A stretch of DNA of 64,000 bases from Channallabes apus (Eukaryota > Chordata > Actinopteri > Siluriformes > Clariidae): contig CM060113.1 in NCBI GenBank assembly GCA_030522415.1, positions 3,062,967-3,126,966 on the forward strand, read 5' to 3'. The notes beneath the pieces are model-generated. The model was not told the DNA's origin, made no database searches, and saw only the letters and a program-made list of their open reading frames with translations. Position numbers and translations under genes: made by a program. Numbering within the stretch: the stretch's first letter is position 1; every line of letters starts with the position of its first letter. Of the stretch, positions 1-64,000 are shown one piece after another.

Positions 1-243
1 AGATGGAAGGCAAGCCACAGAATTAGTCATAATAGTCATCAGGTGGTGATATTAACTCTTCAAATACTACACAACACTTTGGTTATGTAATGCAATTCCA
101 ATCAAAAATGTAGTGAAGCAGAAAGTACAGATAATTTCTGTAGGATGCAGTGGAGTAAAGGTAAAAAAGAATCCACTAAGAAAGTTAATCAAGTAAATAG
201 ATACATGAAACATGTACTCAAGTACAGTAAGTAAATATGCTTA
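1..243. other. Unassigned flank
   Basis: AT-rich sequence with no frame, repeat or RNA that I can recognise. It ends with the TA dinucleotide at 242-243, which is the probable target site of the next element. Confidence 0.5.
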
Positions 244-1348
244 CACTCTAAAAAATGCTGGGTTGTTTTTTCTACCCAAACGCTGGGTTGCCGCTGTTGG
301 GTCATTTTTCTGGGTTATTTACAGAGAGTTGGGTAGTTTTTGTGTAACCCAGCTGCTGGGTTGAAGTTTGCTCGGCCCCTCCCCCAAAGTTCACCGGTGG
401 ATTCAGCGGCTGTCACTCAGCTTCGTGTCTCTTGAGCTCCCACACCGCTGATGACGGTTCATCCTCCTCGGACATTTAAGGGGAAATGGCGTTAAATACA
501 AGGTCTGTATACACATGTTCATTCACCTAATTCACATATGACTGAAAAATTATTACTATATGTAACATTTATTGCTGTTACCGTGTTAAGGTTACACACA
601 AACTTTCCGGCTGGTCTGAGGTACTGGATGATAATTTAGCTGAGAATAGCTGCTAGCCACCCCACCTGTGTATGAAAGAAACGGCTAAGATGTCTGAGCT
701 TTTTAGCTTCTCTGTAGAATGTTTGCAGGGTTACGAAGATGGTGAAGTGATGAATGAATGCTAAACTGTTAACTGTAGTGTTAGCATGACGCAGGCATTT
801 AGTTAGTTTGCTAGCATTAGCAACCACTTTAGAACTTTATTAATCTCACTGCTTGAGACAATAAAATGCTGGAGTTTTACAAAACACTGACCCTCTCACA
901 AATATGCAGACCTGCTAACCCTCCCGTTTTTCACTAGCTAGTAATTTACTCTGCGGTCAAATTTCTCCTGTGTTTCTCCCAAGTTATAACAATATTTTAC
1001 ACCTTTCCCCCTTTGGCAAGTATGCAAATGTATCACCAGTAATAGCATGTAAGCTAACCAGGTCGCCATCTTTAACCAAAGTTAAATTAACTATCAGTCA
1101 GCGCGCCAACTACAGGAAAAAGTACCACAGCGGTACAGATAACTACTAGATGGAAGTATTAATATTTTGGTGATTGTAATGTACCAGTATGACACCAGCT
1201 ATGACATTTTTTCGGTAATTAGCTTAAAATCAATGCAGACTACAATATCAACTAGTCTGACATAAAGTGCTGTATCCTAAAAGTCGTGCTTATTTTGCTG
1301 TTTTATTTTTGGTAGTAGCTGTCTCCATGTTTTTGTTTTAGGTTACCT

Positions 1349-2410
1349 CAGTGGTTCTCAAAGTGTGAGGCGCGCCCCACTAGTGGGGAATACAGACATG
1401 ACAGGTGGGGCGCAATGAACGAGAGGAAATTAGCGGAAAATAATAGGAAAAAACTAAACAATCACAAACAAATAAATGGATCATTAATACAAGTAAATTT
1501 AAAATAACATCAGTTGTGGGCCGGGAGAAAAAGTGGAACCATAACGGTTTAACGTCGGGCCAACTTGAGCAGCGCTGCCCAGTGGGTCGCGCAGGTTTGT
1601 GATTTGAGCAGCGCTGCTCAAGTTGGCCCGACGTTAAACCGCGGGCCAACTTGACTCTGACAGAAATAAACTGTGCCGACCATCAAAATACATTTTTCCC
1701 CGCTGGGATGTGCACGTACAAAACAGGCATGGCCAGGCGGAAACAATATTAAACAGTCCTGACATTTTAAATTGTTTTTAAATAAAAACACAGTGAGTCG
1801 CGCAGGTTTGTGATTCGAGCGGCGCTGCGTGATTCACCGGGCTGCGCAAATAAACCAGATCATCACTGCGCTATCCAGATAGTCGCGCTGCGCTGTATTT
1901 GCGCAGATATTCGGTTCAATCGGGTGCCGCGGTTTTGTCCCACTTTTGATGTGTTTGGCTTCACATACACTTCGACAATGGAAGAAGACGCTGCAGCAGC
2001 AGTGAGTTAATAAGCCACTAGACTTCTTTCAAAGAAAGTTGGCAGAATACAGACAGCAGGATAATCACATGGTAACATCTGAATCAGTGGACAGCAAAGC
2101 ACAAATGGCTTCATTCAAAGTTGCATACAGAATTGGCCAGTGCAAAACAAACTACAAACGATTGTTGAGCAGCTAATAAACATGGGGTCAATTATGCAAT
2201 GATAAGTGACAATGTAAGCCTTTTATAACAATTACACGTGTATTTTCTCTGTTTTTAACTTGGTGTTGTTTGATCTTATTGGTTTAGAAATTGATATTTC
2301 AATGAACAGTAAACTTGGCCGATTTTGTTATTATTTTGTTGACAAGTGGGGCTTGAAAATTCGCTCACCCCCTTAAGTGGGGAATGACAAAAAAAGTTTG
2401 AGAACCACTG
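1349..2410. mobile_element. Non-autonomous hAT transposon, complete
   Basis: The element begins CAGTGGTTCTCAAA and ends TTTGAGAACCACTG, a perfect 14-bp terminal inverted repeat with the CAGTG start typical of hAT elements. It is flanked by an exact 8-bp direct repeat GGTTACCT (1341-1348 and 2411-2418), the size expected for hAT. At 1,062 bp it is far too short for a full transposase and its frames are broken, so it must have been moved in trans. It sits inside the larger TA-flanked element and is therefore younger than it. Confidence 0.92.
1546..1640. repeat. Perfect 32-bp inverted repeat inside the hAT element
   Basis: Bases 1546-1577 and 1609-1640 are exact reverse complements (core AACGTCGGGCCAACTTGAGC) separated by 31 bases. 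Part of the loop sequence (GTCGCGCAGGTTTGTGATT) recurs near 1797-1815, so the hAT interior has undergone local duplication. Confidence 0.9.
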
Positions 2411-2549
2411 GGTTACCTATACCCTATCTTAATGGGCAGCTTTGTAATTTTTTTGTATCAATCCTATTTCACACGAAATTGATAGTCTTATTCAGTTTAA
2501 TCTTTGCTATTCAACAAAATTTTAACTTTTTCATTTCTTTCTTTCTAAG

Positions 2550-2651
2550 GTTGGCACCAACATGGTGGAATACCTCCAGCAGGCTGAAGTGTCGAGGCCG
2601 TACCCCTACATCCTGACGTTGGGAGATAATGACCAGCGCTGCTCTCAGTAA
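2550..2651 (+). pseudogene. Exon-like coding segment carried by a DNA transposon
   Basis: A polypyrimidine run and AG at 2548-2549 resemble a 3' splice site. The sequence after it is open for 33 codons to TAA at 2649-2651 and reads VGTNMVEYLQQAEV, then RPYPYILTLGDN. From memory, a GTNM...PYPYxLxLGDN block occurs in many predicted fish proteins, where it is followed by CSQAF-like residues; I cannot search to confirm this. Here the frame stops just after CSQ. The bases CAGTAATG look like a CAG/GTAATG donor that has lost one G. This could be a captured host exon or a remnant of the element's own gene. A possible short 5' exon (ATG at 486) does not join it in a compatible phase, so I do not link them. 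Confidence 0.45.
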
Positions 2652-3216
2652 TGTTGTAATGTTACTATGAAATAGCGAGGCCTACCTGAAAAGTCATAGA
2701 CAGTGTTTGTATGTTAAAATGAGACCAGGGCTGGATAGTTTTGTTCTGCATAAAAATATATCTTAAGTCACAGAGAGATCCTGCTCTGTAGAAGCTGCCT
2801 CAGTCTATTTGTGCAATTACTCCATTCTGCCCTTATCAGTAATAGTATAGTAATGATGTCACTGTTGATTATCTGTTCTTGTGCTTTTGAAAAATAAATG
2901 TTTTTTCTAAGAACATTTAATAGGATGTTGTTTATTGCATATATGTATGTTTTTTTGTAATAGACCAGTATGTCAAAAATAACCCAATTCTACCTCACAA
3001 ATAGACCAATTTATGTGGTGGAATTAACCCAGCATTATAGTTAAATATGACCTAGCACTTGGATTGAATATTTAACCCATCTTGTTGGGTTAAACAAATA
3101 ACCCATCTTGCTGGGTTACATTAACCAAGCATTTAGTTAGTCCTATATTTACCCAGCAGCTGGGTTAAAAACAACCCAGACTGGGTTGTTTTTAACCTAG
3201 CATTTTTTAGGGTGTA

Positions 3217-3750
3217 CTATCAGTTACTAACCCTAACCCTAACCCTTTCCACCTCTGGTTACTAGCAGGTCATTCTTGGGGAATCAAACATGGCATTTCA
3301 TTTTGTTACAAGAAATGAATAAGCAGAGATCTGTTCAAAAAATGCTGATTAGAGATTCCAAGTTAAATGTTTACATGGTCACATATCTGATAAGACATGA
3401 GTTTACATGTTTAAGGCATTTATTCTGAATATTAAATTTTCCACATTCACTAAGTTGTTCTGCTCATTATGAAGTGTTTAATCTGCTAGAAATGTAACAT
3501 AAAACAATAAAGATTTTTCCCCAACTTTGAGGTTAGATGAGCCTTCCGATCTTTAGTTTATTGGGCATTTAGTCATATTATAGCTGGAGTACTCGAATCC
3601 ATGTTGAAGTGACAGGGGTTGATTATTTGCCCATATCAGTATAACCCAAAGTGTTTTATACCACAGAACCTAATGCTAACAAGTAAATTGTTCTTATTAC
3701 ATTTAAACAGTGTTTTGGTTTGTGCAAAGCTGTTTGCAAAAACCTTGCAT
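3217..3750. other. Unassigned spacer with a short telomere-like run
   Basis: Three and a half CCCTAA units lie at about 3228-3246, right after the TA-flanked element. The remainder is AT-rich without a recognisable feature. Confidence 0.5.
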
Positions 3751-4261
3751 TTAAAGGAGACATACAGTCTCAATTTTGCATAGGTTAATATGATTCCTAG
3801 GGTCCTAATGAAAAGTTTGTAATATACTTTAATTAAAAATTCTCAATTGTTGTGTAAAAAAAACATTACTTTTACCTGGTAAAAAGTAGCTCTGTTCTCA
3901 GCAACCTGTTTCAGTACATGCTCCTTTAAATGTTAATGACCTCTACTGAACCCGCGCCCCAGTTCTGTGGGGCGTGTCTTCACAATACAAGTGGGGTATA
4001 GCTTTGACAACAGTTAAAAATATTTAAAAAACAGTTAAAAATAATTTTACATGATGTTAGAATTATTTTATATATAAAGGAGTTATTTCTACTCTCTTGC
4101 TCTCTTCCTCATAGATCTGATATTAACGTGTTAAATCTTCCCTGCTGCTATCTTCCTGTCTCCTCTTGCATCTGTTCATTCACGCTCACCTTCCCATACT
4201 CTGTCTCTCTCTCCCCCGCTCTCTCTCCCCCTCTGTCTCCTTCCACTTATCTTCCTCTCCT

Positions 4262-4500
4262 TTGATTCAAATAAAAATTTTATTTGTCACATACACAGTC
4301 ATACACAATATGATATGCAGTGAAATGCTTATACGACAGCCAGTGACCTTAAAAAGAAAATAAAAGCTTATACGTAAGGAATAAATATCAATGAAAAGAA
4401 ATACTAAAGAAAATAAATTTAACTAGTAAAATAAACTGTGCAAATATTCAATGTACAAATGAGGGCATAATAAAAATCTTACAAAATATAGGGGAAATAT
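4262..4500 (+). repeat. Interspersed repeat, TTTTATTTGTCACATACACA family
   Basis: This segment matches the window's right edge (63640-64000) closely: both share TTTTATTTGTCACATACACA, then ATATGCAGTGAAATGCTTA and GTGACCTTAAAAAGA. It is therefore one dispersed family. It has no coding capacity. The insert at 16700-18530 has a similar opening and may be a distant relative. Confidence 0.7.
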
Positions 4501-4531
4501 ATAATATATATTATATATAATATATATATTT

Positions 4532-4585
<54 letters not shown>

Positions 4586-4620
4586 CCCCTATATTTTGTA
4601 AGATTTTTATTATGCCCTCA
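4460..4620. repeat. 40-bp perfect palindrome around a (TA)n tract
   Basis: Bases 4460-4499 (TGAGGGCATAATAAAAATCT...) and 4581-4620 are exact reverse complements, separated by about 80 bases of almost pure TA. Symmetry stops at 4460/4620. The left arm belongs to the dispersed repeat that starts at 4262; the right arm is a mirrored copy of its last 40 bases. Confidence 0.9.
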
Positions 4621-4686
<66 letters not shown>

Positions 4687-4692
4687 TATATG
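4493..4692. repeat. (TA)n microsatellite
   Basis: Two long TA tracts lie on either side of the right palindrome arm. Any short frames here are low-complexity translation artefacts. Confidence 0.95.
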
Positions 4693-4737
4693 TATATAAA
4701 ATTTTACATGTGAATCTGGTTGTAAAACTTTTTTGAC

Positions 4738-4809
4738 TTCCCAGACCGGGAATCGAACTCGAATTGCTGCGCTGCGAGTGCCGTATCCTAACCACTAGAC
4801 CACGAAGGA
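4738..4809 (-). pseudogene. tRNA-Glu-like pseudogene or SINE head
   Basis: On the minus strand the sequence contains a tRNA-Glu-like A box (TGGTCTAGTGGTTAGGAT) and a B box (GAGTTCGATTCCCGG) at normal spacing over 72 bases. The anticodon stem halves (CGGCA and CGCAG) do not pair and the acceptor ends pair poorly. I therefore do not call it a functional tRNA. Confidence 0.65.
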
Positions 4810-4832
4810 TTAATGGTTGCCATCTTGGAAAT

Positions 4833-5098
4833 GCCGGCTATTCAACCCGCGACCTTATACACGCGAAGCATTGTTTTTTCGGGATCTCACCAGGATATTT
4901 ATAATGGTTCATTTGTAGTAACATATGTCTATAGCACAGGCGTTTAGTCAAACATATTTATACCGATCTTTTGCTGTTAATAAACAGAGACCTTTCTGAC
5001 AGACAACGTGTGTGTGTGTGTGTGTGTATGTGCCGGGAATTCAACCTAGGACATCATATACGCGAAGCATTGTGTGTGTGTGTGTGTGTGTGTGTGTT
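4833..5098. repeat. Duplicated 40-bp motif and (GT)n tracts
   Basis: A segment ending ATACACGCGAAGCATTG (near 4857-4873) recurs in diverged form near 5056-5072 as ATATACGCGAAGCATTG. Each is preceded by a similar ATTCAACC sequence, and (GT)n tracts lie at 5008-5027 and 5072-5097. These look like copies of a small tandem unit that includes the neighbouring tRNA-like sequences. Confidence 0.6.
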
Positions 5099-5213
5099 TG
5101 ACTGAGTCTCTCCTGGTGTCAGAAAAGCTTACGGAAGCATAGCGCACTCGCCTCGTCTACTAAGCTAACTTTTAGAAAAACTTTATAAATATGTAGTGCA
5201 AAAAAAGCATGTA

Positions 5214-5283
5214 CCTTGAGCAGGAATCGAACCCGGGTCTCCCACGTGAAAGCGCCGAATCCTAACCACTAGACCACTGCACT
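5214..5283 (-). pseudogene. Second tRNA-Glu-like pseudogene
   Basis: On the minus strand, GTGGTCTAGTGGTTAGGATT (A box) and GGGTTCGATTCC (B box) match tRNA-Glu closely, and TTTCA occupies the anticodon-loop position, which would read TTC. The T stem and acceptor stem are imperfect. It lies about 480 bp from the first copy in the same orientation. Confidence 0.65.
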
Positions 5284-5626
5284 ACTACAACAAACTGCAC
5301 ACCACACTCATGTAGGCGCCATTTTGCTCCAGTGTAGGAAAACATTTTGCTCCAGTGTAGCAAAACCCTTTCACTCGGGGCGGGTCTTTGCTAAAACACC
5401 AGTGTCAATCAACTGTAGTAGGAGTGGCCTCTGTCGGTGTGACTTCACACCGACAGGCTTTTGAAAACGGCCTGATTTCAGAAGGGGCATCTTATATTAT
5501 TAAATTAAAAGAAAATCGCTGGGCGGCTCTTTATCACTGTAGAGTGGTTGTGTACACCCTCTCCTAACACACAATGCAGTCCAAACAGCTTGAAAAAGTC
5601 CATGTAGCACCGTAGGTCCCCTTTAA

Positions 5627-6978
5627 GTATCAAGGAAGGGAGGTATCATGAAGAAATCATGAAGAAAACCTGACTTGGAATGTTTATGAATTTCACTCAC
5701 TGCATGTTTTTGTTGTAGCATAATATTATGCTATTGCCAAAACACTAATTTGATGTAATTATTACTGTAATTTCATGATTATAATTATAGTTACACTTGA
5801 TATTAGATAATGACAATTAATCTAACAAGTTAAATTATAATGATTAAAATGATTATGATTTAATCCACTTTTTGAAGCCATTACTTGTTATGATTGAAGA
5901 GTCTCAAACCCTCAAAGCACGATAAGTCATCAAAATATCAATTTAAATTTTTGATATAAAAATTAATTTCTGATAATGTTTAAAAAATCTTTGTTAACTA
6001 CAGAAACACAATGAGCTGTTGTTTAGTGATTTCCATGCCTAAAGCGGGAACACAGATTTGTTTCCAGCTGACTTATCCATCCCTTCTGGACTGAACAAGA
6101 TTTGGGTGGAGTTATCACTTTAAAAAAACAGACAAAAAACCTAAATCTTCAAAGAATCACACTAAAACTTTTTGTGATATCGTATGTGCCGTAGTCTGCA
6201 ACAGTCGGCGCTTACGAGCTCTGTCTCGATGGTTATTACAATTCAAAGTCCGTTCTCTCTCACCTAAGCTTAAAGAGAACAAAGTCAGACGAATGCAACT
6301 GCCTAATTCAGCAGGTTTAAATTCATCCCAGACATCAGCCGTTGTGTTTCCAGCAGCAGGCCGCTAAGCCCACTCGCTTTGTGCACTTCAAAGACGCTAA
6401 GACTAGGCTTTGAGTCCGTGAGTAAAACAAAGGAGCTTTACTGCTTTCGCCTCTCCGGTTTAGACAGAGGATGGAAAAAAGAGCCTCTATATTAAATTAA
6501 AGCTGAAGGAATATCACATTAAAAAAGGATGAAGAGAGGCTAGTGTGCATAGTTTTGAAACTTTTTTCTAGTACTTTCTGCACTTTTGAACGATTGAAGA
6601 AATGGGGCAATACTCAGTCTGCATATGGGTCCTAATTTGTATTTATTTTATTTCATTTTTATCAGAACCAACAGGATCCTCAAAAAAAAAAAAATGAATA
6701 TAATACCCAAGTGGTTTGATCATACAGTATAGCTTTTTAATAAGACAAGAAGGGGACATACTGTACTGTGATGGAGGAAAGAAAGGCACAAAGACTGTGT
6801 TTCTGTGTTGCTCTATCTGGCGCTGTGTATCAGACTGTGCGACTGAGGGGACAGTCTGTGTCATAGATTGAAAAAGCAGCGCATTAATTATAACCGTCAT
6901 TGGCCCAGTGCTGGCTGATAATCTAACACGCTCTCCAGCACTAAATTCTCCTTATCACTAGCAATACTCAACAACAGC
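5627..6978. other. Unassigned AT-rich sequence
   Basis: I see no convincing gene, transposon end or structured RNA here. Frames are short and without family motifs. Confidence 0.5.
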
Positions 6979-7010
<32 letters not shown>

Positions 7011-7215
7011 GACCACTGTCAAGCATGCTTTGTCCAACTTAGACTTTTATGATTTATGAGGCTCACATGAACTAATCAGTACTGAGGCACTGAGATGTGT
7101 CCGAAGAAGAGTCTCACACACATCCGCAGGTCCACACTACGCTCCACTGACTCTCTCTCTCTCGCTTCCTCACCTACACACACACACAAACACACACACA
7201 CACACACACTCACTC
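6979..7215. repeat. (CA)n microsatellites
   Basis: A pure CA tract lies at about 6980-7009 and an interrupted CA tract at about 7177-7210. Confidence 0.95.
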
Positions 7216-7270
7216 ATTCCAACACTCTCCTTCCCTTATTACTTAAACCTGACATACCACAACAGCAACA

Positions 7271-8340
7271 TTATTCAAAATAAGGTTAAAAAGTAGCATA
7301 GATGCAAAAAAAAAACGCTACAAACTAGCCATTCAGTAACACGGTTGCTAAGCAACTAGTAAGAGTGGACGCTTGCCAGTAACTGAGGCTAGTGATTAGC
7401 TAAGACATACCTGTTATATCTTTTATGCAGAGATGTGTGAAGGTAGAGTGACATAGAAAATGACACTGAATTATGTCAACATTTCCTTCAGATCTGTTGT
7501 TAAATATATATTTTTTTAATCATTATAAATACGTTACATAACAAGTATACTTATCGTCTAAACCGATTCAAGCTTCCATGGCTTAAAATGTTCTCAAAGC
7601 ACTTTATCTCCCTTTTTTACCTCAGAAATTTACAAACGCAAAGTTGTATTTATTACTAAAACATGATATATTACAAGACCATTGTATTTTTATCCCCTAC
7701 ATTTATTTAAAATAAAGTTTAAAAGTATCAGCGGAAGACAGAAAGGACTACAGACTAGCTATTCAAGTACTGTAGTTTAAGTCATGAGAACAGTTTTGCT
7801 ATTAAATTGTAAGCATGGAAGCTATGGCTAATAACTGACTCTGGTGATTAGCTAAAATCTTTTAGCTAATATTAAATCTTTTATTCCGACAAGTGTGAGT
7901 ATAGTGTGACAGAGAAAATAGCACAGAATTATCAGGAATATCGACATTTCCCTCAGATCTGTTGTTAAATTAAAAAAAAATTATTATTATTATATATAAA
8001 ATTACACAGCAATTACACTTAGCGCGTAAAGCTATTGAAGCTTCTGTGGTTTAAAATGTTCACTTTTTAACCTGTTTTCTTTTTCAAAATGTATTTAAAA
8101 TAAGGTTTAAAAGTACAATAGCATGGGAAGAAAGAATTATTATTAATTAGTTAAAGTCATGAGAACAGTGTTGCCAGGAAAATACAGTAAACGTGGAAGC
8201 TAAAGCTACAGTAATAGCTGAAGCTAGTGTTTAGCTACTGGTGACAGGAAATAACAAAACAAAAAAAAAGACCAAAAATATAAATTTCTGTCAGATGTGT
8301 CATATTACTTTAACAAAACTGATTATGAATAAAAGTAGTC
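7271..8340 (+). repeat. Diverged tandem triplication, unit about 400 bp
   Basis: Three successive units begin with AAAATAAGGTTAAAAAGTA (7276), AAAATAAAGTTTAAAAGTAT (about 7708) and AAAATAAGGTTTAAAAGTAC (about 8096). Each continues through GTCATGAGAACAG-like and GTGATTAGCTAA-like blocks. Units 1 and 2 share CAGATCTGTTGTTAAAT and a GAAGCTTC-like end; unit 3 is shorter. Unit size falls from about 430 to about 390 bp. No coding function is apparent. Confidence 0.75.
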
Positions 8341-8424
8341 TGTAATAAACCATAGTTGGTGCTTCAGTAGTTTTCCTACTCTGGGATAACAACAGGAACT
8401 CAATCACTGTTCTTCTATAAATTG

Positions 8425-8556
8425 TTTACATTTAGGCGTACTCTCTTGTCCAGAGCAACTTGTGTTTTTATCTGATTATAAATCCGAGCAGTTGAGGGCC
8501 TTGATCAAGAGCCCAACACTGGCAACTTGGTGGTTGTGGGGTTTGAACCTATAAAA
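8425..8556 (-). mobile_element. tRNA-derived SINE, family B, partial
   Basis: On the minus strand the order is AGGTTCAAACC (B box), then a GCTCTTGATCAAGGCCCTCA block, AACTGCTCGG and a tail similar to GCTCTGGACAAGAGAGTACG, ending in AAATGTAAA. The same order is seen at 34600-34785. The A-box part is lost. Confidence 0.75.
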
Positions 8557-9189
8557 GCAGACCATCATATGTTTTATTCCTCCAAATGGTTTTACATGAG
8601 CCTTATTCAGACTGCTTTTATTATTTGTTTATTTGTTTGTTTAAATTATGTAATTCTGCATAGAGAAAAGGAAGTATCAAAATGGAAGCCAAGTGGCCTC
8701 GCCATGTCACTATGGACGTAACGACCTCATCAGCTGTCTGGGTCTGTGAGATCTATGAAACAGCTTCTCTCACTTCCAATTTGAAAGATGAAAAGTGATG
8801 AGAGTGTTCAATTATTTCCCCTCCACATCGGCAGGTGATGGAAAAGAGTAGGATTAGACAGAGACAGAGAGAAAGAGAGAGGGAGGGAGGAAGGGAAAGA
8901 GATGGACAGAACCGCAGAGGCAAAAGAGAGATGAGCGTGCTGTGGTAATTCTGCACAGGCTGCATTCGCTCCCTACGGAGTCCTGCACAGGTAGTGTGAG
9001 CGGAATGCTAATGTAAAGAGCTAATGATGCAAAGCCCTTTCTCTTCCTCTGCTGCTTCTTCATTCATTTAACCACTCCTTCTTCTTCATCTTCTCTAGGG
9101 TTCTCTCTCACACTTTCTCTCCATCACTGCTAAACCAGACCTTGGATGGACAGTGTGAGACAGATGTGCATTGAATGATGAAGACTGTT
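8557..9189. other. Unassigned sequence
   Basis: A purine-rich stretch (about 8840-8905, GAGAGAGGGAGGGAGGAAGG) is the only notable feature. No gene is recognisable. Confidence 0.5.
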
Positions 9190-9215
9190 ACACACCACAC
9201 ACACACACAAACACA

Positions 9216-9255
<40 letters not shown>

Positions 9256-9430
9256 GTGTGCGGCTCATCTCATGCGGGGCTCAATAGGGTGTGACCCCTT
9301 CAATCTGTCTCCACACACACACATGCACACACACAATCTCAGGCAATGTCGGTCATCCCATGGGGGCTTGACAGCTTCCAATTCATCTCAACAAACACAC
9401 ACACACACACGCACACACACACACACATTC
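9190..9430. repeat. Cluster of three (CA)n tracts with related spacers
   Basis: CA-rich tracts lie at about 9195-9250, 9313-9336 and 9393-9427. The two spacers are similar: each contains a CTCATCTCATG- or GTCATCCCATG-like start, GGGGCT and an AATTCATCTC- or AATCTGTCTC-like end. The block is a diverged tandem repeat of about 90 bp rather than isolated microsatellites. Confidence 0.6.
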
Positions 9431-10053
9431 CAGGATGAGTATTGATGCACATATCATTATCATTTTTCATAATGTGATCACATATTTTTGTTCATATGAA
9501 GACGATAAATCTCATAATAGTGATAAAAGAGAAACTTTGACCACGAGGTAAACACAAATTCATTCCTCAAACACAACACTGAAACAGGATGAAACCATTT
9601 TTGAACGCCATACTCAACCTAAAGGACCAGAGTACTTTCAGTTCTCTAAATAAAAAATTCCAAAGAAAAACAGTTCAAATTAAAAGTGTTGGCTAGTAAT
9701 TTGCATGAACATCAACTAAACCTAGTTAATAATACCTAAAACGTATCTTAATATAAAAATCAGTTTGTGTCTGTTTGTTTGTTTGTTTGCTTGTTTGTTT
9801 TCAAGTTACAATATAATATCATATAACACTCACATGGGTACAGTTACAGATATTGTAAAATTAAACCATCAATAATAAAACATTGTGATGATGTTAATTT
9901 GAAAACACTTATATTGAATGGATGTTATCTTGTTTTTGAAAGTTAGAATGACTTTGATGAAATGATGTCGCAGTATAATAATATATGTTTAATATATGTA
10001 TAATATAATGTTGCAAAACCAACTTCAAAATAATAATAATACCAAAGCAATGG
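9431..10053. other. Unassigned AT-rich sequence
   Basis: A short (TTTG)n run occurs near 9768-9798. Nothing else is recognisable. Confidence 0.5.
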
Positions 10054-10127
10054 CTTTAGCTGGACTCGAAATCTGGTCCCTGCAGTAAGAGCACTGTGCG
10101 CTTACCACTGGACCACTAGGGGGCATG
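10054..10127 (-). mobile_element. tRNA-like SINE fragment
   Basis: On the minus strand an A-box-like TGGTCCAGTGGTAAGCGCAC is followed 30 bases later by TTTCGAGTCC, resembling a B box. The stems do not form a sound cloverleaf, so it is a tRNA-derived repeat rather than a tRNA gene. Confidence 0.55.
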
Positions 10128-10187
10128 TTGTTAATACAAGCATTATACAAAAGAAAGACCCAAACAACAGCCAAAAGGGTAATAATC

Positions 10188-10563
10188 CGAGTCTCGAATA
10201 ATTACTGGACTCCATTTTACATCAACTATTATAACATCAATTAACATCAACTATTATAGCTGAACCTAACACTTAGCAGGAAATGATCTGCATTTATACT
10301 GTGTTATCTGTTTCACCCAGATGAGGATGGGTTCCCTGTCGAGTCTGGTTCCTCTCAAGGTTTCTTCCTATTACCATCTCAGGGAGTTTTTCCTTGCCAC
10401 TGTCGCCCTCGGGCTTGCTCACCAGGGACTATCTGAACATTTTGATTCATACACATTCACATTCCATACAAACTTAAATAATTCTTTTGATTGTGTAAAG
10501 CTGTTTTGAGACAATGTCAATTGTTAAAAGCGCTATACAAATAAAACTGAATTGAATTGAATT
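10188..10563 (+). mobile_element. 5'-truncated LINE 3' end, same family as the 46.5-53.2 kb LINE
   Basis: The sequence matches the 3' UTR of the large LINE in opposite orientation: ATTACTGGACTCCATTTTA, CAGATGAGGATGGGTTCCCT, GGTTTCTTCCTATTACCATC, AAAGCGCTATACAAATAAAA. It ends in the family's GAATT/TTGAA-type short-repeat tail. No coding part remains. The frame at 10321-10509 is UTR sequence by chance. Confidence 0.9.
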
Positions 10564-12014
10564 AATAAAGAAACACTGCTTGGTGTCTGAGATGTGTTCT
10601 GTGAATGTAAACATAATGCTGTGCATACACCATACAGTAATTGTAATACAGTAATATTTCACAGGCAGAAAAAAAACACAATATTAAGAGTTGCAAAATA
10701 TGCAGATTATGAGCTACACACTCTGAGTGTGGGAAGCTGTTCGGTCCGTCTCAATTTCCGATCATGATTCTAAACCCTGTTATAATCTTAAAGGATCTTG
10801 CATGTTGTCGGACGTTGTGCCAATGGATATTAATCAGCAAAAAAGCGCCAAATAAAACTTACATTTTTGTTGTTTTGGGGTTTGGGTTTTGGTTGTTTAT
10901 TCAATGTTATCTCAATGTCATTTCATCAAAGTCATTCTAACTTTTAAAAACAATGTTGTCTCAATGGTGGGCATCAATTATTGACAATGTCATTACATCT
11001 ATATCACAGCATCCATCCAACATTAGGGTTCCTGCTGGGCTAAAACCTGTACATGACATCATAGACAATGCTCTCCATTGCCAAGCAACGCAAGCCTGTT
11101 CGTATCATTTTTAGGCACCTTAACAATACAACAAATACTGTACATGACAAAAAATTATATTCTTTATAAACATAATTCTTTATGAACAATAATAATAATA
11201 TTTCTTTTTTTTGTAAATAAAGAAAACACAAATAGTATAAATAGTTTTAAATCGAACACTGTACTTAAACACTGTAATACATTTATGTAAAGGCCCATTG
11301 TGTAAAAGTCTGAATGTCTTTTTATGATTATGGTAAAAATTCTGCTCAGGATTGAAACTTGGTCTCATGCAGTTTTTCATTGCAATCAGCACCAGCACTC
11401 GGTCCAGCATTAACGCTGGAGTTACCATGGCAGCCGAGTGAAGTGATACAATAGAGGTGATTCATGTGTGTAGGCTATCATATATTCATCACATGTTCTC
11501 AGACCAAAGGCACCCTAGGCCTTTACTTTAAGCTGAAAGTCATAATGTAACGAACAATCTGAGCGTGTGTCTGTCACACAATCTCCTATGTGTGTTTCCC
11601 ACATCAAGACAGGAAGACTCTATTGTTACTGTGCTCTCACCTGTTCTCTATGTTCTCACCTTATTACAGTAATCTGATATGACTTCAGAAATGACTGACT
11701 ATTACCATCAGATTATTTACTGTTACTGTTAGTAAAATTAAGTCTCATGAGAAAATACATATTTTAAGGTTCTAGAGCACTGTATCAAATTAGATAATCT
11801 AAATAACTAGATAACCAAATCATGGAAGGTGCTGGGACGTGAGCACACAACATTTTGCGCTGTAACTCCATCATGACTAGTTTTACTAGCTAATGATATT
11901 TCTTCAACCTAATTAAAAACATAAACATACTGATAAAGTTAACTCTTTACCTGAAAGCTAATTCGATTAGATGTGTGTTTCCATTCCATGCTCAAAACAT
12001 TTAATTAGAATAGA

Positions 12015-12016
<2 letters not shown>
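10564..12016. other. Unassigned sequence
   Basis: No gene or repeat that I can name. The block GAAATGACATTGAGATAACA on the minus strand near 10905-10925 is unremarkable. Confidence 0.45.

Positions 12017-12090
<74 letters not shown>
12017..12090. repeat. (TA)n microsatellite
   Basis: About 35 uninterrupted TA units. Confidence 0.97.
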
Positions 12091-12249
12091 GTCACAGTGT
12101 TATAGTAAACAGTACAGGCGTGCACGGATGTTGATTATACCAGTGAGAGACGAGCACTAAGACCCAGCGGAGACAATTAACCACAATTCTACAGCACAAG
12201 AGAGAGACAAACCGTTGGCTTAGTTGTGATCACGTGACACTCAGGGTCA

Positions 12250-12393
12250 AAACAAGAAGCGCATGCATGATACATGATACTCGGTACTTGTAAACCAAGA
12301 CTTGTTTTTTTCAAAATCAAAATTTATTAAAAATCTTTGCTTATCTTGCGAGACACTCGCAAACCGCGTTACTCGCAATCCGAGGTTCCACTG
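12250..12393 (-). mobile_element. Pogo/Tigger-type transposon end
   Basis: The right edge reads GCAATCCGAGGTTCCACTG followed by TA. On the minus strand this is CAGTGGAACCTCGG, the classical terminus of Tigger-like elements, preceded by internal ACTCGCAAACCGCGTTAC-like repeats. The opposite terminus is not found next to the upstream (TA)n, so the copy is truncated or its left end has decayed. Confidence 0.7.
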
Positions 12394-12589
12394 TATATAT
12401 ATTGTCATGGTATGCACCTGTGATGGGCGTGCGCCCAAATCAATATCGCTCCTCGCTCACTCCGAAGCTCACTAGTTAAGCTGCCTCCCCTTCAGGTATG
12501 CGAAGGAGCATGGCTGCTGAATTAGGCATGGCTGGCTTCTCCCTGCGCTATAAAACACAGGTGTGAGTGCGTTTTGAAGGCATTTGAAG

Positions 12590-13480
<891 letters not shown>

Positions 13481-14007
13481 AGGTCCACACTTTTACAGTG
13501 TGGGTAAAAGTCTGAAGTAAAGACTATTGGGAGAGAGTTGTGCCCTCAGAGTTTTCTGAACAGGAATGGAAGCAAAATTTCTTCCTGGAAATTGGTCACC
13601 TGACGTTAATCCACAAAAACAGAATATAAAAAGAATATATTTATTTCAACAAGAGAGAACTGATCATGAAGTCTACACATGGCTAATATTTACCTATTGA
13701 GTGGATTATCGAGGTTTACACTTAATTCTTATTCCCATGGAACATTCCGGGACCATTATTCCCATTATTAGTGGAATTTTAGGGTCTGCATTTACTGATT
13801 AAGGTTTTGAGTCTCCCAAAAACATGTCATTAAGTTCCAGGACAGACTCCAGATCTGCAGCCACCTTGGAGGATAAAGTCACAGAAATACTGTTCATGGT
13901 ACAGCATTTTCCCTGACCATATCAGACTTTAGATTTAAAAACTGTAGTCCAAAAAAAAAAAAAATTAATGACATACAGTTGATGATATACATGATGGATA
14001 TACAGTA
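13481..14007. other. Unassigned spacer
   Basis: No recognisable feature. A poly-A run lies near 13951-13964. Confidence 0.5.
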
Positions 14008-14150
14008 CTGCAAACTTTGTTTTATTGCAAACTGTTTTAATTTTTATTTTAAATTATCTTTTATTTTATTTTATGATTATTTTCTTTTCTTCTATGTAAA
14101 GCACTTTGAATTACCTTTGTGTTTAAAATGTGATATACAAATAAACTTGC
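14008..14150 (+). mobile_element. LINE 3' tail, second family
   Basis: The segment ends CTATGTAAAGCACTTTGAAT...ACAAATAAACTTGCCTTGC and matches 32200-32435, where the upstream part still encodes a LINE C-terminus. The copy is severely 5'-truncated and abuts the next MITE directly. Confidence 0.8.
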
Positions 14151-14660
14151 CTTGCTGTGCAAAAGTTCTAAGTCACCCCTCATTTCTTTATATTTTCATA
14201 TTCAAGTCAGAAGCACAGACTTTATTTGTTTAATGTAGTCTTGAGGAATAGTTCTACAGACTGTTTTGGCTCTCGTTTTTGGCATGTTTTTGTCTCCTGT
14301 TTTCTGTCCAGTCCCTGTACCTGAGCAGTGACCTATGAACCATTAAAGCATTAAAAAAAAAAAAAAAAACAGTGAGAGACAGATGGGTGTAAGATGATGA
14401 CAGATGATTAGGCCGGTGATTAGTATACAGTACTCCTGATGCTGAATTCTGAGTGGTTGGGAAAGATGAGAGGGGAAATGAGGTCGCTGCAGATGTTGTT
14501 TTATAAACAATGATTTTAACTGTAGTTTTAGGGACTAAACACAGCTTGTCACAGTAAGACATTTTTTCCTGTTTCTTTAATTCTGTTTATATAATTAAAT
14601 TTTATTCAATATAAAGAAATGATGGGAATCAAGACAAAGGACTAGGTGTGGACCAAGATG
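14151..14660 (-). mobile_element. 0.5-kb Tc1/mariner-type MITE, copy 1
   Basis: It shares with 56863-57358, in inverse orientation, the terminal motif GTGCAAAAGTTCTAAGTCAC and the core AGAGGGGAAATGAGGTCGCTG, TGATGACAGATGATTAGGCC and TTGAGGAATAGTTCTACA. A poly-A run at 14352-14370 is internal. The right terminus is decayed. The short frame across it (14562-14254) is not a gene. Confidence 0.8.
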
Positions 14661-16700
14661 CTTTAGAAGTGTTGGTAGATTTGTTTTTACGAATTCTGAA
14701 ACAGAAAAAAAAAACACAAACCTGTTTAGCCATATAGTGTGACCATAAATATATTATGGTCATATTGTTATACAGCTTGAAATACAGTATAAGAAAACAT
14801 AAAACAAGATAAGATAAGATAAGAAATACCTTAATTATACCTTTGTTCATATAAATATGAACTCATTGTAGAAGTTATTTATTTTTAGTCTTTTTGCAGT
14901 TGTTAGAATAAGAGGAATAGCTCCCTGACTACAGTGATGCCAGTCAATAACTTCTGCATTTCTTATCAATTTAAATGATTTTTCACTTGTTATTCACAAA
15001 CATAATATATTATTTATAAAGCAAAGCAGAAAGGTAAAATAAGAGCTTTTTTTTTTATTGCAGACCAGTTTTGACTTCTTGCGTGCATTTTTCACTGAAA
15101 CCTCAAAATTGGCTGCCGGTCATTTTGCTTTGATTTTAAATTGCCTTTCATTCTGCGTTCTGTAATTAAAATGTTAATTGTTCAAGCATAAAGTAACTGT
15201 CTTGGATATTAAATTGCATACTTACCAAGTAAAGTGAGTAAAGTGGGGTTAGGCTATTTAATTCCGTGACAAGGTGGAAACCGTACGAGCATGTTCGAAA
15301 CACTGTGCACAAGTCAATTAACTGAACAAACTATTTTCCAAATGCACGCCTATATCAAGATAAAAGCCGAGATAAAAACTGGCCTGCGTTTAGCTTAGGA
15401 AATCAGGCCCATTATACACTGTTACACTCTGCATTATAGCATCTGAAATGGCCACTGCTGCTTTGCAAAGAGGATAGTGATGATAATGTTACTCATTGAC
15501 TCAGCATGCAGTAAGCAAACGGGTCTCTTACGAGTTGCGTGCTCATATTTCTCACCCTCTTCATCACGCTATTGTCACTCAGCAAACCGTGTCATGCCGT
15601 GCCAATTTTAGGAGTTTTTACTGAAGAGGAAACATGTCTCAAACAGTCAAACACGGAAAGAAATAAATAAAATCTAGTTCCAAAACAAGGCACGTCTGAG
15701 AAGACTAAATATTTTTTTAAAAGCCAACGGGAAAGAAACCCAATTATTCAGACTTACAATTTGCTAATCCGAGCTGGAGTCAAGCTCCTGGCCTGTTCTC
15801 ACTCTCACCCTGTTCACGCTCTTCCTGCATTAGTCCAAATGCCATTAAAAACTTCAGGGGGATTTTGCTCCTCAGTTTTTGATCCTTGAGATGATGTCAG
15901 AGAAAAATTATAATTTAATAACGAACAAAAAGCCTGAAATCCTTCAGATAACAGAAGAGAATCTTCTTTAGAAAGATTCTTGAGAAAACAGTTGCAGACA
16001 CATACTGTGCCCTTTATAAACTGTACTGACTTTTTTTTTATATATATCATAATAATAATTACCACCTTGTCTCAGGGGCTGCTAACGGCTAGCATAGCCT
16101 TCTTTAGCGCTTACCTTAGAAAGGTACTGTAAGGTTAGCTGTTAATGAGTAGAAGTTACAGTAGCAGTTATAGTAACTGCTAACCTTTCCTCTTTTTTTT
16201 TTCAATTTAATATCACTAAACATTGAGGACGTCACCAGGAATTAATGCTCTGACATATTGCTTTCTTATTATTTTGGTCATCAGAATTGATGATGGGAAA
16301 AATCTGAAAATTTGCTGGGAAATGCTTGATAAGGTTCCTAACATGGGCATTTATTCTGTCCATGTCACCATGTTGTGACTGGCTAAGACAATACACTTCC
16401 TCAAAGGAGAGTCTAGAAAGGGAGTGGTCATTTAAGGCTACAGACATGAAAATAGTGTGTTTGGAAAAGGAGTGAAACAGAAATAAGCAGCCAGAATCAA
16501 AGTCATATTTCATCTGGTGGAACATTAACAGAAATATTTTATAGAGCTCTATGACTTATGCAAAGTTGAAAAAAGAAAGTTGCAGATATGTACAGTAAGA
16601 TCTAAATTTTAAGAATGCAGAGGAAACCATCAAGACATTCTTGAAAGAGTAGAACCAACTTGCTGGTTGGTGGACTTGCTTGGTTCCCTCCTTGCTTGTT
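14661..16700. other. Unassigned sequence
   Basis: Two kilobases of AT-rich, apparently low-copy DNA. I find no transposon ends, SINE boxes or convincing frames. Confidence 0.45.
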
Positions 16701-16947
16701 CAAATCAAATGACTTTTATTGTGACATCATGTTACTGGTACACTGGTACAGTACATGTGAGTGAAATTCTTGTGTGCAAGCTACAGTACACAAGCAATAG
16801 TGGTGTACAACTATAAGAATAAATGTGCATGTAAATAAATACCGTAGAATTAAGTGCCATAGTATTAATGATGTGCAAGTATATATACTGTATATATATT
16901 TAAAAATTGTAAGAAATTTATGCAAATGAATGTGAAACAAGTATCAA

Positions 16948-17018
<71 letters not shown>

Positions 17019-17025
17019 CATACAC

Positions 17026-17063
<38 letters not shown>
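16948..17063. repeat. (TA)n microsatellite, interrupted
   Basis: TA tracts on both sides of a short ACATACATACACACA segment. The tract supplied the TA target of the fold-back element. Confidence 0.97.
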
Positions 17064-17066
<3 letters not shown>

Positions 17067-17281
17067 TGGTGTGAAAAACTATTTGCCCCCCTCCTGATTT
17101 CTTATTCTTTTGCATGTTTCTCACACAAAATGTTTCTGATCATCAAACACATTTAACTATTAGTCAAAGATAACACAAGTAAACACAAAATGCAGTTTTT
17201 AAATGAGGGGTTTTATTATTTAGGGAGAAAAAAAATCCAAACCTACATGGCCCTGTGTGAAAAAGTAATTGCCCCCTGAAC

Positions 17282-17572
17282 CTAATAACTGGTTGGGCCA
17301 CCCTTAGCAGCAATAACTGCAATCAAGCGTTTGCGATAACTTGCAACGAGTCTTTTACAGCGCTCTGGAGGAATTTTGGCCCACTCATCTTTGCAGAATT
17401 GTTGTAATTCAGCTTTACTTGAGGGTTTTCTAGCATGAACCGCCTTTTTAAGGTGATGCCACAACATCTCAATAGGATTCAGGTCAGGACTTTGACTAGG
17501 CCAACAGATGGCCAGTTTAACTTTTTGGAAGGTGCGTGTCCCGTTACATTTGGCGTAAAAGTAACACAGCAT
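17282..17572 (-). pseudogene. Tc1 transposase C-terminus, left arm
   Basis: On the minus strand the frame reads [20 protein letters not shown] (catalytic Glu) and runs intact to the normal end KGGPTSY. The first 20 or so residues, before WPSQ, come from unrelated central sequence. It lacks the helix-turn-helix and both catalytic Asp residues, so it cannot be active. Its reading frame is better preserved than that of the mirror copy, which suggests that the two arms had different mutational histories or that the left arm was copied from a better template. Confidence 0.9.
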
Positions 17573-18024
17573 TTCAGAAAAAGAACATCATACCAACAGT
17601 AAAATATGGTGGTGGTAGTGTGATGGTCTGGGGTTGTTTTGCTGCTTCAGGACCTGGAAGGCTTGCTGTGATAGATGGAACCATGAATTCTACTGTCTAC
17701 CAAAAAATCCTGAAGGAGAATGTCCGGCCATCTGTTCAACTCAAGCTGAAGCGATCTTGGGTGCTGCAGCAGGACAATGACCCAAAACACACCAGCAAAT
17801 CCACCTCTGAATGGCTGAAGAAAAACAAAATGAAGACTTTGGAGTGGCCTAGTCAAAGTCCTGACCTGAATCCTATTGAGATGTTGTTGCATGACCTTGA
17901 AAGGCGGTTCATGCTAGAAAACCCTCAAATAAAGCTGAATTACAACAATTCTGCAAAGATGAGTGGCCCAAAATTCCTCCAGAGCGATGTAAAAGACTCG
18001 TTGCAAGTTATCGCAAACGCTTGA
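17573..18024 (+). pseudogene. Tc1 transposase C-terminal half, right arm
   Basis: The frame carries PTVKYGGGSVMVWGCFAASG, VLQQDNDPKHTSK (second catalytic Asp) and [14 protein letters not shown] (catalytic Glu). After about residue 130 it slips out of frame: the expected ending is present at 18020-18064 in another frame. The N-terminal DNA-binding domain and first Asp are absent. A full Tc1 transposase has about 340 residues; this covers under half. Confidence 0.9.
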
Positions 18025-18530
18025 TTGCAGTTATTGCTGCTAAGGGTGGCCCAACCAGTTATTAGGTTCAGGGGGGCAATTACTTTTTCACACAGGGCCA
18101 TGTAGGTTTGGATTTTTTTTCTCCCTAAATAATAAAACCCCTCATTTAAAAACTGCATTTTGTGTTTACTTGTGTTATCTTTGACTAATAGTTAAATGTG
18201 TTTGATGATCAGAAACATTTTGTGTGACAAACATGCAAAACAATAAGAAATCAGGAGGGGGGCAAATAGTTTTTCACACCACTGTACACACACATGCATA
18301 CATGTATATACACATACACACGTTTGTGAGAGTGTGTCTACTTGAATGTATAAAGAATGTTGTGCAAAAGGAAATTATGTGCAGTATGGACTGCATAAAG
18401 TGTCTTAGTGACCATAACGTGACAGTTTAGTGTCTATGAAGACTGGTCAGTGTTCAGCAGTCTGATGGCCTGATGGAAGAAGCTGTCCCTTAGCCTGTTG
18501 GTTCGGGACCGGATACTGATGTTTGAGTGA

Positions 18531-19584
18531 TGCTTGCTTGTTTAGGTAATTGCTTGAATGATTGGTAGGTTACTTGGTTGATTTATAAGTTAGTTGTTTA
18601 TTCGCTGTAATTACTGCTTGGCCTATTGAGTAGTTGTTTGATTAAACTGGTTTAATGTTGATTGGATTATTTGTTTGGTTGATGACATTAATCATTTGGC
18701 TGCTTATTATCCTATTGGGCCAAAACAAAGGGTGTTTATCAGCATGTTTATGCGGGATTTGCCAGTGTGATCTGGCAACCCTGGGAAGCATGCACACAGA
18801 AGAGTATTTGAGAGACTAAAAAATAAAATGCAAGTACTTAAACTGTGCCATTACTCTGTGGTTTGTGTGCGCGCGCCAAGCCATGGGGTGGACTCTGTTT
18901 GGATCCGGGATCAACTTTAGTAGAAGTTTAGTTGCTTGTTTGCATGCTTCCATGGTTTATTGGTTAGATGACTGGTTAGTTGATTACTTGGTGGACTGAG
19001 GTGGTTGGTTGCTTATATGTTTGGTGAATGCCATGCATGATACAGATACATTCATCATGCTCATTCAAGGCTAGGGACAATTAAACATGTCTACCTACTT
19101 GATCTGGGCAGGTGGGCAGAAACCAGAGCATTCAGGGACTAGAGACTCAGGAGCTGTTATGTGGCAAAGCTACCCACAGTACCACCAGGGTACTCATAAT
19201 TCATATTATTTTATACAATCATCAAGCTTGTTGTGGTTTAAAAGGTCATTAATATCAATTCACATACATAATTGTGCATTTGTTTTTAACAGCCCCATTA
19301 ACATAAAAATTTAAAGCTCATGAAGACAAATAGAAGCAGTGTGAAGAGGGAGGAAAAACTACCTGGTGAAAAAGACGTTAATGTGCACAGACAGCCATCG
19401 ATTCTTCCAACACTTAGACAGCGGAAGTGAACAGCTCATAGTGATTCACCATCAATTAGCACAGGGGCAGATGGAGATTGAAAGTGTCTCCGAGGGCAGA
19501 CGGAGGATGGAGGGTCTCCCAGGGGCAGATGGAGAATCGAGTGGTCTCCTGGGCCATATAGAGAAGAAGCTGATAGACTCACAG
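18531..19584. other. Unassigned sequence with TTGGTT-rich stretch
   Basis: From about 18530 to 19030 the sequence is rich in irregular GGTTGATT/TTGCTTG words but has no regular period. At 19480-19555 a GGGGCAGATGGAG-type motif is repeated loosely. No gene is recognised. Confidence 0.45.
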
Positions 19585-19812
19585 AGGCTTCCAAAATGAC
19601 CTCCGTCCATATCGGTAGAAGGATGCTGAGGTTGGAACTGCCAGGCAGGAGGTCTAGAGGAAGACCAAAGAGGAGATTTACGGATGCAGTGAGAGAGGAC
19701 ATGAAGTTAGTTGGTGTGAGAGAAGAGGATGCAGAGGACAGGGTTAGATGGAGGCAGATGATTCGCTGTGGCGACCCCTGAAAGGGAACAGCCGAAAGAC
19801 AAAGAAGAAGAG
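19585..19812 (+). mobile_element. RTE-type LINE 3' end, 5'-truncated
   Basis: The frame from 19596 reads RRMLRLELPGRRSRGRPKRR, then VREEDAEDRVRWRQMIRCGD. From memory this is the C-terminus of RTE-like fish LINEs often misannotated as craniofacial development protein 2-like. It ends a few bases later in CAGCCGAAAGACAAAGAAGA, the typical 3' end. The endonuclease and RT are absent. Confidence 0.8.
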
Positions 19813-20769
19813 TTACTGTAAGCCTTCCATAAACTCTGCATCGTGGTGCATTTGTTGCTTATGTCATATTATGTCAGTGTAGAAATAAAAGCCGACCTTT
19901 AAATTTTTAAGAAGCCTAAAATATTACAAAAATAGAACTGGCTTGGCCGGCAAACCCTTAAAACCAAACCCCTGAAGAACCCATTTGTTCTATGAGAGAA
20001 AGCATAGTAAAACCGCAGACTTCATTCCATTCCATTTGAATTAATAATTTAATAAAATTGAAAGCCAAGCCACAACTTGAACTCTAAGTTTCATAACTTT
20101 TTAGAAAAATCTAATCGAGCGAATTGTTCTAAATTTCCAAGCATGAGCCACGTGTTTAATAGATGAAGCCAAGGGGAAAATACAGTAGGATTTTAGTCAG
20201 TAAAAGAAAGGAAAAAAAATAAGACTACAACATTAGTTCCTGGTTTGAGGCATGTTCCAGCCCAGTGCAGTCTTGTTTAAAGGCATCTGGAATCCTGGAA
20301 GCGATGGAAAAGCAGGCTAATGATGGCTGCCTCGTAGCGCACTACTTTGTAACAGAGTTCATTTCAGAGCATGAGACGTGTACCACACCCAATTAGATAA
20401 ACCGGTAAATCTGAGTTTGCTTTGTTTCGAACCAAGATAAGGAGCAGCAATAGCTCAAGCGATAGCCTGTTATTCGGACCCTGTGGTGAGAGTTTGCACA
20501 GAGTGCCGGAAAGCAAGAATCCCATTAGCTCCATTTCCTTGTCTTGGAAACAAGATCTTCTTTTGATGAAAAACTGAGGCTCAGTAGATTCAGTAATGAA
20601 GCCAGATCTTATCAGATTAACAGTGGGGAGAAACTCGTATATAACCAGACCTGCCTGATTCATCACTCCTACTTGGAGCTTCTCCTGCTCCGGATGGTTT
20701 CACACGGATAACCAAAAACAATCTTTTTTTTTTCCCCCTCAAAATATTTCCACTTGCTATGAGGGCAGC
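19813..20769. other. Unassigned sequence
   Basis: Moderately GC-balanced sequence without recognisable repeat or gene. The frame at 20666-20364 has no family motif. Confidence 0.45.
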
Positions 20770-20845
20770 TACATGAAGATCCCTGTAAAGCTGCTTTGTG
20801 GCAACATCTATTGTTAACCCTGCTATACAAATAAATTTGCACGGT
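20770..20845 (+). mobile_element. Short LINE 3' tail
   Basis: CCTGTAAAGCTGCTTTGTGG, then CATCTATTGTTAA and GCTATACAAATAAATTTG resemble the 3' end of the L2/CR1-like LINE family. Only about 75 bp remain. Confidence 0.65.
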
Positions 20846-21844
20846 ATGCAACATGATGAATAAGATAAACCGATAAATTTTCATCAAGCCACAGAGTTTC
20901 GAACCCACATGCCCTTTCCAACTGCGTGCCTGATGCATTCTGCATGATGGAAAAAGGATGACAAAAAGAAAAGAAAGGAAAAAACAGAGATAGAGCTGTG
21001 TGTGGATTTCTGATAGACATCATGCAGAGGCCTGAGCTCTAGGTAAACAAACGGGATCAGGAGGTAGTGGAGTCCACTGCTGTTGTCCCAAATCACTCCA
21101 GCTCCACATGAAGCTGTCTGCAAACACACATACACACAAGTAAGCCACACAAAGATACAGAGGTTAGGGCAGCCATGTTGTTTCATGCAGACCCCTAAAA
21201 ATCATCTGCAACAGATGCCTGAACACACACTGAGCAGATAACATCCGCTCAGCAAGGCAAGGCGACGGCAGTGAGCGACCCGGCGGATACCTTCAAGCGA
21301 GTCAGCATGAGCTCGCCTCTCAGTGGGCACGTGGCTGCATGCATGACTCAATCGTTGATTCAGTGGCCCCTTAGCAAGACACACGCCATTAATTTGAGTT
21401 TTCCAGCTCGTCACGCAGAAATCTCTGAATAGCCAGAACTGGTCAGGTTTTTTTTTATGATACACACTTGACTGAGCCTCAGTGTGTTGCACATGATGAG
21501 AGTTTGCTCGGCACAAATCAATACTTATCTTTCAGTGTCTAATGTCTTTCCATTAGTGTGTTCACATCGAGGCTTTGCCCTCTAGGTCATGCTAACTAAA
21601 CTAAACTCATCATCCTTTTTTTTTAGTGTGTGTGTGTGCGTATGTGTGTGTGTGTGTACATATTAGATCTAGTCCAGGCTAACCGTAAATGATAAGGAAC
21701 ACTCATGCAAGATATATGAGTCTATTCTCATGCAGTATTAATGCATGAGAAGACTTGTTACTTTTTTATCAAGGGGTTAGCTGTCAGTTGAGGGATTTTT
21801 TGTTCTCAATGAATTATAAAGATGGAACGTTTCAGGTTATGATC
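20846..21844. other. Unassigned sequence
   Basis: No gene recognised. A TG-rich tract lies at about 21628-21658. Confidence 0.45.
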
Positions 21845-22720
21845 TTGCATTGGAATTAGGATATCTAATCAGCCAATCACATGGCAGCAACTCAGTGCAT
21901 TTAGGCATGTAGACATGGTCAAAACGACCTCTTGAAGTTCAAACCAAGAATCAGAACAGGGATGAAAGATGATCTAGTGACTTTGAACATGGCGTGGATG
22001 TTGGTGCCAGACTGAGAATATCCAAATCTGTTGACCTACTGGAATTTACACACACACAACCATCTCTAGGGTTTACAGAACATGGGTCTGAGAATGGGAC
22101 TGGCTGGTTTTGTGGGTAAAAATGCCTTGTTGTTGCCAAAGGTCAGAGGAGGACGGCTAATGCGGTTCAAGCTAATAGAAAGGCCACGGTAACTCATATT
22201 GTCACAACTGAGGAAGGCTGAAGAGTGTCTCTGAAAACACAACACACCAAACCAGTCTATGCTACAGCAGCAGAACACCTGACCGGGTGTCGCTCCTGTC
22301 AGCTAAGAAGAGGAAAATGGATGCTGCAAATTGCATGAGCTCGCCAAAATTGGATAACAGATGATTGGGAAAACGTTGCCTCGTCTGATGAGTCTCGATT
22401 TCTGCTGTGACATTCAGATGGTATGGTCAGGATTCACCGAAACACAATGAAAGCATGGATCCTTCCTGCCTGGTATCAGCAGTTCAGGCTTTTCTTTTCA
22501 CACTTTAGATCCCTTAGTGCTAACTGAGAGTGGTTTAAATGTCACAGCCTACCTGAGTATTGCTTCTGACCCGTTCCATCCCTTTATGACCACCAGATTA
22601 CACCATGTCACAGAGGGAAAAAATCATCTCAAACTGATTTTTGAACATGACAAGAATTATTAAGGACAAACCTGGACAGGACTTGTTGGGTTCTCCTTAT
22701 AGGTTCTCCTGCATAAAGTC
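21845..22720 (+). pseudogene. Tc1-like transposon relic, internally deleted
   Basis: The sequence carries the recognisable order of a common fish Tc1 subfamily: AATCAGCCAATCACATGGCA (5' UTR), ACAACCATCTCTAGGGTTTA, CTCCTGTCAGCTAAGAAGAG, CTGATGAGTCTCGATTTCTG (encoding the SDESRF block with the first catalytic Asp) and GAAAGCATGGATCCTTCCTG. The later part (22490-22680) is collapsed by deletions, and several short indels break the frame. No usable transposase remains. Confidence 0.85.
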
Positions 22721-23027
22721 AGACATAGTGTTATTTAATACGTACATTTGCTTCAAGAATCTGTATATTCATCATGCATATATTCCTTTTTTTCTAGGTA
22801 TATAATAACAAATTTGGCATTTTTAAAGGTTGAAATTGCAACACATTCCTTTTTAGAATCTTTTATACCAGAGATAAAAAATATATATATTATTATATAT
22901 TAAATTATTTGAAATACATATATTACATGAATATTATATTAAAATATAATATCTGGGGAAAGTTGTACAGTTTAAATTGGAAATCGGCATCCACTTCTGT
23001 CTAAGTTTAGAATGAGCCTAATTTTCA

Positions 23028-23383
23028 TTCATTCATTCATTCATTCATCTTCTATACGGCTTTATCCTGCATTTAGGGTCGCGAGGACCTGAAGCCTATC
23101 CCAGGAGACTCAGGGCACGAGGCAGGGTACACCCTGGACAGCGTGCCAATCCATCGCAGAGCGCACACACACATTATGGTCAATTTAGGAACGCCAATTA
23201 GCCTAATCTGCATGTCTTTGGACTGTGGGAGGAAACCGGAATACCCGGAGGAAACCCACCAAGCACGGGGAGAACATGCAAACTCCATGCACACAGAGAC
23301 GGGAATCGAGCCTGGCCGGGGAATCGAACCCGGACCCTGGAGGTGCAAGGCGACAGTGCTAACCACTACACCACCGCGCCGCC
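23028..23383 (-). mobile_element. tRNA-derived SINE, family A, nearly full length
   Basis: On the minus strand it starts GGCGCGGTGGTGTAGTGGTT (A box) and contains a B box (GGTTCGATTCC), a composite GTTTCCTCCGGGTATTCCGG body, CAGGGTGTACCCTG and an (ATGA)n tail. An exact 12-bp duplication GCCTAATTTTCA flanks it (23016-23027 and 23384-23395). The B-box region is doubled (GAATCGAGCC and GAATCGAACC). Confidence 0.92.
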
Positions 23384-23395
23384 GCCTAATTTTCA

Positions 23396-25434
23396 GAGCA
23401 CTGAAAATCCTAAAATATTCCCAAATTTGATCTTGAGCCATTACGATCTTGTGATTGTTGGAAACACTGGAGGATGATTAGAATGTTCATCTGATCGTTA
23501 GAGTTTGTACAGATTATTTCCAGAGAAATCGCAGCTGCCCCAAAAATATATTTTAAAAAGTGGAGGTAAAAAATTTTATGTGGTTGCTGACTAAGAAATA
23601 CATCAAACTAGCATGTAAATAGTTTTTTTGTGGATCATAGCATTTTTTTTTTATTTAATTATTAGTTTTTTTATTCTGGGGACTTCACAGGTGATGTGTG
23701 CCTCTACATACTGTAATGTATGACAGAGTGCGAATATATACCAAATTCCTACAATTTGTGCTTCTATTTAATCCAAACCTTTCTAAACTGTCATCATTTC
23801 AACTCAGTGATTATAGTCAACAAATACCAAGAATTACAGTCCTGCTGTAAACTACTACAAATATACAGCTCTGCGCTGTTCAAGTGTGTATTTTACTTAC
23901 AGTAGTATTAATCAGACAGCATCAGCATTCTAAACACATATGACCATTGTTAAAAATGTATTTATAAAAATTTTTTTTTTTTTTACGGTATAACCGGGTA
24001 TAAATTGCACAGATGGGCGTGTCTTCTTTGTGTGCTCATAGTCATTACTTATGGTTCTAAATGTACCATGTCTTTAATGCAAACTGATTGTCCTGAAACA
24101 TATTAATTCTGATAACGGCTCTAATCCGAGGTGCTGGTTGTTAATTGGTGATTTCTGAGGCTGGTGACTCTAAATGAACGTCTCCTCTGCAGCAGAGCTC
24201 AGTTTTGGTCTTGTTCTCCTCGGAAGGTCTTCATGAGGGACAGTTTCATCATCATGGAGCTCGATGGGTTTTACAAATGCACTTGACACAATACTGTTCT
24301 TGCCAGAATTCTTCCAGACATTCATGTCTCAAAATAACAACTGACTATTACTGTTGTTGTTGTTACATAATTAACTAATGCCATATGTGTTATTTTATAG
24401 CTTTGAAATCCACAGTTCTGTTTAGAATGTAGAAAATAAATCCAAACGCATGTGCAAACTTTTTACTGATACTATATATATATATATATATATTTAAAAC
24501 CCCAGGAAGAACTCGAGGTTGTGAAGACACACCTGTCTCTGTGTCTCACATGAAACTCGCTTATCCAATGTGAATCAATTATAATTCCACATAGCTTCCA
24601 GCCACATCACTTAACAGACATATGTCAGGAAATCTTATCTCATCTGAACAGTACTTAAGACGGGAATGATCATGAGCAACACTTCGGTTTAAGATACTTG
24701 ATAGTCGTTCAGTGGCTAGATTAAGAATGGAAACAAATACAAATACATAATTCATTAATAGAGCTAATGGACCTGAAATCTAAAATAGTCTTCAAGGGTG
24801 TAGTGCCTACATCAAAAATATCAGATGAACAAAATAAAATCAGAAATGCAAACACAGATAGTGGCATTGTGTTAAAATCCGAGGCTGAAATGGTTAATGG
24901 CTAAGAATTATTAAATGGCTCAAGGATGCAGCTCGCCCAATGGCAACAAAATGTTCTCAGAAAATTCTTTTGAAGTTTTCGCAAGTTTATTAATTTGTAA
25001 GGTCTAATAAAATGTATGAAGGATATCCTTTTATTTGTCCTCAAGAACATCTTCCTATGTACATTAGCAATACACACAGTAAAACTAAGAGTGTAACATG
25101 TATATTGTGATATGTCTTTCAAGGCCTTAAGTGCAAATTGTGTAGATTAATGCGACATTCAAAGCGTTGATATCTGAAACATCTTTAAAGATCAAACCTT
25201 GGTCAGATTTTTTTTTTTTTATGTCAATGTTGCATTGGATCATGGGAACATCAGCTACTGTACAGTCAATGAATGGAGTCCAGTTAATCATGTTTAATAG
25301 AAATGTTTCATAAATGTTTTAATACAGTCTGTCCTTAGGGACCAAGATAAAGCGCTCGCATCCGCTTTCACGTACAGAGGGTTTGAAAAGAAGCAATCAA
25401 GGTAAGCTGGCAATCTCATAAACGATGGGTACAG
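23396..25434. other. Unassigned AT-rich sequence
   Basis: No transposon ends or gene recognised. A (TA)n run lies near 24473-24492. Confidence 0.45.
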
Positions 25435-25690
25435 TGTCTTGCAAAGGAATTCATACCCCTTGAACTTTTCTACTTTTTCTTGCATTTCCGGCAAACCAAC
25501 GCAAAGTGGCACATAGCGGAATTGTGAAGTGGAAGGAAAATGATAAATTCAATCTAAATATCTGGTTTTGAAAAAAATTTTGAAGACCATTTCTCACTGT
25601 TTTTGTTCCACTTTACAATTATGTGCCACTTTTTGTTGCTGTCACATAAAATCCCACTAAAATACATTTACATTTGTAGTCAAACTGAAC
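25435..25690. mobile_element. Tc1-type MITE with long inverted arms, decayed
   Basis: The left end reads ACAGTGTCTTGCAAAGGAAT. AAAGTGGCACATAG and TGAAGTGGAAGGAAAATG in the left half are mirrored as TTGTTCCACTTT and TTATGTGCCACTTTTTG in the right half. This arrangement is known for fish Tc1-derived elements. The right terminus is lost near 25680. Confidence 0.7.
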
Positions 25691-27584
25691 CAAAGGCTCA
25701 AGCTGCTGACCATTTGGACGCTCAGCAGAATTCTTTAGGTTTCTTTATGTTATTCTGTGTTTCTGTGATTTTTTTTTTTAATGATTGTTATACTTGATAA
25801 TGTTTATTATATTTACACCTGTGTGAGATTAAGAGATTGACCTTGACTAAAGCTTATACATTTTTAGAGAAGCTGTGTCTCAGTATCGGATGATCAAGGA
25901 TTCAGTATCAGAGCCCGAAAGTGTAAAAGTGGCTATTGTGCCATCACAAAGTTTTTCGCATGCGACTTCAATCCTACAAGGCAGTTGACTAACGCGCTCG
26001 ACTTAAACACTCGATTTAAACCTTTCGGCAGATTTACTCCTATATAGTGTGAAACCAAGCCAAAAAAAAAAAAGTTGCTCTGATTGACCCCCATCAAATA
26101 AACTAATAGGTGTAAACGTACCTGGAGGGGGATTACTGATGGATATCTTCCTTATGCTTCCTCTTTAAAAAGCTATTCCGGGCTGCAAATGTCACAGAAT
26201 CGAACTAAGAGCTTATAAAGTGGAGAAATCAATATTGAATTATTTTTTATTTCTCTGCAAGCCTGGAAATGTTTCAGTGCGACTGCGGGAAAGAGCTTCT
26301 GACAAGCACACAATGCAAACATCTCCATCTGTTAACTGCACTCTCATTTTTTTTTTTTTTGGGACCGGGTGAAAAGGAATCAGTTGACAACACAGATTCA
26401 AAACGTCAGGTTTGATGCTGAATATAAAGAATTTTGCCGAACAGAAGTTGCTCTGGATAAAAGCCTTTGCCAAGTGAATAAATGTAATTTTATATTGCGG
26501 ATGGAACGAGTAAGGCTCTTTGTGAGTCCAACGCATTAGAGTTTAGTTAATGGAGTTTTAACTAGCGCACATGTCATTATCCAGCCTGTGAGCATATTAC
26601 CGGGATCAATAAAGCCGTACAGATGCCATACAGTGTCGAGGGAAAAGTGCGATGCAGCTTCACAATACATCACAGATCTTTACAAGGTCAAGTGCCGGGT
26701 TGCCAAATGCATTTGTTTATAAAATTGCTTTTTAAAAGCACTTGCAAAAATTCATAATTCATAATGTGATACGTGATCCGTGAGAGTCCTGAGACAAATT
26801 TGATCTGAAAAAATGTATATTCGTTCAATACGTGCAATACTCATAATAATCATAAATAAAATGAATTAAAAGTTTCACTCAGCGTTTGCAAAATCCCAAA
26901 TTAAAACTAACTGCATAAACAGGAGTGAGTATGCGGTAATTAACCTCTATTTACATTTCATAGCTAAGTGGTCAATTATGGGTTCTGTAATATTTAGGAT
27001 CTTTAAATTGAATGTATCATTTGTATTTTTTTCAAAAGATGCGTTTTGTTAAAGAAGGGACCGAACTGATGTACTGTACGTGCTGTGATCAGATCGTTAC
27101 GATGAAATCAGCTCAAATGAAAAGGACTTTTAGGCAATTACGTTTACATGGTTTAAAAGTGGTGTTGTATTAAAACATGTTTTATTCTAAGAAGACAAAT
27201 ATTAAACCCTTATAAACACCTAAAAATACAGAATAACAGGGGGAAAAAATCCTGAACCTGTTTTGAGTTTGATAATATTTCAAGACTATTCTATACATTT
27301 TTTATAATAATACTGTTAATCATGTCTGAAATATAGTTTTATAAATAATATAGTATTGTTATTATCATGTAATGTATCTATATTAATTAAGGAAAGGTTT
27401 TGACTTTATTATACTACATACTATATTATACATTATGATCTGTACAGTGATATCTTTACATTCCATACACTGGAGGATCTGAATCCAGTGCCAGAAAAAA
27501 ATCTGTATGTCTGTCTGTTTGTCTGTCCAGTCAGACTTTGTCACAGCATGACTCAAAAGTGTCTGGACAGAATGCACTTAGACA
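25691..27584. other. Mostly unassigned; short SINE tail at 26444-26500
   Basis: GCTCTGGATAAAAGCCTTTG followed by AAATGTAA at about 26449-26490 matches the 3' tail of SINE family B. The rest contains no recognisable gene. Confidence 0.45.
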
Positions 27585-28490
27585 TCAGCCTGAAGTTTAA
27601 CCTGCACGATAAGTGAAATCTAAATGTTGAGTAAAAGTGATGTTATGAACAGTTATGTGTGGGATTTAATAATCTACAGGGTGGGCCATTTATATGGAGA
27701 CACTGGGAGAAGACTGTTGCAGTGACAATCCAACACAATGGGCAGCACATTTTATAACTTATTTATAACATTTTATAACTTCATTAATAAACTTGTAAAT
27801 AACTCATGAAAGAATAAAGTTATGTTAAAACCAAGCACACCATTGTTTTTCTTGTGAAATTCCCAATCAGTTTGATGTGTCACATGACCCTCTTCCTATT
27901 GAAAAAAAACAAACGTTGGATCCAAAATGGCCGACTTCAAAATGGCCACCATGGTCACCACCCATCTTGAAAAGTTTTCCCCCTTACATATACTAATGTG
28001 GCACAAACAGGAAGTTAATATCACCAACCGTTCCCATTTTATTAAGGCGTGTCCATATAAATGACCCACCCTGTACTGTATAATAATCTACTAATGCGCT
28101 ACTGTCTCAGTGTAAACAAACACCTGCACCAATAGATATTAATTAGAAAAGATAAAGTGAATATTTTGACTGGGATTAGTTGATATTTTCACTTTGTCTG
28201 AAATAACAGCGCTGAAGTGGTATAAGTGAATTTTAACACGCTGGAGTCGTTTTAAGACAAAACTTCATCTTTATCTGATCGACTTTTTCCATTTCTCATC
28301 TGTGATTCTCTCTCCGATTACCGAACAGGGAGTGTATTTGTCTGAGCACCAAAGAAGGACAACTTAGTGTAAACAAGGCGTCAGATACTCAACCTTACAG
28401 AATGTCATTTCGGTCTATTAATAAGTTACACAGAGAGTTCTGCTGTACAGAAACACACACATATGGACGTCGGCTCTCTTTTCAGATAAA
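27585..28490 (+). repeat. Unclassified dispersed repeat, copy 1 (interrupted by a MITE)
   Basis: From GAAGTTTAACCTGCAC (about 27591) to GAGAGTTCTGCTGTACAGAA (about 28450) this is nearly identical to 61130-61610, allowing for the 397-bp MITE. A third, more diverged copy of the 3' half lies at 37800-38010. It has no coding capacity and no termini that I can identify. Confidence 0.85.
27677..28073. mobile_element. Mariner-type MITE, 397 bp, with documented empty site
   Basis: Termini are CAGGGTGGGCCATTTATATG and, on the other strand, CAGGGTGGGTCATTTATATG, flanked by TA on each side. The related repeat at 61130-61610 carries the uninterrupted target (AATAATCTACTGTATAATAA), so the exact insertion and the TA duplication can be read from this window alone. 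No transposase is encoded. Confidence 0.95.
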
Positions 28491-29421
28491 TGATGTGTAT
28501 TAATGTTAGTATTTACTATTTTTATGCTACATTATTATTTTCTTCCAGCGTTTCACAACATCTTGAACAGTGTTGCACAAATGCCCAGTCTCTATAGAAT
28601 TTCTAATGTTGGTTTTATTTCTCTTTAATGTGTTATTTATTTACTATTATTGATCTTTAACTCATAATCCTCTGCAGCATCCGAGAAATGTGAGGAGGTT
28701 TATTCACAATAGGAATAAAAGTCCTTAATCAAAATTCTATCGAACAACGAAGAAAGATCAAGATAAATAAAACATTAAACACAATGTATCTGGGTTGAGC
28801 TTCTCCCCAGCGTTACGGAGCGAAAGTCAAAGGGTGAACAGGACACCGTGCTGGAATTGGGGCCGTGTGTTGTGGAGTATAATTAAATTTTGGAATTGGG
28901 AAAGTATCAGTGTAATGGATTACACTGACTCATCTAGCATAAATCCCTGCAATGCTGTTTTTGAATCCATGGCAGAATAAATCAGTAAAGGAAAGTCAGA
29001 GCGAGCGAGCGGGCGAACGAGCAGTGATACCAAGAGGCTCCGGACGGTAATTTTCACCCAAACAAACTAGGTGATTGTCGTCGTTACGCCAATTAGGATC
29101 AAGTCAGAGTCAGGAGGGGTGTACTGCAAACTTTGTAGATCTAAAATCAAGGTTAATAAGCAGGCAAGGGTGAGAAATACAGTTGATTTAAAGTCAAGGC
29201 ATATTCCAGAGAGTAATAAGCTTGGCAAGGGTCTTATACACGATAAAGCAAACAGAAGTAAGTAAGAATCAGAATTTAGACACGTGAAGAATGTCAAGAC
29301 TCCACGACCTTTGCTGGTTTGGAGGGAAATTAGTTATATATTATGTTATACACTGCAAATTAACATGCACAACTTTACCTACAATATAAATGATTTAATG
29401 AATGGATGGATGGATGGATAG
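28491..29421. other. Unassigned sequence
   Basis: Contains a GAGCGAGCGAGCGGGCGAAC run near 29000 and (GATG)n at about 29400-29420, which served as target for the next SINE. Confidence 0.45.
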
Positions 29422-29770
29422 AAGGCGGCGCGGTGGTGTAGTGGTTAGCGCTGTCGCCTTGCACCTCCAGGGTCCAGGCTCGATTCCCATCTCTGTGTGC
29501 ATGGAGTTTGCATGTTCTCCCCGTGCTTGGTGGGTTTCCTCCGGGTACTCCGGTTTCCTCCCACAGTCCAAAGACATGCAGATTAGGCTAATTGGCGTTC
29601 CTAAATTGCCCGTAGTGTGTGAGTGTGTGTATGTGTGTGTGCCCTGCGATGGATTGGCACCCTGTCCAGGGTGTACCCCGCCTAGTGCCCGAAGTCTCCT
29701 GGGATAGGCTCCAGGTCCCCCGCGACCCTGAACACAGGATTAAGCAGTATAGAAGATGAATGAATGAATG
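29422..29770 (+). mobile_element. tRNA-derived SINE, family A, full length
   Basis: It opens GGCGGCGCGGTGGTGTAGTG (A box) and continues with GGCTCGATTCCC (B box), CCGGTTTCCTCCCACAGTCC, ACATGCAGATTAGGCTAATT, CAGGGTGTACCCCG, a GGGATAGGCTCCAGG block and an ATGAATGA-type tail. It is inserted in a (GATG)n-like site, and the same motif recurs downstream. It is among the best-preserved family-A copies here. Confidence 0.92.
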
Positions 29771-31555
29771 GATAGATGGATAATCTTCAGCCTGGTTTGT
29801 CAAACTGGTCCAGTATATTTAATAGAGTTGTTGTTGTCTTTGATGTTGTTATTATTTTTCCGTTCCTTCTTTTTATATATATATATATTCATTTTAAAAT
29901 TATGCTCCAAATCATTATTTTTTGTACTACATTCATTTTACTTGGGTTCCTGAAATGCAGTAATAATTTCCAGTGGCTCATGTGTGATTTTATCTCCGAC
30001 TGGACGTCAAAGTTATTTGTTTTTCCTTGAAAAACTTCCAGACTGGTTGTTAGAATACTTTGCTAATTTTAGCTTATTCTACAACATCCTAATTCAGTAT
30101 GTAGACTGTTTGTAATTGCTATATCTTAATGATTTCGCACAAATCTGTATTAAACACATCTTAAATTAAGATCTCAGAAGAGAATGATCCAAAGCAGGCT
30201 ATTACAATACTAGTTCTGTACAGTAAACAAAGCTAAATTATATTTACATGTGCTAAAATAGTTTTTATAGGAATAAATGTGGGGTCATTGTCGGATTCTG
30301 GATCATTTCACATTAAATGAAATTGAAAAGGTTAGCTAGTTAGCTAACACTAGGCATCATTTATCAATCGTTTACTAAAGTTGAATCTTAAAAGATTTCT
30401 GCCAAATAATGTTTTCGTATTTCCTAACATATATTTAAAAATATCAATTAGCTAAAAAAAAAAAATGCACATTCACTGTATTTTATAAATAAATTAAATG
30501 TAAATTAAATTAATTAAACGTAAATTAGTAAATGTTGATGAAATGTTTAAAGGGCACCTCTAAAGGCGCACGTTCTAAATTTTCTACTAATGCAACTGTA
30601 TAAGGTGCCATTACTTTTGTCATCATTGATTTCATCGAGCCTCCATTTATGGATGTGATTCAGGTTTCAAGTCAATATGAAGCGCGTTTCTTTTTGTGCT
30701 AAACAAGCGAGGCGAGTCATTACAACCAATCAGACACAAGTGTGACATGAACAAGCGTCCAAATTCTACACAAATTCTACAGAGATGATTAGTTTTCTCA
30801 AGTGTTTAATTCATCATGGGAACCTTTATGGAGGTTCCTGCGACTATAAACATGCTAATCTTGCTCGGGACGCGCTTGTATGCTGCACACACAACATGTG
30901 AGCAGGTGGTAATTGTCAGAATGCAGCATTTCCAAGGTGCTTTTTTAAAACCTGTATTATTCCCACCGAGCCCGAAATAGGATCCACAAGATAAATAAAA
31001 GCAATTAGCACCACGATAAGTCTTGTTTTACCAGGGAGTGTACCGTCGCGAGGCACCAGCCGAGATGCCCAATTTAGTGAGAAATTCACAGGGCAGCCGC
31101 GTTAATCTGGTGGAGCTGAATAAGGCAATTAGAGCCTGTCAAAAATTTCAAAGAAATAAGTGAATAAGAAACATTTCATTTCAAGGCTGATAGAAAATGG
31201 CTAATATGAGAGCACAGAGCATAGCACAGGCCGAGATGCAGAAAAAGCACGAAGGCGTGTGATGTGAAAAGCAATGCTACATGCTTAACAAACAGGAACT
31301 TGAAGCCAATTACAGACTCTCTTTAATATTAGCCTTATTAAATCACACAATTGAGGTCCTCCTGGGGCATTTTCATGCTTGGCCTGAATGCTCGAGTCCA
31401 CGCTGAGGACTGATTCTGGGTCATTTGGGGATGGAGCTCATAATCACCGGCTTGTTTGCACATGAAAACCATGGTTCAACTTTGCAATTCCATGAATATC
31501 ATAATTATTTGTTAAATGTTTTTTCATTCATTTATTTGTTAGATCCACGTGCATA
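29771..31555. other. Unassigned, apparently low-copy DNA
   Basis: I recognise no transposon. The part at about 30990-31340 is balanced in composition and free of repeats, with several TAATTA/CAATTAG words; see the findings for a low-confidence conserved-element suggestion. Confidence 0.4.
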
Positions 31556-31770
31556 GGTACAATTGGCGCTGTTTATTCCCCACTCAGATACCCGTTATTT
31601 CTCCGGCAGGTTCTGACAGGGTTGAGATGCCAGCATGATGCCTGATTGTTTCTAGACACTTGAGGATGAAGGACTTTGCTCAAGAGACCAAAAGTGGCAA
31701 AACCAGGTCTCAAATCGGGGACCTGCCAATCTGCCGTCTAACACCTTAACCATCATGCTATGCCTGACCG
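31556..31770 (-). mobile_element. SINE family B, decayed
   Basis: TGAAGGACTTTGCTCAAGAG, GGTCTCAAATCGGGGACC and TAACACCTTAACCATCATGC match, on the minus strand, a tRNA head (A and B boxes) followed by the family-B CTTGAGCAAGG-like body. Confidence 0.65.
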
Positions 31771-31803
<33 letters not shown>

Positions 31804-31815
31804 GTTATTGTTAGT
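31771..31815. repeat. (ATT)n microsatellite
   Basis: About 13 ATT units, ending in degenerate GTTATT units. Confidence 0.95.
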
Positions 31816-31856
31816 GTTACGGTTAGACCGATTTTTTTAACTCGGTCAGGATTTCG

Positions 31857-32590
31857 ACGGTGGTGTAGTGGTTAGTAATGTTGCCTTGCACCTCCAGGGT
31901 CCAGGCTCGATTCCCGTCTCTGTGTCCATGGAGTTTGCATGTTCTCCCTGACCTTGGTGGGTTTCCTCCAGGTACTCTGGTTTCCTCTCACAGAAATACT
32001 AAGGTTTCACATAAAACAAGGGGCGTCAGCTTTTAGCCATTATGCTGCCCGCAGTTGGAACCAGCTTCCAGAAGAGATCAGATGTGTTAAAACATTAGTC
32101 ACATTTAAATCTAGACTCAAAACTCATCTGTTTAGCTGTGTGTTTATACAATGAGCACCGTGCAACGTCCGAACCGATTGTATTATTTTATGTTTATCTA
32201 ATATATTAAAATGATGTTTTAATTAGTTTTCTGTTTTTGTTTTAAATTAAACTTAGTTTAAAGTTTTATTGCTAACTGTTTTTATTTTTATTTTAAATGA
32301 AATTTAAAAGTTTTCGTTAAAAAGTTTTATTGCTATTATATTTCATTTTATGATTATTTTCTTTTCTTCTATGTAAAGCACTTTGAATTAGCATTGTGTA
32401 TGAAATGTGCTACAAATAAACTTGCCTTGCCTTGCCACAGTCCAAAGACATGCAGATTAGGCTAATTTCCATCCCCAAATTGCCCATAGTGTGAGTGTTC
32501 CCTACAATGGTGTGACCAGGCTGTACCCCCCCCCCCCCCCAATGACCCTGTATACAGAATGAAGCGGTAGTGAGTGAGTGAGTGAGAATT
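31857..32590 (+). mobile_element. SINE family A interrupted by a LINE fragment
   Basis: The SINE runs from GGTGGTGTAGTGGTTAG to TTTCCTCTCACAG (31993) and resumes at TCCAAAGACATGCAGATTAG (32441). The break falls within the CACAGTCCAAAG motif that is continuous in the 29422 copy. A homopolymer of 16-17 C (about 32525-32541) replaces part of the tail region. Confidence 0.9.
31994..32435 (+). mobile_element. 5'-truncated LINE (C-terminus plus 3' UTR) nested in a SINE
   Basis: The plus strand encodes AFSHYAARSWNQLPEEIRCV, then LKTHLFS, the final block of an L2/Rex-like LINE polyprotein. It is followed by a 3' UTR ending AAATAAACTTGCCTTGCCTT. A 5-bp direct repeat CACAG (31989-31993 and 32436-32440) flanks it. 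The same tail without coding sequence occurs at 14008-14150. Confidence 0.9.
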
Positions 32591-32726
32591 TTAAGACATT
32601 TCTAAAGATTTATATATTTATTATTGTTTGATTTGTTGATTGTTTGTAATTAGATATATGTATTAAATCAAATCCCAATTACCTGTAAAGTACCAGGTAC
32701 ATTCACTATATTAATTCTACTAATAC

Positions 32727-32766
<40 letters not shown>

Positions 32767-33107
32767 GTTTACAAGCACCTCTAAAAGGTGGCATGAGCTA
32801 AATCGTCCACTAATTATTCACTTATGAATAATTACACTATAAAATAAAAAATATGATTAATCTAACATATTTGAAATATTAAAGTTTAATTTAATGAACA
32901 ATTCATAAACTAATAAAAGCCATGTTTTTTTCCCTTTCTTCAAGGCAGGACATTTTTTTAATCAAATTTTTATTAATATTAGTGATTTGAAAGTATAAGT
33001 ACTAACCATGCAATACTGTACTTGGCTATTAATACTTAATACTTTAATACTGAAATTTCACTGAACCTTATGTAAGTGTCACCTTTTCACACACTACAGT
33101 TAATGTG
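32591..33107. other. Unassigned, with (AAT)n
   Basis: About 12 ATA/AAT units at 32727-32765; otherwise AT-rich and featureless. Confidence 0.6.
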
Positions 33108-33279
33108 AAACCAATTAGTCTAATCTGTAAGTCTTTGGACTGTAGGAGGAAACCGGAGTATGCAGAGGAAACCCACCGAGCACGGGGAGAGAACATGCAA
33201 ACTCCACACAGTCGGGAATTGAGTCTGGACCCTTGAGGTGCGAGGCGACAGTGCTAACCACTAAGCCATAGTGCAACCA

Positions 33280-33320
<41 letters not shown>
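33108..33320 (-). mobile_element. SINE family A, truncated, followed by (ATT)n
   Basis: On the minus strand: a decayed A box (CTATGGCTTAGTGGTTAGCA), then B-box region and GTTTCCTCTGCATACTCCGG, ending at TTAGACTAATTGG. The 3' half is missing. An (ATT)n tract at 33281-33319 adjoins the head. Confidence 0.85.
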
Positions 33321-33321
<1 letters not shown>

Positions 33322-33837
33322 ATCTGTAACTGAAAACTTTAGAGGAACTCTATTAAAGTAATAACAGCTTGTGAGTTTTATAACAGTTCAGCAAGAGTGC
33401 TAGTCCTTTTATCAAAAATAATTCACTGAAGTGTAAATCATTTCCACCATTTTGTCTAATTGTCACTTTCGACAATCGAACAAAAACCTTCAGGATGTGA
33501 ACGAAATCAGAGTTTCAAAAGTGGGGAAGTGTCCTCCCTGGGGTAGTTTGAGGTAACACAAAGGGTACTTAACATGAAAGGAAATTTTAAAATGAGAAAG
33601 TGGCATTAAATGAGAGAGTAAATGGAATAATTTTATTTCAGATTAACTGTTTCAGTACATTGGAAAGATTTAATAAATATGCAAAACCGGTATCAGCTTT
33701 TTATATAACTGAACTCATGTTGTTGCTGTAGGATCGAAGGTGATGACATGTGATCATGTACCTTCTACATATTATAATACAGACATAACTTAAATGGTGT
33801 CTCGTTTAAGAGTGAACACCTAAATCAGAATAATCTG
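33321..33837. other. Unassigned sequence
   Basis: No recognisable feature. Confidence 0.5.
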
Positions 33838-34060
33838 TTAATCCACTATATGACCAAGAGTATGTGGACACCTGATCATTGTACCCATATATGGTTCTCC
33901 TCTAAACTGTTGAATCTTCGCTGAAACTATGAGAACCAAATCCTTATCCATCAGGAGCTCCACAAAGCCAGCTCCATGAAAACATGGTGTGTTAAGCTGG
34001 GAGTGGAAAAACTTCTGCACAGAGCCCTGACCTCGACACCTTTCAGATGAACTGGAACTG
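33838..34060 (+). pseudogene. Tc1-like transposon relic
   Basis: CACTATATGACCAAGAGTAT, then GTGGACACCTGATCATTG resemble the terminus of a frequent fish Tc1 subfamily. AGCTCCATGAAAACATGGTG and CACAGAGCCCTGACCTCGAC correspond to its transposase 3' region. Most of the gene between them is deleted. A short family-A SINE-like scrap (GAGTACCCAGAGGAAACCCA) follows at 34088-34107. Confidence 0.7.
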
Positions 34061-34596
34061 GAGTCTCCTTCCCAGAAGATAAGACTGGAGTACCCAGAGG
34101 AAACCCACTGCATTATAACAGAAGAAGAGGGAATAAATGTGAAATGGGATGCTCAACAAGCTCATGCTGTATGTGTATGGTGTTTAGGTGTCCAAAAAGT
34201 ACCAAAGGGATCAAAGGATCAAAGTCCAAAAGGATCAAAGGATGATGGATGATGACGTGAAGGATGATGACGTACAGAACGACTATCTTGTTACACACCA
34301 GTTGTGTAATGGCAGAATCAAAAGAACCTTTTCAGAAGCACCGCGTTTTATTCTTTCCCAGTCTGTATCTTTTGCCAGATGGCCGAAAACTGATGTCTGC
34401 TGGGTGGGCGGAGTCAGCTGAAAGTTTAAGCTCTTTCCTGGCTGTGTTTGATTTACAGAAATCACACTGATGGGAGATCATGCCCAATTATTTTTTTTAG
34501 GCCTTGAGCACAATCTGTTCAGTTTCCCTCATGGCGTATGAGTCAGTATTTCCATATCAGACAAGGATGAAGGGTTTTTATGGATGACTGTTGAGT
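34061..34596. other. Unassigned; short GGATCAAAG/GATGATG repeats
   Basis: At 34205-34275 the word GGATCAAAG occurs three times, followed by GATGATGACGT twice. No gene recognised. Confidence 0.5.
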
Positions 34597-34785
34597 AGAA
34601 CTATATCAGCGGCTTTGTCTTTAAGGCATTGGACTCCAGATTGGAAGGTCTCAGGTTCGAACCCCAGTACCAAAAAACTTGCCACAATCAGGCCCTTGAG
34701 CAGGCCCTTAACCCTCAACTGCTTAATGAGATAACATATACGTCTCTAGATAAGGGTGTCTGCCAAGTGTCATAAATGTAAATGT
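34597..34785 (+). mobile_element. SINE family B, best copy
   Basis: A tRNA-like head (GGCATTGGACTCCAGATTGG with B box CAGGTTCGAACCCCAG) is followed by GGCCCTTGAGCAGGCCCTTA, ACCCTCAACTGCTTAATGAG and the tail AGATAAGGGTGTCTGCCAAG, ending AAATGTAAATGT. This order, head-body-tail, defines the family used for the other partial copies. Confidence 0.88.
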
Positions 34786-35189
34786 ACTCAGTATCTCACC
34801 CCTTCAGCTGTATGAGGATGTAGAGTCTCTGTTCAGATGCTGGTGAAGATGGTGGTGATATTCAGCTGCCTGTAGGCAAGCGGCTGTTGCATTACACTCT
34901 GTGCCAAGGAATGTAAATTACCCAGTGATGGTAGTCATGATGGCTTAGTGGTTAGAACCGTCACCCCTGAAAACCACTAATCTAAATCATATCTGATTAA
35001 GTGTGCATTCCCACCTTGCACCTAGTGTTCCCAGGATAGATTCCACAACCTTTAACTAGAATAAACCACTTGATTGTTTCCACCTACGTCCCCTCTGGCA
35101 CACCAAGCAATGATTATCTATATATATATATTTACCTGTAGTTCCTATGGAAGTTATTTAAAGGGTCGAATTGCAGATCAACACCCGAT
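34786..35189. other. Unassigned sequence
   Basis: GATGGCTTAGTGGTTAGAAC at about 34950 resembles a tRNA-type A box of another SINE, but no B box follows. Confidence 0.45.
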
Positions 35190-35320
35190 TGTATCTGAGC
35201 ACTTGGAGGTGAAGGACTGGTTGCCCATGGATGCAACTGTGGCAACCTGGCAGCATCAGAGCTTGAACCAGGGACATCCTGGTTAGAAGTCCAAAACCTT
35301 AACCAGTGACCCACCCCGAA
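35190..35320 (-). mobile_element. SINE family B-like, decayed
   Basis: On the minus strand GGTTAAGGTTTTGGACTTCT (A-box region), a GGTTCAAGC B box and the GTTGCC-rich body are recognisable. The 3' tail is missing. Confidence 0.55.
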
Positions 35321-35609
35321 TAAACCACTTCATAAAGCAACTAATTGTAAGTTGATAATTAGACTTAATACATCAAAAGTAAATGATTTTATTTACAAAT
35401 TCCTTCTTTTATGTCCCAACATTAAGCTATTTTAAAAAAAACTGTTTTTACCTTTTTAACATGTAACATACTGTAGAGATCGTGCTTTAAAAACAAGAAA
35501 TAAAACTGTATTTTCACGGCATTGTGTTGCTCCATGAGCAGAGTGAAGGACTCAATATAGTATTCTAGAACTCATGGAAAGATCATATTCAACCTCAAAT
35601 CTTAAAACC

Positions 35610-35654
<45 letters not shown>

Positions 35655-37282
35655 ATTGGAACGAAATAAGCTATTGGACGTGTATGTAACTTTTAAATCA
35701 GAAGAGCTCCGGGTGAACTTGCATTCCCCTCCCCGAGAGCAGCTCTCATGTGGTCAGTGATGTCTTACTGATATTTGGAGGCTTCTGTAAAATTTTAAGA
35801 AGCTGTAAGGTTGTTTTTTTTTCAACACGTAAGCTTTTTCCTTTTGATGTACTTTCTCTTGTGAGCACATGATATAGGGTTGCACCCTTTTTTTTTATAG
35901 ACAGCTTGATAAAATAAGAATCAACTTGCCAGAGGCTGAAACATTCCACCTGGATCGTGTACTGAACATCTGACATAAAAAAAAAACTGGAGGTTTCTTT
36001 AAGTTAAACGTAAAGCATAAGAGCAATCTGATTTTACCGCTACATGCTGTGACTGAAGTAGATAAAAGGAATCACAAACCTATGAATTGGTCCTGCATTT
36101 TACTTTTCTTCCTATTTTTAAACAATATCGCTTTTTTTCTTTAATGATTGCAGCACTTCCCTTAAAGTCGCCACGACGTCTCATGTGGTCCGGCTGGCTT
36201 GTTTCATCTTGTGTGTTACACTCTTACACAGAAATGCCGGACCCTGGGGGGGGGGGGGCGGTTGGCTTTGACGAAGTGTGAGCAGAAATGAGGTTCACTC
36301 GGCGTTGGCTGGCTGATGTAGAAGCGAGACTCGCTTGGTCAGGAGGGACACACCGAGAAAATACGGTCATGTTTCAAAGTGCTGCTCTAACAAAGAGTGA
36401 AAATCCAATAGTTCCCTCATTAGACTTGCTGGCATTGATGTTCTACCACACATCCGGGAAGGTGTTTTGAGGGCGTTCATATGAATCGATAAGTCAGACT
36501 CAGAGTCTGGATATGAGTTGGGAGTTCAGACTGATTTAGTGGCCACTTCCTTCCTTTATGTTCAGCGGTGCACTGACGACTGTCTGGTTTTTTTACCGTT
36601 GTTTGCCACTGAGATTAAAAGGCCAGAGGACAAATGTTTAACTTTGAATAGTGAAAAATGATACCTGTGAAAGAAAGAACCAGCATTTGGGTCTCTTTTA
36701 GTAAAAAGCTGGGATTTTTCTATGGAATTACAGAGTGGTTTCGGTGTAGTCTCTGATTCAGAACAGCATTATTGGAGCGACAAACTAATAGAGAGCGTTT
36801 CTCCGAGTGTGGCTCTTGGGCCGTGCTAGCGCACAGCTCATTCTGTCTAAGTGAATGAAGGGGTGGGAGAGAAGAGCTGATCCTCTTTCTCAGTCCATCA
36901 ATCTTCCTAAAGTCTTTGGGTTGGGATAATGCTACTTGAGCTGCTAGCGTCACCGCCAAGACCCCAGGGGACACGGACTAACCGCTGCGCCACTTGACGT
37001 CCATTCAGCACTGCGTTGTGGCGAGCGGCCATTGATGGCGTTTTGATGCATTTTCCCATCGATTCTTTCATAATCCCATGCTGTTAAACTGGCTTTCAGA
37101 TTCAATTTGTCTTCGCCACAGTAACAGACAGTTCATCTCAGATTTGTCATTAGACGCAGAAAGGATGAGGGGCTAAGAAGCGTCAGCTAATTACAAATGA
37201 TCCGGCAGAAAGCGGGAGGATCCGTATTCGCTTCCAACTGAGCTCTGCGGGTTTCCCACGTTGAGGACATATCCCAGATGTA

Positions 37283-37325
<43 letters not shown>

Positions 37326-37739
37326 ATCTTTCTCTGTCTCGCCATGTCTTCCATCTCTCCTTGGGTGAAGCTGAGACACCTCCAGAATTTCAAGCCAGGT
37401 AGAACGTCAAAGGGAATTTTTGATACATGAAGCAACTGAAACCAATAGAAAGTGGAAGAAGTTATTCCTGAATGTCTTGACTGTACATCAAAGTCATTTA
37501 GAACTATAAGACAGCTGTAAGGAATGAAACCTGTTTTAAAAAAAAAAATGTATATCTTTGGACCCTAAACAATAATGCAGGATGGACATATATTCCCTTA
37601 TAGTTCACCGTTATACCACTCCCCTAAAGTCCTCTATATAAATAAAAGAAAGGTTCATACGGCATGGTTATACACGTCACTCAACAGAGCCAATCAATGC
37701 TATGCTGTAGTTTACCATGTGCCGAGTAGACAGCGTGTG
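35321..37739. other. Unassigned sequence with microsatellites
   Basis: (GT)n lies at 35613-35652, a run of 14 G near 36245-36258 and (TC)n at 37288-37319. CACTTGACGTCC/GCGCAGCGGTTAGTCC on the minus strand near 36975-37003 resembles an A box only. No gene recognised. Confidence 0.5.
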
Positions 37740-38010
37740 GGGAAGACATAATCCTCAAGAAACAGAAAAAGAATTGAGACGTAATAGATGGTGAAAGAAG
37801 TACAACTTGGCGTAAAACAAGGCGTAAGATTCTCAACCTGGTACCCAGAATGTGATTTCTTTGTATTAATAAGTTAGACAGAGAGTTCTGCTGTACAGAA
37901 AGACAGAGAGACATGTACGTGGGCTTCAACCTGAAATAATAATAATAATAATAATATTGATATCACTCATTACATTAAAGCTCGTCAGATTATTTTTAGC
38001 TTTAACTCTT
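37740..38010 (+). repeat. Unclassified dispersed repeat, copy 3 (diverged)
   Basis: AACAAGGCGTAAGATTCTCA, then TTAATAAGTTAGACAGAGAG and ACATTAAAGCTCGTCAGATT correspond to 61515-61690. An (AAT)n run is present at the same place in both. It is clearly older than copies 1 and 2. Confidence 0.75.
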
Positions 38011-38764
38011 TCCACAAACTCTTTTCCACCAGTGTTAGATGAAGTGAATCATGAATGCCAACTCTCAGTACTCTCTGTAACCCCATGTTCTTCAGTTTGT
38101 TTTGCAATGAGCCTCTATTTTGATTTTGGTCACATCTCCACTGATATCACTTGACCCACACCAGTGATCCTGGGATTGATTATGGATACGTCATTGATTG
38201 CACACACACTTGGGTGTGTTGTGACCTCTGCTTTGTCCTGACTACAACTCTTAGCTTATCCATTAAAAAAAGAATTGAACCTGTGACCTGTCATATCTGC
38301 CTGCACGCTACACAGCATTAGTCCATGTTGTCCATGTCCGACATGACATTTGTGTGCATCTGATTTCTGTGCTGGAAAAAGAATGGAAACAATACCAATG
38401 CGTGTCTGAGGTGAAGGCCGTCTAGCCTTGTTTATTACAGATTCCTCTGAGACCTTGTTAGCTCGTCTGATTAGTGCATTTCACAGAAAGAAATCATTCT
38501 GTTTCTGCTAAGTGTGTGGTTCTGAATGCAGAGCTTAGCCGTTGTGTCTTAGAGCAAAAAGAAGCAAAAAATGAAGCAAAACAGTAGAGCAGAGAACATG
38601 ACAGGGAGGTAGTATCTGTAAGAAACCCAGAGACTCTGAGGTATGTGGGGTCAAACTTCAGCACAGTGCTGTCTAAACACCAATGCATTATTCACTCTAT
38701 GCATCCAGGAGACTAGAGTGTGAACTTTAGAGTGGAGAGAAAAAGGAGAGAAATACAATGAGAG
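38011..38764. other. Unassigned sequence
   Basis: No recognisable feature. Confidence 0.5.
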
Positions 38765-38891
38765 AAAAGAGTTATAGACTTGAGCCACGCTCATTTCTTA
38801 CTCATATTTAATTACATTACATGATGTAGATTAAATTAAAGAAATGGGAGCAAATGTTTTACCGCAACAGGCTGCAAAGTGCCTAAGGATA

Positions 38892-39605
38892 TAGTGCTAC
38901 CTGACCATGAGGTACTACCGTGCTACCTGACCATGAGGTACTACCGTGCTACCTGACCATGAGGTACTACCGTGCTACCTGACCATGAGGTACTACCGTG
39001 CTACTTGACCATGAGGTACTACCGTGCTACCTGACCATGAGGTACTACCGTGCTACCTGATCATGTTACCTCAGCATGAAAACACCCTGCCTCACCATGC
39101 ATTTGCCTCAGCATACAAAACATTTTCAGTATTCGAAGCATTTTCAGCATACGAGCGAACGGGCCGGGCCGAACCGAACCGAACCGAGCGCTGGCTGAGT
39201 CACTCGTATGTAGTCGGCCTGGGAGCTGCTCAAAACTTGTTTGCGTCTGTGGGGTTTTTTTTGCATTTTGTGCAAGATTTAGTGAAGACATAGCACCATG
39301 GGTCCCAAGAATGTTACCAAGGACGACAGGATAAAGAAAACAGAGCTTTTTTTTTTCAAAGCCAAATGAATCATAAATTAAGGTTAAATGAGCTTTAATA
39401 TCTATTTATTCCATGTTTAACTTCATTTACATGTTTTTTTTTTTTTTATTATTATAGTGTTGGAAATTGATAATATTAGTAATAGTAACAAGAAGCCTGG
39501 AATGGATTATCTGCATTTACATTATTTCCTAAGGGAAGTAATAAAAATTTTAGAATTAAAGAACCACCTCCTGAATGGATTAAATTCATATCCGAGGTAC
39601 CACTG
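38892..39605 (+). mobile_element. Pogo/Tigger-like transposon relic with expanded terminus
   Basis: The right end reads TCCGAGGTACCACTG then TA, the standard Tigger terminus. The left end TAGTGCTACCT after TA (38890-38891) is a decayed mirror of it. Inside, CAGCATACGAGCGAACGGGC and the start-like sequence ATGGGTCCCAAGAATGTTAC (39298) resemble the 5' region of a jerky/CENP-B-type transposase, but the frame ends after about 23 codons. The transposase body is deleted. Confidence 0.85.
38894..39066. repeat. 26-bp minisatellite at the Tigger terminus, 6.7 units
   Basis: The unit GTGCTACCTGACCATGAGGT plus ACTACC starts at 38894, 38920, 38946, 38972, 38998, 39024 and 39050. The units are almost identical; one has TACTTG in place of TACCTG and the last has CTGATCATG. 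Each unit starts with the transposon's terminal motif. Confidence 0.95.
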
Positions 39606-40010
39606 TACAACTTAAGAACTGGTTGTTTCTGTAACAGCCTCAGCAGCGACCTCATTTCCCCTCTCGTCTGTTCCGACCACTCAGCATTCAGCATCAGCAG
39701 TAAACTAATCACCGGCCTGATCATCTGTCATCATCCGCATCCGGGTCATGCCTAAAGTATGCTCGAATAATTAATGGGACAATGTGTGGTTTAACAAACA
39801 GAAAACATTCCACTGAAACTGCTCAAGCACAGAGACTGGACTGAAAATAAGAAACTTGACAAAATAAAAATTTGCCAAAAAATTTGAGCAAAAAAAATCC
39901 TTCGTGAGGAATGTAGAACTATTCCTCAAGACTACATTGAAAATACAAGAAAGTCAGTTTTATTGGAAACAAAATATGAAGAAATGACTGGTTAAAATAT
40001 TTTATACAGT

Positions 40011-42861
40011 AATATACTGTATATCGATTATTAAAGGGCCCATGCCAGAGCCCTCGCTTGGGGGCATTAAGTAGCTGCTTAGCCACTTTGCTCATGCCTA
40101 GGGTCACCTACAGTATGAGGTGGTTGCCAAATTTCTCACAACAACAAATAGGGTACAGTGACAACTGAACTGTACGATCAATAATAGGTTGCTATACTGT
40201 AATAGGTAGATGTAAAAAATGGCACTTCAATATATAACTTAAAATGAGCTTGGCCTCCAGATAGATTGGCCTAAAGAGAGGAGTAGAGTGCGAAATATAA
40301 TTGTACCACTTTCACACTCTTCTATGTCCAGCCTGAGGCTAGCTACAATGATGAGGCTGCATGGTGGTGTGACGGTGTGACCGTAGGCAGCTGACCTTCT
40401 CAAAGCTATGCTTTTAATTAGAGTCATAATATGACTTCTTTTCATCCTGAGTTTCATAAGGTTGATTTTGTAATAATCCATGTCCTCATATAATGCTTAA
40501 TTCACTTCCCATCACATCTTCAGCATCTTTACAAGTGCGCTGCTTGAAATGGAATTGATGCAGATGGAAAATATTGAGGATGGATTTGTCTGTTTAACAG
40601 CAGCACCAAAGACAAAATCCGCAAATTGCGTTAATAATATCACGTTGCCTTTGTTCCTGCCAGGTGGTAAAATTAATTAGCATAAAACAGCGCCGTAATT
40701 GTACCAGCGTGATTTATTTGGCACGGCCCTGAGAATATTGTGTAAATACTGTCAAAAGCAAAATGGCTCCCCAGAAAGCTGTAAATCTCTTGCTCGAACA
40801 CACAGCATTAACCCTGATAATCTCACAAACCCCAGTGCAGAATGATGGCAGAACCTATCTAATGCACTCAGTCTCGGATTGACCCTGAGGTCTACGCGCT
40901 ACTGTTCATTTCTGCTGCGTGATGCAGTGATGCATGTACTGCTGGATGTACCTGCCACGAGACTGTATTCATAGAATTGATTCGAAAACCTAGAAGGCAA
41001 GGTAAGAGAGCAATGTCTGGAGCTCAAGGTGAAAAGCAAAGCTGTATTTGGGTCAAACCTTGAAGTCAAGTTAGGCCAAGGTTTTCCGTATGAAACAAGC
41101 TTGACTAGCATTCAGGCTTTCACTGAAAAATGCAAAGCACAGAAGATGACATACAGTACGTAGTACCTTAATCCACATGGGTAATAAAAGTGTGCACTTG
41201 AGTCGAATTAAAAAAGAATTAATAACGAAGACATGGTATATGCTGAGCATCCTAAATAAAAGTAGGCTTTCCCAAAGGGACCAGTGTTTTTAAGCGTTCC
41301 AATCCAGTGACATTGAGATATTGTTCTGTACGTTTTTTCCCCCCATCTGCATTGCTGAAGATGCATTGATGAGATTTGATGAAGAGCACACCTGGGGACA
41401 TCTTCAGTCCACCAACTGATCAGTAAAGAATGTGCAGAAAGAGGAATAAGTATGTCTGGGAACTCCCAGGTGTGGCTTCTTTAAGATGATGAGAGAGAGC
41501 GTGAGAGAGTCTTGAATAAATAGATAGAAAATAACTCAGGAAAGCCCGGAAAGTGTGGGTTTGTGGAATTCTTTCAAGATTTACAGAGGTTTTGAAGTTG
41601 TTTTTAGATGTATGGAAGGTTTTTTTTTTTATGTATATAGTTTATTTTTTGTTGCCCCGATTCAGACTACAGGTATCTGATAAACTAACTCTAATTAATT
41701 GGGGTAAAGATAGCAGGGCAAATCTTATCTGGGGTTCAAGTAGCATAGTTACATAAGCAGATTTGTTTTGCATTGAATAACTCGATACGACTGGACAGAA
41801 TTGTTGGTAGATTATTGGTTAAGCCATAAGTGGGTACGGTTTTGGTATGGCAAGGAGTAGATTATTAGGAACGCCATTGATTAATTGAAGGGTACAAGGC
41901 TGAGTTGGTGTAGATTCCAGATAAAGACAGGGTTAAAGATGAGCATTTGTTGTGATGGGGTTGGGGTTGTTTACTCTGGGTTAGGGTAGGTTTATAATCA
42001 TATGAGCATGAGTGGGTACTGATAGAGGGAGAAACAAGCTTGGAATGAACTATGGGAAAGGAACAGATTGGGTTATTTGCAGGAAACTGTTAAGTTTGCC
42101 CTAGACGGTGTTAAATTTCCCTTTCTCTTTGTTCTCTGTGAATTATTCCTCATCTCTTATATGGCAATACTTCCTAGGTGGCCAGGTGTCTGTAAAATAC
42201 CCCTTTTCCCTGTTGTCCTTTGGAACATGCAGATGAGTCACGATCTTTTGATGTAGTGACGGATGGACATGACACAATTGTACTCAGGAAATGAAACACG
42301 ACTTAAATGCCTTCCTCTATCTGTGAATAAACTAAAGAACATTCAGACAGCATTGTGTGTGTGTGAGTTTTTGTTTGTCTGTGGTCCTTCTCTCTGTCAG
42401 TAATTACTATGTTGGAGGTCACCGGTAAAAGCAGAGCTGGGGACAGACTAAGTATTTGACAGTTTGATAAGGACAGTTTGTATTTGGTAGGGGTAAAGTG
42501 GGAACAAGGCTGGAACAGATTTATTAGTGGTGCCAGGACTGGGGTATTTACTGGAAGGGGTCAGGGCAGTTGGTAAGGGTATGGTGATGGAGTGTTATAT
42601 AGGACAGAAGAGGGCTAAATGATTATCATGGGACCAACAAGTGTAGAATATTGATTATTAAAGATTAGATTTTTTAAGCACAGTACTGGGATTATTTGTA
42701 GTGTATAATGCAGGAAAATTAGCCTTCATGAGTAACATGTAGTTTACAGTACAGTAAAAGTGTTTTTTTACAAAATCCCAGGTTGTTAGGACGTTGTGGT
42801 AGGGTCAGGGTCAGCTATAATATTCTGCTCTTTAAGCAAAGAAGGTTTAGGGACTTGTTCA
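40011..42861. other. Unassigned, apparently low-copy DNA
   Basis: Nearly 3 kb without a recognised transposon. The stretch 40600-40780 has several AATTAATTAG/TAATTG words and looks single-copy. G-rich GGGGTTGGGGTT and GGGTTAGGGTAGG words occur at 41950-41995. No gene identified. Confidence 0.4.
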
Positions 42862-43030
42862 AGGCATTTAGCAGATGCTCTTATCCACTTGCATTTTTAT
42901 CTCATTAAACATGTGAGCGGCTGAAGGTTAAGGCTGTTGCTCAAAGAGACAACCTGGCGGTCGTGGGATTTTAACCTGGGACCTTCCGAATTGTAGTCCA
43001 ATGCCTTAACACCTGAGCTACACTTGACCC
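42862..43030 (-). mobile_element. SINE family B
   Basis: On the minus strand the head (AGCTCAGGTGTTAAGGCATT), the B-box region, TCTTTGAGCAACAGCCTTAA and the tail AAGTGGATAAGAGCATCTGC follow in order. The copy is nearly complete, though diverged. Confidence 0.8.
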
Positions 43031-43474
43031 CACATATTAGGCATAGCACGAAAATTGATTTCATCAATCTCTTCTTGGTTTGGTGTAACCGAAGTTTGCA
43101 AACCAACTAGGTGCATACTGCCACCTGCTGGAGGGTGAAAATACGCAGGTGTACCCGAGTAAAGAGAAAAATAATAACGTGAACACTGGCCAGTGGGAGG
43201 ATGAGTGCGGGAGTGACAGCTTGGCAGTACTCAGGCTTGAACCTCCAACCTCCAGTTCCCCGTTTTCAAACTTTTTGCTAAAGACTTATACAAGCTCAAA
43301 ATTGTGGCTTTCTGTGAATCTGGAATCAGTAGTAAAGATGGAGATACGGTGAAATTAGCCAGTGTTACTTAAAGGCATGGATGTGCTACCATGTGCTGCA
43401 CTACACAGAGACCTGCGATGAAAGGCGCAATGCTATGGAGGATCTTATATACATCACAACCTCCAATTGGGAAC
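43031..43474. other. Unassigned sequence
   Basis: No recognisable feature. Confidence 0.5.
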
Positions 43475-43600
43475 AGAGGCAGTTCAGTGGATTAGACATT
43501 TAATTACTGTGGAGCGTCACAGGTTCAATCACCAGCACCACCGAAATGCTCTGGATAAGGGTATCTGACAAATTCTTTAAACGTAAAATGTGTAATCCCA
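43475..43600 (+). mobile_element. SINE family B-like, short form
   Basis: GGCAGTTCAGTGGATTAGAC (A box), CACAGGTTCAATCACCAGCA (B box) and the tail ATGCTCTGGATAAGGGTATC are joined with the central body missing. Confidence 0.7.
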
Positions 43601-44545
43601 ATGTTCACTTGCAGATGTACTGATTTTAACCTGTACACCTTATCATGGTTTTCATGTAAAAGAAAAATCAACAAAAAAAAGTTCATTAACTAGTGAAACT
43701 ATTCTGGTGCCTAAAACTCCTGGCTGTCATGTAACATGGAGGCATTTCTGTGTGTGGCCAAAGAAGCTACTTCTGAAGTTTGTGCAACATGGACGTGCCC
43801 AATATTGCTTCCATAAAAATTTCAAGTCGATATCTTTAGCCGTTTTGGAGAGATGATTTTATATGTGGCCCCCAAAATGGCCATTTTTCAGCATTATACT
43901 GTCTTGCTTTAAACAATAATAATTAAAAATGAAAATTATTCATATTTCTTTATGAGTGTTGATACTAAAATTGGCATAAACTTCTAGAAGCATATGACCT
44001 GTAAAAATAGTTTTACCCAAGGCTTATCACTTTTCATAGATTGTTAGAGTAGCAAAAATAAAAAAAAAGTGGGAACTTGGCTTTAACTGTTGAGCTGCGC
44101 TGCCTCTAGTAAGTTCATACATCAGTACAGCGTTATTGGTATCAGGACTGACACTGATTTCTAATAAACGTAAGTCTGGTTCGATCTTTTTTTCGCCGCT
44201 GCGTAGCTATAGCACCGGGGTTGTATGTTTCAATTAGGGAAGTTTATTGTCGAATTTCTGATTAGTCAAATAGACTCTGCATTACAGGAGACTCCCACTC
44301 AGGCCTGCAATTCCATCCTAAGTGATGAGTGTGATATTGAGAAAGCGGAAGTGTGAGGACACACACACACACGTGTTTGTCTGCGTGTATGTCAAGCTGC
44401 CCCCAGCAGAACAGACCTGCCCTGGAATAATGAGGTTTTTGACACCAGCCAGTTGTTCTTGAGAAGGTGAGGCAGAGTCACAGGAAAAGTCAAAGCTCCA
44501 GTCCCTCTCATCACACAGCTGCTGCGCTTTCATTAACAACACACA

Positions 44546-44580
<35 letters not shown>

Positions 44581-44796
44581 TCGCATTCTCATGCTGGAAA
44601 GTCAAACAATCCACCAATTAAAATCTAATCTGCTGTTTGGAATCCGATTCTGTTCGTGCTGACCGTAATTCTATTTATATCTGTTTTAATTTCCATCACT
44701 GTTTTGGCTTCGTATGCTGATCCAGATGTTTTATATTTATGCATTTTTAATATAACTTGTATATGAGTTAAGTAAGACATTGTAAATCTAAAAGTT

Positions 44797-44882
<86 letters not shown>

Positions 44883-45036
44883 TGAAGCTCAAAAGCCTTA
44901 TTCCCTGAAGCTTTAACAAGGCAGTTCTCAGGTCGAGGCTCACAGCAAACCTATTATAAGCATTTTATTTATTATAGAGGTTGAATGTGACCCCAGATTC
45001 AAGGTGAAGGAACACGACCCTTAGCGATACAACATG

Positions 45037-45070
<34 letters not shown>

Positions 45071-45577
45071 GCATCATGTTACCTTGAACAAGCCATATAA
45101 TATCTGCCTAAATCTTATCTTATCTATTAAAAATTACATATTTTTTAAGACACAATTGAAACACACACACACAATGAAGGTTTCTCTGCTGTCTGTATTG
45201 ACAAATTGAGTTCACGGCAGCAGCTGTGCCACTACTTAGCAGGTATATTTTGCCATTTCTTTGCACTTATATATGGAAATGTGGGCGTGTTACTGAGTCT
45301 ATGTAGAAATATATGGAAATAAGACCAGCTCTGTCTGGACACGTCTTAAAACTATAGTTGGAAATGTAAATGTAGGTATTCATTTTGTACATATATGGCT
45401 ACGGCACTTAACTCATATATTGACCATAACATCATGACATCTGTTCGCCATGACCCCGCCCACTTCTGGATGGCGAAAGGGACCTTACTTGCAAGAACCA
45501 CATTCGAAACCGGTCACAGAAGCACTTTCAGCGAGAAAACTCATCTGCAAAGCTAACTTTCATCTAACACAAGGCTG
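43601..45577. other. Unassigned sequence with long CA/TG tracts
   Basis: (CA)n lies at about 44539-44580, an 80-bp (TG)n at 44801-44881 and (CA)n at 45039-45069. Between them I see no gene. Confidence 0.6.
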
Positions 45578-45578
45578 A

Positions 45579-45690
45579 ATCCCAAATCCCTCCCTGACCC
45601 CTAATCAAGGGCACTAATTGGTGTGTGGAACAAGGGACACACATACATAGTGCACTAGCTTTCCAATTAACACTATTTGGGATTCAACGC
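45579..45690. mobile_element. Small MITE-like inverted repeat
   Basis: TGAATCCCAAAT (about 45583) is mirrored by ATTTGGGATTCA (about 45675), enclosing a TAGTGCACTA-type motif. Similar short elements with ATCCCAAAT ends are common in fish as I recall. I could not find a clear target duplication. Confidence 0.5.
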
Positions 45691-45849
45691 CAGAAAAGTG
45701 TGAGTATTACCTAACGATACCTGCGCATCATCTTATGAAGCGTAAATCACATAGAATCTCATTTGCAACAGAACACTGAATGAATAACACTAACGCTAGC
45801 AGAGTCTGAGTCAATCACATTACGATAACAAATTAAACCCCAATATTAA

Positions 45850-46110
45850 TTTAATCTCCTTTTACCTTCTTCATCCATTTTCGCAATTCTGTGTGAAACT
45901 CTGAAAGTTCGATGCGATGCTGCAACAAGTTGTTTGCGATGTTTTTAGTGCCACATGGTTCTAGAGCGGAAGAGGAGGAGAGATCAGGAAGACCTTCAAC
46001 GAGCTCAACCCCGGGAAATGTCAAAACCGTCCAGCAACTTGTGGACAGCAACTTCGTCATACGGAACAGTCGCGGGCGATCCTCACGTGTGATTTGAACA
46101 TGTGTCGTCA
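45850..46110 (+). pseudogene. Mariner-type transposase N-terminal relic
   Basis: The plus-strand frame contains RSGRPSTSSTPGNVKTVQQL, then VDSNFVIRN. This resembles the linker and second helix-turn-helix of mariner transposases, which typically read GRPSTS...V...V. The upstream part is frameshifted. Nothing of the catalytic domain remains. The assignment rests on one short motif. Confidence 0.55.
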
Positions 46111-46501
46111 CAAGGCTGCTGATTGTACGGAGCTACAGTCTTCTCAGTGGAAGAGCCACATCATCTCCACGACTGAAAAAGGCGAGGTAGGTCCACAGCT
46201 CGAACGAGAGAATTTTTTGACATCCTCAACATTGCGTGTCAAGAATTTGTCCCCAGGGGCCCCAGACCGAAAATTTACTGCAAAAAAATTGAGCTTGTAA
46301 ACAGAGCTAATCTCAAAAGGTATTTTATACCACCTCATATTAGAATGTAGTTTCATAGGCTTGATTTGTGTAACACGAACTAATCTGACATGTTCTCTAA
46401 CAAAACTTCTAAGACATATTAATGAATCTGTTTATAACATTTACAACTTTCACTCCTAACACAGATAGTCAGAGATACTGTAGCTCACAGAGGTTTTAAA
46501 A

Positions 46502-46525
46502 GATGATGATGATGATGATGATGAT
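46502..46525. repeat. (GAT)8, left target duplicate of the LINE
   Basis: Eight GAT units, matching exactly eight units at 53188-53211 beyond the other end of the LINE. Confidence 0.85.
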
Positions 46526-47546
46526 TCAATTCAATTTTTTCAATTCAATTTTATTTGTATAGCGCTTTTAACAATTGACATTGTCTCAAAGCAGCTTTAC
46601 ACAATCAAAAGAATTATTTACGTTTGTATGGAATGTGAATGTGTATGAATCAAAATGGTCAGATAGTCCCTGGTGAGCAAGCCCGAGGGCGACAGTGGCA
46701 AGGAAAAACTCCCTGAGATGGTAATAGGAAGAAACCTTGAGAGGAACCAGACTCAACAGGGAACCCATCCTCATCTGGGTGAAACAGATAGCAGGAAATG
46801 ATCTGCATTTATAGAGTGTGTTAGGTGGCAGGCAGGTCAGCTATAATAGTTGATCTTAATTGATGTTAAAATGGAGTCCAGTAGTTATTGGAGACTCAGA
46901 TAGACTTGTAGAAAGTTCCAGTCCTGAACTATCGAATTGTCAAGTCCTCAGAGAAACAGCTGACAACACCAGTCGAGGCCAGAACCGTCTTCTAAGTAGA
47001 TATAATCATCCCCAGACACCAGACGCATCCCAAAGAGACACACGGGGCATCCATGCGACAAGACCTCCAGCCAGAAGCGGGGCACCAGGATGGGTCAGAC
47101 AGGTCCGGAGGGCAGAGGGAGTCTGGATCACTGGCAGCTCAGGAATGACATGTGTAGCTCGACAGAGAGAGAGAGAGAGAAAGAGTGAAAGGGGGAGACA
47201 GGGGGAGAGAGGAAAGAGAAAGAGGGGGAGGAAGAGAAGAAGAAGAGAGATGGCAGGTAGGTCTGGTCACAGTCACATAATGTATAATGTGAATGTATAT
47301 TTACTGTAGAGTGCAAACAGGGACTCCGGCAGGACTAACTATGACAGCATAACTAAAAGGGAGAGCCAGAAGGAAACACAAACATGAGGGGGAACTGAGA
47401 TGTAAAGCAAACAATCACCTCACCGTCAACAAACCTGAGTGATCAAATGAGACTGAGGAAGACAGCATCTAAACATACCAGTTCACCATAATACTCTACG
47501 TCCATGAGTCCCCCAGATCTGCTCCTTTACCTTATGGCAAATCTAT
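46526..47546 (-). other. LINE 3' UTR and tail
   Basis: The UTR contains a purine/pyrimidine-skewed stretch (47161-47252) and the strongly conserved 3' block seen at 10188-10563 (GATGAGGATGGGTTCCCTGT in minus-strand reading). It ends GCGCTATACAAATAAAATTG and a few TTGAA-type units. That tail is probably what the RT recognises for target-primed reverse transcription (family knowledge plus inference). The frames at 46860-47309 and 46586-46774 lie in this UTR and are not genes. Confidence 0.85.
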
Positions 47547-49425
47547 TTATAAAAATGCTTGGCTAAATAAATAGGTTTTTAGCCTAGACTTAAACACTGA
47601 GACTGTGTCTGAGTCCCGAACACTATTTGGAAGACTATTCCATAATTTTGGGGCTTTGTAAGAAAAAGCTCTGCCCCCAGCTGTAGTTTTCATAATACGC
47701 GGTACTGACAAGCAGCCTGCATCCTTTGATGGAAGTACGCGTGGCGGATCGTAAGACACTAGCAGTTCGCTCAGATACTGCGGCGCAAGACCATTTAATG
47801 CCTTATATGTCAAGAGTAGTATTTTAAAATCAATGCGAAATTTCACGGGGAGCCAATGTAGTGAAGATAGGATAGGGGTGATGTGCTCATATCTTCTGGT
47901 TCTAGTGAGGACTCTCGCTGCTGCATTCTGGACTAGCTGAAGCTTGTTTATGCACCTAACTGAACAACCAGACAGTAAGGCATTACAACAGTCCAACCTA
48001 GAAGTGATAAAAGCATGAACTAGTTTTTCTGCATCGTTTAACGACAATATATTTCTTATCTTGGCAATATTTCTGAGGTGAAAGAATGCTATCCTGGTGA
48101 TATTATCTACATGAGCTTCAAATGAAAGGCTGGAATCTATAATCACACCGAGGTCTTTTGCTGTTGCACTTGATGGAACAGAAAGGCCATCTAAAGTTAC
48201 GGTGTGATCTAAGATTTTACTCCTGTATGCGGTCCTATGACTAGAACTTCTGTCTTATCCTTAAGCAGAAGGAAGTTAATTAGCATCCAATTTCTTATGT
48301 CCTGCACACATTGCTCAAGATGGTTTTTCTTATCAGGTTTTGTTGAGACGTATAGCTGTGTGTCGTCAGCATAACAATGAAAACTAATACCATGCTTACG
48401 GATTATGTTGCCCAGAGGAAGCATGTAAAGGGAAAAAAGCAGTGGGCCTAAAACTGAACCCTGCGGAACGCCAACCTCCACTAGAGAACATGCAGAATAA
48501 TCACCATTTAAGTCTACATACTGATAACGATTGGTCAAATAGGATCTGACCCAGGAGAGGGCTGTACCCTTAATTCCTACTACATTTTCTAATCTGTGAA
48601 GAAGAATAGCATGATCAATAGTGTCAAAAGCTGCACTGAGGTCGAGTAATACAAGCATAGTTACACAACCCTGATCAGAGGCCAGTAGGAGGTCATTTAC
48701 TACTTTAACGAGTGCTGTTTCTGTGCTGTGATGAGGCATAAATCCTGACTGATACAGTTCATGTATGCCATTTCTATGTAGATATGAGTATAGCTGCTTT
48801 GCTACTATCTTTTCCAGAATCTTAGAGATAAAGGGGAGGTTTGATATTGGCCTGTAATTAGACAGCTGACAGGGGTCGAGGTCAGGTTTCTTAATTATAG
48901 GTTTGATAACTGCTAATTTAAAAGATTTTGGAACATAACCAATGCTGAGTTAGGAATTAATTATTCTCAACAGCGGTTCTGTTATTACTGGTACTGTCTG
49001 TTTAAGAAAATGTGTCGGTATAGGATCTAATATACAGGTTGATGAATTTGCAGAAGAGATGAGTGAAATTAGTTCATTCTCTTCAAGAGAAGTAAAGTAT
49101 TCTAGGTTTGAATCTGACATGGCTAGGTTAACATCTGTATCAATTACATTGTTCGGTTTCAAAGCCTCAATTTTATGCCTGATATTTACAATTTTATTAT
49201 TAAAAAAGTTCATGAAGTCCTCACTATTGCATGATGTTGTTGTGGAGATTTCTGTAGTGGTCTTATTTCTGGTTAATTTGGCTACGGTATTAAATAAAAA
49301 TCTAGGATTATTTTTATTTTCTTCTATAAGAGTGGAGAGATACGTTGATCTAGCTACACTAAGAGCTTTCCTATAGTTCAGGATGCTCTCTTTCCATGCT
49401 ATTTGAAATACTAACAATTTAGTTT
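47547..49425 (-). pseudogene. LINE ORF2, reverse transcriptase and C-terminal part
   Basis: Read from 49425 downward. After the insertion point the frame continues with KESILNYRKALSVARS. An in-frame TAA (48950-48952) interrupts the start of the RT domain. The palm follows: [19 protein letters not shown], then [11 protein letters not shown] (motif A Asp), [17 protein letters not shown] (motif B) and CYADDTQLY (catalytic YADD). Near 48200 a one-base indel shifts the frame; the other frame resumes with KDLGVIIDSSLSFEAHVD and runs to the normal end LKTYLFSQAFL. The C-terminal block with LHWLPV is typical of L2/CR1 elements. The enzyme would copy its own RNA at nicked chromosomal DNA. All catalytic residues I checked are intact, but the protein cannot be made in one piece. 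Confidence 0.93.
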
Positions 49426-49430
49426 GACGC
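49426..49430. repeat. Target-site duplication GACGC, left copy
   Basis: Matches 51623-51627 exactly; removal of the insert and one copy restores the LINE codons. Confidence 0.95.
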
Positions 49431-49595
49431 TGTAACGGTTAACCCCTAGAGGGCGCCTAATGCCCGTGTATGTTTTTGAGTTGTAGTTTTGTTTAGTTCT
49501 AGTTTCACTTCATTTCCCAGTTTGCACCTCGGTCAGGTGACGTAGAAGCTCACCTGAACCGAGGGAAGTTAATTTGATGTTTGTTTATGTTTAAT

Positions 49596-49603
49596 TATAA
49601 ATA
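49596..49603 (+). promoter_or_regulatory. LTR TATA box
   Basis: TATAAATA lies 31 bp upstream of GTCTAGCAA, the normal distance to a pol II start. The same element is in the 3' LTR at about 51431. Confidence 0.85.
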
Positions 49604-49626
49604 GCCTGGCTGGACTCCAGTGAGGC

Positions 49627-49635
49627 GTCTAGCAA
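49627..49635 (+). promoter_or_regulatory. Predicted mRNA 5' end, self-primer
   Basis: GTCTAGCAA is exactly complementary to TTGCTAGAC at 49790-49798. In Tf1/sushi elements the first bases of the mRNA fold onto the primer-binding site, are cleaved and prime cDNA. If one T is bulged, four further bases (CTGT with ACAG) can also pair. Confidence 0.65.
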
Positions 49636-49689
49636 CTGTTCAGTTACGTTTAGTTTGTGTTGGAGTGATCCTGGTTTTTGTTTTTGGAA

Positions 49690-49695
49690 AATAAA
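49690..49695 (+). terminator. LTR polyadenylation signal
   Basis: AATAAA followed 17-30 bases later by GT-containing sequence; it would end R in the 3' LTR copy (about 51525). Confidence 0.8.
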
Positions 49696-49735
49696 AGGGA
49701 CTTTGTGAAACCGTCAGCTCGCCTCATCCGCATTC

Positions 49736-51277
49736 ATGCCGCGCACACACACCCGACGCAAACACGGTAAGGGGAAGAAACGTGACAGATTGCTAGACCT
49801 AAAAAGTGGCATGGCGGAGGTTTTTCCCCTGAACAATTTTTGGGGGGGCGCTGGTACGATCTCGCCCGAGCTGGCGGAAAGGCGGAAGGACAGCGAGGAA
49901 GAGATGTTTTGCGGCTGGATTTACAGCGGGCTGGAAGACGACGAGGAGGAGATGTATCGCAGCTGGGAATACAGCTTGCTGATGGAGCAGGAGGGGCTGC
50001 TGGAGGACAGCGAGGAGCACGGCGAGATTGAGTTCTGGCAGAGCCGGGATAATTCCAGGTACGCCGAGGAGGCAGGGATGGAGGAGGTGAACGTGACGGA
50101 GAGTGAGAGGATGGCGGGACATGGCTGGAAAGGCAGCGGGTTCGCCGTCCGGCGCACGCCCTGGAGGGGTGTGACAGCCGAGGGAGAGACGGGAGAGTGC
50201 TACAGGCAGTGGGCGGAAGACAACGAGGAGCGCATCGGAGACCTGCGGGAGCAGGTGGTGCGGCTCCAACAGTTGCTCGTCCAGGTTCGGGAGAGCCAGG
50301 CTGTAGTCCCGGAGGTCCTCCCTCTCGCGGACCCGGACGACATGCTCCCCATTCCGCCACTGCCTGGGATCGGTGCAGAGAATTACGCGCCGCAGCGGGA
50401 AAGCGTCAGTCTTCCGACTCCTCCAGACTTCGAGGACGGCGCGCTAGCGTGTCAGCAGCAGCTGTCCGACGCACCCGTTCTACCGCCGCCTCCAGACTTC
50501 GAGGACAGCGTGCTAGCGTGTCAGCAGCAGCTGTCCGACGCACCCGTTCTGCCGCCACCTCTCGGCTTCGAGGACAGCGCGCTAGCGTGTCAGCAGCAGC
50601 TGTCCGAAGCACCCGTTCTACCACCGCCTGCAGACTTCGAGGACAGCGAGCCAGTGTGTGAGCAGCCGCTGTACGACGCACCTGTTCTGCCGCCGCCTTT
50701 CGGCTTCGAGGACAGCGAGCCAGCGTGTCAGCAGCCGCTGTACGACGCACCTGTTCTGCCGCCGCCTTTCGGCTTCGAGGACAGCGAGCCAGCGTGTGAG
50801 CAGCCGCTGTACGACGCACCTGTTCTGCCGCCGCCTTTCGGCTTCGAGGACAGCGAGCCAGCGTGTGAGCAGCCGCTGTACGACGCACCTGTGCTGCCGC
50901 CACCTTTCGCCTTTGAGGACGACGTAGAGCCGTCGTCAAGCGTCGTGCACGCTCCAGAGCCGTCGTCGAGCGTCGAACCAGCTCTGCAGCCGCCGAGCAC
51001 GTCTCCAGCGCGTCGGCAGCCGCCGAACACGTCTCCAGCGCGTCGGCAGCCGCCGAGCACGTCTCCAGCGCGTCGGCAGCCGCCGAGCACGTCTCCAGCG
51101 CGTCGGCAGCCGCCGAGCACGTCTCCAGCGCGTCGGCAGCCGCCGAGCACGTCTCCAGCCCCATCACCCAGCCTCCTGGACAGGAGGCGTAAGGTAGAAC
51201 ATTGGGTTGGGTGTCCGGGGCCTCCGGTGATGCTCCGGGAGGAGCATTTTTTGGAGGGGGGGTTATGTAACGGTTAA
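49736..51277 (+). CDS. Orphan repeat protein of the LTR element
   Basis: A 513-residue open frame, intact. The first ATG (49736) lies in U5 in a weak context and gives a basic leader (MPRTHTRRKHGKGKKRD); ATG 49811 (GGCATGGC) has a stronger context and would give 488 residues. Residues 25-135 are acidic and Trp-rich, with EEEM repeats. About 165-190 form a short coiled coil (RIGDLREQVVRLQQLLVQVR). About 225-400 hold eight 23-residue units (DAPVLPPPFGFEDSEPAC plus EQPLY), each with one Cys. About 420-475 hold six PPSTSPARRQ units. The stop (51275-51277) lies in the 3' LTR. I recognise no gag, CCHC or enzyme motif. A structural gag-like role is only a guess. Long antisense frames here are shadows of the repeats. 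Confidence 0.8.
   Translation: MPRTHTRRKHGKGKKRDRLLDLKSGMAEVFPLNNFWGGAGTISPELAERRKDSEEEMFCGWIYSGLEDDEEEMYRSWEYSLLMEQEGLLEDSEEHGEIEFWQSRDNSRYAEEAGMEEVNVTESERMAGHGWKGSGFAVRRTPWRGVTAEGETGECYRQWAEDNEERIGDLREQVVRLQQLLVQVRESQAVVPEVLPLADPDDMLPIPPLPGIGAENYAPQRESVSLPTPPDFEDGALACQQQLSDAPVLPPPPDFEDSVLACQQQLSDAPVLPPPLGFEDSALACQQQLSEAPVLPPPADFEDSEPVCEQPLYDAPVLPPPFGFEDSEPACQQPLYDAPVLPPPFGFEDSEPACEQPLYDAPVLPPPFGFEDSEPACEQPLYDAPVLPPPFAFEDDVEPSSSVVHAPEPSSSVEPALQPPSTSPARRQPPNTSPARRQPPSTSPARRQPPSTSPARRQPPSTSPARRQPPSTSPAPSPSLLDRRRKVEHWVGCPGPPVMLREEHFLEGGLCNG
49790..49798 (+). promoter_or_regulatory. Primer-binding site, self-primed type
   Basis: TTGCTAGAC lies 2 nt after the LTR's terminal CA. It lacks the TGG start of a tRNA-primed site. 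A two-base gap is what integrase end-trimming would require. Confidence 0.65.
50418..50925 (+). repeat. Coding 69-bp tandem repeat, about eight units
   Basis: The 23-codon unit encodes DAPVLPPPxxFEDSxxAC plus xQxLx. The last four units are almost identical, while the first four vary (PDFEDG, PDFEDSV, LGFEDSA, ADFEDSEPV), a pattern of recent expansion at the 3' side. Confidence 0.9.
50994..51160 (+). repeat. Coding 30-bp tandem repeat, about six units
   Basis: The unit CAGCCGCCGAGCACGTCTCC plus AGCGCGTCGG encodes PPSTSPARRQ and is nearly invariant, one unit having AAC in place of AGC (Asn for Ser). Confidence 0.92.
51248..51262 (+). promoter_or_regulatory. Polypurine tract
   Basis: TTTTTTGGAGGGGGGGTTA ends directly before the 3' LTR. 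This G-rich tract is the expected RNase H-resistant plus-strand primer. Confidence 0.85.
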
Positions 51278-51622
51278 CCCCTAGAGGGCGCCTAACGCCC
51301 GTGTATGTTTTTGAGTTGTAGTTTTGTTTAGTTCTAGTTTCACTTCATTTCCCAGTTTGCACCTCGGTCAGGTGACGTAGAAGCTCACCTGAACCGAGGG
51401 AAGTTAATTTGATGTTTGTTTATGTTTAATTATAAATAGCCTGGCTGGACTCCAGTGAGGCGTCTAGCAACTGTTCAGTTACGTTTAGTTTGTGTTGGAG
51501 TGATCCTGGTTTTTGTTTTTGGAAAATAAAAGGGACTTTGTGAAACCGTCAGCTCGCCTCATCCGCATTCATGCCGCGCACACACACCCGACGCAAACAC
51601 GGTAAGGGGAAGAAACGTGACA
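51266..51622 (+). repeat. 3' LTR
   Basis: Same 357-bp length as the 5' LTR and identical except at 51296 as far as I can compare by eye. It contains the functional polyadenylation site of the transcript. Confidence 0.95.
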
Positions 51623-51627
51623 GACGC

Positions 51628-52796
51628 CATTTACGCTCAAATTTCCGAGCAGTCTGTTTTAAAGTGCGCGTGTGATCGTTATACCAGGGAGCGAGTTTCT
51701 TATCTCTAATAATTTTTCTTTTATGTCCTGGAGCTACATTATCTAAGGTACAACGAAGTGTCGACTCTAAATATTTAGTCGCCTGATCGAGTTCTGTGGG
51801 ATCAGACGGTGACCTAATCGAAGTTGGTAACTCTGGGAGATTACTGATAAAACTCTGTGTGGTAGTTGATGTGAATGTACGTTTAATACGGTAGCGCGGT
51901 GCTGTGCGTACATTATCACTGTGACACACTTGAATGGAGACAAGATAGTGATCTGAGATAATTTCAGACAGTGGAATTGTGAATACATTTCTTATACTTA
52001 ATCCGAAGAATATTATTAAGTCTAAAGTGTGACCTGCTTTATGAGTGGGTCCTACTACACACTGATTTACACCTACGGAGTCCAGTATGGATATAAATGC
52101 TGTTCTCAGAGGGTCTTCTGGATTCTCAAAATGAATGTTAAAATCTCCAGCAATTAACACTTTGTCTACAGAAACGACTAGATTTGAGATGAAATCTGCA
52201 AATTCACTAAGAAATTCAGAATACGGCCCTGGAGGTCTGTAAATTATAATTAGTGGAATCGACTGAGCTGACTTAATATACTTAAATACACTTATGTTAC
52301 TATAAAGAATTTCAAATGAGTTAAATTTGTGTCGGTGTTTTTGTACGATAGACAGATTATCATTATGAATAACTGCGACGCCTCCTCCTCTACCAGTTAA
52401 CCAAGGCTGGTGTATGTAGCTGTATCCAGGAGGACTAGCTTCATTTAGAGCTACATACTCATCCTGTTTAACCCATGTTTCAGTTAAACAGAGTATATCA
52501 AACGCCTGATCTGTGATAATTTCATTAACAATAACCGCTTTTGATGCGAGAGATCTAATATTTAACAATCCTAGCTTCAGATCAGAGGTGCCGGCTGTGC
52601 ATTCAGTGTGATCGGAGTTTGTGGCCTTTATGTTAATTAAATTATTGAAACAGACTTTCTGAGTCTTTCTACATTTTTGCTTAGATCGGGGAACAGACAC
52701 AGTCTCAATAAGGTGAACCCTGAGTGACGACTCTATGCAGCTAGCAGACGGTTGGTTTAGCCTGTCTGTCTGCTCCCTGGCCTGGGCTCTGGATTG
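51628..52796 (-). pseudogene. LINE ORF2, APE-like endonuclease part
   Basis: The frame carries the apurinic endonuclease signature: LGLLNIRSL (Asn), LCLTETWV (Glu), RGGGVAVI, IIYRPPG (Tyr), IAGDFNIH (Asp/Asn), AGHTLDLI (Asp) and ISDHYLV (Asp-His). These residues form the metal-dependent site that nicks target DNA. The domain covers about residues 35-270. The frame is open from the ORF1 stop at 52797 down to the LTR insert, where it runs into LTR sequence and ends at 51549. No ATG is needed if translation continues from ORF1: the first good candidate start region lies near 52700, where the frame has GTG rather than ATG. Removal of 2,197 bp (LTR element plus one GACGC) joins this frame exactly to the RT part. 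Confidence 0.92.
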
Positions 52797-53187
52797 TCAC
52801 CGATTAACTAGACCTCTACTGAGACTATGAGCTATACTGCAGGAAATGAGAGCAGCACCTTCCCGAGTGGGATGGACACCGTCCCGCCCTAACAGGCCAG
52901 CTTTGCCCTCAAAGGTCTTCCAATTATCTATGAAGCCCACATTATTTTCGGAGCACCACCTGGACATCCAGCGGTTCAGCGACCATAACCTGCTGTAAGC
53001 TATGTCGCCACGTCTCATTGGGATGGGACCAGAGCATACTACTTCATCGGACATCGCCTTCGCTAATTTAAACACCTCTGTAAAGTTACTCTTACTAACC
53101 TCTGACTGACGAAGGCGTATATCATTAGCTCCAGCATGTACCACTATCTTAGAGAACCTGTGCTGTCCTAGAGCCCTAAGATTACCA
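52797..53187 (-). pseudogene. LINE ORF1, SGNH-esterase domain, 5'-truncated
   Basis: The sequence from NLRALGQHRF onward contains KIVVHAGANDI (block III G-x-N-D) and GRDGVHPTREGAALI (block V D-x-x-H, catalytic Asp and His). Such SGNH hydrolases form ORF1 of many CR1/L2 LINEs, where they are thought to help membrane or RNA-particle functions. Block I with the catalytic Ser is missing because the LINE insertion was 5'-truncated. The apparent Ser run in front of it is translation of the adjacent (GAT)8. ORF1 ends at TGA (52797-52799), which is in the same frame as ORF2; CGGTGA may have been CGGCGA before CpG decay. Confidence 0.88.
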
Positions 53188-53211
53188 GATGATGATGATG
53201 ATGATGATGAT
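53188..53211. repeat. (GAT)8, right target duplicate of the LINE
   Basis: Exactly as long as the tract at 46502-46525, consistent with a 24-bp target-site duplication or insertion into a GAT microsatellite. Confidence 0.85.
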
Positions 53212-54109
53212 GCCAAACACCTTCGTACCTTTCTATGAAATTATCACCTTCATTTTTTTCCCCCTTTTAACACGATGCTTATACATTAGGTTAAATTTCA
53301 AACACGATTACAACAACAGACTTTAACAGGATCTCACTCCCAGGCTGTCCTCTCTCCTTCTGTTAGGTGTGATGCTTGTACAGATAATGTGCCCAAAAAT
53401 TATTCATCATCTCTCACTCTCTCTCTCTTTGAATACATATATAGATACAACAGTTTATAAACATAAATGTGATTTTAACAAGCTGACATTAAACGGATGG
53501 ATGCTATCTATCTATCTATCTGTCTGTCATCACACAGATATGTCCTGTTAATAAGTATGTACTTGAAATGTGTCAAAAGCTTGTTACTCTAACACAGATC
53601 CAGAGGAAGGTGTTAGAAATTGTGACGGAACAGGAGGTATTTCAGTTGCACAAACTGGTAAACAGTTCAAGTGTCCTCAAACGCAAGTTCAAAACCGAAG
53701 ACTGTAGCAGAGTGCACTCTGGGTGACAATATACCGCACAACACAGCGCATTTACATGCACTTTCTCCTCCGCTAACTCTCGCAGGTCTCGTTCAGACCT
53801 GGTATTAACATCCGTCTTTGGTGTTGCATGGTATTTAATGTGTCTTGAATGGATAATATAGCTGATTAATTGGGCAATAGTGTGCATTTCCAATGTTATA
53901 TTCACACGGCAAGCTGGGGGATGCCACAGGACATCACTGCACCAGAGACGCATATTATAGTTCTGGAAATTCCACTGTTTATCACAAGAGATGTTATAGG
54001 AAAACAAACAATAGACAATAGGCATAAATAGACATTACATACCCCTAACAAAAATGGCCACCTTACTTCTACCACTACACTTTATGAATATTTCCTACTA
54101 TAATGCGCT
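53212..54109. other. Unassigned sequence
   Basis: (CTAT)n at about 53505-53522. The frame at 54025-53642 shows no family motif. Confidence 0.45.
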
Positions 54110-55560
54110 CTATTTTTCTGTGAAAGCCTTCCATTAGATGTTCGAGTGTGGCTGTGGGAATTTGTGTTTGTTCAGCTACAAGAGCATCATTGAGCTCAGG
54201 CGCTGTTGTTGGAATGTTGTGAAGCCTCCAGTTTCACTTCATCCCAAAGGATGAGTGCATTCAGGACACTCAAGTTCTTCCACTCCAACACACAGCTCTG
54301 TGGATCTCACACGGGCATCGTCATGCTGGATAAGTGTTAGTTCTAGTAACAGTAATGCTGCAGCACACAAACTATGTAATGTTCTGTACAATTGTCAAGT
54401 TCCAGTTATATGGAAACAGTTTGGAGAAGAAATATTTTTGCCTGGGCGGCACGGTGGCTTAGTGGTTAGCATCGTCGCCGTGCACCTCCAGGGTTCAGTT
54501 TGATTCGGGTCTGCGTGTCTGGGATTTACTCCATGGTCTGGTTGAATCCTCCGATTACTGCGTATGTTTGGCTAATTGGCGTTCCCAAAGTGTGAGAATG
54601 AGCGTGTTAGTGTGTGTGTGCCCCCTACGATGAATTGGTAACCCTTCCAGGGCGTTTCCCACCTCGTGCCCTAAGTCTCCTGGGACCCTGCAACCCTGTA
54701 TACAGGATAAAGTGGTAAAGACAGTGAGTGAGTGAGTATATTTTGTTGCATTGGTGATGTATCCATATACTGTTGGCCATAGAGTGTATTTAAAGTGTAT
54801 TTATTGATTTAGTATACTGTACCTAAAAAAGCATGAGTAAGGCAATAAATGGAGCCAAACCCCAAGCACAACCTACTGTAAGAAAATATACTAAATGCAA
54901 ATGATTTACGGCGTTCTACAAAGACTTCTGAAATACTGCCACTTCCTACAGAAACTGTCCACTTTAAACTGGATGGTGGACACTTTAGCACACAATGGAC
55001 AGCGAGAGAACACAGGAACACAGCAGGAAGACACCAAAGCAGAGTCACCAGAGTATAACGAACCTGGGACAACTAGCACTTAGACAGAAACACACCGAAC
55101 ATGAAAAAAGCGCTGCATGGATCATAACAGAGGTCAGAGTTCCAAAGAAGGTCAAAGCTTTCTTTCTGTACAAAGGTAATACGTGTAATACTGAAACAAC
55201 AAGCACCTCACACAGACTGTTGCCACACAATTGGTCCAGGCAACACCAGAGAAAACAGCCAAGCCATTATTCCTCCTCCACCAAACCTTACTGTTGGGAT
55301 TATGCATAAAGGCGGGCAACAATCTCCTGGCATCTGCCGAACCCGCTTCCTCCGTCAGACCGCCAGATGGTGAAGCGTGATTCATCGCTCCAGAGAACGT
55401 GTTTGCACTGATCGAGAGTCCAGTGGCGATGCGCTTTACGCCACTCCAGCTGACGATCAGAAATGCACATCTCTGTAAGGAATATTGCACCCGAGGACAG
55501 ACTTTTTGTTTGTTTGTTTGTATTTTTGTATGCGCTTACATGCTTTAGTGACACATGACG
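54110..55560 (-). pseudogene. Tc1-like transposon relic, split by a SINE
   Basis: The minus-strand frame 55554-55300 reads LEWRKAHRHWTLDQCKHVLW, then SDESRFTIWRSDGG. The SDE holds the first catalytic Asp of a Tc1-type DD34E transposase. AACCTTACTGTTGGGATTAT (55285) and CTTCATCCCAAAGGATGAGT (54236) belong to the same transposon's middle and 3' region in plus-strand orientation. A terminus-like GGCCATAGAGTGTA lies near 54775-54788. Segments between are deleted or unrelated. The helix-turn-helix and the catalytic Glu are not preserved in frame. Confidence 0.75.
54446..54738 (+). mobile_element. SINE family A
   Basis: GGCGGCACGGTGGCTTAGTG (A box), GTTTGATTCGGG (B box), TTTGGCTAATTGGCGTTCCC, CTTCCAGGGCGTTTCCCACC and a GTGAGTGAGTGAG tail follow in the family order. 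The tail differs from the ATGA type at 29422 and 23028, so two tail subtypes exist. It interrupts the Tc1 relic. Confidence 0.9.
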
Positions 55561-56584
55561 GCCCTGTTTGGTGAACTGAGCAGTTCTTCCTGCATCTATA
55601 GCTGAGCCAAGAAGAAGTTAGAAATGATTTGCTGGATAATCTACTGTATATTGTATATATGCTTGATTTTACTGTATGTGTCTATTAGCAATACTGTCGG
55701 TGTGGCTGAAATATTCACGCATTAGAAAGGCAGATGATGCTTCTCGATAAAAAGCCTATAACAGTAACAGACCGTGATCATTCTGAAAAAACGGGTTGGA
55801 GCAAATACAAACATTTTACAAACTAAATTACAGAATGAGCAGATAGGAATCACTTCTTGTGATCGAGTCACACTCCAAGATTTTAACCTTAACAGTTATT
55901 GAGATGTGTTAACTTTACGCACTCATGAATCACAAATGTCAAAATATAAGAACCTTGACAGCTATTGATGACGCCCCAAGTAATTATACTATAGAGATGA
56001 GGAATTACTACCAAAGGTGATTTGGCCTGAAGTCTAAAATGGAGTTAATGGCACTCCAAAAGAACAATTTTTAAAGGTGGAAATCTAAATTTCGCTTTTC
56101 AGAAGTGTGCTGTCAGACACTGTTAGCACAGGTAATGGGATTTTTTTTTAGTTTTGCATGAATATTCATATTTTAGCTTCATTGTCACACACAATTATGT
56201 AAAATTTGCTCTTTATAACAGATATTTTTTTCCTTCAAACCTGACAACGTGTGCATGTATCTCCTTAGGGAATAACTGAGGAACTGCATATGGTATTGCG
56301 TTCATCTATTACATCATCAGGGTCGTTTTTCCTATTTGCACAATTTCCTATTTGCGTCAGTAATCCGTGTACAGTAAATGTCAATTGCCAGGAAATAGAT
56401 GCATAAATGACACATGATTATTTTAGGCAACCTTGGGCAATAATTTGAAGCTGCAAAAGCATTTACCAGATCATTTGAACCTATTTGCATAATTTTCCTG
56501 CTGAAATCTTGTTTTTTTTTTTTTTATTATTATTATTTAACTACAACTTGAAGTCGGCAAGAAGTTTGTACAGCAACATAACAT
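55561..56584. other. Unassigned sequence
   Basis: No recognisable feature; a poly-T run near 56511-56525. Confidence 0.5.
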
Positions 56585-56835
56585 TTACCGCATTCAACAG
56601 GTACCCTTATCCCGCGTGACTTACACTCGATAAACATCTGAGCAGTTGAGAGTTAAGGTTCTGGCTCGAGGGCCCGACAGCGGCAGCATGCTACAGTAGT
56701 GCAGGGGATTGAACTCATGACCTTTCAATCAGTAGTCTAACATCTTAACCCGTGTGCCAGCTTCGACAGAACATTCCATGGAGATATCTGACTCAGCCGT
56801 GTCATTATAAGTCATCTTTGCTTTTCTCAAACCCC
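56585..56835 (-). repeat. SINE family B plus flank, duplicate 1
   Basis: The SINE part has the order tail-body-B box-A box on the plus strand (GAGCAGTTGAGAGTTAAGGT, CTCATGACCTTTCAATCA, TAACATCTTAACCCGTGTGC). Similarity with 57366-57570 continues about 65 bp past the SINE (GAACATTCCATGGAGATATC), so a larger unit was duplicated. Confidence 0.8.
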
Positions 56836-56862
56836 CTATATACACACACATGAACAAATTTA

Positions 56863-57358
56863 CAGGTCTGTGAAAAAGTCTTGAGACAGCCTTCATTTCT
56901 TCATATTAAATTAAACCAAATAATGTTGATTAAATTAAAGAAATGGGAACAAATGTTTTACTGTGTCAGGCTGCAATGTGCCTAAAGTTACTATTTAAAA
57001 ACTGTCTGATTATGTAACAGCCTCAGCAGCAGCGACCTCATTTCCCCTCTCGTCTGTTCCAACCTCTCAGCATTCAGCATCAGCAGTAAACTAATCACCA
57101 CCTGATCATCTGTCATCATGTGCACCAGTTTCTCACTGGGTCAGGACTTAAGTTAGATGTTTTTATGCTTGAATGATGTATAATGATCACTGTGTGGGTT
57201 AACAAACCAAAAAAACACTCCTCTGAAACTGCTCAGGTACAGGGACTGGAGTGAACAAACTGAGAGACAAAAGAGTCTGACGAGCTCAAGAGTACATTAA
57301 ACATGCAAGAAGCAAAATATGAAGAAATGATGGTTCTCAAGACTTGTGCACAGTCCTG
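56863..57358 (+). mobile_element. 0.5-kb Tc1/mariner-type MITE, copy 3 (complete)
   Basis: Left end CAGGTCTGTGAAAAAGTCTT and right end, on the other strand, CAGGACTGTGCACAAGTCTT are flanked by TA on both sides (56861-56862 and 57359-57360). At 496 bp without a frame it is a non-autonomous element. It serves as reference for the copies at 14151 and 38765. Confidence 0.92.
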
Positions 57359-57365
57359 TACATTT

Positions 57366-57570
57366 AGCTCGATATACATCAGAGCAGTTGAGAGTTAAGG
57401 TTCTGGCTCGAGGGCTCAACAGCGGCAGCTTGGTAGTGCTGGGGCTTGAACTCGTGACCTTTCAATCATTTGTCTAACTTCTTAGCCACGGTGCCAGTTT
57501 CAGTGGAACATTCCATTGAGATATCTGACGCCACCGTGGCATTAAAAGTCATTTCTTTGCTTTTTTTTAT
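57366..57570 (-). repeat. SINE family B plus flank, duplicate 2
   Basis: GAGCAGTTGAGAGTTAAGGT, CTCGTGACCTTTCAATCA and GAACATTCCATTGAGATATC align with duplicate 1. The MITE lies between the two. A fragment in inverse orientation (ATCTCGATGGAATGTTCCGC) occurs at 58438-58475. Confidence 0.8.
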
Positions 57571-57824
57571 CCATGCACGGAGTAAAATGCTACAGAGACT
57601 GATTACTCTTATTGTGGTGACTGGGGACTTGTGACTGCAGTCGCTCAGCAGCTCAGGACTGGAATTTCCTACAGTTTTGGACCGGAGCCTCCTATAACAA
57701 AACTGGGCTCCTTCTGTTATATCTTCTGTTATACTGAACTTGCAGCCGCAAAACACACAGTTTGACTTATTGACAGTATTTTTGACTGCAAAACAATCCC
57801 TGCTATCCGTTATCACATACTGTA

Positions 57825-57990
57825 AATCGGGATGGGTTCCCTGAGGAGTCGGGTTCCTCACGGGTTCCTCCTCTTCAGGGATCATTTTGATTTCTACATA
57901 CTTTCTCATACATTTCATACTCATTCCCATAATTGTCTTTTGTGTCTGTAAAGCTGCTTTGCGACAATGACCATTGCTAAAATTTAATCG
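57825..57990 (+). mobile_element. Diverged L2/CR1-type LINE 3' end
   Basis: CGGGATGGGTTCCCTGAGGA, then GTAAAGCTGCTTTGCGACAA match the 3' block at 10320-10530 with deletions. No coding sequence. Confidence 0.8.
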
Positions 57991-57993
57991 AAT

Positions 57994-58236
57994 TGAGGCG
58001 GTACAATGGCGTAGAGGTTAGCACCATCTCCTAGCACCATGTTCTTCCTCCGGGTACTCCGGTTTCCTCCCACCGTGCAAAGACATGCAGATTAGGAGAA
58101 TCGGTGTTCCCAAATTGTGTAAATGTGTGTGTGTGCCCCACCTCAAGCCCTAGGTCTCCGGGGATAGACTCGAGGACCCCTGAGACCCTGTATACAGGAT
58201 AAAGCGGTATAGACAACAAGTGAGTGAGTGAGTGAA
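57994..58236 (+). mobile_element. SINE family A, internally shortened
   Basis: GGCGGTACAATGGCGTAGAG (A box) is followed directly by the body (CTCCGGGTACTCCGGTTTCC, CATGCAGATTAGGAGAATCG), so the B-box region is deleted. The tail is GTGAGTGAGTGAG. It abuts the LINE tail on its left. Confidence 0.85.
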
Positions 58237-59922
58237 CTGAATTGAGTCTAGTTCAAATTAGACTAGTACTGAGTCCAAGAAAAGAAATCCAGTTATGTAA
58301 AAGATCAGCCTGCCTATAAACATGCAGGTCATTTCTTCACATAAGATCAGAATCTGGAAGTGACAGGTTGTTTGATTAATCTCACACTTTCCCTCATGCA
58401 GGTCAAGATACAGAGACAATACACACAACAGTTCCATATCTCGATGGAATGTTCCGCGAAAGCTGGTGACGTCAAATGTTAAGATCTTACATGCATAATA
58501 AAATTTTCCCCATGACCACGAGAACCTTGAGGTTCATTTTGATACCAAATCTGGCAGATTATAGAATTCCAGTCCATAGTGTCTTACTGCCTATAGTGCT
58601 TAATTCTTGCAGAAGTAAAGTTTTCTCATGTAGCAGTTTCCACGCGACACTTCCACATAGCTCACTTTTAATGACCAGACTAGCTGAGACTGCTCCACGG
58701 GTCAGCCATCCTCCTGCTCTCTATTAAACACACTGTTGCATGTTTAATCAGGACACTTGTACTGCAGGAAGATGCTGCGATTCCTCTTCTTGATATTTTC
58801 ACTCAGCACAGTTGGATCGCTGCGCCGTGACACTCATCCAGAGCTGGTCATTTGGTGTAATTAGCGTCACACGGTCCCATGTAGTATCGAGAGATGGTAT
58901 TTTATTATTTTTCTTTTCTATCAATCAGCATACCTACTCAATTATTTTTTAAGTAAATGTAAGTAGACATTTTTCCTCCTCTTGTCTTCAGGGTGCACTG
59001 GGACACATTAGTATTCACACCACAAACCTTATGTGACCGTGTGTGTCCCTGACTGATCGAATCATGGGGTGTCTTGATGACGAATTTGACCCTCCTCACC
59101 CCTGTAGTTAACGCCGCCCGGTTGTGACGGCATCGCCCCCGTACAGATGTTAATCCTCAGTTCTAACGAGACTTCGGAGCATTATAATGGCTTATAATCA
59201 CAGCACTGACTAAACACACACACTAGTTCTTCACTAACTGCAGTTTTAAAGCTTCTCCATCTCGCACACACACATACACCAACCTACACACAGTTTTACA
59301 CCGTTTCGTGCTCGTCTCAAGCCCCTGTGGCCTCTCTCACCCGCTCTACGATCCTGTCCAAACACATTTTACAGCCGCTGTGGTGGAAAACAAGGCTCTC
59401 GAACCTCAGATGTTTCTCCACGCTTGCAGGCCGTATAAACTCTCACTTCTCACTCATTAAAGCTGATTTGGGATTATTTACAGGGCATCGGGAAGCCGAG
59501 TAAACACGATTAGGTTGGGCTATATAGCGGGGTCAATATTTTCATAGGCAACTCTAATTAATAAAACATAACACACGATGTAACGGCTGTGTGTTCAGCA
59601 TCAAACACCAGGGAAGTTTAAACACTGGTTTTGGCTTTGGAACATGAAGAATCACTGACCCCTGGTGGTAGATTGTAGGTAACTGACGTTCAATGAACAT
59701 CAGACGCAAGATGTGTTTTAATTGCAAATGTTTTAATTCCGTTATGCAGCTGAGCTCAGGGTTTTAATTCAGACTACTGATTGTGTTTTAATGTCATGAA
59801 ATTAGTTCCACCCCTTAAACACAGACCCCCCTTGTTTTTTTTAATAAGTTTTTTAAAATGTTTACATTGAAGTTGCAATTCAATTTGCAGGCAGCAGACG
59901 GCGCTTGACTTCTCGATTCGGT
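58237..59922. other. Unassigned sequence
   Basis: Apart from the inverted fragment at 58438-58475 I recognise no repeat or gene. Confidence 0.45.
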
Positions 59923-60010
59923 ACGGCGGTACCTCGGCATACAGTACGAATTTGATCGAAATTTTGTATTGCAAAACACATCAAAACATTTAGAAAAGAC
60001 ATGTAAATAA
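59923..60010 (+). mobile_element. Pogo/Tigger terminus, fragment
   Basis: GGCGGTACCTCGGCATACAG, then ACGAATTTGATC matches the left end of Tigger-like elements (CAGTGGTACCTCGG). The body and right end are missing. Confidence 0.6.
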
Positions 60011-60109
60011 ATAGACATTAAACCTTAATTTCTGATTCTTCTTGGCACTGGCTGCTTTAAAAACCAAACTGAAAGTGGCTCCTTTTTCTTCTTGCTACCG
60101 AACTTTGAA

Positions 60110-61115
60110 GATCCCAATGAGTGCAGTGGCCTCCATCAAGCCGTCCAGCCAAACTGAGCACCTGGAGGAGAAGGGAACATGATGGTCACTCTGAAAGAGC
60201 TCCAGTGGTTCTCTGTGGAGAGAGGAGAACCTTCCAGAAGAACAACCATCTCTGTAGCACTCCCTCATTAGGCCTGCATGGTAGAGTGGCCAGACAGAAG
60301 CCACTACTCAGTAAAAGTCACATGACAGCCCAACTGGAGTTTTCCAAAAGGCATCTGAAGGACTCTCGTACTATGAGGAACAATTGTTTTTGTTGTTGTT
60401 GAAGCACCTTTGGCACCAAAGCTACAAAATGTTTTCCTCTGGAAGGTTCTCCTCTCTCCACAGAGAAATGCTGGAGCTCTTCCAGACTGAACATCAGGTT
60501 CTTGGTCACCTCCTCAACTAAGGCCCTTCTCCCCTGATCGTCTCCTCTAGGAAGAGTCCTGGTGATTCCAAGCTTCTTCCATTTATGGATGATGGAGGCC
60601 ACTGTGCTCATCTGGACCTTCAATGCTGCAGATATTTTTCTGTACCCTTCCACAGACCTGTGCCTCGATACACTTCTGTCTGAGAGGTCTACAGACAACT
60701 CCTTGGACTTGATGGCTTGGTTTGTGCTCTGACATGCACTGTTAACTAGCTGTGGGACCTTATAAAGACAGGTGTGTGTCTTTCCAAATAATGTCCAATC
60801 AACTGAATTTACCACAGGTGGACTCCAATCAAGTTGTGGAAACATCTCAAGGATGATCAGCAGAAACAGGATGACCCTGAGCTCAATATTGAGTGTCATG
60901 GCGAAGGGGGTGAATACTTATGTACGTCATTTTTGTTTGTTTTTTATTTTTTTGTGAATTTCATCAGGTTTCAAATGAACTTCTTTCACATTGTCATTAT
61001 GGCGTATTGTTTGTAGAATTTAGAGGACAATAATGAATTTAATCCATTTTGGAATAAGGCTGTAACGTACTGTAGCAAAATGTGGAAAACGTGAAGCGCT
61101 GTGAATACGTTCTGG
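60110..61115. pseudogene. Rearranged Tc1-like transposon with inverted 5' halves
   Basis: The minus-strand frame 60899-60318 carries KSKELSVDLSDRSVSRHRSV, then YRKISAALKVQMSTVASIIH and KWKKLGITRTLPR, the N-terminal helix-turn-helix of a common fish Tc1 family. Its 5' UTR and terminus run to about 61110 (GCGCTGTGAATACGTTCTGG). On the plus strand, 60120-60380 contains an overlapping part of the same gene in the opposite direction (GAGAGGAGAACCTTCCAGAA, GAGTGGCCAGACAGAAGCCA, TTTTCCAAAAGGCATCTGAA). Both catalytic regions are missing. The result is two 5' halves facing each other, so no transposase can be produced. Confidence 0.85.
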
Positions 61116-61129
61116 ATGCTCTCTATCTG

Positions 61130-61690
61130 TCTGAAGTTTAACCTGCACCATGAAGTGAAATCTAAATGTGGAGTAAAAGTGATGTTATGAACAGTTATTT
61201 AATGGATCTAATAATCTACTGTATAATAATCTACTAATGCGCTACTGTCTCAATGTAAACAAACACCTGCAGCAATAGATATTAATTAGAAAAGATAAAG
61301 TGAATATTTTGACTGGGATTAGTTCATATTTTCACTTTGTCTGAAATAACAGCGCTGAAGTGGTATAAGTGAATTTTAACACGCTGGAGTCGTTTTAAGA
61401 CAAAACTTCATCTTTATCTGATCTACTTTTTCCATTTCTCATCTGTGATTCTCTCTCCGATTACCGAACAGGGAGTGTATTTGTCTGAGCACCAAAGAAG
61501 GACAACTTAGTGTAAACAAGGCGTCAGATACTCAACCTTACAGAATGTCATTTCTGTCTATTAATAAGTTAGACAGAGAGTTCTGCTGTACAGAAAGACA
61601 CACGTACACGTACGTGGACATCAACCTCAAATAATAATAATAATAATAATCATAATAATATAACATTAAAGGTCAGCAGATTATTATTTA
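61130..61690 (+). repeat. Unclassified dispersed repeat, copy 2 (empty site)
   Basis: Nearly identical to copy 1 (27585-28490) without its MITE. It extends at the 3' end through an (AAT)n run to ACATTAAAGGTCAGCAGATT, which is shared with copy 3. It starts immediately after the Tc1 relic. Confidence 0.88.
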
Positions 61691-62700
61691 GATTTAACCT
61701 TTTAACTGTTGCTACAACTATTTTCCCATTAATTCGAGTATTTATGCTCGTAGGAGATCAAAGCCTTGCTACCCACCTGCAGTACCTATAATGGGCCACC
61801 AGGGTACATTAACACTGTTTTATGTTTTAACGCTCGATGCTCCTACAATAGCACGTTCCTTAGGTAATCACCATCCTAATCAGACCCAATGATTTCTGCA
61901 CAAAAGAGATGATTTGTGCTTTATATGTTTCCTTGTTTCAGTATGGAGTTTGTAAAGAGTTCCTGTGTAGCTTGTGGCTAAACCGAGTGATCGAGTTCGA
62001 GAACTACGAGTTCACTTGCTTGGAACAAAACAATTTCCTGACACAATGCCGAGATAATTAAGTTGCTGTTGCTACCAAATAATAAGTGTGGCTCTATCAG
62101 ATGCCGGCGGAGTAAAATGAGGTTAGCGGAGATAAGCTAAGGTAGGCTGCAGGCACGACTGAAATGAACAAACTCCGAATAAGCGCCGTGGTCTGTAATT
62201 GCAAGATTGGTCTATAGTTTCAGATCGACTTCGACGCAGTTCAAGAAGAAGAAGAAATCAATTCTGGGACTGAAGGTGATTTACAGCCTTCGCTCATGCT
62301 AACGTCGTCCCCTGGACTCTCGCCACTGTGATGAGAGCCGAGAGCACGACGGCACAAAGCAGCGACAGAGCGCTGAAGTGATACAGAAACTAAAGGACCA
62401 TGAAAGAGGGAGGATAAAAAGAGATGAAGAGGACTCTGGGTCGATTATGACCGTGCATACGGGAATTAAGGGTCATAAACATCTGACTAGCTCTGACTGC
62501 CGCAGCGTAGGAGGCTCTTTATACACTCAAGTGACTACCGGCTTTGTGTTTCAAACTCTCACACACACACACACACACACACTGCAACCTTCAACTCACC
62601 CTGATACTCAGTGTTAGAGTATAAAACACACACACACACACACACACACCGCTGAACTTCATAGAAACAGGTACGATCTGAAGTGGAGCTACTCAAGGCA
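61691..62700. other. Unassigned sequence with (CA)n
   Basis: CA tracts lie at 62560-62581 and 62624-62649. No gene recognised. Confidence 0.5.
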
Positions 62701-63119
62701 CTGCTGCAGAAAATCCTGGATTCTGACTGGCTGGATGTTAAACGCTATTTATTCCTCTACTCGTCTTTTTGATAAAATACTAACTGAGATTCTCACTCTT
62801 CAATCTGTTTTTAAAGGAACATTATGTAGATTTATTCAGTTTTTCTCTGAGAGGAGATTTGTGATTGACAGCTCATGCCATTTTGTTCAAATTTACCGTG
62901 ATAAAACACTCAGAGAGCATGCTGTAACGGGAAACTCATCAGTGATGAATTACTGTTACCATGACGAAGGTGATTATTGTCCAATAACAGCACATCATGA
63001 GGTGTTTGATTGCTGTCATACAGGACATCACGCTGTTTTTCATCTATTAAAACATTCTGGAAGGGTATTAATCTCCACTCTGTAAATTATAGGCTTCTGT
63101 ATTAATCAGTTGCAAAAAT
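62701..63119 (+). other. Unassigned, possibly a transposon fragment
   Basis: A 116-codon frame (62735-63085) has no motif that I recognise. ATTCTGACTGGCTGGATGTT and AACATTCTGGAAGGGTATTA remind me of fish DNA-transposon ends, but I cannot place termini. I do not call a gene. Confidence 0.3.
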
Positions 63120-63620
63120 AATGGTACCCATTATGGAAGCTATATACTGTATGTATACGCCCCTTCCTGATTTTTGTATAGATTTTTTGCAGATTTGTCA
63201 CACTTTAATAAATCAGATCATCAAGCACATTTTAATATTACAACAAAAAAAAACAGAATCAATACAACTGCATTTTGTAAACGATGATTTCATCTGTAAA
63301 GGGAAGAAAGCTGTCCGAACCTGCCTGGCCCTGAGTGAAAAAAATAATTGCCCCTAAACTCATTAACTGGTTATGTCACCCTTGGCGTCAACAGCTGCAA
63401 TGAATCATTCGCGATAACTGTGGAGGAACTTTGGCCCACTCTTCTTTGCAGAATTGTTTTAATTCAGCCACATTAGAGGGTTTTCGGGTTTAAGGTCATC
63501 TCAATCAGTCCAGACTTTGAATGTTTTTCAGCTTGAGGTCACGACCTGATGGCCGGATATTCTCCTGTGGGATTTTATGGTAGAGCACAGAATTCCACAG
63601 AATTCCACAGTTCCCTCAAT
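63120..63620 (-). pseudogene. Tc1-like relic, same family as the 17-kb fold-back element
   Basis: AATTGCCCCTAAACTCATTA, CTTTGGCCCACTCTTCTTTG and CAGAATTGTTTTAATTCAGC correspond to 17270-17410. TTGAGGTCACGACCTGATGG and GATATTCTCCTGTGGGATTT continue into the transposase middle. It is more decayed than the fold-back copy and has lost its outer terminus. Confidence 0.8.
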
Positions 63621-63639
63621 TACAGTATGGAAAGTCAAA

Positions 63640-64000
63640 TAAATAAATAAAAATTTTATTTGTCACATACACAGTCATACACAGTACGATATGCAGTGAA
63701 ATGCTTACACGACCGCCAGTGACCTTAAAAAGAGAATTAAATCTTATAGTAAGAAATAAATATGAATAAAAGAAATACGATAGGATAGGAAAATTAAAAC
63801 TTAACTAGAATAAAAATAGAAATAAAAATAAAAATAGAAGTATAAATAAAAATAGAAGTATAGCTATACATAAAATAGAAATAAAAATAGAAATATACTG
63901 TACAATAGAAATTTCTTTTTTAAATTGAAATTTGGTGGAGGAAGTATGGTGTGCAAGTATGCATAGAAAAAGTGTCTTATTAAGGTGCCTTATTAAAGTG
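63640..64000 (+). repeat. TTTTATTTGTCACATACACA repeat, runs off the window
   Basis: Second copy of the family at 4262-4500, with an AATAGAAATAAAA-rich extension. The window ends within it. Confidence 0.75.

What the first reader, a model, noticed from the sequence alone, without database searches (positions are those of the whole stretch)
49431..51622. Young LTR element without any enzyme, carrying one intact orphan repeat-protein gene
LTRs, target duplication, TATA box, polyadenylation signal and polypurine tract are all intact. Yet the 1.48-kb interior has only one frame, with no RT, integrase or protease motif. A conserved long frame in a non-autonomous element is unusual, as such elements normally lose coding capacity. 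Near-identical LTRs point to recent mobility. The protein may act in trans as a particle component or regulator, or simply be a fast-evolving gag.
Basis: partly seen in the sequence, partly recalled or inferred. Interest (0 to 1): 0.88.

Follow-up and report, generated by a model that had tools for sequence, protein, structure and literature searches.

The report
Enzyme-less jumping gene with own protein
This 2.2-kb LTR retrotransposon, in what is probably a fish genome, carries no enzyme gene but one intact gene for a coil-and-proline-repeat protein, belongs to a family with hundreds of copies, and likely starts its own copying by folding back its RNA as primer, probably inside particles borrowed from a sushi-type retrotransposon.

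Summary
In detail: 357-bp LTRs (1 mismatch), GACGC target duplication, TATA box, poly(A) signal, polypurine tract and one 488-codon frame, inserted in a LINE. It is no lone orphan: the LTR end plus priming site occurs 828 times in the host genome (reversed control 0), and every member sampled carries this gene or its remains; no reverse transcriptase was found in any of 28 interiors read end to end. The frame is kept (18 of 29 members open over 600 nt, against 0-5 in the other five frames) and replacement changes are depleted within the window's subfamily, though less between subfamilies. The protein matches no Pfam family; only one helix is modelled with confidence, so Gag identity is unsupported. 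New: the priming site is the reverse complement of nine bases 31 nt behind the TATA box, and both covary (29 T-type, 17 A-type, 0 crossed). That is Tf1/sushi-type self-priming. A young pol-bearing sushi-type element in the same genome shares the layout and LTR terminus, so it is the likely, untested mobiliser. Gag-only non-autonomous elements are known (zebrafish Bik-1/Bik-2); this one lacks a recognisable Gag and self-primes.

The parts
49426..49430 (.). target-site duplication GACGC, left copy
49431..49787 (+). 5' LTR, 357 bp, TGTAACGG...CGTGACA
49596..49603 (+). TATA box TATAAATA
   Evidence: present in all 20 parsed units; function inferred
49627..49635 (+). proposed self-primer GTCTAGCAA at the expected transcript 5' end (TATA+31)
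   Evidence: start site not measured
49690..49695 (+). poly(A) signal AATAAA
49788..49789 (+). GA spacer between LTR end and priming site (the two bases an integrase would trim; inferred)
49790..49798 (+). priming site TTGCTAGAC, exact reverse complement of 49627-49635
49811..51277 (+). single gene, 488 codons from the second ATG (49811) to TAA 51275-51277; an earlier in-frame ATG at 49736 would give 513
50189..50299 (+). coiled-coil-like helix, residues 127-163 of the protein counted from ATG 49811
   Evidence: block means pLDDT 84-90 at residues 131-160; aligned over the family
50428..50920 (+). 69-bp tandem array (23-residue proline-rich unit)
   Evidence: unit number differs between near-identical copies
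50986..51159 (+). 30-bp tandem array (10-residue unit)
51230..51247 (+). hairpin-like ATGCTCC/GGAGCAT just before the polypurine tract; kept in related 3' ends
   Evidence: seen by eye; not tested
51253..51262 (+). polypurine tract GGAGGGGGGG, then TTA
51266..51622 (+). 3' LTR
51623..51627 (.). target-site duplication GACGC, right copy

Best explanation
The element is a young, enzyme-less LTR retrotransposon of a family with hundreds of copies that carries its own non-enzymatic gene; it is predicted to start reverse transcription by self-priming and is likely mobilised in trans by Tf1/sushi-type elements of the same genome. Predicted steps: RNA starts about 31 nt behind the TATA box with GUCUAGCAA; this 5' end pairs with UUGCUAGAC just behind the LTR; a borrowed RNase H would cut it free as primer and a borrowed reverse transcriptase would copy it; a borrowed integrase would trim two bases and insert the TGT...ACA ends with a 5-bp duplication. 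Shown: the complementarity, its position, its covariation, the duplication, the absence of pol from the interiors read, and the kept frame. Inferred: the start site, the helper, and the protein's role. For that role my commitment is that the coil-plus-proline-rich protein acts in trans, joining the element's RNA or a helper's particle, perhaps through coil-coil contact with a helper Gag whose own N-terminus looks coil-like by eye.
For: Element and empty site. Family: 40 scored LTR matches among 3269 candidates; 828 priming sites, 0 for the reversed control; 741 with GGCATGGCGG at the expected distance. Self-priming: nine-base match at TATA+31; 46 of 48 distinct priming sites match exactly, 29 T-type with GTCTAGCAA and 17 A-type with GTCTAGCAT, none crossed (L046 and L077 are one place, counted once); pairing probability 0.95 or more for each of the nine pairs. 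No enzyme: the RT piece of a sushi-type element finds no match inside any family interior among 110 loci. Coding: 18 of 29 open in frame over 600 nt against 5, 2, 1, 0, 0 in the others; 16 of 20 window-like units open for 396 codons or more; 40 replacement to 28 silent variants in 17 units, omega-like 0.39-0.53. Helper: a sushi-type element at G000:C6:14422750 has LTRs identical over 351 bp compared, TSD GAGAC, RT, SH3_Tf2-1 domain, terminus CATGACA as in 11 of 30 family members, the same GA spacer and an 11-base self-primer match at TATA+30; 30 places with that primer site.
Against: No pol-bearing element with this family's own primer site or LTR body was found; the LTR bodies of helper and family are unrelated and the fourth LTR base differs (TGTA versus TGTC). 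Between subfamilies selection looks weak: pooled pN/pS 0.74 over 91 pairs, and 1.05 in the coil block. One antisense frame shows the same depletion as the sense frame (34:34), as expected when third codon positions coincide, so codon-position bias alone does not name the strand. One unit with identical LTRs (L036) has a frameshift near its start, so a broken copy may move. The leader as a whole folds no better than shuffles (119 of 200 do as well), and the second duplex of a Tf1-like 'pretzel' is better than shuffles in only 8 of 20 units. Helper, start site and protein role are untested.
Confidence: 0.62

Rival explanations
1. The gene is a diverged Gag: a gag-only non-autonomous element like Bik-1/Bik-2, whose capsid has changed beyond recognition and still builds particles.
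For: Position behind the primer site; a coil near the N-terminus, as reported for Bik-1 Gag (PMC10996621, passages); the precedent of gag-only families without pol.
Against: No Pfam Gag in three pieces or in 18 diverse N-termini at E 0.1, while a sushi-type Gag lying beside one member is recognised at once (PF03732, PF19259, PF16297); hhalign of the family against that Gag gives probability 0.2 percent; only one helix is modelled with confidence, on a shallow alignment, so a missed fold is possible.
Confidence: 0.2
2. The frame is a passenger: sequence is kept for RNA-level reasons (packaging, dimerisation, hairpin and polypurine tract), and the open frame reflects GC-rich repeats and youth.
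For: The 3' tail is conserved as DNA although its last codons are read in different frames (EEHFLEGG versus RRSIFGRGG); repeat regions are open in several frames; between-subfamily pN/pS 0.74 and coil block 1.05.
Against: Over the first 600 nt the sense frame is open in 18 of 29 members and the others in 0 to 5; 4 of 2000 shuffles of this part stay open; among the 19 window-like units in which the N-terminal part aligned over 598 nt or more, indels are two in-frame 6-nt deletions and two single-base insertions.
Confidence: 0.2
3. An ordinary internally deleted gag-pol element whose remaining frame is the fused ends of gag and pol.
For: The frame runs from the primer site to the polypurine tract, as a gag-pol frame would.
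Against: No member read has the undeleted form (28 interiors; no RT match); subfamilies about 36-51 percent identical share the same modules, so the gene is old within the family.
Confidence: 0.06

Closest known systems
BHIKHARI-1 and BHIKHARI-2 (Bik-1/Bik-2, crestin) of zebrafish (PMC10996621; abstract and passages seen)
   Same: LTR element, one long frame, no pol in any reference copy, recent transposition, needs a helper.
   Different: Bik encodes a Gag with a predicted capsid domain; no capsid is recognised here. Here a self-priming site; the passages seen say nothing of Bik's primer. Here hundreds of copies keep a primer site and gene start.
Tf1/sushi group of chromoviruses (PMC10085805, PMC4600332; passages seen)
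   Same: Primer site complementary to the RNA's own 5' end; LTR ends fit the Sushi 3' motif CNTNACA (PMC3601003, passages).
   Different: No gag-pol or chromodomain; the fourth LTR base is A, not the Y of Sushi TGTYANR.
rGmr1 group of fish Ty3/gypsy elements (PMC3601003; passages seen)
   Same: LTR ends TGTAACG/CGTGACA fit TGTNANR/CGTNACA.
   Different: 11 of 30 members end CATGACA, which does not fit; the group's pol order cannot be tested without pol.
TR-GAG elements of plants (search listing only; definition recalled)
   Same: Short non-autonomous LTR element with one gene.
   Different: TR-GAG is defined by a recognisable GAG domain, absent here.
ENS-1/ERNI of chicken (passages of PMC10996621)
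   Same: Recently active element whose product is a single structural-type protein.
   Different: ERNI has a predicted capsid; no sequence comparison was made here.

Membership tests
LTR retrotransposon (any) | flanking LTRs with TG..CA ends and a fixed-length target duplication | tested here: met
   17 of 20 units with a 5-bp TSD
Non-autonomous LTR element | no RT, RNase H or integrase in the interior | tested here: met
   RT piece and chromodomain-containing piece searched; integrase core not searched separately in each interior
Tf1/sushi group | self-priming: primer site complementary to the RNA 5' end | tested here: met
   (sequence and covariation only; start site not measured)
Tf1/sushi group | pol with chromodomain integrase | tested here: not met
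   therefore not filed as a member, only as working like one
Tf1/sushi group | three-duplex 'pretzel' leader | tested here: inconclusive
   second duplex beats shuffles in 8 of 20 units
Gag-only non-autonomous ERV (Bik type) | recognisable Gag capsid domain | tested here: inconclusive
   no Pfam match; models of low confidence; no fold search run
TR-GAG | recognisable GAG domain | tested here: not met
rGmr1 group | integrase encoded before RT | not testable with these tools
   no pol in the family
rGmr1 group | LTR ends TGTNANR and CGTNACA | tested here: inconclusive
   window fits; CGTGACA in 18, CATGACA in 11 and TGTGACA in 1 of 30 members

The most novel reading that the evidence does not exclude
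A new kind of retrotransposon parasite: an enzyme-less, self-priming LTR family that has amplified to at least hundreds of copies in subfamilies by carrying its own non-Gag, coil-and-proline-repeat protein, whose fast-changing repeat tail captures the particles of sushi-type retrotransposons.
Probability: 0.35. Interest if true: 0.85.

Novelty: new variant of a known kind. Interest (0 to 1): 0.62.

Why it matters
Non-autonomous LTR elements usually have no gene, or a Gag. A large family that keeps a non-Gag gene while borrowing its enzymes would ask what a parasite of a parasite needs to encode. The covarying primer and priming site also give a clean sequence signature of self-priming in a non-autonomous vertebrate family, and the protein's rapid repeat change may record conflict with helper or host.

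Tried and rejected
A tRNA primer site: no TGG follows the LTR end; rejected for self-priming. Gag identity: Pfam on pieces and on 18 members, PDB sequences (no match to E 1), hhalign with a sushi-type Gag: no support. Structure: two AlphaFold runs, mean pLDDT 41 and 51; too poor for a fold search, so none was run. Protein database: none for the window's protein, residues 26-235; one for a subfamily member. Rfam and tRNA scans of the window: nothing. Pol-bearing partner with this family's own ends: seven places from the first 100 of the 828-site list that are absent from the 741-site list, and 11 of 12 polypurine-LTR junctions on C1 and C2 without a listed priming site (pairing by eye): all 18 were again this gene family or its remains. 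Age: 1 of 357 LTR positions differs; no rate was applied. Literature searches (listings, PMC open-licence papers only): no listed title or abstract start describes this family, but most listed papers were not opened.

Full report
What is there. The window holds a complete 2192-bp LTR element at 49431-51622. Its two 357-bp LTRs differ at one position, it is flanked by GACGC, and the joined flanks give a LINE frame continuous over the junction, so the insertion is precise. The interior is 1478 bp and carries one frame, 488 codons from the ATG at 49811, ending in the 3' LTR. No Pfam family reaches its cut-off in the three pieces scanned. The frame is not chance: 0 of 300 shuffles of the whole and 4 of 2000 of the non-repeat part stay open.

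It is a family. The LTR finds 40 scored matches among 3269 candidates in the host assembly of 1.165 Gb. I parsed 20 units (the window and 19 others; L033 holds two interiors between three LTRs): interiors 1202-1841 bp, 5-bp duplications in 17 of 20, identical LTRs in 5 of 20. The LTR end plus priming site, TGACAGAWTGCTAGACC, occurs 828 times, and 0 times read backwards; 741 places have the priming site followed by GGCATGGCGG. The first 30 of the 828 places belong to several subfamilies. Twenty-eight interiors were seen from end to end: the 20 units, four extended ones (L058, L060, L068, L075) and four short ones where an LTR start motif lies within 1.5 kb (L051, L053, L055, L065). The RT piece of a sushi-type element finds no match inside a family interior; its one match apart from itself, in L030, lies in the flank outside the LTR.

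The frame is kept. From the second ATG, 16 of 20 window-like units are open for 396 codons or more; L036, L038 and L049 break early and L047 is diverged. Of the 30 priming-site members, 15 are open for at least 420 codons within the stretch held, 3 for 275-323, 11 for fewer than 200 and 1 lacks the ATG. Over the first 600 nt, 18 of 29 are open in this frame, against 5, 2, 1, 0 and 0 in the other five. In 17 units there are 40 replacement and 28 silent variants (omega-like 0.39-0.53, P 0.0002 to 0.008 for kappa 1 to 4); the frames +1, +2 and two antisense frames show no depletion, while the antisense frame whose third positions coincide shows the same depletion. Between subfamilies the constraint is weaker: pooled pN/pS 0.74 over 91 pairs and 1.05 in the coil block, pairwise ratios 0.29-0.78 in the 16 pairs printed. 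Repeat-unit numbers change between near-identical copies, and 16 of 20 interiors differ from the window's (itself counted) by multiples of three; one of the exceptions, L046, had its LTR boundary shifted by my parse.

The protein. Subfamilies are 36-51 percent identical to the window's protein over the N-terminal part, apart from two close members at 94-95 percent, with two helix types, then proline-rich repeats, then a tail VEHWVGCPGPPVML that is kept in the 3' ends seen (some copies altered). None of 18 members matches a Pfam family with a meaningful score; the best E-value at the 0.1 threshold is 0.037. AlphaFold models only a helix at 127-163 with confidence. One named relative exists in the protein database: a predicted receptor-like gene model of the catfish Clarias gariepinus whose C-terminal part is 35-37 percent identical to this family, which is why I call the host probably a fish; the host itself is unnamed.

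Self-priming. Behind the LTR there is no tRNA-type site. The bases TTGCTAGAC, two nucleotides from the LTR end, are the exact reverse complement of GTCTAGCAA, 31 nt behind the TATA box, where a transcript would start. As background, 25 of 1438 interior 20-mers have a match of nine or more anywhere in the LTR, and 13 of 1438 in the 40 nt around the expected start. Across 48 distinct priming sites, 46 match exactly: 29 with T pair with GTCTAGCAA and 17 with A pair with GTCTAGCAT, none crossed; L071 and L078 have one other base changed. These are sequences, not independent events, and self-priming itself would copy the primer into the site, so the covariation is what the mechanism predicts. Each of the nine pairs has probability 0.95 or more, but the leader as a whole is no more stable than shuffles and the second 'pretzel' duplex is supported in only 8 of 20 units. 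Self-priming and the pretzel are described for Tf1/sushi elements in PMC4600332 and PMC10085805 (passages).

The likely helper. SH3_Tf2-1, a domain of this group (naming by Pfam; group link recalled), has 8234 candidates and 150 scored matches, many in frames of 1156-1157 codons. One such element at C6:14422750 has LTRs identical over the 351 bp compared, TSD GAGAC, an RT (PF00078, E 1.6e-30) and, by eye, a chromodomain. Behind its LTR end CATGACA stands GA and then a site matching 11 bases at TATA+30: the same layout as in the family, where 11 of 30 members also end CATGACA. Its primer site occurs 30 times, 20 of them with a listed SH3_Tf2-1 match 2.9-4.1 kb downstream (pairing by eye). Its LTR body is unrelated to the family's, so it is a candidate by architecture, not by descent.

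Verdict. Gag-only non-autonomous elements with recent activity are known: Bik-1 and Bik-2 lack pol, yet encode a predicted capsid (PMC10996621, abstract and passages). What is new here is a large enzyme-less family with a non-recognisable, repeat-tailed protein and a covarying self-priming site. Its protein's role in trans is inferred.

Noticed in passing
window 47547-52796, - strand: The element sits inside a LINE with an endonuclease domain (PF03372) and RT-like frames; the LINE frame is continuous over the joined empty site.
   Followed up: partly
P0002 (Clarias gariepinus): A predicted four-transmembrane receptor-like protein ends in a stretch of this element family's protein: an exonised copy or an annotation artefact.
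   Followed up: partly
L033: Three LTRs and two interiors in tandem, sharing the middle LTR, as unequal recombination would give.
   Followed up: no
L086 nt 3-713 (- strand): A sushi-type Gag (PF03732, PF19259, PF16297) lies beyond the 3' LTR of a family member: a neighbouring element.
   Followed up: partly
L097-L107 and window 51230-51265: The last codons are read in two frames in different copies (one-base difference before the polypurine tract), while the DNA with a hairpin-like repeat is kept; suggests a cis-acting element overlapping the gene's end.
   Followed up: no
window 60318-60917, - strand: A frame that looks by eye like a decayed Tc1-type transposase; not searched.
   Followed up: no
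window 38894-39065: A 26-bp tandem repeat, 6.6 copies, 97 percent matches.
   Followed up: no
G000:C2:1065244 to 1069799: By the listed places one member would be about 4.5 kb between priming site and polypurine tract, longer than any read here; not fetched.
   Followed up: no
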